Assembly: GCA_021733945.1 (NCBI GenBank)
Contig: JAIPJX010000006.1
Location: 1 to 64,000 of the forward strand
DNA length: 64,000 nucleotides
Reading direction: 5' to 3'
From: Verrucomicrobiota bacterium
Lineage (GTDB): Bacteria > Verrucomicrobiota > Verrucomicrobiia > Limisphaerales > SIBE01
Below the pieces are notes generated by a model, which was not told where the DNA came from, did no database searches, and worked only from the letters and a program-made list of their open reading frames with translations. A program made the translations under genes and the position numbers. Of this stretch, positions 1 through 64,000 are shown piece by piece; within the stretch, counting starts at the first letter, position 1, and each line of letters starts with the position of its first letter.

Positions 1-88
1 GAACCTCGAGATCCTCAACAAGGACATCTGCGGCCCGACGCTCACCGGGACGGTTCGCGCCACCTTTCCCCCTCTCCCATTCCAATCT

Positions 89-174
89 CGGTAGGGCGAA
101 GCGTCCCCGCTGAGCCGCTTGGGCACCCGAGATCCAAATACCCCCCAGGCTCAGCGGGACGCTTCGCCCTACCG
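89..174. repeat. Long inverted repeat CGGTAGGGCGAAGCGTCCCCGCTGAGCC / GGCTCAGCGGGACGCTTCGCCCTACCG with ~31 nt spacer
   Basis: Arms 89-116 and 148-174 are near-perfect reverse complements; the core GGACGCTTCGCCCTACC recurs at 32.6-32.7 kb and 53.8 kb. Confidence 0.85.
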
Positions 175-189
175 CCAGGGTGGACTTTA

Positions 190-270
190 TCCCGCAGAGG
201 CGCAGGGACGCTGAGAAAACGGACCCAATAGAATCCCTCTCCTCTCCGCGTCTCCGCGCCTCTGCGGGAG
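190..270. repeat. Interspersed hairpin repeat (TCCCGCAGAGGCGCAGGGACGC...GCGTCTCCGCGCCTCTGCGGGA)
   Basis: Self-complementary ends; second copy at 3984-4061 with identical internal GGACGCTGAGAAAACGGACCCAATA. Confidence 0.85.
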
Positions 271-479
271 ATTTTTTCCCTGTCCCATGTTCGCCAGTCG
301 GCGGACGAATGCAATCGTTCGCAAAGATCAGCTTTCAGTGCTCGTCGGCGAGATCGGTGAGGAACTCCGGACCAAGATACAGCGTTTAATTCAAACAAAA
401 TTTCCGTGTTGACTGTTTTTCGAGTTACCCGAAATTTCGAGCCCGCTGATCGTCGGTTGAACCAATATGCCCTGACCCT

Positions 480-3400
480 ATGAGACCGCATAGATTCTTG
501 AAGTCTGCTCCGCTTTGGGTGTGCGCTTGCCTCCTGCTCGCCAGCGTCACTCAACTCCCCGCGCAATCCCCTGCGGACATTGCCGGATACCTGCTTCGCG
601 GCACCATCACCACCGGGCCCGAGGCTGGCAATTCGTTTGCGGTGTCCCTCCGTTCCGATGCAGGCTATCAATCCGGTGACGGAGGCGGGACCTATACCTA
701 TACGAAACCAACCGCTACCACGGCACAACTCGTGCTCACGAGCACCTTCCCGGAGGACGAAGCGGGCGATGTGGACACCGTGACGATGACCTTTCAGACG
801 GCGACCAACGGCACCTTTCTGGACCGCTTTGTCTATGCGGATGGTGAAACTGGATCGGTCAACGGAACGTTCAACATTTCCAAATTACCACCTCTCATCA
901 CTGCGCTCGCCATTCAACCCAAAGGGATCCTCACCGAGGGGGGATCCGCCACGATCAACGTCTCCGCACTCGCCACGGGCAACCCCACCCATCAGTGGTT
1001 CAGGGACGGCGTGGCCATCGACGGAGCCAGGAGCCCGGTGCTTGAGCTGGTCAACATAACGCCACAGGCTGAAGGCAGGTACCACGTCATTGTCACCGAC
1101 GCCCACGGCTCGACCCGGAGCAGGGACGATTACCCGTTGGTGATCGTGCTTCCCGCAAATCCACCCGGATTTGTCGGGGGCGACGATTTCAACGACAACG
1201 CCCGCGATTCCATCCGTTGGGGCGTTTCCGATTTTGCCCCGGCGGAAGCTTTGGCCGAGCGCAACACGCGGCTCGAATATGTTTCCGCCACGACGAACCT
1301 GGTCCAGGGCCACAGAGTCTGGCATCGAGGCTTGGCACGAGTCCACCAGGATTGGGAAGCCCGCGTCCATGTGAACCTCCCGGATTTACCCTTCACCCCG
1401 GAAGGTTTGGTGGCCCTGCGAATCATGGCGGTTCCGGCGGATGACACCAGCCGAGCCCTTTCACTGGAACTTGAAGCCGGGCGCTCCGCCAGCGGTGCTT
1501 CCTACCGGAGTTTTCTCTCGGTCGTGGACGCGGATGGAAACGGTCTCGATCGTTCCAGCGCCACCACCACAACGTCCGCCACGCTCCGGCTCCGTTGGGA
1601 CAGCGCCAGGGCCATGTTTCACGCCGAATATGACCCGGACGGCCCGGCCAACGGTGATGCCTGGCAGACTCTGCGCACCTATGCACCGGAGGCCTGGAAC
1701 TTGAATTCGACCTCCCCCTTCCTCGTATCCGTCGGAGGCCTTTCCGAGGGCACCCTGGTCACAAGCACCGATGAGGTTTGGTTGGATACATTCGAGACCC
1801 GTATCCCTCCGCCCCAGATCACCAGTTCCCTGATCTCAACTGGCATGGTGGCCACGCCGTTCCAATACCAAATCGTTGCCACCGGCGAGCCCACCAGCTT
1901 CGGCGTCGCGGGTTTACCGGAGGGGTTGACCTTCTCCTCCGCCGCCGGCTTGATCTCGGGAACACCGACCAGTCCCTTTACCGGCACCGTGCGCCTCTCC
2001 GCAACCAACGAGGGTGGAACCGGAACCGCGACTTTGACTCTGAACATCCGGCAGCAACTGCCTCGGTTCACCAGTGCCATCAATGCCACGGCCCAGCTGG
2101 ATCAGCCATTCAGCTTCCAAGTGGCGGCCACCGGCAATCCAACGAATTACTCCAGCTTCTTCATCCCCGAAACCGGGCGCTCTGACAGCCGGTTCCTGCC
2201 CCCCGGCCTCTCCCTGGATACATCGAGCGGGCTTATCTCGGGCGTACCGGTTTTTGTTGGGACCGTCAATGTCAGCCTGTGGGCCTTTAATGCAACGGGC
2301 TCGAGCACCACGAACCTGACGATCTCGGTCGTGCCTCCGCCCCCGGTGCTCAGCGGCGCAGCAAGCGCTGAAGGGACAATGAAACAGCCGTTCCGATATC
2401 AACCTGCGGGCAGCTGGCATTTCAGCACTCGTTTTAGTTCCTCCACCCTGCCGGACGGACTATCGATCGATCCGTTGTCAGGCCTGGTCTCGGGAACCCC
2501 CGCCTCCGCAGGAAGCCACAGCATCACGATCCAGGCAACGAACACAGGCGGCAGTGCCACGATGGCGCTTCAACTGAAAATCGATTCGAACGAGAACTCG
2601 CTTTTTATGCTGGGAAGCCTGATCCTCGCGAATCACGATACCGGTTTTCTCGCGAGCGGTGTTTCCAAGGCGGCGGGTGGCATCTACCACATCCTGTTTG
2701 TGAAAGAGGATGGCAGGATGTATGCAATGGGTTCCAACGAATATGGCCAGCTGGGGGATGGCACCACGGAAAACCGCAGGCATCCCGTCCTCATCGACAA
2801 CGAAGTAAGCGCCGTCGCCGCAGGGGGCCAGCACAGCCTTTTCCTCAAGCGAAACGGGACACTGTGGGGCATGGGCTACAACGGCAGCACCCAGCTCGGG
2901 AACACGGGAACCCGGACGAATCCCGACCCTGTGCTTATCGCGTCCGACGTCGCCTCGATCGGTGCCGGGCGAGACCATACACTCTACATCAAAACCGACC
3001 ACACGCTCTGGGCCTTGGGCCGAAACGATCGTGGCCAGCTTGGAACCGGTTCCTTTGGAGACCAATCGACCGCAATCCAGGTGGCGGATCAGGTCGAGGC
3101 TGCAACCGGCGGCACTTTTCACACCCTGTTCCTGAAGCGCGACAAAACCCTGTGGGGCATGGGATCAAGCGGTTATTTGGGCGTCTCCCAATTTCCGCTG
3201 GAGCGGTCGACGCCGATCGAAATTGCATCGGGTGTGAGTTCCTTTTCCGCCTCGGGCAATCACTCGGTGTTTGTCCGGAACGGTTTCCTGATGGGAATGG
3301 GCAGCAACGTTTCGGGTCAACTGGGCCCGATCTCCACGAACCATGTACAAACCCCGATCGTGATTGAAAGCGGCGTCATCAATGCAGTCGCAGGCAACAG

Positions 3401-3773
3401 CCACACACTCTTCACCCGCCTCGGCCGGGAACTCTGGGGCCTGGGGCACAACACGTCCCTGCAACTTGGACCCAACGCGCCACAAACCTCTCGGATCACA
3501 ACCCCGGTGCGGATTGATCAACGCGTGTCCCAGGTTGCGGCCGGTAATTCGCACAGCCTGTACATCGTCGGCTCCACCGGCCAGGGTCCCGTGCCGGGCA
3601 CGCCGCCCCGCATCAGCATCGAGAACTTAAACGGCGAACTGCGTTTGACCTGGCCAACAGGCACTTTGGAATCTGCACCCTCCATAACCGGGCCGTGGAC
3701 TCCCCAGCCACAAGCCAGCAGTCCGCAAACCGTCGCTCCTGTGGGTCCGGCGGAGTTCTTCCGGGTGCGCTAA
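480..3773 (+). CDS. Secreted protein with Ig-like/putative-Ig (He_PIG) repeats and C-terminal RCC1-type repeats
   Basis: Signal peptide; 'GLPEGLTFSSAAGLISGTPTSPF' He_PIG motifs; several 'GG.HSLFLK.DGTLWGMG.N..GQLG' RCC1 blades. Confidence 0.85.
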   Translation: MRPHRFLKSAPLWVCACLLLASVTQLPAQSPADIAGYLLRGTITTGPEAGNSFAVSLRSDAGYQSGDGGGTYTYTKPTATTAQLVLTSTFPEDEAGDVDTVTMTFQTATNGTFLDRFVYADGETGSVNGTFNISKLPPLITALAIQPKGILTEGGSATINVSALATGNPTHQWFRDGVAIDGARSPVLELVNITPQAEGRYHVIVTDAHGSTRSRDDYPLVIVLPANPPGFVGGDDFNDNARDSIRWGVSDFAPAEALAERNTRLEYVSATTNLVQGHRVWHRGLARVHQDWEARVHVNLPDLPFTPEGLVALRIMAVPADDTSRALSLELEAGRSASGASYRSFLSVVDADGNGLDRSSATTTTSATLRLRWDSARAMFHAEYDPDGPANGDAWQTLRTYAPEAWNLNSTSPFLVSVGGLSEGTLVTSTDEVWLDTFETRIPPPQITSSLISTGMVATPFQYQIVATGEPTSFGVAGLPEGLTFSSAAGLISGTPTSPFTGTVRLSATNEGGTGTATLTLNIRQQLPRFTSAINATAQLDQPFSFQVAATGNPTNYSSFFIPETGRSDSRFLPPGLSLDTSSGLISGVPVFVGTVNVSLWAFNATGSSTTNLTISVVPPPPVLSGAASAEGTMKQPFRYQPAGSWHFSTRFSSSTLPDGLSIDPLSGLVSGTPASAGSHSITIQATNTGGSATMALQLKIDSNENSLFMLGSLILANHDTGFLASGVSKAAGGIYHILFVKEDGRMYAMGSNEYGQLGDGTTENRRHPVLIDNEVSAVAAGGQHSLFLKRNGTLWGMGYNGSTQLGNTGTRTNPDPVLIASDVASIGAGRDHTLYIKTDHTLWALGRNDRGQLGTGSFGDQSTAIQVADQVEAATGGTFHTLFLKRDKTLWGMGSSGYLGVSQFPLERSTPIEIASGVSSFSASGNHSVFVRNGFLMGMGSNVSGQLGPISTNHVQTPIVIESGVINAVAGNSHTLFTRLGRELWGLGHNTSLQLGPNAPQTSRITTPVRIDQRVSQVAAGNSHSLYIVGSTGQGPVPGTPPRISIENLNGELRLTWPTGTLESAPSITGPWTPQPQASSPQTVAPVGPAEFFRVR

Positions 3774-3983
3774 GACCTCCCCTGCTGGGGGGGGTCGGCT
3801 GGGGGTCGGTTCTTGGTACAGAGGTGTTCTCTGATGATTCAATACCAAGACCCCTCGGTGCCCCCCGACTGCGTGAGTGAGCCCCTCAACCTCTTCCCCA
3901 AACAAACCGCATGGCATTGGATCCGCATTCGTGATCCAAATTTCGTGCCCTCTTTCCCCGCATGTTTCGCCAAGCAGAATGTA

Positions 3984-4061
3984 TCCCGCTGAGACGCAGG
4001 GACGCTGAGAAAACGGACCCAATACCCCTCTCCTCTCTGCGTCTCCGCGCCTCTGCGGGAG
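3984..4061. repeat. Second copy of hairpin repeat seen at 190-270
   Basis: Same sequence with small changes and shared internal core. Confidence 0.8.
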
Positions 4062-4623
4062 ATTCTTTCGATGTCCCGTTTTCCCGGTCGAAGTGATTCC
4101 CCAAATCGCTTGAAGAACCAAAATCCCGTTCCCTGATGTGGACCTGCGATTTAAATCTGCGGTCATCCTGCTCATCGGTGGTTAAATCCCCATTCCACGC
4201 ATTTCCTGTTTCCCCCGCTCACCGGGACGGTTCGCGACACTGCCATTCGTTTAAGGGGAGGAGATGTCCTCGTTGAGGATTTCGAGGTTTCTCATGACTT
4301 GCCGTTGAACGGATTGGGGTCCTGATGGGAGTGAGTGGATTTGCGCCTTCAAGCAAAACCAAAGCGGCGTCGGCGCTGCGCTCTGCCGCGCGCACTCCAA
4401 AACACCGTCGTTCTTCCGACGCCATGCCTTGGAATCCATCCCAACTCCAAAAAACAATCCCTTCGCTCCCACAAACCCTCCGCCCTGTGGAGTGCGGCGG
4501 CCTCTGCCGCACTCCACGACGCTGTCGCGAACCTGGCAAAGACCGGAGCATCCCCGCGGGGTGGTGTACCTCATGAGGTGTGCCTCGCGCTGCGAGGCAC
4601 AGTCGGTCGCAGCGCGACCGACT

Positions 4624-4701
4624 CCACCCAGTCCACCCAGTCCACCCAGTCCACCCAGTCCACCCAGTCCACCCAGTCCACCCAGTCCACCCAGTCCACC
4701 C
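4624..4701. repeat. 9-bp tandem repeat (CCACCCAGT)n, 8 full units plus partial
   Basis: Direct reading: exact 9-bp periodicity from 4624 to 4701. Confidence 0.95.
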
Positions 4702-5166
4702 GCGCAGGTTCGTTCAAGGGGTATCACACAATCGCAGTAGCCCGCCCGCCCACAAGGTGCAAGCCGATGGATCCAATAGAGAAGAGGCTCAGCCTGCTAA
4801 TCCGCTCGGAGTCTTGCGTATTGATCAACCCCTCTGCTCGCTACATCATTGCCCCCTCCGGACCGGTGAACAACCTTCACTGGAATCCAGAGCTGCGGGG
4901 CGTATATTCTGCCCGAGAGGTCGCTCCAATCGAGTTGCGGCTGTGCCTGGCTTGGGCTTTGTGCTGGCAATCCCCTCGCCATCCTCCTTGAGCCTGGGCC
5001 GGGCATGGCTGCTTCGAGACATCTTCGGCACGCTCTGCGAACACACATGACAGCCCTGGAAAGGCTTGCACTTTCCTGGACTTGTTAGCAGTAGGCGTTA
5101 GCAGTTGAGGCACCTTTCAAATCCGAATACGGCTTCAGTGACTTAGGTTGAGGTTATTGAGAAGAA

Positions 5167-5241
5167 TGGAGGCGAGGGTCGGAATCGAACCGACGCATAA
5201 GGCTTTTGCAGAGCCCTGCCTTACCACTTGGCTACCCCGCC
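5167..5241 (-). tRNA. tRNA-Cys (anticodon GCA), CCA encoded
   Basis: Reverse complement GGCGGGGTAGCCAAGTGGTAAGGCAGGGCTCTGCAAAAGCCTTATGCGTCGGTTCGATTCCGACCCTCGCCTCCA; cloverleaf stems, loop CTGCAAA, U73 discriminator. Confidence 0.95.
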
Positions 5242-5461
5242 ATTCCAGCGAACCTGAACGATAATTCGGATTGCCCTGCGTGCAAGCCTTTATTCGCCCG
5301 GATCGGCCGCGGGATGCAGGTCAGGAATCTTCGAGCCGCTGGTCCTGTTGCCGGTTGAACGGCCAGATTCCTAATTATCTTGTTCGCGTGCGTCCGGAAA
5401 CCTAGAGTTTCGCATCACGATGCAAACCTATTCCTCAGCGGGTCAGTGACCACCTTTCCCT

Positions 5462-7093
5462 ATGCGGGTTCTGATCGCCGAAGATGATCCGGTATCCCGC
5501 CTGAGCCTTCAGGCGTCCTTGAAGAAATGGGGATACGAGGTGACGACTGCGATCGACGGAAACGCGGCCTGGGAGATTCTCCAGAAGAACGACTGTCCGC
5601 GCCTGGCCATTCTCGATTGGGAAATGCCCGGCCTCACGGGTGTGGAGGTCTGCCGCAGGGTGCGCTCGTCCGTGGGTCGGGATTACGTCTACATTGCATT
5701 TCTCACCGCACGGGTCCTCAAGGAGGACATCATTGAGGGTTTCGACGCCGGTGCCGACGATTTTATCACCAAACCGTTTAATCCCCGGGAACTGGAGGGC
5801 CGACTGAGGGCCGCCGACCGCATTCTCGACCTGCACGCGGAACTGGGTGCCATCTACAACGCCTCACCCGTGGCAATGATCCTCCTGGATCGCGATTGCC
5901 GGATTAAGAACCTCAACCCCACCGGAGCCAGGCTCTCGGGACTATCGGCCGGGGGTTCGTCCGGGGCGGCGATTGGGGCATCCCTTCGGTGCGCGCATGG
6001 CGGGCCCCACACTCTGGAAAACACCCCCGCGTGCACCTGTTGGCCGTGCCTGCTGCAGCGGTTCGTCGCCGGGACCCAACGCACGGAAAAAATCACCCGT
6101 GAAGAGGTGATCCTGCGTCCGCTGAACCATTCCGGATCCGAGGAACTCTGTTTCCTGGTGTCCACGGAACGTCTCCTGGTCACCGGGGAAGACATGGTGC
6201 TGGTGGTGCTGGAGGATATTTCAGCCCGCAAGAAGGCGGAACGATCGCTGGCTGATTTGAATCGGACTCTGGAATCGCGCGTGGAACAACGGTCCGCGGA
6301 GGTCTATCAGCTCCTGCGTCAAAAGGACGGGTTCGTTCGCCGCCTGGGACACGATCTGAAGACCCCGTTGACACCCCTGGTTGCGTTGCTGCCGACTGTG
6401 GAAAAACGCGTTCAGGATCCGAAAGCGAAGAAAATGCTCCGACTGGCAATCCGGAACGTCGAATTCATGAGAGGCCTCGTCGAGAAGACCCTGCAGCTTG
6501 CAGAACTCAACAATACAAACACCAAACCAATCACGGAGCGAATCGACCTGGGCGAGGAGATCCGGAATGTCATCGCCACACTCTCCTACATTCTGGAAGC
6601 AGCGGCTGCCAGGGTGATCAATCAGATCACCGCCCCCGTTTGGGTGCTGGCAAATCCGCTCGAACTGCGGGAGGTTTTCCACAATCTGATCACGAACGCG
6701 ATCAAATACTCCGAAGGTGGCGCAACGCTCCGGATTGCCGCCACCCGGAACGGCCGGATGGTGACCATGTCCTTCTCCGACGAAGGCATCGGCATGACGG
6801 CGGAGGACACCCGCCGGGTGTTTGAAGAGTTCTACAAGGCCGACCCTTCGAGACACGATCGCTCATCAACCGGCCTGGGACTGAGTGTCTGCAGAACGAT
6901 CGTTGAGAGGCACGGAGGCAGGATCTGGGCGGAGAGTCCCGGTCTTCGCCTCGGTTCAACCATCTCCTTCTCCCTCCCCTCCGGGGAACCGGACATCGAC
7001 CGGGCCGGAGCGACTCCGGAAGAAACCGGACCTTGTCCAACAACCGGAACCCAGAACAATCCGCACAACCCCTTCAAACCAAGCAATGACTAA
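5462..7093 (+). CDS. Hybrid receiver-sensor histidine kinase (REC, PAS-like, HisKA, HATPase_c)
   Basis: N-term 'MRVLIAEDDPVSRL...LDWEMPGLTG...ITKPFNPREL'; 'RRLGHDLKTPLTPL' H-box; 'NLITNAIKYS', 'DEGIGM', 'GLGLSVCRTIVERHGG'. Confidence 0.92.
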   Translation: MRVLIAEDDPVSRLSLQASLKKWGYEVTTAIDGNAAWEILQKNDCPRLAILDWEMPGLTGVEVCRRVRSSVGRDYVYIAFLTARVLKEDIIEGFDAGADDFITKPFNPRELEGRLRAADRILDLHAELGAIYNASPVAMILLDRDCRIKNLNPTGARLSGLSAGGSSGAAIGASLRCAHGGPHTLENTPACTCWPCLLQRFVAGTQRTEKITREEVILRPLNHSGSEELCFLVSTERLLVTGEDMVLVVLEDISARKKAERSLADLNRTLESRVEQRSAEVYQLLRQKDGFVRRLGHDLKTPLTPLVALLPTVEKRVQDPKAKKMLRLAIRNVEFMRGLVEKTLQLAELNNTNTKPITERIDLGEEIRNVIATLSYILEAAAARVINQITAPVWVLANPLELREVFHNLITNAIKYSEGGATLRIAATRNGRMVTMSFSDEGIGMTAEDTRRVFEEFYKADPSRHDRSSTGLGLSVCRTIVERHGGRIWAESPGLRLGSTISFSLPSGEPDIDRAGATPEETGPCPTTGTQNNPHNPFKPSND

Positions 7094-7460
7094 ACACATC
7101 CTTGTTGTCGACGACGACCCGTCCATGAGGGAGACGGTTGAACTGCTTCTGAACGAAGTCCACCCCTCCATTCGGTTTGCGGACGGCGGGCGCCAATGCC
7201 TGGAAGAACTGCGCGCCGGATTTCGCGGGCTGATCCTGATGGATGTGATGATGCCGGAACTGAACGGATGGGAAACCATCGCGGCGATCGTTGAAGAGGG
7301 GCTGGACGACGGGAATATCTTCTGCATGTTCACGGCCGTCCAGGATCCCGAGCCCAGGATGGAGTTTTTAAAGGAATACGTGCTGGATTACATCCGCAAA
7401 CCGTTCACTTCGGAAGAACTTGTGGCGGTTGTGGACAGTTCCCTGGGATATCTCACCTGA
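7086..7460 (+). CDS. Single-domain response regulator
   Basis: 'MTKHILVVDDDPSMRETVELLL...LILMDVMMPELNG...YIRKPFTSEEL'; ATG overlaps the kinase stop (ATGACTAA). Confidence 0.88.
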   Translation: MTKHILVVDDDPSMRETVELLLNEVHPSIRFADGGRQCLEELRAGFRGLILMDVMMPELNGWETIAAIVEEGLDDGNIFCMFTAVQDPEPRMEFLKEYVLDYIRKPFTSEELVAVVDSSLGYLT

Positions 7461-7495
7461 ACCCACCCCCCGGCAAACGTGAGCAGATCAAGGCC

Positions 7496-8080
7496 ATGAA
7501 CACGGTGATCCTGATTGGTGCCTCCACCGGTGGACCGCGTGCGCTGCAGACGGTGCTGCGCGGCATGCCGCCGCTCGATGCCAGCATCGTCCTGGTGCAA
7601 CACATGCCCGAATACATCTCCGGGCCGTTTCGGAACACGCTCGCCGGGTTGACGGAAATGCAGGTGGTGATCGCAACCGACAGAATGGGCCTGGAACCAG
7701 GCACGGTTTATATTGCGCCGGGCGGCATCCATCTGACCCTGGAAGGCAACACCCAGCTGCGTCTGGTTCAGGGCCCGAAGGTCTGTTTTGTGCGACCCTC
7801 CATCGACGTGGCCATGAAGTCGCTGCAACAAAAGCCGGGCTCCAGGATCATCGGTGTCATCTTGACGGGAATGGGTCAGGACGGCGCCGAAGGGATCACG
7901 CATATCAAGAAGGCCGGTGGCATCACCATCGCCCAGGACGAAAAGAGCAGCACCATATACGGAATGCCAAGAGCGGCCGTGCAGACGGGATCGGTCGATC
8001 ACGTGCTGCCATTGGAGAGAGTGCAATCCAAGCTCATCGGTCTGGCCGGGGTGTTGCTCAAACCACGTTCCGGGGGATAA
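7496..8080 (+). CDS. Stand-alone CheB-type protein-glutamate methylesterase domain (no receiver)
   Basis: 'IGASTGGPRAL', 'VLVQHMP', 'GVILTGMGQDGAEG' retain Ser/His/Asp motifs of CheB. Confidence 0.88.
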   Translation: MNTVILIGASTGGPRALQTVLRGMPPLDASIVLVQHMPEYISGPFRNTLAGLTEMQVVIATDRMGLEPGTVYIAPGGIHLTLEGNTQLRLVQGPKVCFVRPSIDVAMKSLQQKPGSRIIGVILTGMGQDGAEGITHIKKAGGITIAQDEKSSTIYGMPRAAVQTGSVDHVLPLERVQSKLIGLAGVLLKPRSGG

Positions 8081-8101
8081 ACGGAAACGCAATTTCCAGG
8101 T

Positions 8102-9847
8102 TCAAATCTCGAACTGCGCCAGTCTCCTGAAACCTAGGATCATCGGAAACAAACCGAGCAGAAGCGAGAGCAGGAGGAACCCGGCGATGCCCGAAATGGT
8201 TTGCAGGGACCCACCGCCACCCCCCAGGGACCAGGGTGCCCCCAGGGCCAGGAGGGTGACCGATGCCACGATGTAGAGGAAACTCATCACCAGACAGAAG
8301 GTCCCCCCAAATCCGCTGACAATTCTGCTCGGGTTATCCTCCTTGAAATTGGGGTAAAGCACACCGAGTCCGACGGCCAGGCCGTTCAGGGTGAAGGTCA
8401 TGATGACGACCGCCAGGGCGAAGTATGCGAGGCGCGGGGTCGCCACATGGAGCATTCCACAGGAAAGTGTGATCAACCCCAGAGTCACGACCAGGGAGGC
8501 GCAGCTGGCGAGCCCGAGTTTGGTGAGCACCATTCTGCGCAGCCCCAGGGGTGCCATGCCGACGATCCAGAGTCGTTTGCCTTCGAGCGAGAACTGGGGA
8601 TAAACAAACCGCGTCGTCAGCGTGGCAAGGTTGAGGGAACACGCACCGAGGTTGAGGAACGAGACGAGGTTGATCCAAAACGGATTCGACAGTTGATGCG
8701 AGAAATGCCGGAGGTTGAGGATGTAGACACCCAGCAGTCCGAACAACACCACCGTCTGCCCCCACTGGCTGGTGTCGCGCCAGAAAATCCGGACGTCCTT
8801 GACAAGAAACGCGCGGGTGTCGCGCCGCAACCAGAAACACAACCCAAACACCAGTTCCAGCGGTCCGCGCATGCGCCGGGCCGACGCCCGTCGCTGCTGC
8901 CAGGCCTGGAACCACGTCCATCGCCCCAGCACGCTGCCGCGGCTCTGCACGGTGGACAAAGCCTCATAGAACGGGTCCCCCATGCGCGTGAACGAGAGAT
9001 ATCCGAAGAAGAGGGAATGGCTCAACAGGACCATGCAAAAAAACACGGCTCCGGTGAACGCTCCCTCGGCCCAGTTCTGAATGCCGGATGAAAGCCAGTA
9101 GCTCGGAAGGAACGAAAAGTTGGCAAACTGTGTCTTGACCAGCAGGCGATCGAGAACCTCAAGCACCCGTGTCTCGAGCATTTCGTCCGTCACCGTTTCC
9201 GCACGCCACCAGAACACGGCTCCGGCGAGGAATACACCCGCGGCCGCCAGGATGCACACCTGAAACACCCGACGATCCATGAACCGGCCGAGACCAACGG
9301 CGATCCAGGACCCTGCCAGCGAGGGAAGCACGATGAAGAGCGAAAGAAACACCACGGTGACGGCGTAGAAATGCCAGGGCACACCCCGCGTCAATCCATA
9401 CGCCGCAAGCAACGGTGCCACCAGAAAGAGGAACGCCCAGGATGCCAGCAGGGTGGATTCGATGGATTTCCAGCGGAACACCTGAACCTTCGCAATCGGC
9501 AGCGTCAGCAGAAACGCGGTCTCACGATTTCGGAAGAAGTTTGTATAGGAAATGATCAGGCTGCTCAGCAGAAGGAGTACAAACAGGAACGCGAACAACA
9601 AAAAAATCATGCGCTCGGTCAGAAGCGGTCCGAGTCCGGGAAACTGTTCCACAAACGTCAGGCCCTTGTGAAAAATCCAGAACGAGAGCACGACATAACC
9701 CATGATAAACCCAACGATCAAGGCGGTGAGCAGACGCGATTGGTGAAGCACCGCCCGAAGCCGCCGCGAGGCCTGCAGCAGGGAGATCCGGGTCAGAAGA
9801 ACAAGCACGTGCCGGCTGGTTCCACGGTTTGATTGGGATCGGTTCAT
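8102..9847 (-). CDS. ABC-type exporter membrane protein (large ABC-2-like permease)
   Basis: Multiple hydrophobic TM segments, next to ABC ATPase 9967-10695; start taken at MNRSQS. Confidence 0.65.
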   Translation of the reverse strand: MNRSQSNRGTSRHVLVLLTRISLLQASRRLRAVLHQSRLLTALIVGFIMGYVVLSFWIFHKGLTFVEQFPGLGPLLTERMIFLLFAFLFVLLLLSSLIISYTNFFRNRETAFLLTLPIAKVQVFRWKSIESTLLASWAFLFLVAPLLAAYGLTRGVPWHFYAVTVVFLSLFIVLPSLAGSWIAVGLGRFMDRRVFQVCILAAAGVFLAGAVFWWRAETVTDEMLETRVLEVLDRLLVKTQFANFSFLPSYWLSSGIQNWAEGAFTGAVFFCMVLLSHSLFFGYLSFTRMGDPFYEALSTVQSRGSVLGRWTWFQAWQQRRASARRMRGPLELVFGLCFWLRRDTRAFLVKDVRIFWRDTSQWGQTVVLFGLLGVYILNLRHFSHQLSNPFWINLVSFLNLGACSLNLATLTTRFVYPQFSLEGKRLWIVGMAPLGLRRMVLTKLGLASCASLVVTLGLITLSCGMLHVATPRLAYFALAVVIMTFTLNGLAVGLGVLYPNFKEDNPSRIVSGFGGTFCLVMSFLYIVASVTLLALGAPWSLGGGGGSLQTISGIAGFLLLSLLLGLFPMILGFRRLAQFEI

Positions 9848-9966
9848 TCCGGTTGGGAGACAAGGGGCTGGATGCAACGTGGCAGCGGCGGATCAGCCGA
9901 ACAATCCCGGGACATTGAGGCGCAACCTGTCATTCGAGAATGCTTTCGTTCACTCATCGCACAGGA

Positions 9967-10695
9967 TCAACCCGCCTCCTCCCGCGTCAGGGCCAGGAAA
10001 CTCTCCTCCAGGGCTCCGGCGGCTCCGCTCTTCTCGCGCAGTTCCTCCCGGGAACCAATGGCCACGATCCGGCCGCGATGCATGATGGCGATGCGATCGG
10101 CCATCTCCTCGGCCACACTGAGCTGGTGTGTGGAAAGGAACACCGTCATTCCGGCAGCAGACCGCTCCTTGAGCACATCCTTGACCACGCGCGCATGGAA
10201 GGGATCCAAACCAACCATCGGTTCATCGATCACGAAGACTTCGGGATCGTGCAACAGGGCGGAAACGATGGCAACGCGTTGCCGGGTTCCATGAGAAAGC
10301 CCCTCGATTGGTTTGTTGAGATACGGACCCAGGCTGAAGCGTTCGATGAGCCCGGAGGATGCGGAATCAATGCGTTCGGGACTCAGGTCGAAGAGTTCCC
10401 CTGTGAACCGGAGAAACTCCGCCGGAGTCAGCTTGTCGTAAAGAAATGGAAAATCGGGCACATAGGCCATCCGCCGGCGGGCCTCCAGCGGATCGGTCTG
10501 CACATCGAAGCCGGCCACGGCAACAGACCCTGCCGTGGGCCGGATCAGGCCGGCGATCATGCGGATGGTGGTGGTTTTGCCGGCTGCGTTTGGCCCGAGC
10601 ACCGCGAGGAACTCTCCGCGCGGAACCGCGAGGTCAATGCCGTCGACGGCGGCGAGGTCACCGAAGCGTTTCTGGAGATTCACCAATTCGATCAT
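9967..10695 (-). CDS. ABC transporter ATP-binding protein
   Basis: Walker A 'GPNAAGKTTTI', signature 'LSHGTRQRVAI', Walker B 'VFVIDEP'. Confidence 0.92.
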   Translation of the reverse strand: MIELVNLQKRFGDLAAVDGIDLAVPRGEFLAVLGPNAAGKTTTIRMIAGLIRPTAGSVAVAGFDVQTDPLEARRRMAYVPDFPFLYDKLTPAEFLRFTGELFDLSPERIDSASSGLIERFSLGPYLNKPIEGLSHGTRQRVAIVSALLHDPEVFVIDEPMVGLDPFHARVVKDVLKERSAAGMTVFLSTHQLSVAEEMADRIAIMHRGRIVAIGSREELREKSGAAGALEESFLALTREEAG

Positions 10696-10735
10696 GACGA
10701 CAAGGCAGGCACACCAGCACGTGACCCATCACGGT

Positions 10736-11539
10736 CTAGAGTCTGTTGAAAGCATCGTTGGAAAGCACGATTTGGTTGGGCAGTTCGACCCGCAGGATCT
10801 CGCCAATGCGGCTCACAATCACGACAAACTCGAAGCGGTCGACCAGTTTCGCGCGAAGGCGGTAGACCCGGATCCGGGAATGACCGATCGTGAACCAGTC
10901 GTTGTTGGCCTGCCACTGGAGTCCGAGAGACATCTCCGAGGGGGTGTTGCTGAGACCGAGCGGCGCGAGCGCCAACTGTGCCATCGGCAACCCGAGTTCC
11001 CCCAGGATGCTCGAGGGGTTGCGCAGGTCGCTCAATCGAAGTTTCTTTTCCCAGGGCGCTTCGGCGGAACCGGAGCGCACCGTCAAGGTCTGCTCCCCGG
11101 CCCGAGCCCGCACCTCCCAGAGACCGGAGGGGTTCGGAAACCGGCCGGCGATCTCGGTCCATTGGTGGTCCGTATCGAAAGCCGCATGCAGGTTGAAACG
11201 AAATCGTTCGTTCGGCGCCTCGTTGCTGACACTTCCCTCCAGATCAATCCGATAGCCACTCAACGCCTGCACCCTGCCTTCCAAATCCTCGTCCCCCACC
11301 TTGCCGGCCCGGAGTTCTTCACCCACATTCGGCCGCCAGCGGCAGTACCCAATCTTCCTCCCGTTCCTCGAGATCTCCAGCGAGGAATCATCCGGGGCAG
11401 CCAGAATGCGATGCCATACGGACTCGACGGGGACCGCACTTCCGAGCTCCACGCCTCCCGAGAACTCGGAACGCCAGAGCAGCACGTTCATGCTGATCCA
11501 GAACAGGGTGATGACCGGAAAGAGAAGGCGGTTGACCAT
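10736..11539 (-). CDS. Hypothetical membrane-anchored protein
   Basis: Long ORF in colinear minus-strand cluster with N-terminal hydrophobic segment. Confidence 0.6.
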   Translation of the reverse strand: MVNRLLFPVITLFWISMNVLLWRSEFSGGVELGSAVPVESVWHRILAAPDDSSLEISRNGRKIGYCRWRPNVGEELRAGKVGDEDLEGRVQALSGYRIDLEGSVSNEAPNERFRFNLHAAFDTDHQWTEIAGRFPNPSGLWEVRARAGEQTLTVRSGSAEAPWEKKLRLSDLRNPSSILGELGLPMAQLALAPLGLSNTPSEMSLGLQWQANNDWFTIGHSRIRVYRLRAKLVDRFEFVVIVSRIGEILRVELPNQIVLSNDAFNRL

Positions 11540-11543
11540 GCCG

Positions 11544-12341
11544 TCAGTTCCGAGCCGAAGGAATATTGATCACCTGCCCGACCCTGAGGCGCTCCGGAAC
11601 CACGGAGGGGTTTGCCGACTTGATCGCCGTAAAACTGACTGAGAATTGTTTGGAGATCCGGTAAAGATTATCCCCTGCCTTGATGGTGTAGGTGCGTGGG
11701 GTGCTCGTCACGGGAGATGGCGGAGCCGCCTGCGCGGGGGCCTCGGCGGTTTGGGTCGATACGACCGGAGCGCCGCCACTCGGCACGGGTGCCTGTCGGA
11801 GCAGCGTCGCTTCCACGGCCGCAGCCCGTAACACCGTATTGGAGGGTGGAGGCGGCACGGCCGCCAACCGCATGTTCAGCTGCATGATCTGCTCGCGAAG
11901 CTGGGTGTTTTCGGTCGCGAGTCGTGTCATTTCAGCGAAGGCCTTCTTGCTCACCAGGGAAAACGAAACCGTCTTTGCCAGCTCGACCTTGCACGAATTC
12001 ACACGGGCCTGGACCATCTCCGAGAGATTGGACTCAGGTTCAAGCTTCAGGAATTTCTGAAAATGATAGATGGCCGAGGCGTAGTCGCCCAGATGCTGCT
12101 CGCCCAACAGGCCCAGCTCGAAATGCGCCTGACCGGAGGTCGGGTTTGTTTGCAGGACCCGCTCAAACGAATCGATCGCTCCATCGAAATCCATCGCGCT
12201 CTTGCGTCGTTTGCCCGCCTGAAAATCCGGGTTGTCAGCGTCACTCAACGGATTGCCGTTAAAGTTCGAGCAGGCCGCAAGACCCAACAGGACCGCTGCG
12301 CAGGCGGCCAAGCGGATCAGCGCCAATGGAACTTTCATCAT
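11544..12341 (-). CDS. Lipoprotein with tetratricopeptide-like region and C-terminal LysM domain
   Basis: Lipobox-like 'LLGLAAC', TPR-like 'AIDSFERVLQTNPTSGQAHFELGLL', LysM 'TYTIKAGDNLYRISKQFSVSFTAIKSANPSVVPERLRVGQVINIP'. Confidence 0.85.
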   Translation of the reverse strand: MMKVPLALIRLAACAAVLLGLAACSNFNGNPLSDADNPDFQAGKRRKSAMDFDGAIDSFERVLQTNPTSGQAHFELGLLGEQHLGDYASAIYHFQKFLKLEPESNLSEMVQARVNSCKVELAKTVSFSLVSKKAFAEMTRLATENTQLREQIMQLNMRLAAVPPPPSNTVLRAAAVEATLLRQAPVPSGGAPVVSTQTAEAPAQAAPPSPVTSTPRTYTIKAGDNLYRISKQFSVSFTAIKSANPSVVPERLRVGQVINIPSARN

Positions 12342-12437
12342 GCGGGGAAATTAGTCGAACGGTGCTCCAGTTGCAAGGATCTCCGGTGGCGTTGCGCTCC
12401 GCCTCAATCGCGGTGCACCCAGGTGCTTCAGCTCCGT

Positions 12438-13934
12438 TCAGGGAGTCGCGGGCGCGGGAGCTTCCACGGCCGCGGGGGGAGCGTTCGTGACGGCCGGGTC
12501 CGCGGTGGGAGCCGACAAACCGAGCTGGGTTCTGAGCTGAGCCCGCAATTGTTCCTCCAACCCCACCTCAGGATCGAGAAGCTGGTCGAGAACCACCTTC
12601 TTCAATTCACCCAGGGGCGGCAGACCGACCCGTTCCTTGGACGCCTCGGGCAATTCGCTCTCAAACCGGTTCCAAACCTTCTGCGCAAACCGGTCAAGAC
12701 CCACCGCCCTGTCATCCTCACCAATGGCCAGGCTCGTGAATGCGCTCGTGAGCAACCCCTCGAGCACCGCCTTGACCCGGTCGTGACTGCTTTCCCCCAC
12801 ATCCTCAGTGACCTTGGCCAGGGCGAATTCATCGAGCGTCTGGCCGTCCGGGACCGCGCCCGGATACTTCTTGACCATGTATTGGAACCATTGATTCGCG
12901 AAGGCCAGCCGATTGTAGCTGTAGAGGAAGTACACGGCCGTCTTGAGAAAGTTCTTATGGGCCGTCTCGAGGTTCTGCAGCATGTCCGGCTCGAACTCCA
13001 TCATCTCCTCATAAGCCCGACTGGTTCGATTCACGATGTCCAGGTTCGGCGCATACATGAACTCCGTGGTGCCTTTTCTGGGAAAAATCAGGCGGCCACG
13101 ATGGAATGCAAGCTGCATGGATTGGAAAATGACGCGCCGCAGGGAAATCAGATCCTTTTCCTTCAGTTTCTCGGACGCCGTTTTTTCCAGTCCTACGATC
13201 GCCCAATAGATGGCGTGGGTTTCAGGGAGCCGCCATTCCAGGGGGCCGTAACGCTCGTCGACCTCCCTGATCCAGGCTGGATCCATCTTGAAATGGTTTC
13301 GCAACCGATCGACCCGTTTCCGGGTCTCATCGGTCGTGGGATTGAGCAGTTCCTCGAAATCCGGGTGACCGTTGGGGAAGATATCGAGCGTTTCCTCGAT
13401 CCAGGCACCCTTGTAGTAGTTGTGCGCATCATCGAGGTATTGCCCCATCTTGTGCTGGAAGTGCCAGGCCAGCTCCCGGTAGAGCAGCGGTTCGCCCGGA
13501 TTATAGCGCAAGCCCTCGTCACGCAGCAGTTCAATGCCGCGCTTCACCCATTCCCAACGATCCTTTGGATCGTTGAATTTTACGGAGATGTTGTAGGACA
13601 TGTTCCACGCCAGATGAATCCAGACCGACGTGAAATGCGGCTGCAGCTTGGTGATCCAGTCGGACAACTGCACCATTTCAAAGAATTTATCCTGCTCCTG
13701 CAGGTCGTTCACGCGCATCCAGAGGGCGTTGGCGATGAGCCCGCGGAATCCGCCCAGAGCGACGGTGGTGAACGCAAGCATCGGGGGTGCGTTCTCGAGG
13801 GGTTCCATCCGTGTGAGGCCCATGGAGTCGCGCTGGGCATTCAGGCGGCTCTGGACCCGGGAGACCCCGAAAATCAATACGACCGCCAGAGCGATGAGGA
13901 CCGGCTTTTGATAACGTGTCAGAAATGGACTCAT
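12438..13934 (-). CDS. Conserved hypothetical membrane-anchored (TPR-like) protein
   Basis: 498 aa ORF with N-terminal TM, immediately downstream of ABC permease 13942-15321. Confidence 0.65.
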   Translation of the reverse strand: MSPFLTRYQKPVLIALAVVLIFGVSRVQSRLNAQRDSMGLTRMEPLENAPPMLAFTTVALGGFRGLIANALWMRVNDLQEQDKFFEMVQLSDWITKLQPHFTSVWIHLAWNMSYNISVKFNDPKDRWEWVKRGIELLRDEGLRYNPGEPLLYRELAWHFQHKMGQYLDDAHNYYKGAWIEETLDIFPNGHPDFEELLNPTTDETRKRVDRLRNHFKMDPAWIREVDERYGPLEWRLPETHAIYWAIVGLEKTASEKLKEKDLISLRRVIFQSMQLAFHRGRLIFPRKGTTEFMYAPNLDIVNRTSRAYEEMMEFEPDMLQNLETAHKNFLKTAVYFLYSYNRLAFANQWFQYMVKKYPGAVPDGQTLDEFALAKVTEDVGESSHDRVKAVLEGLLTSAFTSLAIGEDDRAVGLDRFAQKVWNRFESELPEASKERVGLPPLGELKKVVLDQLLDPEVGLEEQLRAQLRTQLGLSAPTADPAVTNAPPAAVEAPAPATP

Positions 13935-13941
13935 CGCGGGA

Positions 13942-15321
13942 TCAGTGATTGCCTTGCGCGGTGGCCAGTTCCCGGCGGTTGAAGATTGTAATTCCGATCA
14001 ACCCAAACATGCCGCCGATCAGGAGGATAATCTGCGCAAAGGCCCGGGCAAGCTGCCACCAGGTAATGCTGCGACCCGTGCTCAGCGCGTCGATCGGCGA
14101 AAATCCGAGCACCAGGTTGATCAGGGACAGAATCAGCTTAAAGAGCGGCAGGGCGACGTAATCAATCCACGCCATCTTGTCCGCAAATCCCGTTTCGTGG
14201 TTCACTTCAAGCACGGTGCCCTGCTCCAGTACCAGAGCCAGAATTCCACTCGAGAACGCAACAATGAGGACCGACACGGAAACAAATGCGGCGACGGGAA
14301 ACGAGAGGAAGCTGGAGGCGGACAATCCGATTGCGGCCAGCAGGGCCAGCCAGAAGAAGATGATGGTGACACCGCGGAAATAGTTGACCCCGAAACTGCT
14401 CTCGGGATAGAGCACTTCCATGCCCTCTTCGGCGGAGAAAAGAAGCGCCGTCGGATTGCGGTTGACGAAGTTCACGATCAACACGCCTTCTTCATTGTAA
14501 AGGTTGGGAGGCACGATCAGTTCGTGAAACGAGTCCGGCGACAGGCTCATGTTCGTCTGGTAGAGCTCAGCGGAATTGGGGTCCCCCACCGCGAAGAGCC
14601 CCAGATAGGTGGGTGCCTTGCGGGTTTCGGCCACATTAAACTTCACGCGCAGAAACAGGGGCTTGTCCTTGAGGAAAACCTGGGCGCCCCCGAGGGGGAT
14701 TTCCCATTGCCGCCTGTAATCCGAACCCACCACCTGATCCATCGCTTTGAGTTGCTCCCGGATCTGGGTGCGCATGTAATCGAAATCCGAGACCGGCAGA
14801 TCTGTCTTTTCGATCCGCCTCTTGAGCTGTTCCTCCACCTGTTTTTCGAAATCAGGAATCGGCTCCCGGGCCGATCCCCGGGCGACCATGATCTCACTTT
14901 TCAGGATGGCCTGTTCATCGGGAGGGAGCTTCTGGGCGCGCCACTGCATCAGGCCAAAAACCGCTCCGGAGGAGATGCCGAGCAGAATTGCGTTGAGGGC
15001 CAGAATCCCGAACCACTTCCCAATCCAGATTTGCCACCTCGGAATCGGTTTCACCGCGACCATCTGGATCTGCGCCTCCTGGACATCCCGAGCCAAGGTC
15101 CCACAGGCGAGCCACAGGGTCGAAAAACCGAGGAACGCGGTGATGAGCGCCAGGGTGTAGGTGAGGATGATCTGTGTCAGACCGCGCGCAGTTCCATCAT
15201 CCTTGATCACCATCGGCAGTACGATCACCGATCCGATCAAAACCGCGCTCAGCACCAGCACGAGCCGGTACCGAATCGCTGCTCGCATCGTCAGCAGGGT
15301 GATCGCCAATATCCTTTGCAT
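13942..15321 (-). CDS. ABC-2 type transporter permease
   Basis: 'MQRILAITLLTMRAAIRYRLVLVL...' and later TM segments; adjacent to ATPase 15429-16667. Confidence 0.8.
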   Translation of the reverse strand: MQRILAITLLTMRAAIRYRLVLVLSAVLIGSVIVLPMVIKDDGTARGLTQIILTYTLALITAFLGFSTLWLACGTLARDVQEAQIQMVAVKPIPRWQIWIGKWFGILALNAILLGISSGAVFGLMQWRAQKLPPDEQAILKSEIMVARGSAREPIPDFEKQVEEQLKRRIEKTDLPVSDFDYMRTQIREQLKAMDQVVGSDYRRQWEIPLGGAQVFLKDKPLFLRVKFNVAETRKAPTYLGLFAVGDPNSAELYQTNMSLSPDSFHELIVPPNLYNEEGVLIVNFVNRNPTALLFSAEEGMEVLYPESSFGVNYFRGVTIIFFWLALLAAIGLSASSFLSFPVAAFVSVSVLIVAFSSGILALVLEQGTVLEVNHETGFADKMAWIDYVALPLFKLILSLINLVLGFSPIDALSTGRSITWWQLARAFAQIILLIGGMFGLIGITIFNRRELATAQGNH

Positions 15322-15428
15322 GTTTTCTGGCTTGCCGGTCAGTTGTCGAATGTTCGGTTTCGCCCACCATTCCCGCCCCCGGGCAACCGCCACGCGGAAA
15401 GGTAACGGTGGGACATCAAAGCAGGGTT

Positions 15429-16667
15429 CTAGTCTTTTTTCCCCAGCAGGCTGGACAGCTTTTCATCCGCTTTTTTAAGATCCGCTTCCTTGGCCGCAGC
15501 CGGTTTCTGGGCGGTGGGCTGGGGCGTGGGTGTCTCCGCTTTGGTGAACCCTTCCAATTTCCGGTGATCGACCGCGTCGCTCGGCGCGGCAGGGGCAGCG
15601 GTGGCGGGCTTGGATGCCTGCGCCTCGGATGCCGCCGTCAATCGTGTGAGGACTCGCTCGGTGCGCGATGAAGATTCTTCGGCTTCACCCCGCAGATAGG
15701 CCGCCACACGATGGCCCGAGGTCGCCCCCGAGGTGGACGCATCGGTTTGGCGCGCCTGGTTGACCACTCCAAGAAAGTAGCTCTCCAGATTCTGTGTCGG
15801 CGTATCAATCCGAATGCGATCCTCGGCAACATCCTTGCGGATGATCTCGAGCACCTTCTCCGTGGTTGCGCGCGGCAACACCGGCGTGGTGATTCGCATG
15901 GCGTCCGGAGTGGCCAGCAGTTCCCTGAGCGTTCCCATCGCCCGGATCTTGCCGCCATAGTAAATGACCACCCGGTCACAGACGTCTTCGACATCCGCCA
16001 GCAAATGACTGCTCAAGATGATCGTTTTGCCACGAGCCGCCAGCGCGAGGATCAGGTCCTTGACCTCACGACAGCCAATGGGATCGAGCCCGGAGGTGGG
16101 TTCATCGAGAATCACCAGATCGGGATCGTTGATGAGCGCCTGTGCCAGGCCGATCCGGCGCTGCATGCCCTTGGAAAATTCGCCAACCTGCCGGGTGCGA
16201 GCCTTGTCCAGTCCCACCATTTCCAGCAGCTGTTCCGAGCGTTGCTTGCGTTCCTTGGGAGGCAATGAGAACAGATTACCGAAAAAATCGAGGGTCTCGT
16301 CTGAATTCAGATACCGGTAGAGATAGGATTCCTCGGGCAGGTAGCCGATGCGCGATTTGGTGGCGACATGCCTTGGGCTGTGACGAAACACCTCCACGTG
16401 ACCCCGGGTGGGGTAGAGCAGGCCAAGCAGCATTTTTACCGTGGTGGACTTGCCGGAACCGTTTGGTCCCAGGAGCCCGAAAACCTCTCCACGCCGCACT
16501 TCAAAATCCACATTGTCAACCGCCCGCGCCTTCGGCCGACCCCAAAAGTCCTTGAACACCTTGGTGAGGCCGCGGACCGCCACCACGATCTCACCCGTTT
16601 GATGGGGCGACCGGGCGGAAGGTTCGGATTGCGGTGTGCTCAGGCTTTCGAGTGTGGCTGCGCTCAT
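15429..16667 (-). CDS. ABC transporter ATP-binding protein with C-terminal extension
   Basis: 'GPNGSGKSTTVKMLLGLL', 'FSKGMQRRIGLAQALINDPDLVILDEPTSGLDP'; start chosen at MSAATLES. Confidence 0.92.
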   Translation of the reverse strand: MSAATLESLSTPQSEPSARSPHQTGEIVVAVRGLTKVFKDFWGRPKARAVDNVDFEVRRGEVFGLLGPNGSGKSTTVKMLLGLLYPTRGHVEVFRHSPRHVATKSRIGYLPEESYLYRYLNSDETLDFFGNLFSLPPKERKQRSEQLLEMVGLDKARTRQVGEFSKGMQRRIGLAQALINDPDLVILDEPTSGLDPIGCREVKDLILALAARGKTIILSSHLLADVEDVCDRVVIYYGGKIRAMGTLRELLATPDAMRITTPVLPRATTEKVLEIIRKDVAEDRIRIDTPTQNLESYFLGVVNQARQTDASTSGATSGHRVAAYLRGEAEESSSRTERVLTRLTAASEAQASKPATAAPAAPSDAVDHRKLEGFTKAETPTPQPTAQKPAAAKEADLKKADEKLSSLLGKKD

Positions 16668-16689
16668 GATTTTCTCTGTGGGTCGGAGG

Positions 16690-18702
16690 TCAGGCGATCT
16701 TCGGCTCCAGCCGCGGTGAGGAGGCTGGCTCCGGTGTTTCACTCGATTCGAACGGTTCGAGTTCTTCGCCGTACCGCACCAGACGGGCACTATTGAATAC
16801 CACGATGAGGGATCCGACGTTGTGCAGCACCGCCGCAAGGATCGGGTGCACGTAACCAAATGCGGCGGCGATCAGGCCGCCGATGATGAAGATCACGCCC
16901 ACCATGAAGTTCTGGTTGATGACCGAACGAGTGCTCTTCGAAAGGCGCATCAGGAACGGAAGGCGGCGAAGATCGTTGTTCATGAGTGCGATCGTCGCGC
17001 TGTGAATGGCCACCTCGCTGCCGGCCGCCCCCATGGCAATGCCGATGTCGCCTGCCGCCAGTGCGGGGGCATCGTTTACACCGTCGCCCACCACCGCCAC
17101 ACGGTATCCCCGTTTCTTGATCTGCCGGACAAATTCCACCTTGTTTTGCGGGAGACACTCGGCCACCACCTCCTCGCAGCCGATTTCCAACGCCACCCGC
17201 GCCGCCACCGGCTGCCGGTCGCCCGACACCATGGCCACCCGACGCACACCGACCTCAAAGAGAGCGGCCAAAGACTCCCGCGCTTCGGCGCGTGTTTCGT
17301 CCCGCAGCCCGATCCAGCCGACACAGATTCCGTCCCGAGCCGCGAAAACCAGACTAAACCCCTCGGTCTCGTTGAGGTCCACCGTTTGTTCGAAATCACC
17401 GGTCACTCCATTGTCTCGCAGCCACTGCGCCCGTCCAATCACGACCTGAGCATCATCGACCCGAGCCTTGATGCCGCGTCCGGCGGTTTCAGTAAAATCT
17501 TCAGGATTGCCCATCGGCACACCGGCCTCCTCGGCCAGGATCGCCAGGGCCTTGGCCGTGGGATGATTGCTGTAACGTTCGGCGGTGGCCGCTATGCGGA
17601 GCAGCTCAGCCGGTTTGACGTCGCCGATCGGATTGAGCCGGCTCACGCTCAATTTGCCGGTCGTCAGTGTGCCCGTCTTGTCGAACACAAAGGCATTGAT
17701 CCGGGAAGCAGCCTCGATGTCGCCGACGTTCTTGATCAGGATTCCCAGGCGGGCAGCCGCCGAAAGCGCCGCCACCATCGCGGTGGGTGTTGCCAGAATA
17801 AAGGCGCACGGACAAGCAACGATCAGAACGGCGATCACGTTGTTCAGGTTCTGGGAGAACGCCCAGACCAGGGCGCCAATGACCAGCACGAACGGGGTGT
17901 AATAGCCCATGTATTGGTCGACAATGCGCATGATCGGCAGTTTGGTTTTCTCCGCCGCCAAAATCAGCCCGCGCACACGGCCCAGCGTGGTATCCTGTCC
18001 GGCCCGGCTCACGCGGATCTCCAGCACGCCGGTGAGATTCTGGGTTCCTGCAAAAACTTCATCACCGGGTTTCTTGTCAACCGGCAGCGATTCACCCGTG
18101 ATGTTCGCCTGGTTGAAAGATCCCTGTCCGTTCACGATCTCGCCGTCCGCGGCCACATTATCACCGGGGCGCACCCGGATGACATCGCCCACGGACAAAT
18201 CCTTCGCGGCGACCTCGTCCTCGTCACCGTTGCTGTTGATGCGCCGCGCCTTGGTCGGGGTGAGTTTGATCAGGGACTCGATCGAAGCGCGCGCGCCGGC
18301 TGCGGTGCGGGACTCGATGATTTCACCCATCAACATGAAAAACGCGACGATGCCCGCAATCTCGTATTGACCGGAGGCGAACGCGGCCAGAACGGCGATC
18401 CCGACCAGTTCGTTGATGCTGAGAATGCCGCGCCGGACATCCTTCAGGGCGGTCCAGACAATGGGGTATCCCAGAATGATCGCACCGATCATGGCGCTGA
18501 AGTTGGCGACCATGGATTCGGCGTTGGTGCCCTTGTCGAGAAACCACTGCACGACCCAGGCGTTGACGATGAAGATCAGGCCCACGAGGGTCTGCTTGAG
18601 GCGCACGGGCGTATGCTCGTGATCGTGCTCGCAAGTCTCGCAGTCCGGGTCGGACGGGTGCTGGGCATGATTCGGATCGAGCTCAGACTCTTTTCGGCTC
18701 AT
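16690..18702 (-). CDS. P1B-type heavy-metal translocating ATPase
   Basis: 'ACPCAFILATPTAM' CPC motif, 'FDKTGTLTTGK', 'GDGVNDAPAL'; short Cys/His-rich N-terminus 'CETCEHDHEH'. Confidence 0.92.
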   Translation of the reverse strand: MSRKESELDPNHAQHPSDPDCETCEHDHEHTPVRLKQTLVGLIFIVNAWVVQWFLDKGTNAESMVANFSAMIGAIILGYPIVWTALKDVRRGILSINELVGIAVLAAFASGQYEIAGIVAFFMLMGEIIESRTAAGARASIESLIKLTPTKARRINSNGDEDEVAAKDLSVGDVIRVRPGDNVAADGEIVNGQGSFNQANITGESLPVDKKPGDEVFAGTQNLTGVLEIRVSRAGQDTTLGRVRGLILAAEKTKLPIMRIVDQYMGYYTPFVLVIGALVWAFSQNLNNVIAVLIVACPCAFILATPTAMVAALSAAARLGILIKNVGDIEAASRINAFVFDKTGTLTTGKLSVSRLNPIGDVKPAELLRIAATAERYSNHPTAKALAILAEEAGVPMGNPEDFTETAGRGIKARVDDAQVVIGRAQWLRDNGVTGDFEQTVDLNETEGFSLVFAARDGICVGWIGLRDETRAEARESLAALFEVGVRRVAMVSGDRQPVAARVALEIGCEEVVAECLPQNKVEFVRQIKKRGYRVAVVGDGVNDAPALAAGDIGIAMGAAGSEVAIHSATIALMNNDLRRLPFLMRLSKSTRSVINQNFMVGVIFIIGGLIAAAFGYVHPILAAVLHNVGSLIVVFNSARLVRYGEELEPFESSETPEPASSPRLEPKIA

Positions 18703-18801
18703 GAGAGAGGTTACTTGCATAAATTTTCTTTCGCAAATTGCGGATTCAGGCGCGCCCAAGCCGTTGTTCCCCATTTGGGAACCGGCACGCCCGGACGCCG
18801 A

Positions 18802-19908
18802 TCAGCGTCGCGATGGTTTCTGTGGTTCGCGGTTGAGCAACATTCTCAACTCACGCTCGCGCCCTTTCTGTCCCTCGGGGACGAAAAACTTCTCGATGGC
18901 GGAATTGGTCAGAATCCGTTGGACCGCCTCGTTCCGCAGGCGCGCCATAAACAGACCCGGGTTGCGCTCGAAATGCGGCAATTGATTTGTGAAATAACGT
19001 GCTTCGGCGGTCACCGCCTGGACCAGGCGCGCGCGGGTGGTTTCGCCGGCATTGACGATCGAGTTGGCTTCGCCCCGTGACGTGCTGTAGCTGCGGCTGG
19101 CGTAGGACCTGGCAACTTCATTGGTCTGGCGGCTCTCCTGTTCGGCCGAAAGCACCGCCTCGAACGCGGGTTTCAGATACCTGGGCGGGATCGACTTCAT
19201 TTCAACCTGTTCCACCGTCACGCCCAGCCCCTGCCGATCCACCATCGTCTGCACCCGGCCCGTGATTTTCTCCTTCAAACCCAGAATGTTCAACCGGAGT
19301 GCGTCATCCGCGGTGTATTGGGACGAAGCGTAGAAGAGGGCGTTGTTGAGTGCGTTCTGCACCAGGTTCGATGCGTTGACAAAGTTCAGCGCGTAATCGA
19401 GGGGTTTGTTGATTCGATACCGCAGCGTGGCGCGCAGGTGAATGATGTTCGTATCGGACGTCAGCGTGTATCCATCTGCCGCCGGGTTCAGGGAAGGCCC
19501 CGGATACGGTTCCGTTCCGGATGCTTCCATTTCCGGCGTGGTGGCATACCACCCGGTGGAAGAACGAACCGTCTGGAACTCGCTGAAAGGTATCTTCACC
19601 ACTTCGTCGACCGGGTAGGGAAACGACCAATGGGCTCCCGGACCGAGCAGCTGCTGATCCCCCACGCCGAGGGGACGGCCAAACCGGAGGATGATGGCTC
19701 GCTCCTTGGAGGATACGGTGAAAAATCCAGATGAGAAGAAGACCACCACCAGCAGGATCATGACGATCTTGACGATGACAAAACTGCTCCGAAGCGCCTC
19801 GGCCAGCGCGCGGGATCCGGAATCCTCGGCGGCATCGTGCGAAGGCACGCCCGTGTCCGGCAGCTGTTCGTCCTTCTTGGGATCGATGGGATCGTTGGAG
19901 TTGGTCAT
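18802..19908 (-). CDS. SPFH/band-7 protein, HflK-like
   Basis: 'SSGFFTVSSKERAIILRFGRPLG...GAHWSFPYPVDEVVKIPF', N-terminal TM. Confidence 0.82.
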   Translation of the reverse strand: MTNSNDPIDPKKDEQLPDTGVPSHDAAEDSGSRALAEALRSSFVIVKIVMILLVVVFFSSGFFTVSSKERAIILRFGRPLGVGDQQLLGPGAHWSFPYPVDEVVKIPFSEFQTVRSSTGWYATTPEMEASGTEPYPGPSLNPAADGYTLTSDTNIIHLRATLRYRINKPLDYALNFVNASNLVQNALNNALFYASSQYTADDALRLNILGLKEKITGRVQTMVDRQGLGVTVEQVEMKSIPPRYLKPAFEAVLSAEQESRQTNEVARSYASRSYSTSRGEANSIVNAGETTRARLVQAVTAEARYFTNQLPHFERNPGLFMARLRNEAVQRILTNSAIEKFFVPEGQKGRERELRMLLNREPQKPSRR

Positions 19909-19915
19909 GGCGCGA

Positions 19916-20851
19916 TCAAGGGTTCCGGGGCCTCAACGTCGGCACCGAGGATGCGCCTGAAGACGCTCCCGGAATTCGGGTGAGCAGGTCGTAAGGCGGC
20001 GTGCGTTCGTCAAGAATCAGGGTTGTCTTGTCCTTCAGCGTGGATTCCAGCGTCTCGACGTTCAGAAGGAACATCGCCAGCTCCGCATTCTGCTCAAACA
20101 CCTTGAACCACTCCGCCGCTTCGGCATCCGCTTTGCCACGGATTTCGATCGCCTGGCTGGATGCTTCGGCAAGAATCTTGTCCCGTTCCCGGTCGGCATT
20201 GCTCCGGATCTTCATGGCCGCCGCTTCCCCCTCGGCCTTGATCCGCTGCACCTCGCGGTCGCGTTCGGACTGCATGCGCGCGAACACCTTTTCGGTCACG
20301 CTCTCGGGCAGCCCCAGTTTCTTGATGCCAACGAACTTCACCTCGATGCCGTATTTATCGGCGGCCACCGGTCGGATCGCCTGCATGATTTCGCGTTCGA
20401 TCTCGTCGAACCTGAGCTGCTTGGCATCCGTGGAGACAAAATGAGAGAATGTATGCTTGCCAACGACTTCGTTCTTGCTGCTCTCGACCAATCCACCCAG
20501 AGCGGGTTCCGCCTCGGACGCCTGCCCGCCTGGGAAACTGTTGAAGAAGTTGGTCGGGTTGCTGATCGTCCATCCGACATACACCATGACCAGGAGCGGA
20601 TAACTGTCCTGGGTGAGCGCCTGTTCGAACCGGCCCTCGTAGCTGTGGATCCGGCGGTCAAACCGGTAGACCTTCTGAATGGGGCGCGGCCATTTCCAGT
20701 TCAACCCCGCCTGCTCAATGAACCGGGTCGGTTTGTCAAACGTGGTCACCACCGCCACCTCGGTCTGGCGGACCTGGAAGGTGAACAACAGGATCACAAA
20801 GATGAACAGTAGGAGAAACCCGACGATGACCGTGATTGTATTGCGTTTCAT
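19916..20851 (-). CDS. SPFH/band-7 protein, HflC-like
   Basis: 'FTFQVRQTEVAVVTTFDKPTRFIEQAGLNWKWPRPIQKVYRFDRR', 'FARMQSERDREVQRIKAEGEAAAMKIRSNADRERDKILAEA'. Confidence 0.85.
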   Translation of the reverse strand: MKRNTITVIVGFLLLFIFVILLFTFQVRQTEVAVVTTFDKPTRFIEQAGLNWKWPRPIQKVYRFDRRIHSYEGRFEQALTQDSYPLLVMVYVGWTISNPTNFFNSFPGGQASEAEPALGGLVESSKNEVVGKHTFSHFVSTDAKQLRFDEIEREIMQAIRPVAADKYGIEVKFVGIKKLGLPESVTEKVFARMQSERDREVQRIKAEGEAAAMKIRSNADRERDKILAEASSQAIEIRGKADAEAAEWFKVFEQNAELAMFLLNVETLESTLKDKTTLILDERTPPYDLLTRIPGASSGASSVPTLRPRNP

Positions 20852-20866
20852 GCTCTTGTTTTCAGA

Positions 20867-22756
20867 TTACTTGGCGGCACCCGGAAGCGGCACATCCAGA
20901 AGATCGGGGCGTAGTTTGTCCTGCAGATCCACCGTCACGACGTCGCGCACATTGGTGACAGTCAAAATGTATTTCCGGGAATTGGTCGCACTCTGCGAGA
21001 GTGCCTTCAGGTAGGCCCGATGTGAAAAGATTGTCGGCGAAGCCCGGAACGCGGAGAGCTGATTGGTGAAGCGCGCCGCCCTGGCCTGAGTCTCGGCCAC
21101 TTTGCGAAACAGGTAGGCGTCCGCCTGGTCAATGGCCATGGAGGCATTGGCCGATGCCAGAGCCACCGTCTCGGCCGCATAACCTTCGGCGGCATGAACG
21201 GCCGATTCCTTCTCCTGACTGGCACCGTTGACCTCTTCAAATTTGGTGGCAACCTTCACCGGCGGATGGATGTCCTGCAATCCGACCAAAACGACATCCA
21301 CTCCGAGTTGAAGCGCGTTGGCCTGGGTTTGAATGCGTTCCCGCAGATCCAGCGCCGCACTGGCACGGCCATTGGACATCACGTCAAACAGATCGACGCC
21401 AACGAGGTAGCGGATCACTTCGCGGGTGGCAATTTTCTCAAGCAACTTGCCGGAATCCACATGGTTGTAAAACCAGGCACGCAGATCATTGATCTGGTAT
21501 TGCACCGGAATATTGATGCTCAGCAAATCGACGGGCGCGCCCTTCTCGGCGGTGACCGAGTTGGTCGAGGCGGAAAGCGAACGGCTGGCCACCATCACGT
21601 TGAACTCTTCCTCACCGGCATGCGCCACCGACCAAAGGACCGTGTGGCTGTCTTCGGCATGCTCCTCTTCGTGCTCCTCCCCTTCCTCGGCACCCACCGT
21701 GAACGTCTGGATTTGACGGGTACGGGCGCGGTAAACGGTGTCAATCGGAGCCGGAAGTTTCAGATGCATTCCAGGCTCGAGCAACGCGCCATTGTCCACC
21801 GGACGGCCGAACCGTTCGAGAAGCCCCTGTTCGCCCGGGCTGATGAACACCACCGTGGTGGAGAGCCAGAGCAATGCAAACTGCAGAAGCACGATCCAGG
21901 CGAAGGCTTTCTCGAGAAACCGGTAGAACCAGGTTTCCGACACCTTGAATCCGAACTGGTAATCAAGCGCCTGTGCAGCCGTGGTCACCAAACCTTCGGG
22001 ATGCCCGAGCAATCCGACCAGCCGGCTCTCGTAGAGCGGACGGGCGGCCTTGCCCTTGACTCGGGGACGGTAGATCTCGAGCACCAGATTGACCAGGTTC
22101 TCGATGGCGGCCAGGGCGATGATGCCGGCAAAGACGCGGGCGGTGTACAAATCGAACCCCGAAAATCCCAGAAGGTCCGCGGCGTGGGACACTGCGACGA
22201 TGAAACAGATATACGAACCCAGCAGCAGGTAGCTGGCACCGGGCCGGAGCAGGCGCGAGTTCTCCAGCTGCGCCAGGCCGGCCGAATATTTGCCAACCAT
22301 GAACAGGATCAATGCGCACAGCCCGAAAAGCGCCATCGAAACCGTTGGTTTCGAGAGTCCCTCCGGCGTGATTTTCATCAGCCAGGTCGCCAGGAAATAG
22401 GCCACACCGGCCTGGATCAGGAAGAGGAACACCGTGAACACGGGGAGAAACACCCGTTCGAACTGCTCCCTGGACCGTTGTGCGGGCAGAATCTCGACAT
22501 CGGTCGCCGTAAACAGCCCGGAGCCACCCTTCGATTTGGTGAGCTCCTCAAATTCGAGCTTCTCCAGCCGCTCGGATTCCTCCAGCCGCATCTGAATGTA
22601 GCTGACACAGGCGACCAGCAGGCCGAGTCCCAGCATCACCAACCCAGCCTGACCGGTCAGGGTCTTGGAATAAAACGCAAGGATCGCCGTGGCGGCGAAG
22701 ACCACCATCGACACAACCACATTGACCAGCCCAGTTTTTAAATGATTTCGTTCCAT
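20867..22756 (-). CDS. SPFH/HflK-like protein with large N-terminal multi-TM domain
   Basis: About the first half hydrophobic multi-span; SPFH region 'VFISPGEQGLLERFGRPVDNGALLEPGMHLKLPAPIDTVYRA'. Confidence 0.8.
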   Translation of the reverse strand: MERNHLKTGLVNVVVSMVVFAATAILAFYSKTLTGQAGLVMLGLGLLVACVSYIQMRLEESERLEKLEFEELTKSKGGSGLFTATDVEILPAQRSREQFERVFLPVFTVFLFLIQAGVAYFLATWLMKITPEGLSKPTVSMALFGLCALILFMVGKYSAGLAQLENSRLLRPGASYLLLGSYICFIVAVSHAADLLGFSGFDLYTARVFAGIIALAAIENLVNLVLEIYRPRVKGKAARPLYESRLVGLLGHPEGLVTTAAQALDYQFGFKVSETWFYRFLEKAFAWIVLLQFALLWLSTTVVFISPGEQGLLERFGRPVDNGALLEPGMHLKLPAPIDTVYRARTRQIQTFTVGAEEGEEHEEEHAEDSHTVLWSVAHAGEEEFNVMVASRSLSASTNSVTAEKGAPVDLLSINIPVQYQINDLRAWFYNHVDSGKLLEKIATREVIRYLVGVDLFDVMSNGRASAALDLRERIQTQANALQLGVDVVLVGLQDIHPPVKVATKFEEVNGASQEKESAVHAAEGYAAETVALASANASMAIDQADAYLFRKVAETQARAARFTNQLSAFRASPTIFSHRAYLKALSQSATNSRKYILTVTNVRDVVTVDLQDKLRPDLLDVPLPGAAK

Positions 22757-22764
22757 GCGTAGCT

Positions 22765-23919
22765 TCAGGTCAATTCGCGGTCTTCAAACAGGATCAACGC
22801 CACAGAGAGCGTGGCACCCAGATACCCGAGCACATAACCGAACGCTTGCCCGACGTACGGCCACGGGATCTTTTTTTCGTTCTCAAGCGCGTCTGCAAGC
22901 CAGAAAAGCTGCCAGTTAGGCAAAACACTGTAAAGAATAGAAGCCCACCAGACGGGTCCCAACCCCGCCGCCCGCATCCGGGCCTGCTCCTCGGGGGTAA
23001 CCTGCCCCTGCTCCACCGGCTCCAGTCGCCCATCCTTGTTCAGATCATGGGTCTCCACCGTCTGGGACATCATTCGAATTTGTTCGTCCGTCCAACGGGT
23101 GTCGCGCACCTGAGCCTTGGTGTCGAACAGGTTCCACGCAGGAACCGCCCGTCGTCCCACCAGGAAATCCGACATCAGCCCCAGCAGGAAGAACGCAGAG
23201 CATACCGCCAAAGTCGGGATCATTTCAAGCCTCGTCGAACAGGCCAGCGCCAGTCCCGCCAGTATCCAGAGTGCAAACAGGATCAGGATCGCCGCCGGCA
23301 CCATCCTCCAGTCCACCACCGGTGCCGCCCGGGTCATGATCGCCTCTGCCTTCGTGAAAAATGCAATCACCACGAACGCCACCGTGATCATCCCCACCAC
23401 AAAAAACACGGCATCCGCCACAAACGGACGCCGTAGAAAATAGTTGGAAAACCCGCCGAACCCGTAGCCCAAAGCCACCGCCCCAAAGAATATCAAGAGC
23501 GAGCGGGTGTCCACCTCGCCATAGGCGTCGAATGCCATCCGGCTCGCCAGCAGCGCGGCCAGCAGATTCGTGAAGGTCAGCAGCGTCAACGCCCCGGCCA
23601 CACCCACATATTTCGCGAGCAAAAACTGCACCCGGCTCACCGGCTTGGCCAGGACCGCCAGGGCGGTCCCGCTCCGGATCTCATGCGCCACGGATGAGGA
23701 GGCGCTCAGCACCGCCCCGAACAGTCCCGTCAGCAGCATCGTGGCCAGCGCGCCATCCTTCACCAGCTTGGGATCTTCTCCAAATCCGAAATAGGGCACC
23801 GCCGACAGAAACACGATGAAACAGGCGGCAGCCGTCATGAGCAACAGGAACACGGGCTGACGGATCAGCTCCATGAACGCGTTGCCCGCTATGGTCATTG
23901 CTTGTCGCATGCGTCTCAA
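22765..23919 (-). CDS. ABC-2 type transporter permease
   Basis: 'GNAFMELIRQPVFLLLMTAAACFIVFLSAVPYF', 'EIRSGTALAVLAKPVSRVQFLLAKYVGV'. Confidence 0.8.
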   Translation of the reverse strand: MRRMRQAMTIAGNAFMELIRQPVFLLLMTAAACFIVFLSAVPYFGFGEDPKLVKDGALATMLLTGLFGAVLSASSSVAHEIRSGTALAVLAKPVSRVQFLLAKYVGVAGALTLLTFTNLLAALLASRMAFDAYGEVDTRSLLIFFGAVALGYGFGGFSNYFLRRPFVADAVFFVVGMITVAFVVIAFFTKAEAIMTRAAPVVDWRMVPAAILILFALWILAGLALACSTRLEMIPTLAVCSAFFLLGLMSDFLVGRRAVPAWNLFDTKAQVRDTRWTDEQIRMMSQTVETHDLNKDGRLEPVEQGQVTPEEQARMRAAGLGPVWWASILYSVLPNWQLFWLADALENEKKIPWPYVGQAFGYVLGYLGATLSVALILFEDRELT

Positions 23920-24125
23920 ATAAATCGTTTTCCGCCAATTCCATGGGGCGGTCGGTGGCGTGCCTCAGTTGCATGCCGACCGGCGGACTGACCTAGGTGA
24001 GCGGCGAAATTAACTGGATTCCGCCCTGCTGCACACTGTGCGTTTGATTGCACACCCACTCCCTGGAGCAGGCATCCGAACGCACAGGGTCAAGCACTTA
24101 GATCCCGAAGCCCCCTCGCTCCTGC

Positions 24126-25082
24126 TCAGTAATAACGGACCAGCGACTTGGTTTTTAGCCGTTCGATCCACTTGTCATGCAGTCGTTTCATTTCGATTGC
24201 CTTGAGGTTGGTCTCAATCTCGTCCCGCACCTCAGGCAACGATTTTGTATGCGCCGGGATCACCCCTTCCACCAGCAGGATGTAGGATCCGTCCGCTGCA
24301 GTGATCACCCCGCTGAGTTCACCCGGTTTCAGCGAGAACGCAGGCTCAGCCAGATCCTCGCGCAATACGGATCGCTCCACCCAACCCCAGTCGCCACCTT
24401 CCGAGGCCTGTGTGCTCTGGGAATAAATCCGCGCCAACTCGGCAAAGGGCACTCCCGCCTTGAGTTTCGAAATGATTTCCGCGGCCAACCGGCCCGTGTC
24501 CAGTCCCTGCTCCCCCAATCGGCTCGGCAACACGATCATTCGCAGCTTGATCTGATCCTCCACGCGGAAATTCGCACGATTTTCCACATAATAAACCTCG
24601 ATTTTATGGGGTGAGATCAGGGGATCCTGAGGCAGATTATGCCGCCGCATCTCCCGCAGCACGGCCGACTTCCGGACCCGTTCCTTGTAACTTTCAAACG
24701 TAAGACCCTGCGCTTGAAGTGTTTTTGTGAAAGTCAGCCGATCTCCGTACGTTTGGATGTCTTTCTGCACCATATCTTCGATATAGGTCTCCGGCAGCAC
24801 GAACCCCGCTGTCTTAAACTCATGCAGGATCAACTGCTCTTCGACCAGTTCGTCCAGGTACTTTTCCTGCAGTTCACGCAGCTTCTGGGTGAACGTTTCA
24901 GGGTTGGCGGCATACTGGGACTGCAGAAAGGACGCATCGGGCGCAAGCCGGTTCTCGAGATCCTTCTTGGTGATGATGGCTTCGTTGACGCGAGCCAGCA
25001 CCGCGTTGGCGAGAATCGGCGCGGCTCCGGACACAGGTGCCACACAAACGAGTAATGCTAAGACGATTCTCAAGAAACTCAT
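24126..25082 (-). CDS. SurA/PpiC-like parvulin peptidyl-prolyl isomerase, secreted
   Basis: Signal peptide; 'ILANAVLARVNEAIITKKDLENRL', parvulin 'FAELARIYSQSTQASEGGDWGWVERSVLREDLAEPAFSLKPGELSGVI'. Confidence 0.9.
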   Translation of the reverse strand: MSFLRIVLALLVCVAPVSGAAPILANAVLARVNEAIITKKDLENRLAPDASFLQSQYAANPETFTQKLRELQEKYLDELVEEQLILHEFKTAGFVLPETYIEDMVQKDIQTYGDRLTFTKTLQAQGLTFESYKERVRKSAVLREMRRHNLPQDPLISPHKIEVYYVENRANFRVEDQIKLRMIVLPSRLGEQGLDTGRLAAEIISKLKAGVPFAELARIYSQSTQASEGGDWGWVERSVLREDLAEPAFSLKPGELSGVITAADGSYILLVEGVIPAHTKSLPEVRDEIETNLKAIEMKRLHDKWIERLKTKSLVRYY

Positions 25083-25203
25083 ATTTCAAAGGGACCCACT
25101 GTAGGCGACGCTCCCCGCACGGTCAAGCGGTGCCACGGTCAAGATTTCTAAATCCCCGACCCGTGTCCGTGAAACGGGGAACCACGCTTTCACGCTCCGC
25201 CGT

Positions 25204-25749
25204 TTATCCGGTTATCCGAATCACAATCGCCGCGAGCAGTTTTCCGGATTCGCCCATGCTCCGGTAGATGACATCCACGGTAAAAATCCCCATCATCGCC
25301 ATTCCGCACGCCATCTTTCCGAGGGCACCCGCAAGCAACCCAAGCAACGCCCCGACGCCCGCACGCGCAGCTTCGTCGAACTTGCGTCCACCCACCATTT
25401 CAAACAGGAGCGCCCCGATGAACGGTCCCAGAATCATTCCCGGCAGACTGAAGAACAGCCCCAGGCAGGCGCCAACCACCGCACCCAGGATCCCGCGCCA
25501 GGTGGCACCGAGCTTCCGCGCACCGAGCATGGTGGCCAGATAATCAACGCCCAGGGAGAACAACGTGATGCCGAGCAGGAGCAGGAGCACCGAGGTTCGG
25601 GCGCTGGCCTCCCCGAAATAAAGACGATGCGCCACCGCGCCGGCGAGCACCAGCGGCGTGCTCGGCAGGGCGGGCAGCAGGCTGCCCAGAATTCCAACGC
25701 CCATCACCAAAAGTGCCAGGCAAAGACCAACGATTTGTTCAATACTCAC
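25204..25749 (-). CDS. DUF456 family membrane protein
   Basis: Gly-rich multi-TM 'GILGSLLPALPSTPLVLAGAVAHRLYFG', 'PGMILGPFIGALLFEMVGGR'; start likely GTG at 25749. Confidence 0.75.
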   Translation of the reverse strand: MSIEQIVGLCLALLVMGVGILGSLLPALPSTPLVLAGAVAHRLYFGEASARTSVLLLLLGITLFSLGVDYLATMLGARKLGATWRGILGAVVGACLGLFFSLPGMILGPFIGALLFEMVGGRKFDEAARAGVGALLGLLAGALGKMACGMAMMGIFTVDVIYRSMGESGKLLAAIVIRITG

Positions 25750-25786
25750 GGATTGTATTCGAAATCTCCGGAAACATCCGGATGGT

Positions 25787-26836
25787 TCAGCCCCGGGCTC
25801 CAACACCCTTCACCCGAAGCGCCAGCACCGCCTTCTGAAAATCCTCCGGTGCGGGCACCGTAAAACTCATTCGCTCGCTGCGGACCGGATGCGTGAAACA
25901 GAGCGTGCGGGCATGCAGCAGCACCCGCGGCGCGGCATAGTTGGTGAGCTCGCACAAACGCCGGGTCTGCCGGCTCCCATACACCTGATCCCCCGCCAGC
26001 GGAGCCCCCAGGTGCTGGAAATGCACCCGAATCTGGTGCGTCCGTCCCGTGTGCAGCCGGGCTTCCACATGATCCGCTCCGGACAACCGCTCCAGCACCC
26101 GGTAACTGGTCCAGGCTTCCCGTCCCTTGCCATCGGTCACCGACATGCGTTTCCGATGGGATGGATGGCGTGCAATCGCGGCGTGGATCTCACCACTGGC
26201 CCGCGGCAGATGCCCGCACACCACGGCCTCGTAAATCTTCTCAACCCTGCGTTCCGCGAACTGCTGGCTCAGTGCCGTGTGCGACGTGTCGTTCTTGGCG
26301 ACCACCAGGCAGCCGCTGGTCTCCTTGTCGAGTCGATGCACAATCCCCGGTCGGGCCACCCCTCCGATGCCACTGAGTTGCCCCCGGCAATGGTGGAGCA
26401 GGGCATTGACCAGCGTGTGGGACTCATGCCCCGCGGCCGGATGCACCACCATGCCCGCCGGTTTGTTCAGAACCAGCAACCCCTCGTCCTCGTACACGAT
26501 CTCGAGCGGGATCTTCTCCGGCTCCACGTCGAGCGATTTGGGTTCCGGCCAGTGCACCTGAATCCTGTCCCCGCGCGTCGGCCGATGCGCCGGTTTTACA
26601 GTCTGTCCACCCAAACGAATCTCCCCCTGCTCGATCAACCGCCGAATCGTCTCGCGCGAAACCGCAGGAAACCGGGTGCGCAGGTAGGTGTCCAGCCTCT
26701 GGTTCACGACGAGTTCCGCCACCACCAGCACCTCGCTTCGTGAGTCCATCCCGGCATCGTCAGACGGTTCCATCAGCGACGGATCTTCGTCGATGAAACC
26801 GGGGATGACGGGCATAGACCTTTGTTCAGGGTCCAT
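25787..26836 (-). CDS. rluD: RluA-family pseudouridine synthase (RluD-like, S4 domain)
   Basis: 'RLDTYLRTRFPAVSRETIRRLIEQGEIRLGG', 'GIVHRLDKETSGCLVVAKN', 'TGRTHQIRVHFQHLGAPLAGDQVYG'. Confidence 0.9.
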   Translation of the reverse strand: MDPEQRSMPVIPGFIDEDPSLMEPSDDAGMDSRSEVLVVAELVVNQRLDTYLRTRFPAVSRETIRRLIEQGEIRLGGQTVKPAHRPTRGDRIQVHWPEPKSLDVEPEKIPLEIVYEDEGLLVLNKPAGMVVHPAAGHESHTLVNALLHHCRGQLSGIGGVARPGIVHRLDKETSGCLVVAKNDTSHTALSQQFAERRVEKIYEAVVCGHLPRASGEIHAAIARHPSHRKRMSVTDGKGREAWTSYRVLERLSGADHVEARLHTGRTHQIRVHFQHLGAPLAGDQVYGSRQTRRLCELTNYAAPRVLLHARTLCFTHPVRSERMSFTVPAPEDFQKAVLALRVKGVGARG

Positions 26837-26848
26837 AAAATGATCCGA

Positions 26849-27619
26849 TTACGTTTTCAACGGGGTGCGTCGTGCCAGCCTCGACAGAAGCACCAGACCC
26901 GCCAGAACTGTCAGCACACTAAAAATCTGCGCCGGGGTGATCATCCCGGCAACATAACGTTTGGGATAATCCCCACGAAACGTTTCTACAAAGGCCCGGA
27001 GCATGGAGTACGCGACCAGGTAGATGCCGAACACCTGCCCCTCGAAACGCCTTTTCCGATACCACCACGCCAACGCAAAATAGAGCGCGAAATTGAGGAT
27101 CGATTCATACACCTGGACCGGGTGCACCGCAACACCGCCGGTCCAGTGATCCGCAGGGAACCGAATGGCCCAGGGCAAATCCGTCGGTCTGCCGTAACAA
27201 CAACCCGTCATCAGGCACCCCAACCGCCCAAACCCGTGTCCCAACGCAATGCTGGGGGAAAGACTGTCCGCCAGAGTCCAGAGCGAGAGCTTCTTTAGAC
27301 GGGCATAAACAATCGTTGCCAGCGAGGCACCCACCAGCCCCCCGTAAAACACCAATCCACTGCGCCGCAACATAAAAACCTCCCACAGAGGTTTCCCTGC
27401 AAACTCTTCTTTCCAGAAGTACAGCACATACCAGGTCCGGGCTCCCACGATCGCGCCCCCAATCAGCCAGGGTGCCAGGTCGATGATCGTTTGCGCGGAT
27501 ATCCCATACCGCTCAGCCCTCCGGCTGGCAGTCCAAAATCCAGCCACAAAAGCCAGAGCAGCCAGAATCCCATACCAGTAGATGGCCACCCCCCCGAATT
27601 GAAAAGCGATGCTATGCAC
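26849..27619 (-). CDS. lgt: Prolipoprotein diacylglyceryl transferase
   Basis: 'AIYWYGILAALAFVAGFW', 'GHGFGRLGCLMTGCCYGRPTDLPW', 'HPVQVYESILNF'. Confidence 0.92.
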   Translation of the reverse strand: MHSIAFQFGGVAIYWYGILAALAFVAGFWTASRRAERYGISAQTIIDLAPWLIGGAIVGARTWYVLYFWKEEFAGKPLWEVFMLRRSGLVFYGGLVGASLATIVYARLKKLSLWTLADSLSPSIALGHGFGRLGCLMTGCCYGRPTDLPWAIRFPADHWTGGVAVHPVQVYESILNFALYFALAWWYRKRRFEGQVFGIYLVAYSMLRAFVETFRGDYPKRYVAGMITPAQIFSVLTVLAGLVLLSRLARRTPLKT

Positions 27620-28158
27620 GTTTGACCCTGAACCTACGGATCGACCAAACCGCTGACAAGCGGGAATACCGGATCAATCGCCACGGGGAGGAATGAGGTC
27701 CTCCGAGTCCCGCTGCCAGTCGGCCAACGGATCCGGAGGGTGGGCGAAGCGTCCGCAGAGCCGCGGGTCATTGGAAGGCTGGAGTAGTCCGTTTGGAACG
27801 GATGTCTGCCTCGCGGCTCGAGCGGTGGATACGGAATCCGGATCGCCTCATTTTTTCACCGGAAGGTACGGGGAGGACCCTGTGGCTTTTTGCGGGAGCC
27901 TTCCAAAGCGGCGACGGGTTTGGGCGAACCAGGGGATTCGTGTCTGCCATTGGGATGCATTCCAGGGCATGGCGTCGGAAAAATCGATCGTGTTTTGGAG
28001 TGCGCCATTCTGTCTTGCACGTGGAATTCATTTCCGACTCACAAAAACCTTGCACGTTCGTCGAAACACCCCCTACGCTGCACTCCTCAGCGACACTTCG
28101 TTGTTTAATGTTAAATGAAGCGGGCTGTGTTCCGCTCCTCTCAATTGTACCCTTTTTG

Positions 28159-30408
28159 ATGAAAAAACTAATTCTGCTTTTGCTTGTTGGAACGATAGTG
28201 CTTGACGATCAATCGTCCCTGCTTCCCATCTCTTCAGTATCTGCCGCTCCGGTGAATCCGCGAATCTCCTCCTGGCTGACGGCACCCTCCGGGCAATACG
28301 CGCGGCTGTACCGCACGTATGCGGACGAACAGGCGGACACTGCCGTATCCGTCTGGAGCAATACAAACTATGCCCAGGAGCAACCCGCCTATGCGGGGGT
28401 GCAGAAGGTCAGTCACTCGGGCAACTTCGTGTATTTGCGCACCACCGGACTGGCCCTGGGCCACGTCATGGGCCCGTGGTATAACAACACCGGAGCCGGG
28501 GGCGCGCTTGAGGTGTTCGGCAACTGGCCCGAGGCGATTTACGGCGATTATCGGTTTCCTCTGCAACCCACGATTCCCTCCGTACGAACCCCGTTTCCCG
28601 GAGGTGCCATCGGTTTGATGGTCGACGGGACCGTGATCTTTTCCTCCAGCGATGCGTATTCCTGGGACAACAACGAGGATGGAACGGGCAACGGAAAAGA
28701 CACGCTGCCCGGCCCGCAAGCGGGCGGCTTCGGGGACGGCATCTGGAACCACGACGCCTACATCACCGAGAGCAACACCTTCGACAAGTCAAACTCACAC
28801 GCCGCCGGAAACCAGCTTCACTACCACGCCGCTCCGATGAAGCTCCGATTCCTCCTGGGCGACTCGGTTCAGGCCGTGCGGCAGGCCAACGGCGAGTTTC
28901 TTTATTCCGACAATTTCAACGGCACCCATTCGCCCATCCTCGGTTGGATGAACGACGGATACCCGCTTTACGGACCTTACGGTTTCAGCAATCCCGATGA
29001 TCCCACCAGCCCCGTTCGTCGCATGATCTCGGGCTTCATCGTGCGCGACGGCAGCAACGGCACCTACGACATTCCGTCCAGCGGACGCGTCCGACTTCCC
29101 GCCTGGATGGTCCGTTCGACCGGCCGCGGGCCGGACCTCACGGTGAATCAGAAGGGCCCCACCCATGCCGCGGTTCCGGTTCCCTATTTCATGGAGGACT
29201 ACGATTTCAAGGGGGACCTCCAGGGTTTCTCCCCTTACGACGGCACGGGAATCTTTGACGAGAACCGGCACTACGACATGAATGAATTCAACGTGCGATT
29301 CTGCAGGACTCCGGAGTTCCCGGACGGGACCTGGGCCTACTTCACCTGCATCGATGGCAGCGGGAATCCCACCTTCCCTTACAACGTCGGCCGCGATTAT
29401 TTTGGCGATCCGGCTCAGGGAGGCATCGTGAGGAACATCACCGAAGACCTGACCACCGATTTCGAAGGGGGACCGAATCTGCCGGTGATTCTCGAATCTC
29501 CCAGCGTCAACGGGGACACGGTCACCCTCACCTGGAACGGAGCGGAGGGCGGTTCGTACACCGTCGAATCGGCGGACGATCCTTCGGCCACCAGCTGGAC
29601 CGAGGTCGTCAGCGGGGTGATCACCACTTCGAACCAGGGCTCGGCAACCGATGCTTCCAGGGTGGGCGCACGGTTCTACCGGGTGACCCGAACCGCTCTC
29701 GCGGCTTATGACGCAGTGGGAAGCGCCAGTGGCGCCGGCGAGGGCGGCGGCCAGGGAGGAGGAGGCGGCGGTGGAGCGGGGGGAATCACGATCGGCCAGG
29801 TCACTCCAAACAGCGCCGACCCGGGGAGCACGGTCTCTGTCAGCATCACCCTTTCCGGTGCCATGCTTCCACCGGCCAACGTTGCTCCGACTGCCGTCTC
29901 CATCGGCTCGATTGCCGCCACGTCCATCACCTACGACGGTTCCGTGGTGACTGCCGTGTTCACCCTGCCGGAGGGCACCACCGGGGCTCAGGATCTGAGC
30001 GTTACCCTTCCTCCGCCGCCAAACTTACAGGACGCCGTGGTGATCACCTCGGCCGGAGCGTTCACCATCACCGGCACCCAGGGCGGAACCGGCGGGGGCG
30101 GGGGGGCCGGCATCAGCAGCGTTTCACCCCAGACCGGGACGCGCGGAACTTCGGTGACCCTTTCGATCGAACTGGATCCCGCGGCAACTCCTGCGGTGCC
30201 TCCGGCGAACGCGCCACTGCCTGCGGTGACGGTGGGAGCGATCAACGCCACCCAGGTCGCGCGCAACAACAATACGATCACCGCAACCCTGGTGATTCCG
30301 CCCAACGCGCCCATCGGCACGAAGGAGATTGTCGTGACCTTCGAACCCGCACCCGGGAAGGAGTCCGGTCCCAGCTACAAACTGGCCGGGGTTTTTCGGG
30401 TTGACTGA
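28159..30408 (+). CDS. Secreted YHYH-domain protein with Gly-rich linkers and IPT-like repeats
   Basis: Signal peptide MKKLILLLLVG; 'GNQLHYHAAPMKLRFLLGDSVQAV...GWMNDGYPLYGPYGF'; two GGGGGG linkers followed by related repeats. Confidence 0.8.
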   Translation: MKKLILLLLVGTIVLDDQSSLLPISSVSAAPVNPRISSWLTAPSGQYARLYRTYADEQADTAVSVWSNTNYAQEQPAYAGVQKVSHSGNFVYLRTTGLALGHVMGPWYNNTGAGGALEVFGNWPEAIYGDYRFPLQPTIPSVRTPFPGGAIGLMVDGTVIFSSSDAYSWDNNEDGTGNGKDTLPGPQAGGFGDGIWNHDAYITESNTFDKSNSHAAGNQLHYHAAPMKLRFLLGDSVQAVRQANGEFLYSDNFNGTHSPILGWMNDGYPLYGPYGFSNPDDPTSPVRRMISGFIVRDGSNGTYDIPSSGRVRLPAWMVRSTGRGPDLTVNQKGPTHAAVPVPYFMEDYDFKGDLQGFSPYDGTGIFDENRHYDMNEFNVRFCRTPEFPDGTWAYFTCIDGSGNPTFPYNVGRDYFGDPAQGGIVRNITEDLTTDFEGGPNLPVILESPSVNGDTVTLTWNGAEGGSYTVESADDPSATSWTEVVSGVITTSNQGSATDASRVGARFYRVTRTALAAYDAVGSASGAGEGGGQGGGGGGGAGGITIGQVTPNSADPGSTVSVSITLSGAMLPPANVAPTAVSIGSIAATSITYDGSVVTAVFTLPEGTTGAQDLSVTLPPPPNLQDAVVITSAGAFTITGTQGGTGGGGGAGISSVSPQTGTRGTSVTLSIELDPAATPAVPPANAPLPAVTVGAINATQVARNNNTITATLVIPPNAPIGTKEIVVTFEPAPGKESGPSYKLAGVFRVD

Positions 30409-30462
30409 ACTCACCCGTCGGACCCGCCCCGATCCGCGGGGCCGCCGCGGCGATACGAACCG

Positions 30463-32235
30463 ATGCGAATGAAGGCACCCTCCCGACTCCCGGCCCTGCT
30501 TGCGCTGCTGCTGGGGTGCGGGACGGTGCCCGCGGGAGAGTTGTCGTTCGTTTTCGAAACACGCCTGAACGACCGCCCATTGATTCTGGACGAATCAATG
30601 GGCACGAATGCGATCGGGCAGGTGGTTTCAGTCAGTCGCCTCGACTGGCTGCTTTCCGAAATCCAACTGCATTCGGAGGAGAACGGCTGGCTGGCAGCAA
30701 GCCGGGATTCGTTTTTTATCAGTGAAGGCAGGGGGCGAAACCGGTTCTCGATGACTGATGCTCCCGCCGGGCGATTCGACCGTCTTTCATTTCGCATCGG
30801 GTTGAATCCGGAAACCAACGCAGCCAATCCAGCAAGCCACGGTCCGGCGCATCCGCTCAACCCGGTTCTGAACGGATTGCACTGGAGCTGGCAGAACGGC
30901 TACGTATTCCTGGCGCTCGAAGGCAAATGGACGGACCCGGAAACATCGCGGTCCGGCGGGTACTCCTATCACCTGGGCAACGATCACATGCGGATGATCG
31001 TCGACCTGCCTCTCGAGTTGACACTGCCCACCGATCGACCCGTCAAACTCCGGCTCGATCTCGACACCGTGCTCGGCGGCCCGGCACCGATTGCCTTTGG
31101 CACGGACACCGCCTCGACCCACGGACGCAGGGGGGATCCGCTGGCAGACAAACTGCAGACCAACGCCGTGGCCGCCTTCAGCGTCGAATGGATCAACCGC
31201 ACCCCGGTCGAGCCAGACAGCAAACCGGCCGCATCCATCGTTCTGATCAACCCCCAGGCAACCCCATACCGGTTCACTTTCGGACGACAGTTTCCGCCAC
31301 CCCGCTTGCCCAGGGACAATCCACTGACTCGGGAAGGAGTGGCCCTGGGGCGGGAGTTGTTCCAAGAACCGCTGCTGTCGCTCACGGAAAACCAGTCGTG
31401 CGCCTCGTGCCATCAGCCCGCCGCGGGCTTCGTGGATCCGGGCAGGGCCTTCAGTCTCGGCGCTGAAGGATCGGCTGGAACGAGAAACACAATGCCGCTC
31501 TTCAACCTGGCCTGGAAGGAACGATTCTTCTGGGATGGCCGCGCCGCAACGCTCAGGGAACAGGTGCTGATGCCGATCCAGAATCCGATCGAAATGCACG
31601 AGACCCTGCCGCGTGCCGTGGCCAAACTTGAGTCGGCCGGTTATTCACCCCGGTTCAATGCGGCTTTCGATTCACCGGAAATCAACCCGGATCGGGTCGC
31701 CCGCGCGCTGGAGCAATTCGTGCTCACCATCATCAGTCAGGATTCCAGGTTTGATCGCGCCATGCGCGGCAAGGCGACACTGACCGAATTGGAGAAGAAG
31801 GGATTCCTGTTGTTCAACACCGAGTACGATCCACGGCGTGGACTTTACGGTGCCGATTGTTTTCACTGCCATGGAGGTCCGCTCTTCAGCAACAACGGGT
31901 TTGCCGACAATGGGCTCGACCAAACCTACCGGGACAGAGGGCTTGGCGGACATACCGGCCGCAAACAGGACGAGGGTCGTTTCGCAGTACCTTCCCTGAG
32001 GAATGTCGAACTCACCGCTCCGTACATGCACGACGGCCGCTTTCGCACCCTGGAAGAGGCGGTGGCCCACTACGGCGGAGGAGTGCGTCCGTCGCCATCG
32101 CTGGATCCAAACCTGGCGAAACATCCGGTCGGCGGAGTGCCCCTGCCACCGGCGCAGCAGCAGGCCCTGGTGGCATTTCTGAAAACGCTGACTGACGACC
32201 AGTTTCGCCCGGACACTGCAGACGGGCGCTTCTGA
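30463..32235 (+). CDS. MbnP-like copper-protein domain fused to MauG/MbnH-like di-heme peroxidase
   Basis: N-term 'LSFVFETRLNDRPLILDE...HWSWQNGYVFLALEGKW'; C-term 'NPLTREGVALGRELFQEPLLSLTENQSCASCHQPAAGFVDPGRAFSLG' and 'CFHCHGGPLFSNNGF'; CxxCH at 31399-31413 and 31858-31872. Confidence 0.85.
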   Translation: MRMKAPSRLPALLALLLGCGTVPAGELSFVFETRLNDRPLILDESMGTNAIGQVVSVSRLDWLLSEIQLHSEENGWLAASRDSFFISEGRGRNRFSMTDAPAGRFDRLSFRIGLNPETNAANPASHGPAHPLNPVLNGLHWSWQNGYVFLALEGKWTDPETSRSGGYSYHLGNDHMRMIVDLPLELTLPTDRPVKLRLDLDTVLGGPAPIAFGTDTASTHGRRGDPLADKLQTNAVAAFSVEWINRTPVEPDSKPAASIVLINPQATPYRFTFGRQFPPPRLPRDNPLTREGVALGRELFQEPLLSLTENQSCASCHQPAAGFVDPGRAFSLGAEGSAGTRNTMPLFNLAWKERFFWDGRAATLREQVLMPIQNPIEMHETLPRAVAKLESAGYSPRFNAAFDSPEINPDRVARALEQFVLTIISQDSRFDRAMRGKATLTELEKKGFLLFNTEYDPRRGLYGADCFHCHGGPLFSNNGFADNGLDQTYRDRGLGGHTGRKQDEGRFAVPSLRNVELTAPYMHDGRFRTLEEAVAHYGGGVRPSPSLDPNLAKHPVGGVPLPPAQQQALVAFLKTLTDDQFRPDTADGRF

Positions 32236-32640
32236 TCAATCCCAGCTCCAGAGTCGTGGGCCCATCCCACTGAAGTTTCGAGCGGATGTTTACCCCCCGA
32301 CAGGGGTGGGGGATGCGGAATCACCTCCATGTTCGCCCCAGAACGTATGGGGAGGACCCTGTTGTTTTTCGTTGGGAGCGTGCAAAGCGTCGACGCCGCT
32401 TTGGTCCTGCCCGAAGGGACAAACCCACTCACTCCCAATCAGGATCCCATTCCGTTCAAAGGCAAGCCATGAGGAACCTCGAAATCCTCAACGAGGACAT
32501 CTCCGCCCCTTAAACGAATGGCAGTGCGCTTCGCCCTGCCTCCTGGGAGCGGGGGAAGGTGGCGCGAACCGTCCCGGTGAGCGTTTCCAGGATTTGGACC
32601 TTGCAGGGGGGGCGGCTCAGCGGGACGCTTCGCCCTACCG

Positions 32641-32754
32641 CCATTAGTTTAAGCTATTCGGAGGGTAGGGCGAATCCGTCCCGGTGAGCCGACAAGCGGT
32701 TGAGCGGCTCAGCGAGGACGCTTCGCCCTACCATTTCAGTTCTTAAACTAATGG
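32641..32754. mobile_element. MITE-like element with perfect 13-bp TIRs CCATTAGTTTAAG / CTTAAACTAATGG
   Basis: TIRs at 32641-32653 and 32742-32754; second copy in opposite orientation at 53783-53906. Confidence 0.7.
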
Positions 32755-33078
32755 CAGTGCGCTTCGCCCTACCGCCATTCGTTTAAGAGGATTTGGAATG
32801 CGGGGGTGGTCCATTTGGAACGGATGCCTGCCTCGCGGCGGGAGCAGTGGATACCAAATCGGGATCGCCTCATTTTTTCATCGGAACATAAGGGAAAGAC
32901 CGGGTTGTTTAGGTATCGGCAAAGCGGCGTCGGTCGCAGCGCGAAAGACTCCACCCTCCACAGGGCGATGGGATTGATTTTTGCAGTTCGGATGGATTCC
33001 AAGGTTCAGACAAACCCGGGGCACCGCACCGAACAGTGGGGCTCGACGGCGCGGGATTGAAAGGATATTGAAGAGGCG

Positions 33079-34758
33079 ATGACTCACTTTAAGAAACGCT
33101 CTCTGGTTCGTTCATTCCCAGGTCTTCTCGCCTGGATCTGCACCATCGCGGCCGTGGTCCACCCGCTGCTCGCTCAAAACGATGACAAGATCCTGCGCGT
33201 ATTCATTTTCGCCGGGCAATCCAACATGGTGGGATCGGACTCAAAGGTGAAGGACATCGAGCGCTTCCCGCCGTTTGCCGGTTTGGACAAACCGCAGCCG
33301 GACGTCAGGTTCTCGTACAGCATCGGCCGTGAGAACAAGACGCAATCGGATGGCTGGGTCGATCTGCAGCCCGTCAACAACGTGGTCGGTCCGGAGCTGA
33401 GTTTCGCGCGCAGGATCACTCGGAACATCCGGGCACCCATTGCCATCATCAAGTGCGCCGCCGGCGGCACGCACCTCGGCGGGGATTGGAATCCGGATGA
33501 ACCCCGGGGATTCAAGATGTATCCGCTGGCCCTGGAGTGGGTCCGCTCCGCCCTGAAAGACCTGGATCGGCGGAAGATCCCCTACCGGATCGAGGGATTT
33601 ATGTGGCACCAGGGCGAAAACGACATGTTCGAGAAGGACTACATGCCGAACTACGGAAAGAACCTCGCGAACTTCCTGGCGAGTTGGCGGCGTGATCTCG
33701 GCACACCCGACCTGCGGTTCTACATCGGCGAATTGTGCACCAAGACGATCTGGGGCATGGACCTGCGTCCGCGCATGTACGCGATCAGCCTGGGCCAAAA
33801 GCAGGTCACCGAAGCCGATCCGCTGGCGGACTACATCCCGACCTCGCACGTGGGGGTGGAGATCGGCGGCGGGGTCGGTCTGCACTACCACTACGGAACC
33901 CTCGGGCAGCTGGAGCACGGCGAAAACTACGCGGACGCCTACCTCCGGAACATCGGCAAGGAGAAAAAGACGGCTCGCCCACTTCCCGACTGGCCGTATG
34001 CCGCGAAAAGCAAAGTCAGACTCTTCGTGCTGGCGGGGCATCGGAACATGGAGGGGGAGCGCGCGTTCATCCAGGAACTCGCCGCGTTGCCGGGGAAATC
34101 GAAGTTTTCCGAGGACAATCCCCGCATCGCTTACAAGTACAGCATCGGCGGAGGATACAAGGTGTCCGATGGCTGGGAACCGCTTGGCCCCGCCGGGTTC
34201 TACGATACCTTCGGCCCGGAACTTAGTTTCGGAGCGCGTCTGTCCACGCAACTGAGCGAGAACATCGCGATCGCCAAGTTTACACACAGCGGCACTCAGA
34301 TCATCGACTGGACCCCCGAGGGAAGTATGGCGAAGTCACGCAACATCTTCCCCAATTTCATGGCATTTATTCGGGATTCGATACGGGAACTCACCGAAAA
34401 GGGCCACGAGGTCGAGTTGGCAGGAGTTTTTTATCATCTCGGCGAGAACGACATGTCGTTCCATCCCTTTCGGGAGAGGGCGGCCAGCCAGCTCGCCTCT
34501 CTTGTAACGGGGAGCCGCAGAGATCTGGCACTGCCCGGGCTGCGTTGGTTTGTCAGCCAGCAACCGCCCACGGACGACCCGCAGGTGAACGACATCGACG
34601 TGACAGCCGCCATCGAGAAACTCGCCGCAACGGACGATGACCTGATTCACATCAAGGCCTTCAATCTTCCCAGTCAGGAGGAGAAGCTCGTGATCACGAC
34701 ACCGGGAATCGTTGCGCTGGGCGAGGTAATCGCTGCAGGCTACCTCGAACATCAGTAA
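33079..34758 (+). CDS. Secreted tandem SASA/sialate O-acetylesterase-like (carbohydrate esterase) protein
   Basis: Domain 1 'VFIFAGQSNMVGSD...FMWHQGENDM'; domain 2 'LFVLAGHRNMEGER...VFYHLGENDM'. Confidence 0.85.
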   Translation: MTHFKKRSLVRSFPGLLAWICTIAAVVHPLLAQNDDKILRVFIFAGQSNMVGSDSKVKDIERFPPFAGLDKPQPDVRFSYSIGRENKTQSDGWVDLQPVNNVVGPELSFARRITRNIRAPIAIIKCAAGGTHLGGDWNPDEPRGFKMYPLALEWVRSALKDLDRRKIPYRIEGFMWHQGENDMFEKDYMPNYGKNLANFLASWRRDLGTPDLRFYIGELCTKTIWGMDLRPRMYAISLGQKQVTEADPLADYIPTSHVGVEIGGGVGLHYHYGTLGQLEHGENYADAYLRNIGKEKKTARPLPDWPYAAKSKVRLFVLAGHRNMEGERAFIQELAALPGKSKFSEDNPRIAYKYSIGGGYKVSDGWEPLGPAGFYDTFGPELSFGARLSTQLSENIAIAKFTHSGTQIIDWTPEGSMAKSRNIFPNFMAFIRDSIRELTEKGHEVELAGVFYHLGENDMSFHPFRERAASQLASLVTGSRRDLALPGLRWFVSQQPPTDDPQVNDIDVTAAIEKLAATDDDLIHIKAFNLPSQEEKLVITTPGIVALGEVIAAGYLEHQ

Positions 34759-34977
34759 GAGAGGCGCCTTCGGATTTCCTGGAGGGTGTTCAAGAAGTGA
34801 GACTTCTTACGTCGGCTCCCCTTTTTTACACACGCTCTGAGAACGAGTCCCAGGAACTTTGGAGCGCCGTCGCCGGCCATGGAAGTTCACGCTCGCATTG
34901 AAAGGACCCCTCGCCCGTTGGCGGCCCGGTAAAAAACGGCTCGCCTGCGCAGGGCGCATCGGGAAAGCTGCTCCATC

Positions 34978-36354
34978 ATGCGAACTGTATTTAGCGGGAT
35001 CCGCGCCTGCGCCTGCCTGATGGCTGTTGGGTTTGGTTTGAGCCTGGCAGGTGGAATCAATGCGAGCGCCTGGGCGCAAGGCCCGGAGGTGCCCGAGTTG
35101 ACTCTGGTGGGCGATTGGAAGATTCAAGTCAGCTTATCCGGCCCCTCGCCAGGGAAACCACGCATCGTGATCGTGGACGTGCCGCCCGCTCAAGTCCTGG
35201 AAGTCGCGGGGGAACGCCATGAATCGCTGCCGATGTTTAATCCCCGCGCCGGAGGTTGGGCCCGGGGCGCGGCATTGCGTGGCGTCCGGGCGCAGGAGTG
35301 CACCACGCGCTTTCTCGTGGACCCTGAAAGTGTTGTCCTCCGCACCGGTACCGCCCCGGACGCGCCCCTGTGGCAGCGGGACGTGGACTACGCCATTGAT
35401 TTGGAATGGGGAACGTTTGGGCGTCTGGACGAAAGCAAACTCAAACCGGACCAGCCCGTTTTCGCCTTTTACAAGCACGGCCTCCTGCGCCTCGATTCCA
35501 TTGTCCTGCTTCCCGACGGAAACATCCGCCTGCGTCAGGGAGAAGCGCGTTCCTCAGGGCCGCAGCTGCCGAGCCTGCAGGATGGGGAACGTCGTCTGGC
35601 CAATGTGTGGCTGCCCGGGCGCATGACCAAACTGGAGCCGCAAAACTTGTTCCCAATTTCCGAATCGGTTTATCCCGAACCGGACATTGCCAATCCAACC
35701 GTTGCCGAACGATTGATCCCGCGCGCCTGGGCCAAGCTGCGGGAGGGCCGTCCCATCCGCATTTTGGCCTGGGGCGACAGCGTCACCGTGGGGAGTTATC
35801 TTCCCGATCCGGGCCATGACCGGTGGCAGGAACAATTCGTGATCCGATTGCGTCAAAAGTTCCCGCAAGCCAGGATTGAATTGATCACCGAGGCCTGGGG
35901 TGGGCGCAGCACCGCGAGCTACCTCAGCGAACCGCCCGGAAGCGAACATCATTATCAGGAAAAAGTGCTCGCGACTCGGCCTGATCTGATCGTGTCCGAA
36001 TTCGTGAATGACGCCGGACTGAATCCAGAGCAGGTGGAGGAACGTTACGGGAAACTGCTCCGGGATTTTCAGGCTATCGGAGCGGAGTGGATCATTCTCA
36101 CACCCCATTATGTGCGCCCGGACTGGATGGGACTCACACGGGAACGGGACATCGACGACGATCCGCGTCCCTATGTGAAGGGGCTGCGCGAGTTTGCACT
36201 GAAACATCAGGTCGCCCTGGCCGACGCCTCCCTGCGCTACGGAAGATTGTGGCGCCAGGGCATTCCCTACAGCGCGCTCATGCTCAATTCCATCAATCAT
36301 CCCGACGCCCGTGGATTGCGCATTTTCGCGGATAGTCTGATGGCGTTGTTTTAA
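34978..36354 (+). CDS. Secreted SGNH/GDSL hydrolase
   Basis: 'IRILAWGDSVTVGSYLPD', 'EAWGGRSTASYL', 'EFVNDAGL', 'NSINHPDARG'. Confidence 0.87.
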   Translation: MRTVFSGIRACACLMAVGFGLSLAGGINASAWAQGPEVPELTLVGDWKIQVSLSGPSPGKPRIVIVDVPPAQVLEVAGERHESLPMFNPRAGGWARGAALRGVRAQECTTRFLVDPESVVLRTGTAPDAPLWQRDVDYAIDLEWGTFGRLDESKLKPDQPVFAFYKHGLLRLDSIVLLPDGNIRLRQGEARSSGPQLPSLQDGERRLANVWLPGRMTKLEPQNLFPISESVYPEPDIANPTVAERLIPRAWAKLREGRPIRILAWGDSVTVGSYLPDPGHDRWQEQFVIRLRQKFPQARIELITEAWGGRSTASYLSEPPGSEHHYQEKVLATRPDLIVSEFVNDAGLNPEQVEERYGKLLRDFQAIGAEWIILTPHYVRPDWMGLTRERDIDDDPRPYVKGLREFALKHQVALADASLRYGRLWRQGIPYSALMLNSINHPDARGLRIFADSLMALF

Positions 36355-36428
36355 AGGAGGCGGAGCCTGATATGCTGGAGGCCGTTCCTCCCGGTGAATA
36401 TCGGTCCGCCCCCTGTTTTATCGTCGCC

Positions 36429-36938
36429 TCACTGATCGCCGGGTTGTCCGCGATCCGGCCGCCGGCCGGATTGAGGATCACGCGGCGAGGGTTTTACACC
36501 CCATTCTCTCCCACTGCCCTCGGGACGGTACTTGTCCATCACTGCGTCAAGTTTCTCAGGGGAAACACCAAGCGCCTCAATGAGGATTCGGTGATTCGCC
36601 TCTCGCTGTGCTTCCGTCGGTCGTTCCCCTCGGGGAGCTGGGCGCACCTTCCTGAATGCCTCGCGGAATTGCTCCGGCGTCACTCCCAGGTCTCTTGCGA
36701 TCAATTCGACCGGACGGCGCGGATCATCGGTCAACAGTTCCGGAGAGCCCGGACGCCTGAGGGTCGGTTGCCGTTCCCCCGGACCGGACTGACGCCTGGG
36801 AGCACGTTCCTTCCCGCGATCGCAGGACCCGGCAGGTCGCGGTCCCTGCGGAGGCTGGTCGATTTCCTGCGCCGCACAGGCGGCAACGATCAAGGTGGAT
36901 GAAAGAAGGGCTCGAATTGTGAGTTGGTTTATTTTCAT
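36429..36938 (-). CDS. Small secreted protein with duplicated helical motif
   Basis: Signal peptide; 'ARDLGVTPEQFREAFRKVRP' and 'IEALGVSPEKLDAVMDKYRP'. Confidence 0.65.
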   Translation of the reverse strand: MKINQLTIRALLSSTLIVAACAAQEIDQPPQGPRPAGSCDRGKERAPRRQSGPGERQPTLRRPGSPELLTDDPRRPVELIARDLGVTPEQFREAFRKVRPAPRGERPTEAQREANHRILIEALGVSPEKLDAVMDKYRPEGSGREWGVKPSPRDPQSGRRPDRGQPGDQ

Positions 36939-37101
36939 GCACGAACCCTAGCAGTCGGCGCATTAAGAGAAGGTTAAGAGTGAGTGGGTTTACCTCTTCG
37001 GGCACGACCAAAGCGCCGACGCCGCTTTCCGGATACCCTGCAAAAAACGAAGCGCTCCCGATTCCACCTCCCCTGCCGTGGAGTGCCCGGTTGCGGGGAT
37101 T

Positions 37102-38661
37102 TCACCTCGATGACTTGATGTACTTCTCCAGCTGACAATCAAAGCCGCCGAAGTCGACAACTTGAGCGGACTGAAGTTTCAGCGAGCGCGCCGGATTCAC
37201 CAACGGCAATGGGTTCGCGAAGACAAGGCGTCCACCGGGTTTGAGGACTTTCTCTGCCGCAAGGAACAGATCCTTGATCAATCCGGGGAGGTCGGGAATC
37301 GGGACACGTTTTCCCATCGGCGGATTGGTGATCACCAGAGTGACACTGTTCGGCCCCAGCCCGGTCACACCGTCGAGATCTCGGAAGTCACGACAGAGGA
37401 GCGTCGATTTCAGCGATTGAATGTTGGCGGCCCTCAGGTTGTCCCAGGCAATCTGGATCGCCTCGAGACTCAGGTCCGTCCCGTAAACATGGTGAACGCC
37501 TCCAAGCAGGGATCGTTCGACCAACTCCAGGCCGGATCCGCAAAAGGGATCCCAGATGATCTCGCCCTTCATCGGTCCGGCGATCCGGGCCATGGATGCG
37601 GCCAGTTGCGGATGGGAGGCAGCCGGCACGTCATGTTGGCGATAGGAGAAGCGAGGATCAGGACTGAACCGGGGAGAAAGTTCCACCAGATTCCCCTGTC
37701 TCCCTGGATGAACGGCTACCACCCACGGTGCCTGCCTTGGATCGTTGAGGATGTCCGGACAAAGGGCGTAGGCTCGCTCGGTCATTTGCCGGATTGCACC
37801 CCGTTGATGTCCGTGTGCAACGAAATCCAATCGATACCGAATCGATCCCTCGGTGAAGGTCTGCAGGAGTCGCCGGGACAAAGGGGATGTGATCGCGTTT
37901 GGAACAGCTTCTGCCATCCCTGCGGCCTCCGAGGCATCGACGGTCGCGAGAACGAATCCAACCGTTCCAAAACAGCGGAGGGCATAAATGTCGTTCAACG
38001 AGAATGGGGAAAGGGGAGTCAGCGCAACCAACCCGGCACTCACTTCCTCAATTCGAAATTTGTCTTTGGAACGGGAAGATCCCTTGATCTCATCACGAAC
38101 GATGTTCTCCAAACCTCTGCGACCCCGAAGATGAATCCGGATGCCGTCGATTTGAGAGATCACCCGGTGGCTGCATAATCTGCTCGGCGACTGGTTGCGA
38201 GCGACGCTGGCCCGGATCTTCTGTTCGGTTTGACGACTCAACCCTTCGGCACCTCCGGCCAAGGTTTCGAGGGTGGCCGAGCCTCCGACCTTTTCCAGTG
38301 TCCTGGCGAGGTATTTCTTCTCACGATCGGACCCGGTGGTTCGCAGGAGGGAGAGCAGTTCTGTTTCTTCGCCTGACCCGGCACCGAACTTTGGCAACGC
38401 TGCCATGGCGTAGCGGCGGATTTTTTCGGCCGGATCCTGGAGCAGATTGAGCAGCCAGGGTCTGACCAACCTCCGCTGCCCCTCCGTTCCGGACTCCGAG
38501 AGGACGACGCTCACGGCGCGAACCAGAGCCACCTGCTCAACCCGTTCCCGCTGGGTCGCGCGGTTGAACTTCGGCACCTCCTCCGTCCACAGTCGTTCGG
38601 CCGACAGTTTGCGCAACCGGCGGTAGAGCTCTTTGCTTGGATTGGAATCTCGGTTTTTCAT
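37102..38661 (-). CDS. RNA methyltransferase-like protein (RlmL/TrmN-type fold) with HEAT-like N-terminus
   Basis: 'IIWDPFCGSGLELVERSLLG', 'TLVITNPPMGKRV' (NPP motif); N-term helical repeats; start MKNRDSN at 38661. Confidence 0.82.
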   Translation of the reverse strand: MKNRDSNPSKELYRRLRKLSAERLWTEEVPKFNRATQRERVEQVALVRAVSVVLSESGTEGQRRLVRPWLLNLLQDPAEKIRRYAMAALPKFGAGSGEETELLSLLRTTGSDREKKYLARTLEKVGGSATLETLAGGAEGLSRQTEQKIRASVARNQSPSRLCSHRVISQIDGIRIHLRGRRGLENIVRDEIKGSSRSKDKFRIEEVSAGLVALTPLSPFSLNDIYALRCFGTVGFVLATVDASEAAGMAEAVPNAITSPLSRRLLQTFTEGSIRYRLDFVAHGHQRGAIRQMTERAYALCPDILNDPRQAPWVVAVHPGRQGNLVELSPRFSPDPRFSYRQHDVPAASHPQLAASMARIAGPMKGEIIWDPFCGSGLELVERSLLGGVHHVYGTDLSLEAIQIAWDNLRAANIQSLKSTLLCRDFRDLDGVTGLGPNSVTLVITNPPMGKRVPIPDLPGLIKDLFLAAEKVLKPGGRLVFANPLPLVNPARSLKLQSAQVVDFGGFDCQLEKYIKSSR

Positions 38662-38669
38662 TCGTACTG

Positions 38670-38906
38670 TTACAAAACGGTTGGCAGGGAAGCAGGGACT
38701 GAAGGTCCCGCCACGTTTGGGCGTGCCCACAAATCGTGCGTCCGCTCCAACCAGGGGATACGATAATCGATCGAACACCGGACCGCGATCAAGAATACCG
38801 AAGATCGAATTGTTTGGGCATGACAGAATTCTTCAGGCTGAACGCAATGGCGTTCTCTCGCGGTGGACAGTTGCTCCCGGCCGGGATCATGCTTATAAGC
38901 AACCAT
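38670..38906 (-). promoter_or_regulatory. Candidate leader ORF/5' leader upstream of methyltransferase (MVAYKHDPGREQ...)
   Basis: ATG at 38906, stop 8 nt before methyltransferase ATG; similar start MAAYKSNPGNRQ at 39639. Confidence 0.4.
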
Positions 38907-39144
38907 GCCTTTTGCTTGAGAAACGCAATGATTTGAACATTCCCAGAGAAGAAATCCCGGGGTTCGAAGCCACCGAGTGCGCCCCTCCACCCTCACCCGG
39001 CACCGGCGGCATCAAGGGACGTCGCAAAAGCAAAAAGGACAAACTGCGTGAAGCCGCCGCCCGCGAAGCTCGAAACGCCTCGAAGCCCTAGTCCGTGCAT
39101 CGGCATTCACGCCGTGGCGGTAAATGACACGGATAGGGTGGCGT

Positions 39145-39390
39145 TCAGCCTCTCTTGATTTTCGCGGCCTCCGCGGCGAGTTCGGCTTCAAATTCCGCCT
39201 CCAGCTTGGCTTGAGCGTCCGCTTCGCTTGTCTTAAGAGCCTCCGCTTCGCTTGCCTTGAGAGCCTCCGCGGCGGCGGCCTGCTGCAGCCGGAGTTTCTC
39301 GGTCTTCGCAACCTCGCGGGCGAAGCGCTTGTCGACCTTCTTCTGCTCGCGCTCCCGGCGCTTGTGGTCTTTGCTTGGTGTTAATGCCAT
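39145..39390 (-). CDS. Small Ala/Glu/Lys-rich coiled-coil-like protein
   Basis: 'MALTPSKDHKRREREQKKVDKRFAREVAKTEKLRLQQAAAAEALKASEAEALKTSEADAQAKLEAEFEAELAAEAAKIKRG'; alternative in-frame upstream start at 39639. Confidence 0.6.
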   Translation of the reverse strand: MALTPSKDHKRREREQKKVDKRFAREVAKTEKLRLQQAAAAEALKASEAEALKTSEADAQAKLEAEFEAELAAEAAKIKRG

Positions 39391-39791
39391 CGTAAATTCT
39401 CTCTTTAGACATGCCACGGGTTTATCCTGCCCGTTTCGGAGGCGACATCCGTCGCTGCGAAGAACCATACGTTTCCAGAGCAGCGCAAAGCAAAAGAAAA
39501 CGACGCGAGTTGGCGATCTGTCAGAACCCGAAGCGGGAGCTGATCCGTGCAGGCCCCACTTCCGCATTTCTTGGCAGACCAGGGCATTCGAGGTGTAAAG
39601 CGGTTGCCGGTTGCCAGGATTGCTCTTATAAGCAGCCATATCTGCTCCTGGTCTGTCGGATCCGCTGATTCATGCGGTCAGTCCTTGCGCAGGCCCCAAG
39701 CATGGACAATGCGCCCAATCACAGCAGGACGAAACCGGGAATCCTCCATACCCGCAATCCGCATGCGGGGCGTTACGACTTCCAGGCGCTC

Positions 39792-40751
39792 TTATCGCAT
39801 CCCACCGAGAGTTCCAGCTCGGAAAGCCGCGGCCATTCCCAGCGGCACGAGGGCTTCCGCTTCGACGACGCGGGCGCGCATCTCGGCCACGCGCGCTGTC
39901 ATCTCCTGTTCCAGGGCCACGGCTGCAGCGCGCCGGACTTCAGCCTGGGCCTGGGCGATGAGCTTGTTGGCTTCGGCCTGCTCCGCCTGGAGTTTGGCAC
40001 CGACATTCTCCCCGACATCCACGTCGGCGATGTCTATGGACAGAATTTCAAACGCGGTGTTGCTGTCGAGCGCCCTGCTCAAAACGGTTTTGGAAATGAG
40101 GTCCGGGTGTTCGAAAACTTCCTTGTAGGTATTTGACGATCCGATCGTGGAAACAATGCCTTCCCCCACGCGTGCAATAATCGTTTCCTCCGTGGCACCG
40201 CCGACGAAACGATCCAGGTTCGTGCGCACGGTCACACGCGCCTTGACCTTGATGACAATGCCGTCCCTGGCGACACCATCGATGGTGGTCCTGCCCGACT
40301 TCGCGTCCGGGCAGTCGATCACCTTCGGACTGACAGAGGTTTTGACCGCCTCGAGCACGGTTTTGCCGGTTCCCTTGGTGGCGAGATCAATCGCGCACGC
40401 GCGGTCAAAAATGAGATGGATGCCGGCCTTCTTGGCGGCAATCAGCGCCAGCACCACCATCTGCACATTGCCACCCGCCAGAAAATGAGTGGACAGATCG
40501 TCGATGGAAATGAGAAGGCCCGACTTCACACCGGCGATGCGGCTGTCCACGATCAAACCGACGGGCACACTCCTCAATCGCAGGGCGATCAGCTCGGTAA
40601 TGGTGATTTTCGCACCGGAGAAGAGCGCACGGATGTAAACCATCGCGAAATTCCCGATGATGATCGCGCCCACAAGCAGGAGCACGGCCCCGAGCCCGAA
40701 GAGCAGGGGCATGACAGAGGTTACAGCGATAGCTGGATTTATTGAGTTCAT
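39792..40751 (-). CDS. floA: Flotillin-like protein FloA (UPF0365/YqfA family)
   Basis: '[20 protein letters not shown]', '[35 protein letters not shown]', '[31 protein letters not shown]'; start MNSINPA. Confidence 0.92.
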
Positions 40752-40807
40752 AGTCAAATCAGATTCCTTCCGACCGGAGTGCGTGTGATTCCATGGAATG
40801 CGCCGCG

Positions 40808-41143
40808 TTACAATTCCCGGACCACGACGCGCATTCCTTCCACACAAACCACTTCCACCGAAGCGCCGCGGTCGATGAGCATGCCCTCGGTGATCACATC
40901 GACGCGTTTACCGTTTATGAACGCAGCACCGGAAGGGCGCAACTGAGAAATGGCCACGCCCCTGAGATGAAGCAACCCCGGTTTGACGGCGTCCGGGTCG
41001 GACGCTTTTCTCCGTGAGACAAACAACCGGGCACTCCAGCCTTTGGGGAGCCGTCCCAGTCGTCGCAGCCCAGCCGCGATCAGGCAAATCATCGCTCCGC
41101 TGAGCACGGTTGCCAGAACCAGGAGTGAAACAGTCGGTGTCAC
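40808..41143 (-). CDS. NfeD-like protein (short TM region plus C-terminal OB-fold)
   Basis: '[50 protein letters not shown]'; upstream of floA; GTG start chosen. Confidence 0.82.
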
Positions 41144-41168
41144 AATGCCTGCGATTCCTGAAATTCCC

Positions 41169-41315
41169 CTATGCCCAAACCAACAAAACAACCGCGAGGA
41201 TCGCGGCTATGGACAGGACAAGGATGATGAACGTCGAATTATAGTCGCTTGTCAGGGGTTCTGAGCGGTCCTCCGGGTCCGCAGGCTCTCCTTTTCCGAT
41301 CTTAAATAATCTCAT
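41169..41315 (-). CDS. Small single-TM protein, 48 aa (MRLFKIGKGEPADPEDRSEPLTSDYNSTFIILVLSIAAILAVVLLVWA)
   Basis: Manual translation; absent from ORF track because short; colinear and immediately upstream of nfeD-floA. Confidence 0.55.
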   Translation of the reverse strand: MRLFKIGKGEPADPEDRSEPLTSDYNSTFIILVLSIAAILAVVLLVWA

Positions 41316-41830
41316 TCACAGGATTCCGATCGGGGCTGCGGTGATTTCATCGCCTCCCGTTTGCCGCTTCATTTGCAGTGGTAGTTTGACGGGTTCCGAA
41401 TGCGGTCCAGACGTTCGGCCTCGTCCGCGTCCACCCCCTGCTTTCCGCGTCTCTGGCGGATCGCGATCAGGATGGATTTGGGAAACAGGGACACCCGGCG
41501 ACCCTGTTCCATGATCGACCGGAAGATCAGTTTAAGTTTTTGCGTGAGCTGCGTATTCTCGATTCAAGATCATCGGACGATCATTTGTTCTCTCGTGCCG
41601 CTCTCGCTGAAGGATTCATTTTGTTTGGCGCAAGGATCGTAATCCCCGTCTTCATCCCGGACGTGGATCGCTCTTTGATTCATGAACGGATTACTTAAAG
41701 CTAGCTTTGTGCCAGCGGGTGCCCAATGGTGGGAATGCCGGAAAACAACCACCTATGAAGCTGCCGTTCCTCTTTGACTCATCGGAGGTGGTCTGCGGCG
41801 ATTCACCTGTGGCTTCGCGCTAGCCACCTC

Positions 41831-42937
41831 ATGAACTTTCGATCTCGATTCCTGGGTTTCGGCATGGCGATCGTCCTGCTGATGGGTCTTGTAGGATGGG
41901 CCGGGCAAACGGCGTGGCAGAGACTGAGCCAGTTGCGGAAGAATTTGGGGGTGATGCCGCATGAAAGCGGCCACGGCTCCAACGGTTCGGAGTCGGGCAC
42001 ACTGGAGCCGAACGAGACGCGCCTCGACGATTTCGTGGCGAATTCGCAGGAGGCCGTCGAAGAACTGCAACATCTGCTGATGATCCTCGTGGTTCTGGTG
42101 CTTGTTTTGGGGTTTACCGCGACGAGCCTCGTGTATCGTGGGAAGATGGGGCCGCTGCGTGCCCAGCTGGTGGAGAGTCGGGCCATCATCGGACGTCAGG
42201 AAAAGCTGGCCGCTCTTGGAACACTCGCCGCCGGCGTGGCGCACGAGATCCGCAATCCGCTCACCGCCATCAACGTTCGATTGCATGGCCTGAAAAAGAA
42301 CCTCACGCCGGACTCCTCCGAACACGAAGACGCCACGGTCATCGGCCAGGAAATCCAGCGCCTCGACCGGATCGTCGGAGACGTTCTGCAGTTTGCCCGA
42401 CCCGCCGAACCGCGACTGGTTGCCGTCACCACGGAAAGCCTGTTCCATCGGGTGCGGGACCTTTTGGGGGCGCAACTGGAAAAGGCCTCGATCCGCCTGG
42501 ACGTGAGCGCTTCACCGGACCAATGGATCCGGATTGATCCGGACCAATTTGATCAGGTCCTGATTAACCTTGTCCAGAACGCCGCCGAGAGCATCGGCCA
42601 GGACGGAACCATCACGCTACGCACGCGAAGCGGTCCGGTGTCCCCCGGCAAATCACCCCTTCGCGGCTTCAAGTCGAAGGGAGGTGACGCGGCCCAGGTC
42701 GTCATTCTGGAAGTGACCGACACCGGCGCCGGAATTCCAAGGGCCGTGCAGGACCGGTTGTTCGACCCGTTTTTCACAACCAAAGAGACCGGGACCGGGC
42801 TGGGCCTCTCGATCGCGGCGCGCATTGTCGAAAAACATGGCGGTGCTCTGGAGTATCAGACCAAGGTTGATCACGGCACGACCTTCGCCATTGTTCTTCC
42901 GGGTATTGAGCGGGTGACTGATGAAATCCAAACCTAA
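41831..42937 (+). CDS. NtrB-like sensor histidine kinase
   Basis: 'LAAGVAHEIRNPLTAINVRLHGL', 'VLINLVQNAAES', 'DTGAGIP', 'FFTTKETGTGLGLSIAARIVEKHGG'. Confidence 0.92.
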   Translation: MNFRSRFLGFGMAIVLLMGLVGWAGQTAWQRLSQLRKNLGVMPHESGHGSNGSESGTLEPNETRLDDFVANSQEAVEELQHLLMILVVLVLVLGFTATSLVYRGKMGPLRAQLVESRAIIGRQEKLAALGTLAAGVAHEIRNPLTAINVRLHGLKKNLTPDSSEHEDATVIGQEIQRLDRIVGDVLQFARPAEPRLVAVTTESLFHRVRDLLGAQLEKASIRLDVSASPDQWIRIDPDQFDQVLINLVQNAAESIGQDGTITLRTRSGPVSPGKSPLRGFKSKGGDAAQVVILEVTDTGAGIPRAVQDRLFDPFFTTKETGTGLGLSIAARIVEKHGGALEYQTKVDHGTTFAIVLPGIERVTDEIQT

Positions 42938-42978
42938 GGGTCCTGCTCGTCGAAGACGACGCGGGGATTGTCAGCGGC

Positions 42979-44352
42979 TTGAAAAAAGCGCTGCAGGCGG
43001 AGGGCTACGACGTTGCCGTCGCCGAGCGGGGAGACACCGGACTGGTTCAGGGCAGGGAACAGGAGTTCGACGTCGTGATCACGGATCTGAAAATGCCCGG
43101 GTTGTCCGGACTGGAGTTGGTGGAGCAACTGCACGCCGTCAAACCGAAACTGCCCATCCTCCTGATGACCGCATTCGGAACCACCGAGACCGCGATCGAA
43201 GCGATCAAGCTGGGTGCCTACGATTATTTCCTCAAACCGTTCGACATGGCCGAACTGCTCGATCTGGTGGCCAGATCGGTGGCCTGCAACCGGATGATGT
43301 CAGAAACGGTGGACATGGGCGAAGCCCGAACCAGCCAATCCGCGATCGTTGGCAGCAGCCGCGCCATGCAGTCTGTCTACAAGGAGATCGGGCGGGTGGC
43401 GGCAACCCCGGTGACCGTGCTCATTCGCGGTGAAACCGGCACCGGAAAGGAATTGGTGGCGCGCGCGATCTACCAGCACAGCGGTCGCGCCGAACGGCAG
43501 TTCATCGCGGTGAACTGCGGGGCGATTCCCGAGACACTCCTGGAAAGCGAGTTGTTCGGCCACGAACGCGGGGCGTTTACCGGAGCGCAATCCCGACGCA
43601 TCGGCCGTTTTGAGCAGGCGGATCAAGGCACCCTGTTCCTTGATGAAATCGGAGACCTGAGCCTGAGCACCCAGGTGAAACTGCTCCGGGTTCTCCAGGA
43701 AAAAACAATTCAGCGCGTGGGTGGCAATGAAAAAATCTCCGTGGATGTCCGCGTCCTGGCGGCGACGCATCGGGATCTCGAAACCGCGCTCAAAGAAAAC
43801 CAGTTTCGTGAAGATCTGTTCTATCGATTGAGCGGCGTCACGATCACGCTCCCACCGCTTCGACAACGCTCGGAGGACATACCGCACCTGGTCAAATATT
43901 TCATGCAGCGCTCGGGAAACGAGGTGGGTGTGGATGCCCCTTCCATTCAGCCCGAAGCCATGGACCTGCTTCAAAACCAGACCTGGCGCGGCAATGTCCG
44001 GGAATTGGAGAACGCAGTCCGGCATGCTCTGTTGCTGGCCCGAAACCATTCCATCGGCAGGGAACACGTCCAGGAGGCCTGCTCTCGAACCCGAAAGGCC
44101 GCTCCTTCGTCCGATCAAACCATCGCCGGTTATTTGTCGGAGTTGTTGGCGAAGGCCCAGCGTGGGGAACTGGACGGCGTGCACGCCGCAATGCACGAGG
44201 GAATGGAACGGGAATTGTTCGCCCGGGCCATTCAACTGGCGCACGGCAATCAAGCCAAAGCCGCCCGCTGGCTCGGAGTGACGCGGACCACGATGCGGGA
44301 GAAACTGATCCTCTTTGGACTGCACCCGACGGGAGACCCATCGCCCGAATAG
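42979..44352 (+). CDS. NtrC-family sigma-54-dependent response regulator (5' end unclear)
   Basis: '[20 protein letters not shown]', '[15 protein letters not shown]', C-terminal Fis-type HTH; receiver '[14 protein letters not shown]' lies in frame upstream of 42979 with no ATG/GTG/TTG. Confidence 0.9.
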
Positions 44353-44533
44353 TCCGGGAGCCTGTTGGAGATTTCTTTTTGTCGGCACCGCTGAACCAGC
44401 GGCAACCGGTTTCGCTCCATTATGACAGCCTCAGGAACCACTAAAACGACTCTAAACTATATCAAACAGTAACAAACATCATAATAGACTTGTATTCATC
44501 TGGAACCAGGGTTCAATTTCAGGGCATACGACT

Positions 44534-45289
44534 ATGAAGACTGAAAAGAATGAAGCCGAGACGGTTGGTGCCGTGAACGAGAGTTTTGGCGGTTTGCTGG
44601 ATCGTGTGCTGCGCGATCGCGAACCGCTCTTTGATGAGCTGTTTGAAGGCCGGAACCTGGGAAGGAATCTGCGGTGGTTTTGTTTGACGATTATGGTTTT
44701 GTCCGGCTTCTACGGACTGACCATGGGATTGGCGGGACTGGTTTCGAATATTGGCAACGGATTGCTGCAGATGGTGTCCTCGGCGATCAAGGTTCCCGTT
44801 TTGTATCTGCTGAGCGTGGCCGTGTGTTACCCGGTGCTGTTCATCGTGGTGGTGTTGATGGGATCCAAGCTCCATTTCACACAGACCCTGGGGCTCATTC
44901 TGCTGGCGTTGACGTTGAATTCGATCCTCCTGGCGAGTTGCGCGCCGATTGTCCTGTTCTTTTTCTTCACGGGGGCCAGCTATCATTTTCTGAAGGTCCT
45001 TCACGTCGCGATCATGGCGTTTAGCGGATGCTGGGCGATGCTCGCGTTGTGGCAGGGATTGCAGGCCGTGTGCGAGAAATCGGCGTTGTACCCAAAGCGG
45101 GCGATCCGAATCCTGCAGGTCTGGATGTTGGTGTTCGGATTCGTGGGAACGCAGATGGCCTGGAGTTTGCGTCCGTTCGTCGGCTCTCCCGATCTGGGCT
45201 TTGAGTGGCTGCGCATGAACCAGGACGGCAATTTCTACGAAGCGGTCTGGTACTCGGTCCGCCAACTGGGGAGCGGCAATCGTGAGTGA
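44534..45289 (+). CDS. Conserved hypothetical polytopic membrane protein
   Basis: 251 aa, multiple TM segments, overlaps next CDS by 8 bp. Confidence 0.75.
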   Translation: MKTEKNEAETVGAVNESFGGLLDRVLRDREPLFDELFEGRNLGRNLRWFCLTIMVLSGFYGLTMGLAGLVSNIGNGLLQMVSSAIKVPVLYLLSVAVCYPVLFIVVVLMGSKLHFTQTLGLILLALTLNSILLASCAPIVLFFFFTGASYHFLKVLHVAIMAFSGCWAMLALWQGLQAVCEKSALYPKRAIRILQVWMLVFGFVGTQMAWSLRPFVGSPDLGFEWLRMNQDGNFYEAVWYSVRQLGSGNRE

Positions 45290-45563
45290 CGACGAAATCA
45301 TGACAGTGGACGAGGTGGCCCGCTATTTGAAACTCAAGCCGCAGACGGTTTACAAGTGGGCGCAGGAAGACCAGATTCCCTGCGCCAAGCTCGGCAAGGA
45401 ATGGCGGTTTCGAAGGAGTTTGTTGGACGAATGGATTGACAGTTCGGTGGTGTTGTCCAAAGCGGGTTTTGATTTGTTGGTACGATCGAGCCTCGGAGCG
45501 GTTCAGCGGAACGCGCTTTCGCGGGAGGAACTCGACAAGATTCTCAGGGAGGTGATGGAATGA
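45282..45563 (+). CDS. Excisionase-family (HTH_17/MerR-like) DNA-binding protein
   Basis: 'MTVDEVARYLKLKPQTVYKWAQEDQIPCAKLGKEWRFRRSLLDEWI'. Confidence 0.88.
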   Translation: MSDDEIMTVDEVARYLKLKPQTVYKWAQEDQIPCAKLGKEWRFRRSLLDEWIDSSVVLSKAGFDLLVRSSLGAVQRNALSREELDKILREVME

Positions 45564-45619
45564 CCTCCGATGCGCATCCCGCAGACGCTTGGCGCGGCAT
45601 AGCCGTTTAAGTGGGTATC

Positions 45620-46030
45620 ATGGATTCCAGTCAGATGGTCGTCGTGCTGGCACCCGATGTCCTGGGACACAGCTTTGACAACCCGGCCTGCGCCCGGGTT
45701 TTGGTGAAGTGGCGTGACGGTCGGTTGGCACCGTCTTTGAACCGGCAGCTGTTGCAACGTTATCTCAAGATGCTGCAGGATCTGGGTCTGACCGCCCCGC
45801 TCTTGCGCCGGTGGGGGTGGTGGCTGACGTCCGCGGACAAGGTTCGGTTTCTGGATGCGCGGACGGATTCGGATGCGAGCGGAAGCGCGTTGTGTGTTGA
45901 GATTGCCAAGGCGTCCGGAGCGGCCTGGGTAATTGCCATGCGCGTTCCGCCAGCATCCGATCCAGGAGGGTCGCCTGTGCCGTGGATCACGCCTCAAGCA
46001 TTCCTGGACGGGCCGGGCTCGGATATCTGA
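45620..46030 (+). CDS. Degenerate PIN-like domain protein
   Basis: 'MVVVLAPDVLGHSFDNPACARVLVKWRDGRLAPSLNRQLLQRYLKMLQDLGL' aligns by eye with putative-toxin PIN proteins but lacks the canonical DTN. Confidence 0.5.
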   Translation: MDSSQMVVVLAPDVLGHSFDNPACARVLVKWRDGRLAPSLNRQLLQRYLKMLQDLGLTAPLLRRWGWWLTSADKVRFLDARTDSDASGSALCVEIAKASGAAWVIAMRVPPASDPGGSPVPWITPQAFLDGPGSDI

Positions 46031-46138
46031 TCCGCCTTTCGGCAATTCAAACCGGCCTCGGAGAGGCGGCCGAATGCGTGCCAGTTTGAACGGATCCGGT
46101 GTTTGATCGGTCATTCCATGTGAACAACGGCCAGTCCC

Positions 46139-46294
46139 ATGAAACGAACTCTTTTTCCAGTGGCGCTTCTGGTTGCCGGATTTCTCGGCGGCGTGATCGT
46201 GGACCGCCTGGTTCACAAGGATGATGATCCCTCGGATGCTTCTCCCTTAAATTTCGTGTTCACTCTCAATCGAATGGGGGACGAACCCAATTGA
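46139..46294 (+). CDS. Small single-TM protein, 51 aa
   Basis: Manual translation MKRTLFPVALLVAGFLGGVIVDRLVHKDDDPSDASPLNFVFTLNRMGDEPN. Confidence 0.5.
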   Translation: MKRTLFPVALLVAGFLGGVIVDRLVHKDDDPSDASPLNFVFTLNRMGDEPN

Positions 46295-46402
46295 TCCGAG
46301 AATCGGAGTCAGGATCTCCGCTAGAGAGTTCGTCAAGAGTCGAACCTACGACATCGCGCGCGGAAACCCTGACCCTTCCCGGAATTCTACGGATACGCCA
46401 TC

Positions 46403-46672
46403 ATGCAAGACGTCCTGGCAACAACCGGTGGCCAACTTCGAATGGGACCGGGGACCTTGTACGGGGCGATCAAGAGAATGCTCGCCGCCAGCTTGATCGA
46501 AGAATCGGAAGAGCGCCCCGATCCGGACCTTGATGACGCGCGTCGGCGCTACTATCGATTGACAGGTCTCGGTCAGGCGGCTGTGAATGCCGAGGCGCAA
46601 CGGTTGGAGGGCTTGGTCCAGGTGGCCAGAAAACGAGGTCTGCTTCGGCCCATCGCATCGCAGGCGCTATGA
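46403..46672 (+). CDS. PadR-family regulator, apparently N-terminally truncated
   Basis: In-frame 'EFYGYAIMQDVLATTGGQLRMGPGTLYGAIKRMLAASLIEE' typical of PadR, but a TGA lies just upstream and the first helix is missing. Confidence 0.65.
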   Translation: MQDVLATTGGQLRMGPGTLYGAIKRMLAASLIEESEERPDPDLDDARRRYYRLTGLGQAAVNAEAQRLEGLVQVARKRGLLRPIASQAL

Positions 46673-47556
46673 GAACTCCCCCGAAAAGGAAGCCTCGCCC
46701 CGAACCACGGAGATCGGTGCGTTTCTACCGGACCTTGCTCAAAGTGTACCCAAGGAAGTTCCTCGAAGGTTACGAGGAGATGTTCGTTCAGCACTTTCTC
46801 GACCAGTACCGGGAGTTTGGGGTTCGAGCTTCCGTCTGGAGCGCCGCACGGTTCTGGGTGCATATCCTGGCGGACACGGGCCTGTCCGCCGTCCGTGAAC
46901 ACATTCACGAATTAGAAAGAAAACTCGCTATGAACAATCCTTTATCCAGAATCCTCCTCTTGTTTCCTACATTCCGCAGGGCATTCGCGGCTGTATTTAT
47001 CATCGGAATACTCCTGACCGCAGGCGTTCTGTGGGTGCTCCCGAATTCGTATGCCGGCACAGCGCTTCTGGCCGTTTCCTCACATCCACAGACGACCTTT
47101 GATTCAGACTTCTTTCCGAAAGAATTGAACCGAATAGATTCGCAGTCGATTCTCGCGACGGTAGTCCGAACCCTGGACTTGACCAATCGGTGGAAGGATC
47201 GCCTTGGACCGAACGGCAGTCTTCGTCCCGATCAGGCGGCGGAAAGCCTCCGGAGACGGGTGAACACCCGGGTGAATCCAGGAACGTCGCTGGTGGAAAT
47301 CCGTGTCTTTGATGAAGAACCGAAGGAAGCAGCCGAGATCGCAAATGAGATTGCCCTTGCCTACACCGAAGAGCTGAATGCCGCAGCGCCGACTCGTGTC
47401 GCTGATATCATCGATCCGGCCGCACCTGCCGTTCGTCCCATGAGGCCGAACCGTTATCTTGGAATGGCGCTCGGCCTCCTGATCAGTGCACTGGCGGGCC
47501 TCGGATTTGCCATCCTGCTCAAAGCCATCAGTCCTTCGAGCTCGGGTACGGTTTGA
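46669..47556 (+). CDS. Permease-prefix-domain-like N-terminus fused to Wzz-like (chain-length determinant) membrane domain
   Basis: 'RFYRTLLKVYPRKFLEGYEEMFVQHFLDQYREFG...RFWVHILADTGLSAVREH' plus 'DQAAESLRRRVNTRVNPGTSLVEIRVFDEEPKEAAEIANEIALAY'. Confidence 0.65.
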   Translation: MRTPPKRKPRPEPRRSVRFYRTLLKVYPRKFLEGYEEMFVQHFLDQYREFGVRASVWSAARFWVHILADTGLSAVREHIHELERKLAMNNPLSRILLLFPTFRRAFAAVFIIGILLTAGVLWVLPNSYAGTALLAVSSHPQTTFDSDFFPKELNRIDSQSILATVVRTLDLTNRWKDRLGPNGSLRPDQAAESLRRRVNTRVNPGTSLVEIRVFDEEPKEAAEIANEIALAYTEELNAAAPTRVADIIDPAAPAVRPMRPNRYLGMALGLLISALAGLGFAILLKAISPSSSGTV

Positions 47557-47559
47557 CTT

Positions 47560-48122
47560 TCGTCCGTGCAGAAATACTTCCGGTGAGCGATCCAGTTTTC
47601 CCGGTTCGAGGCGTAAGCATCGCCCGCTTTGAAGCCGCCGTCGGTGCCGTAAAGGATGCGATCCTGGTACTTGATGAAAAACTGCCGCACCTTTTCCCGT
47701 TCCCGCTGGGATTGATACTGCACCTGCCCGATGCGTGCGGCGGTTTCGGTCATCGCATTGGGGAAGCGGTCGAGAAATCCGGCCACCTCATCGACGCTCC
47801 ATTCGAGGCTGGCCAGGTGCGCGGCCAAGAAATGTAGCTCCGGATTCCTGGCCAGCATGCGATCGCGGGCGTTCATCTGGTCCTGATAGGACGGCATCTC
47901 CGGATGTTTGAACATGTGATACTGCGGATTCCGGCTGAAGTAACTTCGGTCGTTGTTGACGGTCATTTCGTCCAGCGGCAGCGAGCAGTTCCTGGGTTCG
48001 CCCAGATGGCCCATCAGAATGATGCCTTTCTTCTGGAGGTGATCGAAGACCGGGTCGAACTGGGGAGGATCGATCATGACATCGGACCAACCGGGAAGGG
48101 CAACGGCAGAATCGAAGCGACG
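47560..48122 (-). pseudogene. Amidohydrolase-family fragment, truncated at both ends
   Basis: 'FDHLQKKGIILMGHLGEPRNCSLPLDEM...LHFLAAHLASLEWSVDEVAGFLDRFPNAMTETAARIGQVQYQ...DRILYGTDGG' without expected N- and C-terminal parts. Confidence 0.65.
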
Positions 48123-48139
48123 CCCCCCAGGCCTTTCCG

Positions 48140-48739
48140 TCATTGCCCGATGATCTCGCGGACAACAAAGAACGCATGAGTTCGTGGCACCGGCTCTGGG
48201 AAGAGAAAATGGGTCATGGATCCCTGGGACATGACACTGCCTCCCAGCGCATCCCAGGTAGCGAGATCCGTCGAAACTTCCACGCCATAGTGCGCATTCC
48301 ATCGTGACGTCCAGCTCAGGCCAACGATTCCAACCTCGGAATCATGGATGAATCCCGTGGCTCTCGGTCGAGCCGGTGGCACGATCGGATTCATTTCGAG
48401 ATCCAGACCATTGAGATAGGCAATCCGGTTCGGGATTGTCCTGGCGATGGTGTTGGAGAGAGTCGCGGAAATCCGGTCGGAACGATGTCTGAGCGCCATA
48501 TAAAGCAGAAAGCTCTCGGCAAGATCTTCCCGGTCCGGATAATCACGCGCGTAGGTCGAGATGAAGGCATCATCCGCGCCTTGAGCTGTCACCCACTTTT
48601 TTGCTGCCGCATGCGCTGCATCCAGAGACGTGTGGGTCGCTTCGTGAATCCTATTCCGATCCAGCTCTGCGACCAAGCGATTAATCGGCAGGCCTTTCCT
48701 TCGATTGACTCCTTTCGAGAACGTATCCAAGTCTCTCAA
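48140..48739 (-). pseudogene. Zincin metallopeptidase fragment (HEATH motif), N-terminally truncated
   Basis: 'IHEATHTSLDAAHAAAKKWVTAQGADDAFISTYARDYPDREDLAESFLLYMALRH'; no signal peptide or upstream region. Confidence 0.5.
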
Positions 48740-48942
48740 GCCCCACGTTCGAATCCGTTAACCGAATGGCCGTAGGTTTCGCGCCACGAAAAAGCGGTAG
48801 AGGGCTACCGCAGTCCAAGACGCTTCGCGAATGTCGCAGAGCGCCAGCCCTGTGGAGCTTTCTCCCTGGAATTGCAGCGCCCGGTCGACCGGATGTGGTA
48901 TGGTGCCAGATGAGTTTATGTTCAACGGGGAATGACAGGGTG

Positions 48943-51900
48943 ATGAAACGGCCACTTTGGCCGGTGTTCGGCGTGTTCGCTTTGATTTTCTTACTTCAAA
49001 TCGAGGTCCGCCTCGAAGCGCAAGCCCCGGTGATTTCGGAGTTTCTTGCGGCCAACCAGACCGGCTTGCGGGACAGCGACGGGGATTGGAGCGATTGGAT
49101 TGAGATTTACAACCCGGGACAGGCAGAGGTTTCGCTGGCGGACTGGCATCTTTCGGACGACCCAGATGATCTGATGCGCTGGAAGTTTCCTCCCGTCACA
49201 ATTCCTGGGCAGGGCTTTTTGCTCGTCTTCGCTTCCGGCAAGGATCGCTCGGCCGCCAATGCGGAATTGCACACCAATTTTAAGCTGACGCAGGACGGTG
49301 AATTTCTGGCACTGACCATGCCGGATGGAACGGTGGCCTCGGCGTTCACACCGACCTTTCCATCACAGATTCAGGACCTGTCCTACGGACTGTCGATGCG
49401 CCAGGAAACAGTGCGCCTGATGGCGACCAACTCCGTGGGCCGAATGTTCGTGCCGGTGGACAATCGTTTTTCTGATTCATGGACACAACCTACCTTTGAT
49501 GATTCCACCTGGAATTCCGTGTCCATGGCGGTGGGCCATGAACTTCCGCTACCGGACAGCGGTCAGGCACCCCCGCCGATCGAATCTCTGCAGGACCTGA
49601 GCGAGCCCGGCGATTTTATCCTGGCAACCTCCGCCAATTCCCCGGCGAACGAAGGTGTGGAAAACGTAATCGACAACAATCCCAACACGAAATACCTGAA
49701 CCGCGACAAACAGAATTCCGGATTTACAGTCAGGCTGGGAGCCGGGTTGTCAGTGATCCGGGCCCTGCGGCTGACCTCCGCCAACGATGCGCCGGACCGG
49801 GATCCAACCAGCTTCCTGCTTTCGGGTTCGGTCGATGGCCAGACCTTTTCCGAAATCGCACGCGGAACGGTTCCGCGGTTCAGTGGCCGGTTTGTTGCCG
49901 TGGTCGTCAGCTTTGCCAATACAACGGCCTACAGCCATTACCAGCTTCTCTTTCCCACGGTTCAGAATGCCGGTGCGGCGGTGGCCATGCAGATTGCCGA
50001 GGTAGAGTTTCTGGGTCAGGCCGGAGCTCCTCCGCCAACCTTGAGGGAGCTGATTGCGACCGATGTCGAATCATCCGTTTTTCGGCACGCTTCAAGTCTC
50101 TATCTGCGTCTGCCGTTCTTTGTTCCACAAAAACAGGCCTATGAAAACCTGGCCCTGCGGGTCCGCTACGCCGATGGATTCGTGGCATGGCTCAACGGCA
50201 TTCCGGTGGCGCGTGCGAACGCACCGGCGACGGTGGCATTCGATTCCGTGGCGATCACCAATCGCCCCGTGACCAGTGCGGTCCTCGAACAACGCTTTGA
50301 TCTGAGCCCCCACGCCGATCTCATCCACGAGGGAGGCAATCTCCTGGCCATACAGGCGCTCAACGACACCATCAGCGGACCGGAGTTTTTCTTTCAGGCA
50401 CAACTCGGGGATTCACGGGTCGAGCTGGGTGAACCCAGGCACCTGGATTCACCAACGCCCGGCACCCTGAACACAGTTCCAATTCTGGGCTGGGTCGAGG
50501 AACCGGTCAGCGATCACGAACGCGGGTTTTACGAAATCGCCTTTGACGCCGCCCTGTCCAGCGCGACTCCGGGCGCGACGATTCGATATACAAGGGACGG
50601 CACCGCCCCCTCCCCCGCCAACGGCACTGTTTACACGTCTCCCATCCGGATCAGCCGCACCACCGTGCTCCGGGCGGCGGCCTTCCGCGATGGCTGGCGA
50701 AGCTCACGAGTGAGCACGCACACCTACCTTTTTCTCAACGACATCATCTCGCAGAATCTCAACCAGGCCCTGGGTGCCGGCTTTCCAACGGACTGGAACG
50801 GGCAGGCCGCCGATTACGGTCTGGATTCGCGCGTCGTGAATCCTTCCGGAGGAGACAACTTCGGCGGCAAATACACCCGGTCCTTCAAGGAAGATCTAAA
50901 ATCCCTGCCAACCCTGTCCATCGTCATGGCCACCGAGGATCTGTTCGGGCGAACGGGCATCTATTCAAATCCGAACAACCGAGGTGCGGCCTGGGAACGC
51001 CCCGCCTCGGTCGAGCTGATCCGTCCCGGCCGACAGGACGGATTCCAGGTGAACGCCGGTGTCCGAATCCAGGGCGGTGCTTTTCGGCGGTTCGATTTGA
51101 CCCTGAAGAAATCGTTCCGACTCGCCTTTCGCGACGAATACGGGGCATCCAAACTGAGGCACCCCTTGTTCGGTGCCGAGGCCACGGACAAGTTCGACAA
51201 CATCGTCCTGCGGGCCAACAGCAATGATGCCTGGCCTTACGCGAGTGGTTCGGTCCTGTACGTCCGCGACGCGTTTGCCATGGAGACCGTGCGATCGATG
51301 GGCGGAGTCTCCTCGCACACCACGTTCATGCACCTCTATCTCAACGGCCAATATTGGGGGCTATACAACCCGGTGGAACGTCCGGACGCCGCATTCTCCG
51401 CAACCTACTACGGGGGCAACAACAATTCGTGGGACGCCATCAACCAGGACTCTGTGCCGGATGGCAACTACGACGCGTGGAATCGGTTGTTGGCGCAGTT
51501 GAACCAGGATTTCTCCCAATCGGCACCTTACCAGCGCCTGCAGGGGAACAACCCGGACGGAACCCGCAACCCGGAGTACGAAGACCTGCTCGATGTGGGG
51601 AACATGATCGACTATTTGATCCTGAATTTCTACGTCGGCAACGCCGACTGGCCCGGACGAAACTGGTGGGCCGGACGGGATCGTGACAACGGGGATGGAT
51701 TTAAATTTTATCCCTGGGACACCGAGACGGCGCTTGGTCTCACGGACGTGAATTACGATTGCACCGGCGTCAACAGCGCGGTCGCCCGGCCTTATGCCGC
51801 CGTGCGCGCGAACCCGGCGTTCCGACGTGATTTTGGGGATCGTGTTTTTAAACATTTCTCGAAGGGCGGCACGCTGTATGTGAACCCGGACAAACCCGCC

Positions 51901-53703
51901 TGGGATCCGACGCATCCGGAGAACAATCAACCGGCGGCGAGGTTGGCAGCGCTGGCCAATCAGATCGACCGCGCCATGGTCGGGGAATCCGCCCGCTGGG
52001 GCGATCAGCTGCGCACCACTCCCTTCACACGTGATGAACACTGGGAAAAAGCGCGCGACAATCTCCTTGCCAATTATTTCCCACGCCGCTCGGCCATCGT
52101 GCTGGATCAGTTCCGTCGGGCGGGATTGTATCCGCGCATCGATCCTCCCGCGATGAACCACCCCGGAGGCACGGTCGAACCAGGTTTTCAACTCACCCTG
52201 CTCTCTTCAAAGGGCGACATTTTCTATACCCTCGACGGGACCGATCCGGGCAGTCCGGTGAACGTCGAGGAACTGTCTCGAACCAGCCTGATTTCCCGGG
52301 ACGCCGCCAAACGGGTACTTATTCCGTCCTCATCAAACGGAGGTCAATCCCTGGGCTCGGCCTGGCAGGGGGGCAGGGAACCGTTTGACGATTCAAACTG
52401 GACTGCCGGAAACGGTGGAGTCGGGTACGACCAGCAAGCCAGTTACCTGCCGCTGATCCAGACCAATGTGCGCAGCGCGATGGAAGCAAAGAATACTTCC
52501 GCCTTCATTCGCATCCCGTTTCAGCTGGACACCGCCGCCCTGACACGACTCAACACGCTGGTCTTGAGAATGCAGTACGACGACGGGTTCATCGCCTATC
52601 TCAACGGGGTGCAGATTGCCTCTGCCAATGCACCCGGAAGCCCGGCATGGAACTCGACCGCCACCGCCGCAAATTCCGATGCCTCGGCCCTTGTCTTCCG
52701 GGACATCCGGATCGACGCAGCGCTAAACACTCTGAAATCCGGCGGAAATCTTCTGGCAATTCACGGTTTGAATGTCAGCGGCACCAGTTCGGACTTTCTC
52801 GTCGCAGCCGAACTCGTCGCTTCCGAGCGCCGCATCACCAGCGCGGCAACGGATGCCATCGCGTACACGGGACCCATCGCGATCAACGATCTCGTCACCA
52901 TCAAGACCCGCGTCTTCGATGGCGAAGAATGGAGCGCCTTGAACCAGGCGACGTTGTCACCGGGAACCCCCAGCCTGACCGTCAGTGAACTCCACTATCA
53001 TCCCGCGGATCCGACCGACACCGAGATCGCCGCGGGTTTCGTGGATGCCAATGATTTTGAGTTCATCGAACTGTTCAACAACGGGTCCGTGACCTACGAC
53101 CTGACAGGGGCAGCCTTTGTCGCCGGAATCGACTTTGCGTTCTCTCAATCCTCCATCACCCGCCTGGCCCCGGGTCAGCACCTGCTGATCGTGCGAAATC
53201 TCGCCGCGTTCGAACTACGGTACGGCCCTGGATTGCCGGTCGCCGGACAGTACTCCGGCAGGCTCGACAACGCCGGCGAACGCATTGAACTGGTGGACTC
53301 GAATCAACAAATCGTCCTTTCGTTCTCCTACAGCCCGCTGGCACCGTGGCCCTCCCAGGCTGACGGTGGGGGCTCCTCCCTCGAACGCATCGACCCCTCG
53401 GCCCCCATCACGGAACCAGGGAGCTGGCAGGCCAGCATGCTGCCGGGCGGATCTCCAGGAAAAGGAACAGGCAGCCCGCTGTTGGTGATTGGGGAAATTG
53501 GCATCGCATCCGGGCAGCTCCGGTTCACCTTCCATGGCATCGCCGGCCTTGGTTACACCGTTCATTCGAAAGATGCGTTGTCCTCCGGCACCTGGGAGGT
53601 TCTGGAACAGGCAGCTCCACTTGCCGCCAGTCAACAAATCGAGGTTCGGGTGCCCTTGGGCACGAGTCCTGTGACCCGATTCTACCGCGTCTCGATTCCA
53701 TGA
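48943..53703 (+). CDS. Large secreted CotH-kinase-family protein with lamin-tail domains and chitobiase-type C-terminal repeats
   Basis: 'VISEFLAANQTGLRDSDGDWSDWIEIYNPG' (lamin tail), 'TPGATIRYTRDGTAPSPANGTVYTSPIRI', CotH region 'LSIVMATEDLFG...KFYPWDTETALGL', second lamin tail 'SLTVSELHYHPADPTDTE'. Confidence 0.88.
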   Translation: MKRPLWPVFGVFALIFLLQIEVRLEAQAPVISEFLAANQTGLRDSDGDWSDWIEIYNPGQAEVSLADWHLSDDPDDLMRWKFPPVTIPGQGFLLVFASGKDRSAANAELHTNFKLTQDGEFLALTMPDGTVASAFTPTFPSQIQDLSYGLSMRQETVRLMATNSVGRMFVPVDNRFSDSWTQPTFDDSTWNSVSMAVGHELPLPDSGQAPPPIESLQDLSEPGDFILATSANSPANEGVENVIDNNPNTKYLNRDKQNSGFTVRLGAGLSVIRALRLTSANDAPDRDPTSFLLSGSVDGQTFSEIARGTVPRFSGRFVAVVVSFANTTAYSHYQLLFPTVQNAGAAVAMQIAEVEFLGQAGAPPPTLRELIATDVESSVFRHASSLYLRLPFFVPQKQAYENLALRVRYADGFVAWLNGIPVARANAPATVAFDSVAITNRPVTSAVLEQRFDLSPHADLIHEGGNLLAIQALNDTISGPEFFFQAQLGDSRVELGEPRHLDSPTPGTLNTVPILGWVEEPVSDHERGFYEIAFDAALSSATPGATIRYTRDGTAPSPANGTVYTSPIRISRTTVLRAAAFRDGWRSSRVSTHTYLFLNDIISQNLNQALGAGFPTDWNGQAADYGLDSRVVNPSGGDNFGGKYTRSFKEDLKSLPTLSIVMATEDLFGRTGIYSNPNNRGAAWERPASVELIRPGRQDGFQVNAGVRIQGGAFRRFDLTLKKSFRLAFRDEYGASKLRHPLFGAEATDKFDNIVLRANSNDAWPYASGSVLYVRDAFAMETVRSMGGVSSHTTFMHLYLNGQYWGLYNPVERPDAAFSATYYGGNNNSWDAINQDSVPDGNYDAWNRLLAQLNQDFSQSAPYQRLQGNNPDGTRNPEYEDLLDVGNMIDYLILNFYVGNADWPGRNWWAGRDRDNGDGFKFYPWDTETALGLTDVNYDCTGVNSAVARPYAAVRANPAFRRDFGDRVFKHFSKGGTLYVNPDKPAWDPTHPENNQPAARLAALANQIDRAMVGESARWGDQLRTTPFTRDEHWEKARDNLLANYFPRRSAIVLDQFRRAGLYPRIDPPAMNHPGGTVEPGFQLTLLSSKGDIFYTLDGTDPGSPVNVEELSRTSLISRDAAKRVLIPSSSNGGQSLGSAWQGGREPFDDSNWTAGNGGVGYDQQASYLPLIQTNVRSAMEAKNTSAFIRIPFQLDTAALTRLNTLVLRMQYDDGFIAYLNGVQIASANAPGSPAWNSTATAANSDASALVFRDIRIDAALNTLKSGGNLLAIHGLNVSGTSSDFLVAAELVASERRITSAATDAIAYTGPIAINDLVTIKTRVFDGEEWSALNQATLSPGTPSLTVSELHYHPADPTDTEIAAGFVDANDFEFIELFNNGSVTYDLTGAAFVAGIDFAFSQSSITRLAPGQHLLIVRNLAAFELRYGPGLPVAGQYSGRLDNAGERIELVDSNQQIVLSFSYSPLAPWPSQADGGGSSLERIDPSAPITEPGSWQASMLPGGSPGKGTGSPLLVIGEIGIASGQLRFTFHGIAGLGYTVHSKDALSSGTWEVLEQAAPLAASQQIEVRVPLGTSPVTRFYRVSIP

Positions 53704-53782
53704 TTCCAGACGTCATGACGCGTCTTCCGGGTCCACCCCGCGTGCGTGACCATCATGAGGTCGGGTGGCGCGAAGCGCACTG

Positions 53783-53906
53783 CCATTCGTTTAAGAACTG
53801 AAATGGTAGGGCGAAGCGTCCCCGCTGAGCCGCTCAACTCACTTTCGCTCAACCGCCCGTCGGCTCACCGGGACGGATTCGCCCTCCGAATAGCTTCAAC
53901 GAATGG
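53783..53906. mobile_element. MITE-like element, second copy (opposite orientation to 32641-32754)
   Basis: TIRs CCATTCGTTTAAG / CTTCAACGAATGG (12/13), extendable to CACTGCCATTCGTTTAAG; same internal palindrome. Confidence 0.7.
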
Positions 53907-54134
53907 CAGTGGCTCGAACCGACCCGGCCCCCGTGGATGGGGCGGCACGGCCAAGACCCGCTCGGCGGGGCGCTTCGCGCTGCCTTCGAGGCAGAACGCT
54001 TCGGGTTGGCATGCTTGTCCGCACCCGCCATCCGCTCGCCCCGGGGCGCGAGCGTTTATCTTGGCGCAACCACGCCGGACAGTTATCCTCGGTCCCGCGC
54101 CGCCTTTAACAACCCGGTCGCACCAACGAACTCC

Positions 54135-56324
54135 ATGATGAACCGACTCCTGATTATGCTTGCCCTGCTTCCGGCTCTGGCAGGCCTGCAAGCGGCCACC
54201 CGCCCGAACATCGTTTTCTTTTTCACGGACGATCAAACAACCAGCACACTGGGGTGTTACGGCAACCCGGTCATCCGAACGCCGAACATCGATTCGCTCG
54301 CGCAGCGTGGGGTGCGCTTCAGCAATGCGTTTGTCAGTCATTCGATATGCTGGGTCAGCCGCACGACAATCCTCACGGGTCTCGTGGGACGGAGCTACGG
54401 AACACGGGAGAATCCCGATGTGGCCCGACCCGACGCGGTCAAGACTCTCTATTCGGATATTCTCCGCGATCACGGGTACCGGACCGGTTCTTTTGGAAAA
54501 TGGCACGCCAAAATGCCCACAGGTTTTAGACGGGAAGACCACTTTGATGTCTTCGAAGCGATCGGCAGAGATCCGTATTACAAGAAACAACCCGACGGAA
54601 GCCTGCGTCACGAAACCGAATTGATTGTCGACCGCGGGATTGAGTTTCTAAAACAACAACCGAAGGGCCAACCCTTCGCATTGAACCTCTGGTTCAATGC
54701 ATGCCATGCCGAGGACGGCGATCGTCGGCCCGGCATCGGACAGTTCCCGTGGCCTCACGCGGTCAACGGCATGTATGAGGACATCACCATCGCACCGCCG
54801 CGCTTGAACGATCCGGCGATCTTTGATGGCCAACCCGATTTCCTGAAAACCACGATCAACCGCGAACGCTATTTCTGGCGCTGGAACACGGACGAAAAAT
54901 ACCAGACCAACATCCGCGCCTATTACCGCATGGTGAGCGGAATCGACGGCGCCATCGGGCGTTTCATGCGCGCGCTCGAGGAAGCCGGGCTGGCGGAAAA
55001 CACGATCATCGTTTATTCAGCCGACAACGGATACCACATGGGCAATCGTGGTTTCGCGGGCAAATGGTCGCATTACGAGGAATCCCTGCGCGTGCCTTTG
55101 ATCGTGGCGGACCCGCGGGCACCCTCCGCGCTGCGCGGCAACGTCAGCGACGCTCCCGCACTCAACCTTGATCTCCCGGCGACCTTCCTCGATTGGGCGG
55201 GTGTGACCGCGCCCGCGAGTTACCAGGGCAGAAGTCTTCAGCCGGTTGTCTCCGGAGAAAAACCCGCGGACTGGCGGACAGAAACCTTTCACGAACATTT
55301 TGCGGTGCGAAATCGAATCCCCGCCTTCGAGGGCATCCGCAACGAACAGTTCAAATACGTGCGGTATTTCGATCACGGAAACCACGAGTTCCTCCACGAT
55401 CTGAAGAACGATCCCGACGAACTGGTAAACCTCGCCAACACTCCAAACCATCGTGCCACACTCGAGGCCATGCGCGCTCGCACAACCGCACAGGTCGCCG
55501 CGTACGGTGGACCGCTCGCCCCGCTCCGGGAGGAATTCACCGCGTCCACCGTCCCGCATCCGGTTGCCTCCGCCGAGGTTTCCTTCAACCCAGACTCCGA
55601 CGGTTTCGTCCGTTTGTTCAACGGCAAAAACCTGAACGGCTGGGAGGGTGATTCAAAATACTGGTCCGTCCGGGACGGCGCCATCACAGGCGTGACCGAC
55701 GGGTCCGTTCGCACGAATCGCTTTCTCACCTGGACAGGTTCCACCATCCGCAACTTCGATCTGCGGGTGAAGGTAAAAATCAGCGCCGGTGGGAACAGCG
55801 GCATCCAGTATCGTGGGACTTCCAGGCCGGATCTGGGATTGGATGTCGTGACAGGCTATCAATGCGATGTAGTGGCCGACACATTACAATACAATGGAAT
55901 GCTCTATGAGGAACGGGGTCGCCGCATCCTTTCGCACACGGGGGAAAAGGTCATCATTGATCCCGCCGGGCAGCCATGGATCGTGGGCCAGTTGCCTTTC
56001 AAGGAGTTCGCAGCCGGCGAATGGCACGATTTCCGGGTTCTGGTGCGTGGAAACCATCACCAGCACTGGATCGACGGTAATCCCACCGCCGATCTCATCG
56101 ACCTCGACCCGAAGGGCCGAGCCCTTGAAGGGGTCCTGGCCGTCCAGGTCCACGTGGGTCCTCCGATGCAAATTCAATACAAGGATTTCAAAATCCGGCA
56201 TCTCCCGGACGACCTGCCGCTGCAGACCGCAGCAGACCATGTCATTCCGAAGAACGCCCTCGGAGTAAAACCACAGGGAAGATTGCCCGAAGGCTGGAAA
56301 CCACCCGTTTACGGAAACCGCTAG
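54135..56324 (+). CDS. Secreted sulfatase fused to C-terminal DUF1080 (3-keto-disaccharide hydrolase-like) domain
   Basis: 'RPNIVFFFTDDQTTSTLGCYGNPVIRTPNIDSLAQRGVRFSNAF', 'KWSHYEESLRVPLIV', C-term 'FVRLFNGKNLNGWEGDSKYWSVRDGAITG...GNSGIQYRG'. Confidence 0.9.
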   Translation: MMNRLLIMLALLPALAGLQAATRPNIVFFFTDDQTTSTLGCYGNPVIRTPNIDSLAQRGVRFSNAFVSHSICWVSRTTILTGLVGRSYGTRENPDVARPDAVKTLYSDILRDHGYRTGSFGKWHAKMPTGFRREDHFDVFEAIGRDPYYKKQPDGSLRHETELIVDRGIEFLKQQPKGQPFALNLWFNACHAEDGDRRPGIGQFPWPHAVNGMYEDITIAPPRLNDPAIFDGQPDFLKTTINRERYFWRWNTDEKYQTNIRAYYRMVSGIDGAIGRFMRALEEAGLAENTIIVYSADNGYHMGNRGFAGKWSHYEESLRVPLIVADPRAPSALRGNVSDAPALNLDLPATFLDWAGVTAPASYQGRSLQPVVSGEKPADWRTETFHEHFAVRNRIPAFEGIRNEQFKYVRYFDHGNHEFLHDLKNDPDELVNLANTPNHRATLEAMRARTTAQVAAYGGPLAPLREEFTASTVPHPVASAEVSFNPDSDGFVRLFNGKNLNGWEGDSKYWSVRDGAITGVTDGSVRTNRFLTWTGSTIRNFDLRVKVKISAGGNSGIQYRGTSRPDLGLDVVTGYQCDVVADTLQYNGMLYEERGRRILSHTGEKVIIDPAGQPWIVGQLPFKEFAAGEWHDFRVLVRGNHHQHWIDGNPTADLIDLDPKGRALEGVLAVQVHVGPPMQIQYKDFKIRHLPDDLPLQTAADHVIPKNALGVKPQGRLPEGWKPPVYGNR

Positions 56325-56443
56325 CAGCCCGTTAAAAAAGTAGGAGCCGACGTCAGGAGGCTCTGCAATACCTGAAGATACCTAAGAAATCAGAGTCTCG
56401 TGACCTCGCCTCCTACAAGATCTGGAGTTTTTTAACGGTCTGC
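56324..56443. mobile_element. TIR-bearing 120-bp element: GCAGCCCGTTAAAAAA ... TTTTTTAACGGTCTGC
   Basis: 15/16-bp terminal inverted repeats plus inner GTAGGAG/CTCCTAC; abuts the sulfatase stop codon. Confidence 0.65.
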
Positions 56444-56604
56444 TTGCCCCGGGGGGGAAGCGAGGTGGTCAGACGCTCGCTTCCCGATGATTCCGGACAT
56501 TCCGGCCGCCAGCCTGCGGGCGACCGGATGCACGGGAGAATGCCGAGTTTGGCGTTTGAAGAAGTGAGCCTTCTTACGTCGGCTCCTACTTTTCAGACAC
56601 GCCC

Positions 56605-57981
56605 TCAGATGCTCCAGCCGTCCCGATAGGAGGCCCGGAGATGCTTGTTGGCGTCCGTGTGGTTGGTAAACTTCATGGCCTTGTCGTCCCATTCAAGCTT
56701 CTGACCCGGGTACCGAATGGCAATGAGACCAAGCAGGGCCACCTGCGTCAACGGACCGCCGTAATCAAAATTCGAACCTGCCTTCCGGTTCGTGCGGATT
56801 GCCTCGATCCAATCCCAGGCATGACCCTTCACCCGTTCGATCTTTTCCTCCGGCGCGTTTTTGCCCGAGTGTTGTTCCATCAGTTTCTCCGGGAGCAGAT
56901 GGCAGTTGGACCCGCCGTGGGAACCGTGCACGATCATTCCCTTCTCGCCGAAAAGAATGCCGCCGGTGCCGGGAACCTCCTCATCCGTTGGAAAGTTTTC
57001 CGGTTTTGGAATGGTCTTGTTTCCATCGTGCCACACAACCTTGACCGGTCCCCGCCCGTTCCGGGCCGGGAACTCGAACGTGATCTGGGTGGCCGCCGGA
57101 TAGGTCAGACCGTGGATTTCAGGATTATAATTGCCCACATCCGCCACCACCGACGTCGGGGCATCCAGATCCAGGGCCCAGAACGCCGGATCCAGCACAT
57201 GACAGATCCAGTCGCCGATCACCCCGCCGCCGAACGGCATCCAACCGCGCCAGTTCCACGGCACCCACAACGGTGAGTAAGGTCGGAAGGGCACCGGGCC
57301 GATCCACAGATCGTAATCCAGTCCCTTGGGCACTTCGTGGGTTTCGTTGGCTTTTACCAGATTCGGGATCTGGCAATACACATTCTTAAAAGCGTCGCAG
57401 CCCACATGCACGGTCTGCACCTTCCCGATCGCTCCATCCCAGATCCATTCACAGACCCGGCGGATGGATCCGCTGGAATGTCCCTGATTGCCCAGCTGCG
57501 TGACCACCTTGAACTCATGAGCCGCCGCCATGAGCTGCCGGACCTCGTGGACCGCATGGGCCAGCGGTTTTTCGCAATAAACATGTTTGCCGCGGCGCAT
57601 CGCCTCCATGGCGAGCAGGGCGTGCGTGTGATCCGGTGTCCCGATGACCACCGCCTCGATCTCCTTGCCCATCTTGTCGAACATCACCCGGTAATCCTTG
57701 AACCGTTTGGCGCCGGGATACTTTTCGAACTCCTTGGCGGCGTAATTGTCATCGACATCACAAAGCGCCACGATGTTGTGACCAAGCCCGGCGACCTCGC
57801 CGACATCGGCTCCACCCCGGCTGCCAATGCCGATGCCCGCCACGTTCACCTTGGAGTTGGGCGAGCCCTGATCCGCGCCGTGCGACCAGCGTCCAGGGAG
57901 AATATTTGCCAACGCCACACCGGCACCGGCGTGCCGCAGAAACTGCCGACGGTTGATTCCTGTGAATGAATGTTTTTTCAT
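56605..57981 (-). CDS. Gfo/Idh/MocA-family oxidoreductase with Tat-type signal
   Basis: 'NRRQFLRHAGAGVALANILPG', 'VNVAGIGIGSRGGADVGEVAGLGHNIVALCDVD', 'GTPDHTHALLAMEAMRRGKHVYCEKPLAHAVHEVRQL'. Confidence 0.92.
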   Translation of the reverse strand: MKKHSFTGINRRQFLRHAGAGVALANILPGRWSHGADQGSPNSKVNVAGIGIGSRGGADVGEVAGLGHNIVALCDVDDNYAAKEFEKYPGAKRFKDYRVMFDKMGKEIEAVVIGTPDHTHALLAMEAMRRGKHVYCEKPLAHAVHEVRQLMAAAHEFKVVTQLGNQGHSSGSIRRVCEWIWDGAIGKVQTVHVGCDAFKNVYCQIPNLVKANETHEVPKGLDYDLWIGPVPFRPYSPLWVPWNWRGWMPFGGGVIGDWICHVLDPAFWALDLDAPTSVVADVGNYNPEIHGLTYPAATQITFEFPARNGRGPVKVVWHDGNKTIPKPENFPTDEEVPGTGGILFGEKGMIVHGSHGGSNCHLLPEKLMEQHSGKNAPEEKIERVKGHAWDWIEAIRTNRKAGSNFDYGGPLTQVALLGLIAIRYPGQKLEWDDKAMKFTNHTDANKHLRASYRDGWSI

Positions 57982-58072
57982 GATTTGGATGGATTAGAAG
58001 GGGCCATTATACGATGGCTTAAAACCTTTCGCCATCATTTGCTTTCAACCGCTCCGGTCAATCTCAAAACAA

Positions 58073-58850
58073 TTGAGTCCGGGAGAGAAGCTGTTCCTTT
58101 GGGTCCCGAACAAAGAGGATGCATGGATGACACCAAGATTGAGCTTCTCTGGATGTGATTATCTGGGACTGGCCAAACACCCGTCTGTACTGGGAGCTTT
58201 GCGGAAAAGCGTTGACCCGGAGATCACCCAGGGAGCCAGGGTCAGCATTTCGGCGTCAAGGTTCACAACCGGCAACCATTCGCTTTACCGGGATCTGGAG
58301 CATGCCCTATCGGGGTTTTTCGGCCGACCGCGCGCGTTTCTCATGCCATCCGGCTACACGGCCGTCATCGCCGCCATCCAGGGCATCGCACATGGATTCT
58401 CCACAATCCTCATCGACGAAGGATGCCATTCGAGCACGATCGATGCGTTGCGTTTTGCCGATTCGTGCCGGGTTCCGTTCAGGCACCTTTCCGTGGCGGC
58501 CGTTCAACGGATCGTGAAGAAATCCCCGCCGGACTCGCGTGTTCTCCTGATCACAGATGGTCTTTTCGGCACGACAGGAGACATCGCGCCCATCGCCGAT
58601 TATCTGAACGTTTGCCCGCGACAGGCAGGCTGTTGATCGACGACGCACACGGCGCCGGTGTCCTTGGAGCTTCGGGCAGGGGCACGGCGGAACATCGGGG
58701 GGCACCCTCCAGCAGGATCATTCAAACGATTTCGCTGAGCAAAGCATTCGGCACTTTTGGCGGTGCCATCCTCGGAGAAAGCGACGACCTCCGGGAAATC
58801 GGGCCGAGGAGCTCCATCGCCCGCGGGGCCACTCCGATCCCAATATGACA
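58073..58850 (+). pseudogene. BioF/KBL-type class II PLP aminotransferase, frameshifted and 3'-truncated
   Basis: 'FLMPSGYTAVIAAIQG..TILIDEGCHSSTIDALRF' in one frame, then 'RLLIDDAHGAGVLGASGRGTAEH...TISLSKAFGTFGGAILG' in another after ~58615. Confidence 0.75.
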
Positions 58851-58984
58851 TCGACCTTCTGGGCTCTGTGCTTGAACGACACCTTCTGAAAGGGGTTCGC
58901 AGCGCCTCCGAAAACGTCCCCGATGTAAAATGAACCACCGGGTGGTTCCGGTCTGATCGCGGAGACCACCGAAGGAACCGGCAA

Positions 58985-59698
58985 TCAAACGGCTGCGGAG
59001 CTCAATGGCAGCAACGTGCGGTGCCTCGGCACTCCGTTGAACGCAAGGTCCAGGTCGAGCCGCTTCCACATCCCCTCCACCGCGCGCCCGAGGATTTCCA
59101 CATCCCCCCGGGCATCGTGGCGGCGGACTCCCCGCGCATCAATCTGCAGGCGCGAAATCAGGTGGTCCATCGAGTGCCCGATCCCCCTGGTTCTGCCAAA
59201 CAACATTTTCGACATGTGAATGGAGTCAATGCACGGAATCTCGCGTGCTTCCAAGCCGTGGCGACGACAGGTGGCCGAAAGGAACTTGCTGTCAAAACGC
59301 AGGCCGTTGTGCGCGATCAGCGTGGCATCACCCGACCAGTCGGCAAACTCGCGCAGCACCTCCTCCGGTCGCTTCGCATCCCGCACATGCCGGTTGCCGA
59401 CGCCCGTGTAACTCTCAATGAACGCGGAAATCGGCCTGCGAGGCCGTGCAAAACTCGTGAAAGTCTCCCCGGAACACAGGCACCCTGCGGAAAACCGCAC
59501 CGCTGCAATCTGGATAAACTCATCCCACTCCGGATCAAGCCCCGTGGTTTCCAAATCATAGACCACGAAGCTCTCACACGCATGCCGGCAATCCGTCCAG
59601 TAGAACGAATGAGCGCACCCGGGACAGGCCACACGGGTGCCCAAGGCAGACTTGGGTCCACTCATGATGGTCCCACACTGTGGACAGGGGACCTTCAT
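58985..59698 (-). CDS. DnaQ-like 3'-5' exonuclease (DEDDh) with N-terminal zinc ribbon
   Basis: 'CPQCGTIMSG...CPGCAHSF', 'FVVYDLETTGLDPEWDEFIQIAAVRF', 'LIAHNGLRFDSKFL', 'HDARGDVEILGRAV'. Confidence 0.85.
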   Translation of the reverse strand: MKVPCPQCGTIMSGPKSALGTRVACPGCAHSFYWTDCRHACESFVVYDLETTGLDPEWDEFIQIAAVRFSAGCLCSGETFTSFARPRRPISAFIESYTGVGNRHVRDAKRPEEVLREFADWSGDATLIAHNGLRFDSKFLSATCRRHGLEAREIPCIDSIHMSKMLFGRTRGIGHSMDHLISRLQIDARGVRRHDARGDVEILGRAVEGMWKRLDLDLAFNGVPRHRTLLPLSSAAV

Positions 59699-59836
59699 GG
59701 GTTTACGACGTGCGCAGCCAAACAAACGATTCCCGGGGACGACAGGAGGCACATCACCGGACGGGGAATGAAAGCTTCTGGTTCATCACAGAGGAACACC
59801 ATGGATCGCCGACAACGCCTGGATCAAGAAAAATAC

Positions 59837-59874
59837 CTGCAACCTTTTGTTGCAGGTGCAACAAAAGGTTGCAG
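59837..59874. repeat. Perfect 17-bp inverted repeat with AGGT loop: CTGCAACCTTTTGTTGC-AGGT-GCAACAAAAGGTTGCAG
   Basis: Direct reading; perfect arms 59837-59853 and 59858-59874. Confidence 0.95.
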
Positions 59875-60113
59875 TCCCCAGGCGCGTCGGGTCGGGGCGA
59901 CCCAGGGCACCCAAAGACTGCGCCGTCCAAGGGCTGGCGCATGATTGGGAAGTTCCCAGGCCTGCGCGAACACCCTCGTCAATGCCCGATCCATAAGAAT
60001 TCAAGCTGCCGGAATCGATTGCGACTTGCGAATGTTTTCCGGTTTATTCATGTTGAAGCCAGAGTTGGTGGCATGCGTTATGCTATTTTCTGGAAGGTGC
60101 GAATTGATGTTTT

Positions 60114-60953
60114 ATGGGAATTAGGTTGAAGCGAACTTATGGAGTCGGTCGTCGTGGGCGTGGCCAAAGCAGTTGCTCAGGGAGAACTGCGTTTACGCTG
60201 ATTGAACTGTTGGTGGTCATTGCCATCATTGCGATTTTGGCGGGCATGTTGATGCCCGCGCTGTCGAAGGCGCGGACCTCCGCCCTGAGAACCTCCTGCC
60301 TGAGCGGAACCCGGCAGTTGACACTCGCGTGGCAGATGTATGCGGATGACAATGAGTACCTGGTTGAGAATTACCATTTTGATCAAGACGGAACAGTCAA
60401 TCAGTATGCCTGGGTGCGCGGGTCCATGGATGACAACCCGGCTTATGGACAGGTGCAAGCAGGCGTGCTGGACTCCACCAACACGCATACGATCTTGCTG
60501 GGCAGACTGTTTTCGTATCATGCCTCGACCGACATCTACCGATGCCCGTCCGATCGGAGTCAGACCCACGGAGTTCCCCGGGTTCGGAGCTATTCGATCA
60601 ACGGATGGATGGGCGGACGCGCTCTGGCGGGACAGGATGCATTCCGGGTATTCCGGAAACAATCCGATCTCGTAGCCCCGCCACCCTCGTCGGCCTTCGT
60701 GTTTCTCGACGAACACGAGAAGAGCCTCAACGACGGGTGGTTTGCGGTGGACATGCTTGGCCGGTGGGGTCTTCTGGATGCTCCGGCGAGCCGGCACGGC
60801 GGGGGATACAATCTTTCGTTTGCCGACGGTCACGCCCAATTCTGGAAGCTTCTGGATCAGCGCACTTTGTCATGGGACTCGCTGCCCATTTCAAACACTC
60901 CCTCCAATCCGGACTGGGAGCAGTTGCGTCAGGCTGCTTCAAGTCTTCGGTGA
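60114..60953 (+). CDS. Prepilin-type N-terminal cleavage/methylation domain protein (pseudopilin-like)
   Basis: '[32 protein letters not shown]', '[12 protein letters not shown]'. Confidence 0.92.
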
Positions 60954-60983
60954 GCCCGGCGCTCGCGCACCCCTTCGACTCCG

Positions 60984-62375
60984 TTGTCTATGAAAATGCC
61001 CCTTTCGTCCCGCGCACTCCCGCTCATTCTGATCTCCATCCTGGGGATTCCGCAGATCGGCCGCCCGTCCTTCGCGCAGGGCAGCCTCACGCCTCCCGGG
61101 CCACCCGGACCGACGATGAAGACCCTGGGCCAGATCGAACCGCGAACACCGATCTCGACGCTCCCGTTCACCATTTCCGAGTCTGGATCCTACTATCTGA
61201 CCAAGAATCTCACCGTTGCGGCAGCCACAGACGGATTGATAGTTCAGGCCGACAACGTCGCCGTGGATCTCAACGGATTCACCCTGGCAGGAGCGCCCAA
61301 TTCGAAGAGCGGGATCCTGGTATCGGGCGCGCGACGGAACCTGGTGATTCGAAACGGAGCGATTCGCAACTGGAAGACGGGCATTCAAGCCGAAACCGCA
61401 TCCCACGCCCGGTTCCTCTCCCTGATGGTCTTTGACAACGGGGGAGCAGGGATCGTCGCGGGTCCGAACAGCACGGTGAACGATTCGGCGGCCTACTCGA
61501 ATGAGGGAACCGGTATTTCCATGAGTCGGGAGGGCATGATGCGGGATTGCACCGCCCGGGCGAATGCGCAGCACGGCATCGACGCGGGAGGCAGTTGCCA
61601 GATCATTGCCTGCACAGCGTCCTTCAATGGCATGCAGGGAGTCAAAACGGGGGTGAACAGCATCGTGACCAGCTGTTCGGCTCTCAGCAATACCGGGGCT
61701 GGTTTCGAAGCGGGTCAGGGCACCCAGATCAGCCTCTGTTCGGCCTCCAACAACACCTCGCACGGCTTCATCGCGGGCGCCAACAGCATCGTCACCAGTT
61801 GTTCCGGCTCGGTCAACGGCGGTTCCGGGATTCTCGCGACCGAGGTCTGCCAGATCAATGGCTGCAACACCGCCTCCAACGGTCAATCGGGCATCGTGAC
61901 CGGAAGCGACTGCGCCATCAGTCAGTGCACCGCTTCGAACAATCAGGTGAACGGAATCGCCGCCGGACCCGACAGCCAGATCTCCGACTCCAAGGTGCTC
62001 AACAACCGCTCGGCGGGAATCCGGGCGGATCCCAGAACCACCGTCAGGGCCTGCACGGCTCAAAGAAACCTTTCGGACGGAATTGTCGCTTCCACTGAAT
62101 GCACCATCAGCGGGAACAGCTGCAACAACAACTTCAATGCGCGCGATGCTTCCGGGATTCGCGTGACAGGCACCGACAACATCATCCGCGAGAACATTGT
62201 CATTTCAAACGATCGGGGTCTGAGCGTCGAAACCGCCGGAAACATGATCCTGAAAAACAGCGCCACCAACAACTCAATCAACTATTTCATCAACGGAGAG
62301 CAAACCATGGGCAGGGTCTTCAAGGGACCGGGCCCTGTCGAAAATGAAGATCCATGGATTAATTTTGCATTCTGA
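60984..62375 (+). CDS. Secreted right-handed parallel beta-helix protein
   Basis: Successive ~22-23 aa coils such as 'GVKTGVNSIVTSCSALSNTGAGFEAGQGTQISLCSASNNTSHGF'. Confidence 0.87.
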   Translation: MSMKMPLSSRALPLILISILGIPQIGRPSFAQGSLTPPGPPGPTMKTLGQIEPRTPISTLPFTISESGSYYLTKNLTVAAATDGLIVQADNVAVDLNGFTLAGAPNSKSGILVSGARRNLVIRNGAIRNWKTGIQAETASHARFLSLMVFDNGGAGIVAGPNSTVNDSAAYSNEGTGISMSREGMMRDCTARANAQHGIDAGGSCQIIACTASFNGMQGVKTGVNSIVTSCSALSNTGAGFEAGQGTQISLCSASNNTSHGFIAGANSIVTSCSGSVNGGSGILATEVCQINGCNTASNGQSGIVTGSDCAISQCTASNNQVNGIAAGPDSQISDSKVLNNRSAGIRADPRTTVRACTAQRNLSDGIVASTECTISGNSCNNNFNARDASGIRVTGTDNIIRENIVISNDRGLSVETAGNMILKNSATNNSINYFINGEQTMGRVFKGPGPVENEDPWINFAF

Positions 62376-63261
62376 GTTCGCCATTGCTTTGAGGCGATTG
62401 AAACTCCTCCTTCTCTGGATCGGGTGGATCACCTCCGCCGCGGCGACATTCGGCGCATCGAATATCAGCCCTGATCGATCACTCGCATGGTCCGCCAACG
62501 GCGGCTGGCTTCAGTGGCACCCCGATCCAGCCCTGGGTGCCGTCATTGGAGAATACATCTGCGCCGGATTCATCTACTCCCAGAATGTCGGCTGGATCAA
62601 CCTTGGTTCCGGCCTTCCGGCCAACGGAGTTCGTTATCAGAATAATTCCGCATCGGATTTTGGAGTGAACCTGGACGCTCAGGGCAACCTGCGCGGTGCG
62701 GCCTACGGGGCGAATGTCGGCTGGATTCTGTTCGAAGAAGCAGGAGCGCCACAGCTTGATCTGAATACCGGATCCATCCGGGGTTTCGCGTACGGTGCCA
62801 ACATCGGCTGGGTGAACCTGGGAGAATTTCCAAATCCGCTTTCAGTGGACTTCATCGCTCCCGGCAATGATCAGGATCTGGATTCGATTCCGGACGCCTG
62901 GGAACTGGAACAAACCGGCAGCCTGGACATCCTGCAACCCGACGCGGATTACGATCAGGACGGACAATCCGACGTACAGGAGTACCTCGCGGACACCGAC
63001 CCCACCGATCCGGGCGCGAGCCTGCGCGTGCTTCAGTGGACGGCCCAGCCGGGGACCGGATCGTTCGTGATTCAATGGAGCAGCCGGGAAACCCGGAGAT
63101 ATACCGTCGAAGCCCGATCCTCCTTCGGAACCGATGTTCCATGGATTCCGTTGACTCCGGAAGGGTTTCCCGGCAAACCGAATTCGATGTCGCTGATTCT
63201 TGAAAGGGAACAAACCGTTCCCCACGCCTGGTTCCGCGTGAAGGCCTCCCGCCGCCTGTAA
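62344..63261 (+). CDS. Secreted protein with repeated 'YGANVGWINLG' motifs and Ca-binding-like thrombospondin-type region
   Basis: 'SQNVGWINLGSG', 'YGANVGWILFEE', 'YGANIGWVNLGE', 'DQDLDSIPDAWELEQTGSLDILQPDADYDQDGQSDVQEYLADTDPTDPG'. Confidence 0.8.
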   Translation: MKIHGLILHSEFAIALRRLKLLLLWIGWITSAAATFGASNISPDRSLAWSANGGWLQWHPDPALGAVIGEYICAGFIYSQNVGWINLGSGLPANGVRYQNNSASDFGVNLDAQGNLRGAAYGANVGWILFEEAGAPQLDLNTGSIRGFAYGANIGWVNLGEFPNPLSVDFIAPGNDQDLDSIPDAWELEQTGSLDILQPDADYDQDGQSDVQEYLADTDPTDPGASLRVLQWTAQPGTGSFVIQWSSRETRRYTVEARSSFGTDVPWIPLTPEGFPGKPNSMSLILEREQTVPHAWFRVKASRRL

Positions 63262-63317
63262 AGTCGGGAGGCAGAGCCAGGTGTCGATGCTGCTTTGGGT
63301 TCAACCCCCGGCAAACC

Positions 63318-63893
63318 ATGAGCCCTGTCACTCATTTCCTGGCCAGTTGGATGCTCGCCAACACCGCCCCTCTGGAACGTCGGGAACGCGCCATCGTGGC
63401 TCTCTCCGGCCTGGCACCGGACATCGACGGCCTTGGACTCGCTGTTGATCTCGCGACCCGCGGCACGGCCTGGGAGACGAACTGGTGGGGGGAATATCAT
63501 CACACGCTCGGACACAACCTGCTGTTCGCACTCGTCGCGGGAACGATCGCGCTTGCGTTCGCCCGATCCCATCGGCTCAAGTCCTTTGCTCTGGCAGTCA
63601 CCGCTGTGCATCTTCACCTGCTCTGCGACGTCGGCGGCGGGCGCGGCCCCGAAGGTTATCAATGGCCCATCCCGTATCTCTGGCCGTTTGCGGCTCATCC
63701 CCAATGGGTCTGGTCCGGGCAATGGGCGCTCGATGCATGGCCAAATCTCCTCATCACCGGCATCTGCATTCTGGTGACATTGCGCCTGGCGTGGAGCCGG
63801 GGATTCTCGCCCGTCGAACTCGTTTGCCTTCGTTGGGATCGGAAAGTCGTGGAAACGTTGCGTCAAAGATTTCCCGGGCGGGCGGATCCCTGA
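63318..63893 (+). CDS. Membrane-bound metal-dependent hydrolase-like protein (YdjM/DUF457 type)
   Basis: 'MSPVTHFLASWMLAN', 'LAPDIDGLG', 'EYHHTLGHNLLFAL', 'HLHLLCDV'. Confidence 0.8.
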   Translation: MSPVTHFLASWMLANTAPLERRERAIVALSGLAPDIDGLGLAVDLATRGTAWETNWWGEYHHTLGHNLLFALVAGTIALAFARSHRLKSFALAVTAVHLHLLCDVGGGRGPEGYQWPIPYLWPFAAHPQWVWSGQWALDAWPNLLITGICILVTLRLAWSRGFSPVELVCLRWDRKVVETLRQRFPGRADP

Positions 63894-64000
63894 GCGGGCC
63901 ATCGCCCGGAACGCGCGCTCCGGTCCGCATTCAGCATTCGCCGTTGCGTGGGCCCCTGTGCATTCGATGCGCGCAGGGGACATGCTCTCTTGCGCACCGA

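Follow-up and report, generated by a model that had tools for sequence, protein, structure and literature searches.

Bacterial MbnP proteins and the di-heme enzymes that act on them are encoded at many loci by separate neighbouring genes, and one open reading frame of the window (the whole 64,000-nucleotide stretch of Verrucomicrobiota DNA analyzed here) appears to unite both in a single polypeptide. This raises the questions of whether the two halves are what they seem, how widely the arrangement is spread and whether the enzyme half could oxidize a tryptophan of its own chain. The features of the locus are listed in Table 1.

Domain composition of the fusion protein

The sequence-only reading had taken the first 230 or so residues for an MbnP-like domain and the remainder for a MauG/MbnH-like enzyme with two CxxCH motifs, and had suggested searching both halves against the corresponding Pfam families, each of which indeed matches above its cut-off. 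The MbnP model PF20243 covers residues 25-208, including the conserved region HWSWQNGYVFLALEGKW (residues 140-156), and its score of 95.2 bits against a gathering cut-off of 27 places this half in the MbnP family. The CCP_MauG model PF03150 matches residues 291-438 with 178 bits (E 2e-52, cut-off 25.6) and, together with the CxxCH motifs at residues 313-317 and 466-470, assigns the second half to the bCCP/MauG superfamily. At a narrower level, the best NCBIfam model is that of MbnH (TIGR04039), with 207 bits against an equivalog cut-off of 362.85, and MbnP_like_WxW (TIGR04052) reaches 33.7 bits against an equivalog cut-off of 140. Since both scores lie below these cut-offs, the protein is MbnP-like and MbnH-like in terms of family and does not qualify as a strict orthologue of its methanotroph counterparts; the model for TTQ-forming MauG (TIGR03791), with 166.7 bits against an equivalog cut-off of 443.85, does not claim it either. 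The fusion is the only MbnP of the source genome and one of its five genes with a CCP_MauG domain, and its N-terminal composition suggests that it would be exported to the periplasm or the outside.

Table 1. Features of the MbnP-MbnH locus, in coordinates of the window; residue numbers refer to the fusion protein.
Feature	Position	Strand	Remarks
YHYH-family (PF14240) secreted protein gene	28159..30408	+	Pfam E=6e-24; likely start ATG 28159, mechanical ORF from 27793
MbnP-MbnH fusion gene	30463..32235	+	590 aa; ATG 30463, stop 32233-32235; uninterrupted translation
Predicted N-terminal signal peptide, residues 1-24	30463..30534	+	Charged start, then LPALLALLLGCG; from composition only
MbnP domain (PF20243), residues 25-208	30535..31086	+	Pfam, E 6e-27, 95.2 bits
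WxW motif, W141-S-W143	30883..30891	+	W141 predicted kynurenine precursor; aligned with WxW of 7l6g
H170, predicted copper ligand	30970..30972	+	64/64 fused, 51/52 split; aligned with His of 7l6g
H220 of STHxR motif, candidate second copper ligand	31120..31122	+	65/65 fused, 28/52 split
Interdomain linker, about residues 243-271	31189..31275	+	Variable in alignment; low model confidence
MbnH/MauG-type di-heme domain, residues 272-582	31276..32208	+	PF03150 and 6e1c matches
First heme-binding motif, CASCH, 313-317	31399..31413	+	65/65 fused
W357, Q367, P371, E377	31531..31593	+	Correspond to MauG Trp93, Gln103, Pro107, Glu113, with identical spacing
Second heme-binding motif, CFHCH, 466-470	31858..31872	+	64/64 fused
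Y537, predicted Tyr ligand of six-coordinate heme	32071..32073	+	61/61 fused

Among solved structures, MbnH of M. trichosporium (6e1c) is the closest relative of the enzyme half both by sequence (phmmer, E 6.5e-41) and by fold (Foldseek, TM 0.78 on the target), with MauG/preMADH complexes matching as well. MauG is distinguished from bCCPs by Tyr-His ligation of its six-coordinate heme and by Trp93 between the hemes, and its pocket is lined by Gln103, Pro107 and a distal Glu (PMC6405878). At all of these positions the fusion is of the MauG/MbnH type rather than of the canonical bCCP type: Y537 aligns with the Met that serves canonical bCCPs as a ligand and with the Tyr of MbnH, W357 takes the inter-heme position, and it is accompanied by Q367, P371 and E377, all four being invariant in a first alignment of 12 proteins. 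The enzyme half hence carries the residues of the tryptophan-oxidizing type. Taken alone, these are no proof of Trp oxidation, because BthA, although it forms the bis-Fe(IV) state, functions as an H2O2 peroxidase (PMC6405878). This precedent, and membership of the CCP_MauG superfamily as such, would also suit an ordinary H2O2-detoxifying di-heme peroxidase equipped with an accessory copper-binding domain and devoid of Trp modification, but the presence of Y537 where canonical bCCPs have Met, the proximity of the enzyme half to MbnH and not to bCCPs, and its strict co-conservation with the WxW motif make this an unlikely account of the fusion.

For the substrate half, a profile built from 26 MbnP domains matches the solved MbnP 7l6g (E 7e-5), with the two WxW motifs aligned and H170 opposite a His, and a profile restricted to fused MbnP domains retrieves no PDB entry other than 7l6g (E 0.043) at E values up to 10. 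In the MbnP of Methylosinus trichosporium OB3b the first Trp of WxW is reportedly converted to kynurenine, and copper is said to be held by a His and a Met, with the kynurenine close by. The residue preceding WxW is Met in the OB3b protein and Leu139 in the fusion, so that the copper site may differ between the two. The region of the OB3b GCMS motif, where the alignment is loose, is occupied in the fusions by STHxR with its invariant H220; given this motif and Leu139, a copper site composed of two His and kynurenine, as in CorA, is a reasonable guess from sequence and analogy.

Distribution and origin of the fusion

If the earlier reading is taken to imply an isolated oddity, that view did not survive the survey of related genomes: in Verrucomicrobiota, MbnP is normally found as the fusion. 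Among 58 relatives, MbnP scores above the cut-off in 16, always in open frames of 463-731 aa, and those of the 16 that were examined combine the WxW motif and the hemes within one ORF. Across the phylum, 22 of 390 genomes have MbnP and every intact copy is fused, the exceptions being loci disrupted by an insertion sequence (L037) or a frameshift (L032 and L041). Within the order to which the window belongs, 97 of 292 genomes yield an MbnP match above the cut-off, almost always in fusion-length ORFs; of seven unusual loci that were inspected, the short ones are truncated by a contig end or a frameshift, and L134 is a full fusion except for a stop codon inside the MbnP match. A unique fusion can therefore be dismissed, since roughly one genome in three of the order has it. 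Free-standing MbnP genes were sought in the order and the phylum, and the short-ORF matches that were checked (L037, L128-L133) were rejected as contig ends, frameshifts or insertion-sequence breaks; the search also returned a few weak partial matches (e.g. G045 and G625).

The named collection gives a similar picture. Wherever one of its Verrucomicrobiota loci includes the gene start, the gene is fused, and its Bacteroidota, Phycisphaerales and Sumerlaeota loci have the two genes separate and adjacent, in a collection that was chosen by similarity to the fusion and thus does not exclude fusions elsewhere. Taken over all samples, the MbnP genes of Bacteroidota, Planctomycetota, Proteobacteria and Sumerlaeota are separate neighbours of the di-heme gene. 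Split loci usually present mbnP followed by the di-heme gene, in some cases in the same frame and with one stop codon between them, and the gene order is identical in split and fused forms at nearly all sampled loci. The pair is also split in plasmid records, which label the two genes as MbnP family and as MbnH or cytochrome c peroxidase. Judging by the intact loci checked in detail, the fusion is the standard form of MbnP in Verrucomicrobiota, and its architecture represents a variant of the known MbnP/MbnH system that extends across the clade. No published description of an MbnP-MbnH fusion was found in the searchable literature, whose reach did not extend to the JBC 2019 and PNAS 2021 papers on MbnP/MbnH.

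In total, the fusion recurs in 65 ORFs of other genomes and loci, closed single-contig genomes included. Frameshifts or insertion sequences disrupt a few loci (L032, L037, L070, L128), as might be expected of an assembly artefact or of a stop codon lost in a decaying gene; we attach practically no credence to such an origin, which is refuted by the 65 fused ORFs, several of them in closed genomes, and by the invariance of their active-site residues. At L037 and L070, part of the MbnP-MbnH gene is interrupted or supplanted by transposase-like sequences. An apparent triple fusion of MbnP, MbnH and YHYH at L063 was discarded, its ORF crossing a run of X (unsequenced bases). Finally, at loci of Bacteroidota and Phycisphaerales (L064, L075, L078, L079, L081, L084 and L111), MbnP often precedes two consecutive genes for different di-heme enzymes.

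With regard to origin, the tree of the di-heme domain gathers all 61 fused sequences in one clade (SH-aLRT 97), together with L070, which has lost the 5' part of its gene to a transposase fragment, and with the split pair of Sumerlaeota L074. Constraining the fused sequences and L070 to a single clade yields a better tree, which the AU test does not reject (p 0.88), and the tree of the MbnP domain requires two changes. A single fusion event is the simplest reading; it would have joined neighbouring mbnP and mbnH genes at the base of Verrucomicrobiota or close to it.

Residue conservation, structure model and proposed modification in cis

The single-chain fusion recognized in the initial reading holds, and it contains both a complete MauG-type active site and a modifiable WxW Trp, a combination that makes modification in cis plausible. 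Conservation was assessed in 65 aligned fused reading frames, with counts limited to the proteins that cover each position. Wherever they are covered, W141, E153, H170, H220, D225, both CxxCH motifs, R341, W351, W357, E377 and Y537 are invariant. W141 is found in 64/64 fused proteins and is nearly invariant in the split relatives as well, and W143 is found in 62/64, the two others having Pro. Among the 65 aligned sequences no fused protein was found that retains the enzyme and lacks the substrate Trp, or the reverse, and such joint retention is what would be expected if substrate and enzyme act on each other. The fusion architecture, as judged from these alignments, is under clear constraint at the protein level.

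An AlphaFold2 model of residues 25-590, computed in the absence of hemes from 62 sequences that mix fused and split rows, has a mean pLDDT of 94.1 and a pTM of 0.92, the weak stretches being the C-terminus and the linker around residues 245-264 (pLDDT 76-78). A pTM of 0.92 is hard to reach without confident placement of the domains; the model thus supports docking in cis and implies a defined arrangement of the two domains. Together with the invariance of the residues, it strengthens the case for cis modification. The linker, variable in sequence and modelled with lower confidence, might alternatively be cut after export to release free MbnP and MbnH as a classical pair, the fusion serving only to ensure equal amounts of both, and the shared gene order of split and fused forms would agree with such a polyprotein. 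We consider this improbable, since the linker alignment reveals no conserved cleavage motif and the pTM suggests a docked arrangement.

Self-modification in cis, with conversion of Trp141 to kynurenine and binding of copper by H170 and H220, appears the most likely mechanism on the grounds of sequence and model. In the mechanism that we propose, the single chain would be exported by the Sec pathway and then receive its two c-type hemes, after which the C-terminal domain would react with H2O2 (or another oxidant) to reach a bis-Fe(IV)-like state. From this state it would convert Trp141 of the MbnP domain to kynurenine by long-range electron transfer, in its own chain or in the partner chain of a homodimer. 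A single copper ion would next be bound by the modified domain, most likely at His170, with His220 and the kynurenine close to it. In this form the protein would take part in copper acquisition or buffering in the periplasm or at the cell surface, together with the adjacent YHYH protein. To this overall reading, an exported single-chain MbnP-MbnH that oxidizes Trp141, binds copper and handles it with YHYH, we assign a probability of roughly 0.6. The identities of the domains, the conserved motifs, the architecture, its phylogenetic spread and the association with YHYH are established directly; kynurenine formation, action in cis, copper binding, the ligands and the physiological role are elements that we infer for the fusion.

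Genomic context and relation to known systems

Directly upstream of the fusion, at a distance of 54 bases, lies the YHYH gene. Where Verrucomicrobiota loci include enough flanking sequence, the fusion mostly has a YHYH gene next to it (e.g. at L045, L049, L066 and L067), as does the split pair of Sumerlaeota L074, and a profile search found none beside the MbnP/MbnH pairs of Bacteroidota. YHYH is encoded in 48 of the 390 phylum genomes, namely in 22/22 of those with MbnP as opposed to 26/368 of those without, a co-occurrence with a Fisher p of 6e-23 when genomes are treated as independent despite their shared ancestry. The YHYH-family gene is therefore a conserved partner of the fusion. The family has strongly conserved motifs (HxH, HSPI.GW and DG.P.YGPYG) with invariant His and Trp residues, and the AlphaFold2 model of the YHYH protein has a pLDDT of 42. 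At L045 two YHYH genes are found in a row.

It could be argued from this adjacency at most fused loci, from the presence of YHYH in all 22 MbnP-bearing genomes of the phylum and from its invariant His and Trp that the di-heme domain acts mainly on another protein, such as the YHYH neighbour, and that MbnP is a docking or copper-sensing module. There is little to recommend this option, given that MbnP is a known substrate family of MbnH and that W141 is invariant; moreover, YHYH is absent by profile from split Bacteroidota loci with MbnP/MbnH, and numerous YHYH genes belong to genomes that lack MbnP.

In agreement with the initial reading, methanobactin biosynthesis is not in evidence here: the neighbours of the pair are YHYH, lgt/rluD-like and esterase genes, and neither mbnB, mbnC, mbnM nor mbnA was found near the fusion, according to Pfam matches and the positions of the nearest flanking genes. 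The neighbourhood contains no copper transporter or regulator, which speaks against the proposed reading. In line with it, the source genome encodes cytochrome c assembly proteins. The light chain (small subunit) of MADH was not found in it by a search run without a positive control. Elsewhere in the source genome (L135, contig C25:11500-18000) a gene for DUF692, the MbnB/TglH/ChrH family, overlaps a partner that is DUF2063-like, a label derived from reading its sequence. This pair, which lies apart from the window, is not a recognizable methanobactin operon and might possibly represent a RiPP or copper-peptide locus. Within the window, dispersed copies of a non-coding repeat, about 100-120 bp long, occur at 27780-27900, 32275-32379 and 32803-32901, on both sides of the YHYH-fusion gene pair, and the repeat has 37 matches in the genome; an Rfam scan of the region that includes it returned nothing. 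Short intergenic repeats of the CGCTTCGCCCTACCGCCATTAGTTTAAG type, both direct and inverted and REP-like in appearance, cluster at 32506-32790.

If the cis mechanism is true, the enzyme oxidizes a Trp of its own chain and one gene replaces a transient two-protein complex, so that long-range radical transfer and assembly of the copper site could be traced at a fixed 1:1 stoichiometry. Kynurenine copper sites would extend beyond methanotrophs into a widespread and little-studied phylum, and YHYH proteins would be indicated as functional partners. Somewhat against the odds, one may go further and conjecture a phylum-wide set of self-maturing copper proteins, with a two-His/kynurenine site nearer to that of CorA/MopE than to that of OB3b MbnP and with YHYH as an unrecognized copper-handling partner.

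Several known systems lend themselves to comparison. The MbnP-MbnH pair of OB3b (7l6g and 6e1c) has in common with the fusion both domain families, WxW, one His, the Tyr-ligated di-heme enzyme and the mbnP-mbnH order, but it consists of two proteins, whereas the window encodes one chain with no methanobactin genes beside it; the OB3b MbnP also differs in its Met before WxW, in place of Leu, and in a C-terminal region of the four-Cys type with GCMS instead of STHxR. The closest sampled split relatives of the fusion are Sumerlaeota L074 and the MbnP and cytochrome c peroxidase pairs of Bacteroidota (e.g. Chondrinema litorale NZ_CP111054; loci L064-L122). The latter have both domains, usually adjacent and in the same order, but in two ORFs, often without H220 and with no YHYH neighbour by profile. 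In the CorA/CorB and MopE/SACCP systems of methanotrophs, a Cu(I) site of kynurenine and two His is accompanied by an adjoining CCP-like di-heme protein, the presumed modifier (PMC3912023), the proteins being separate, unlike those of the fusion. Finally, MauG of the methylamine dehydrogenase system shares with the fusion its fold, the Tyr ligand, the inter-heme Trp and the distal-pocket Gln, Pro and Glu, but it acts in trans on preMADH to generate tryptophan tryptophylquinone, whereas the substrate proposed for the fusion is a Trp of its own chain.
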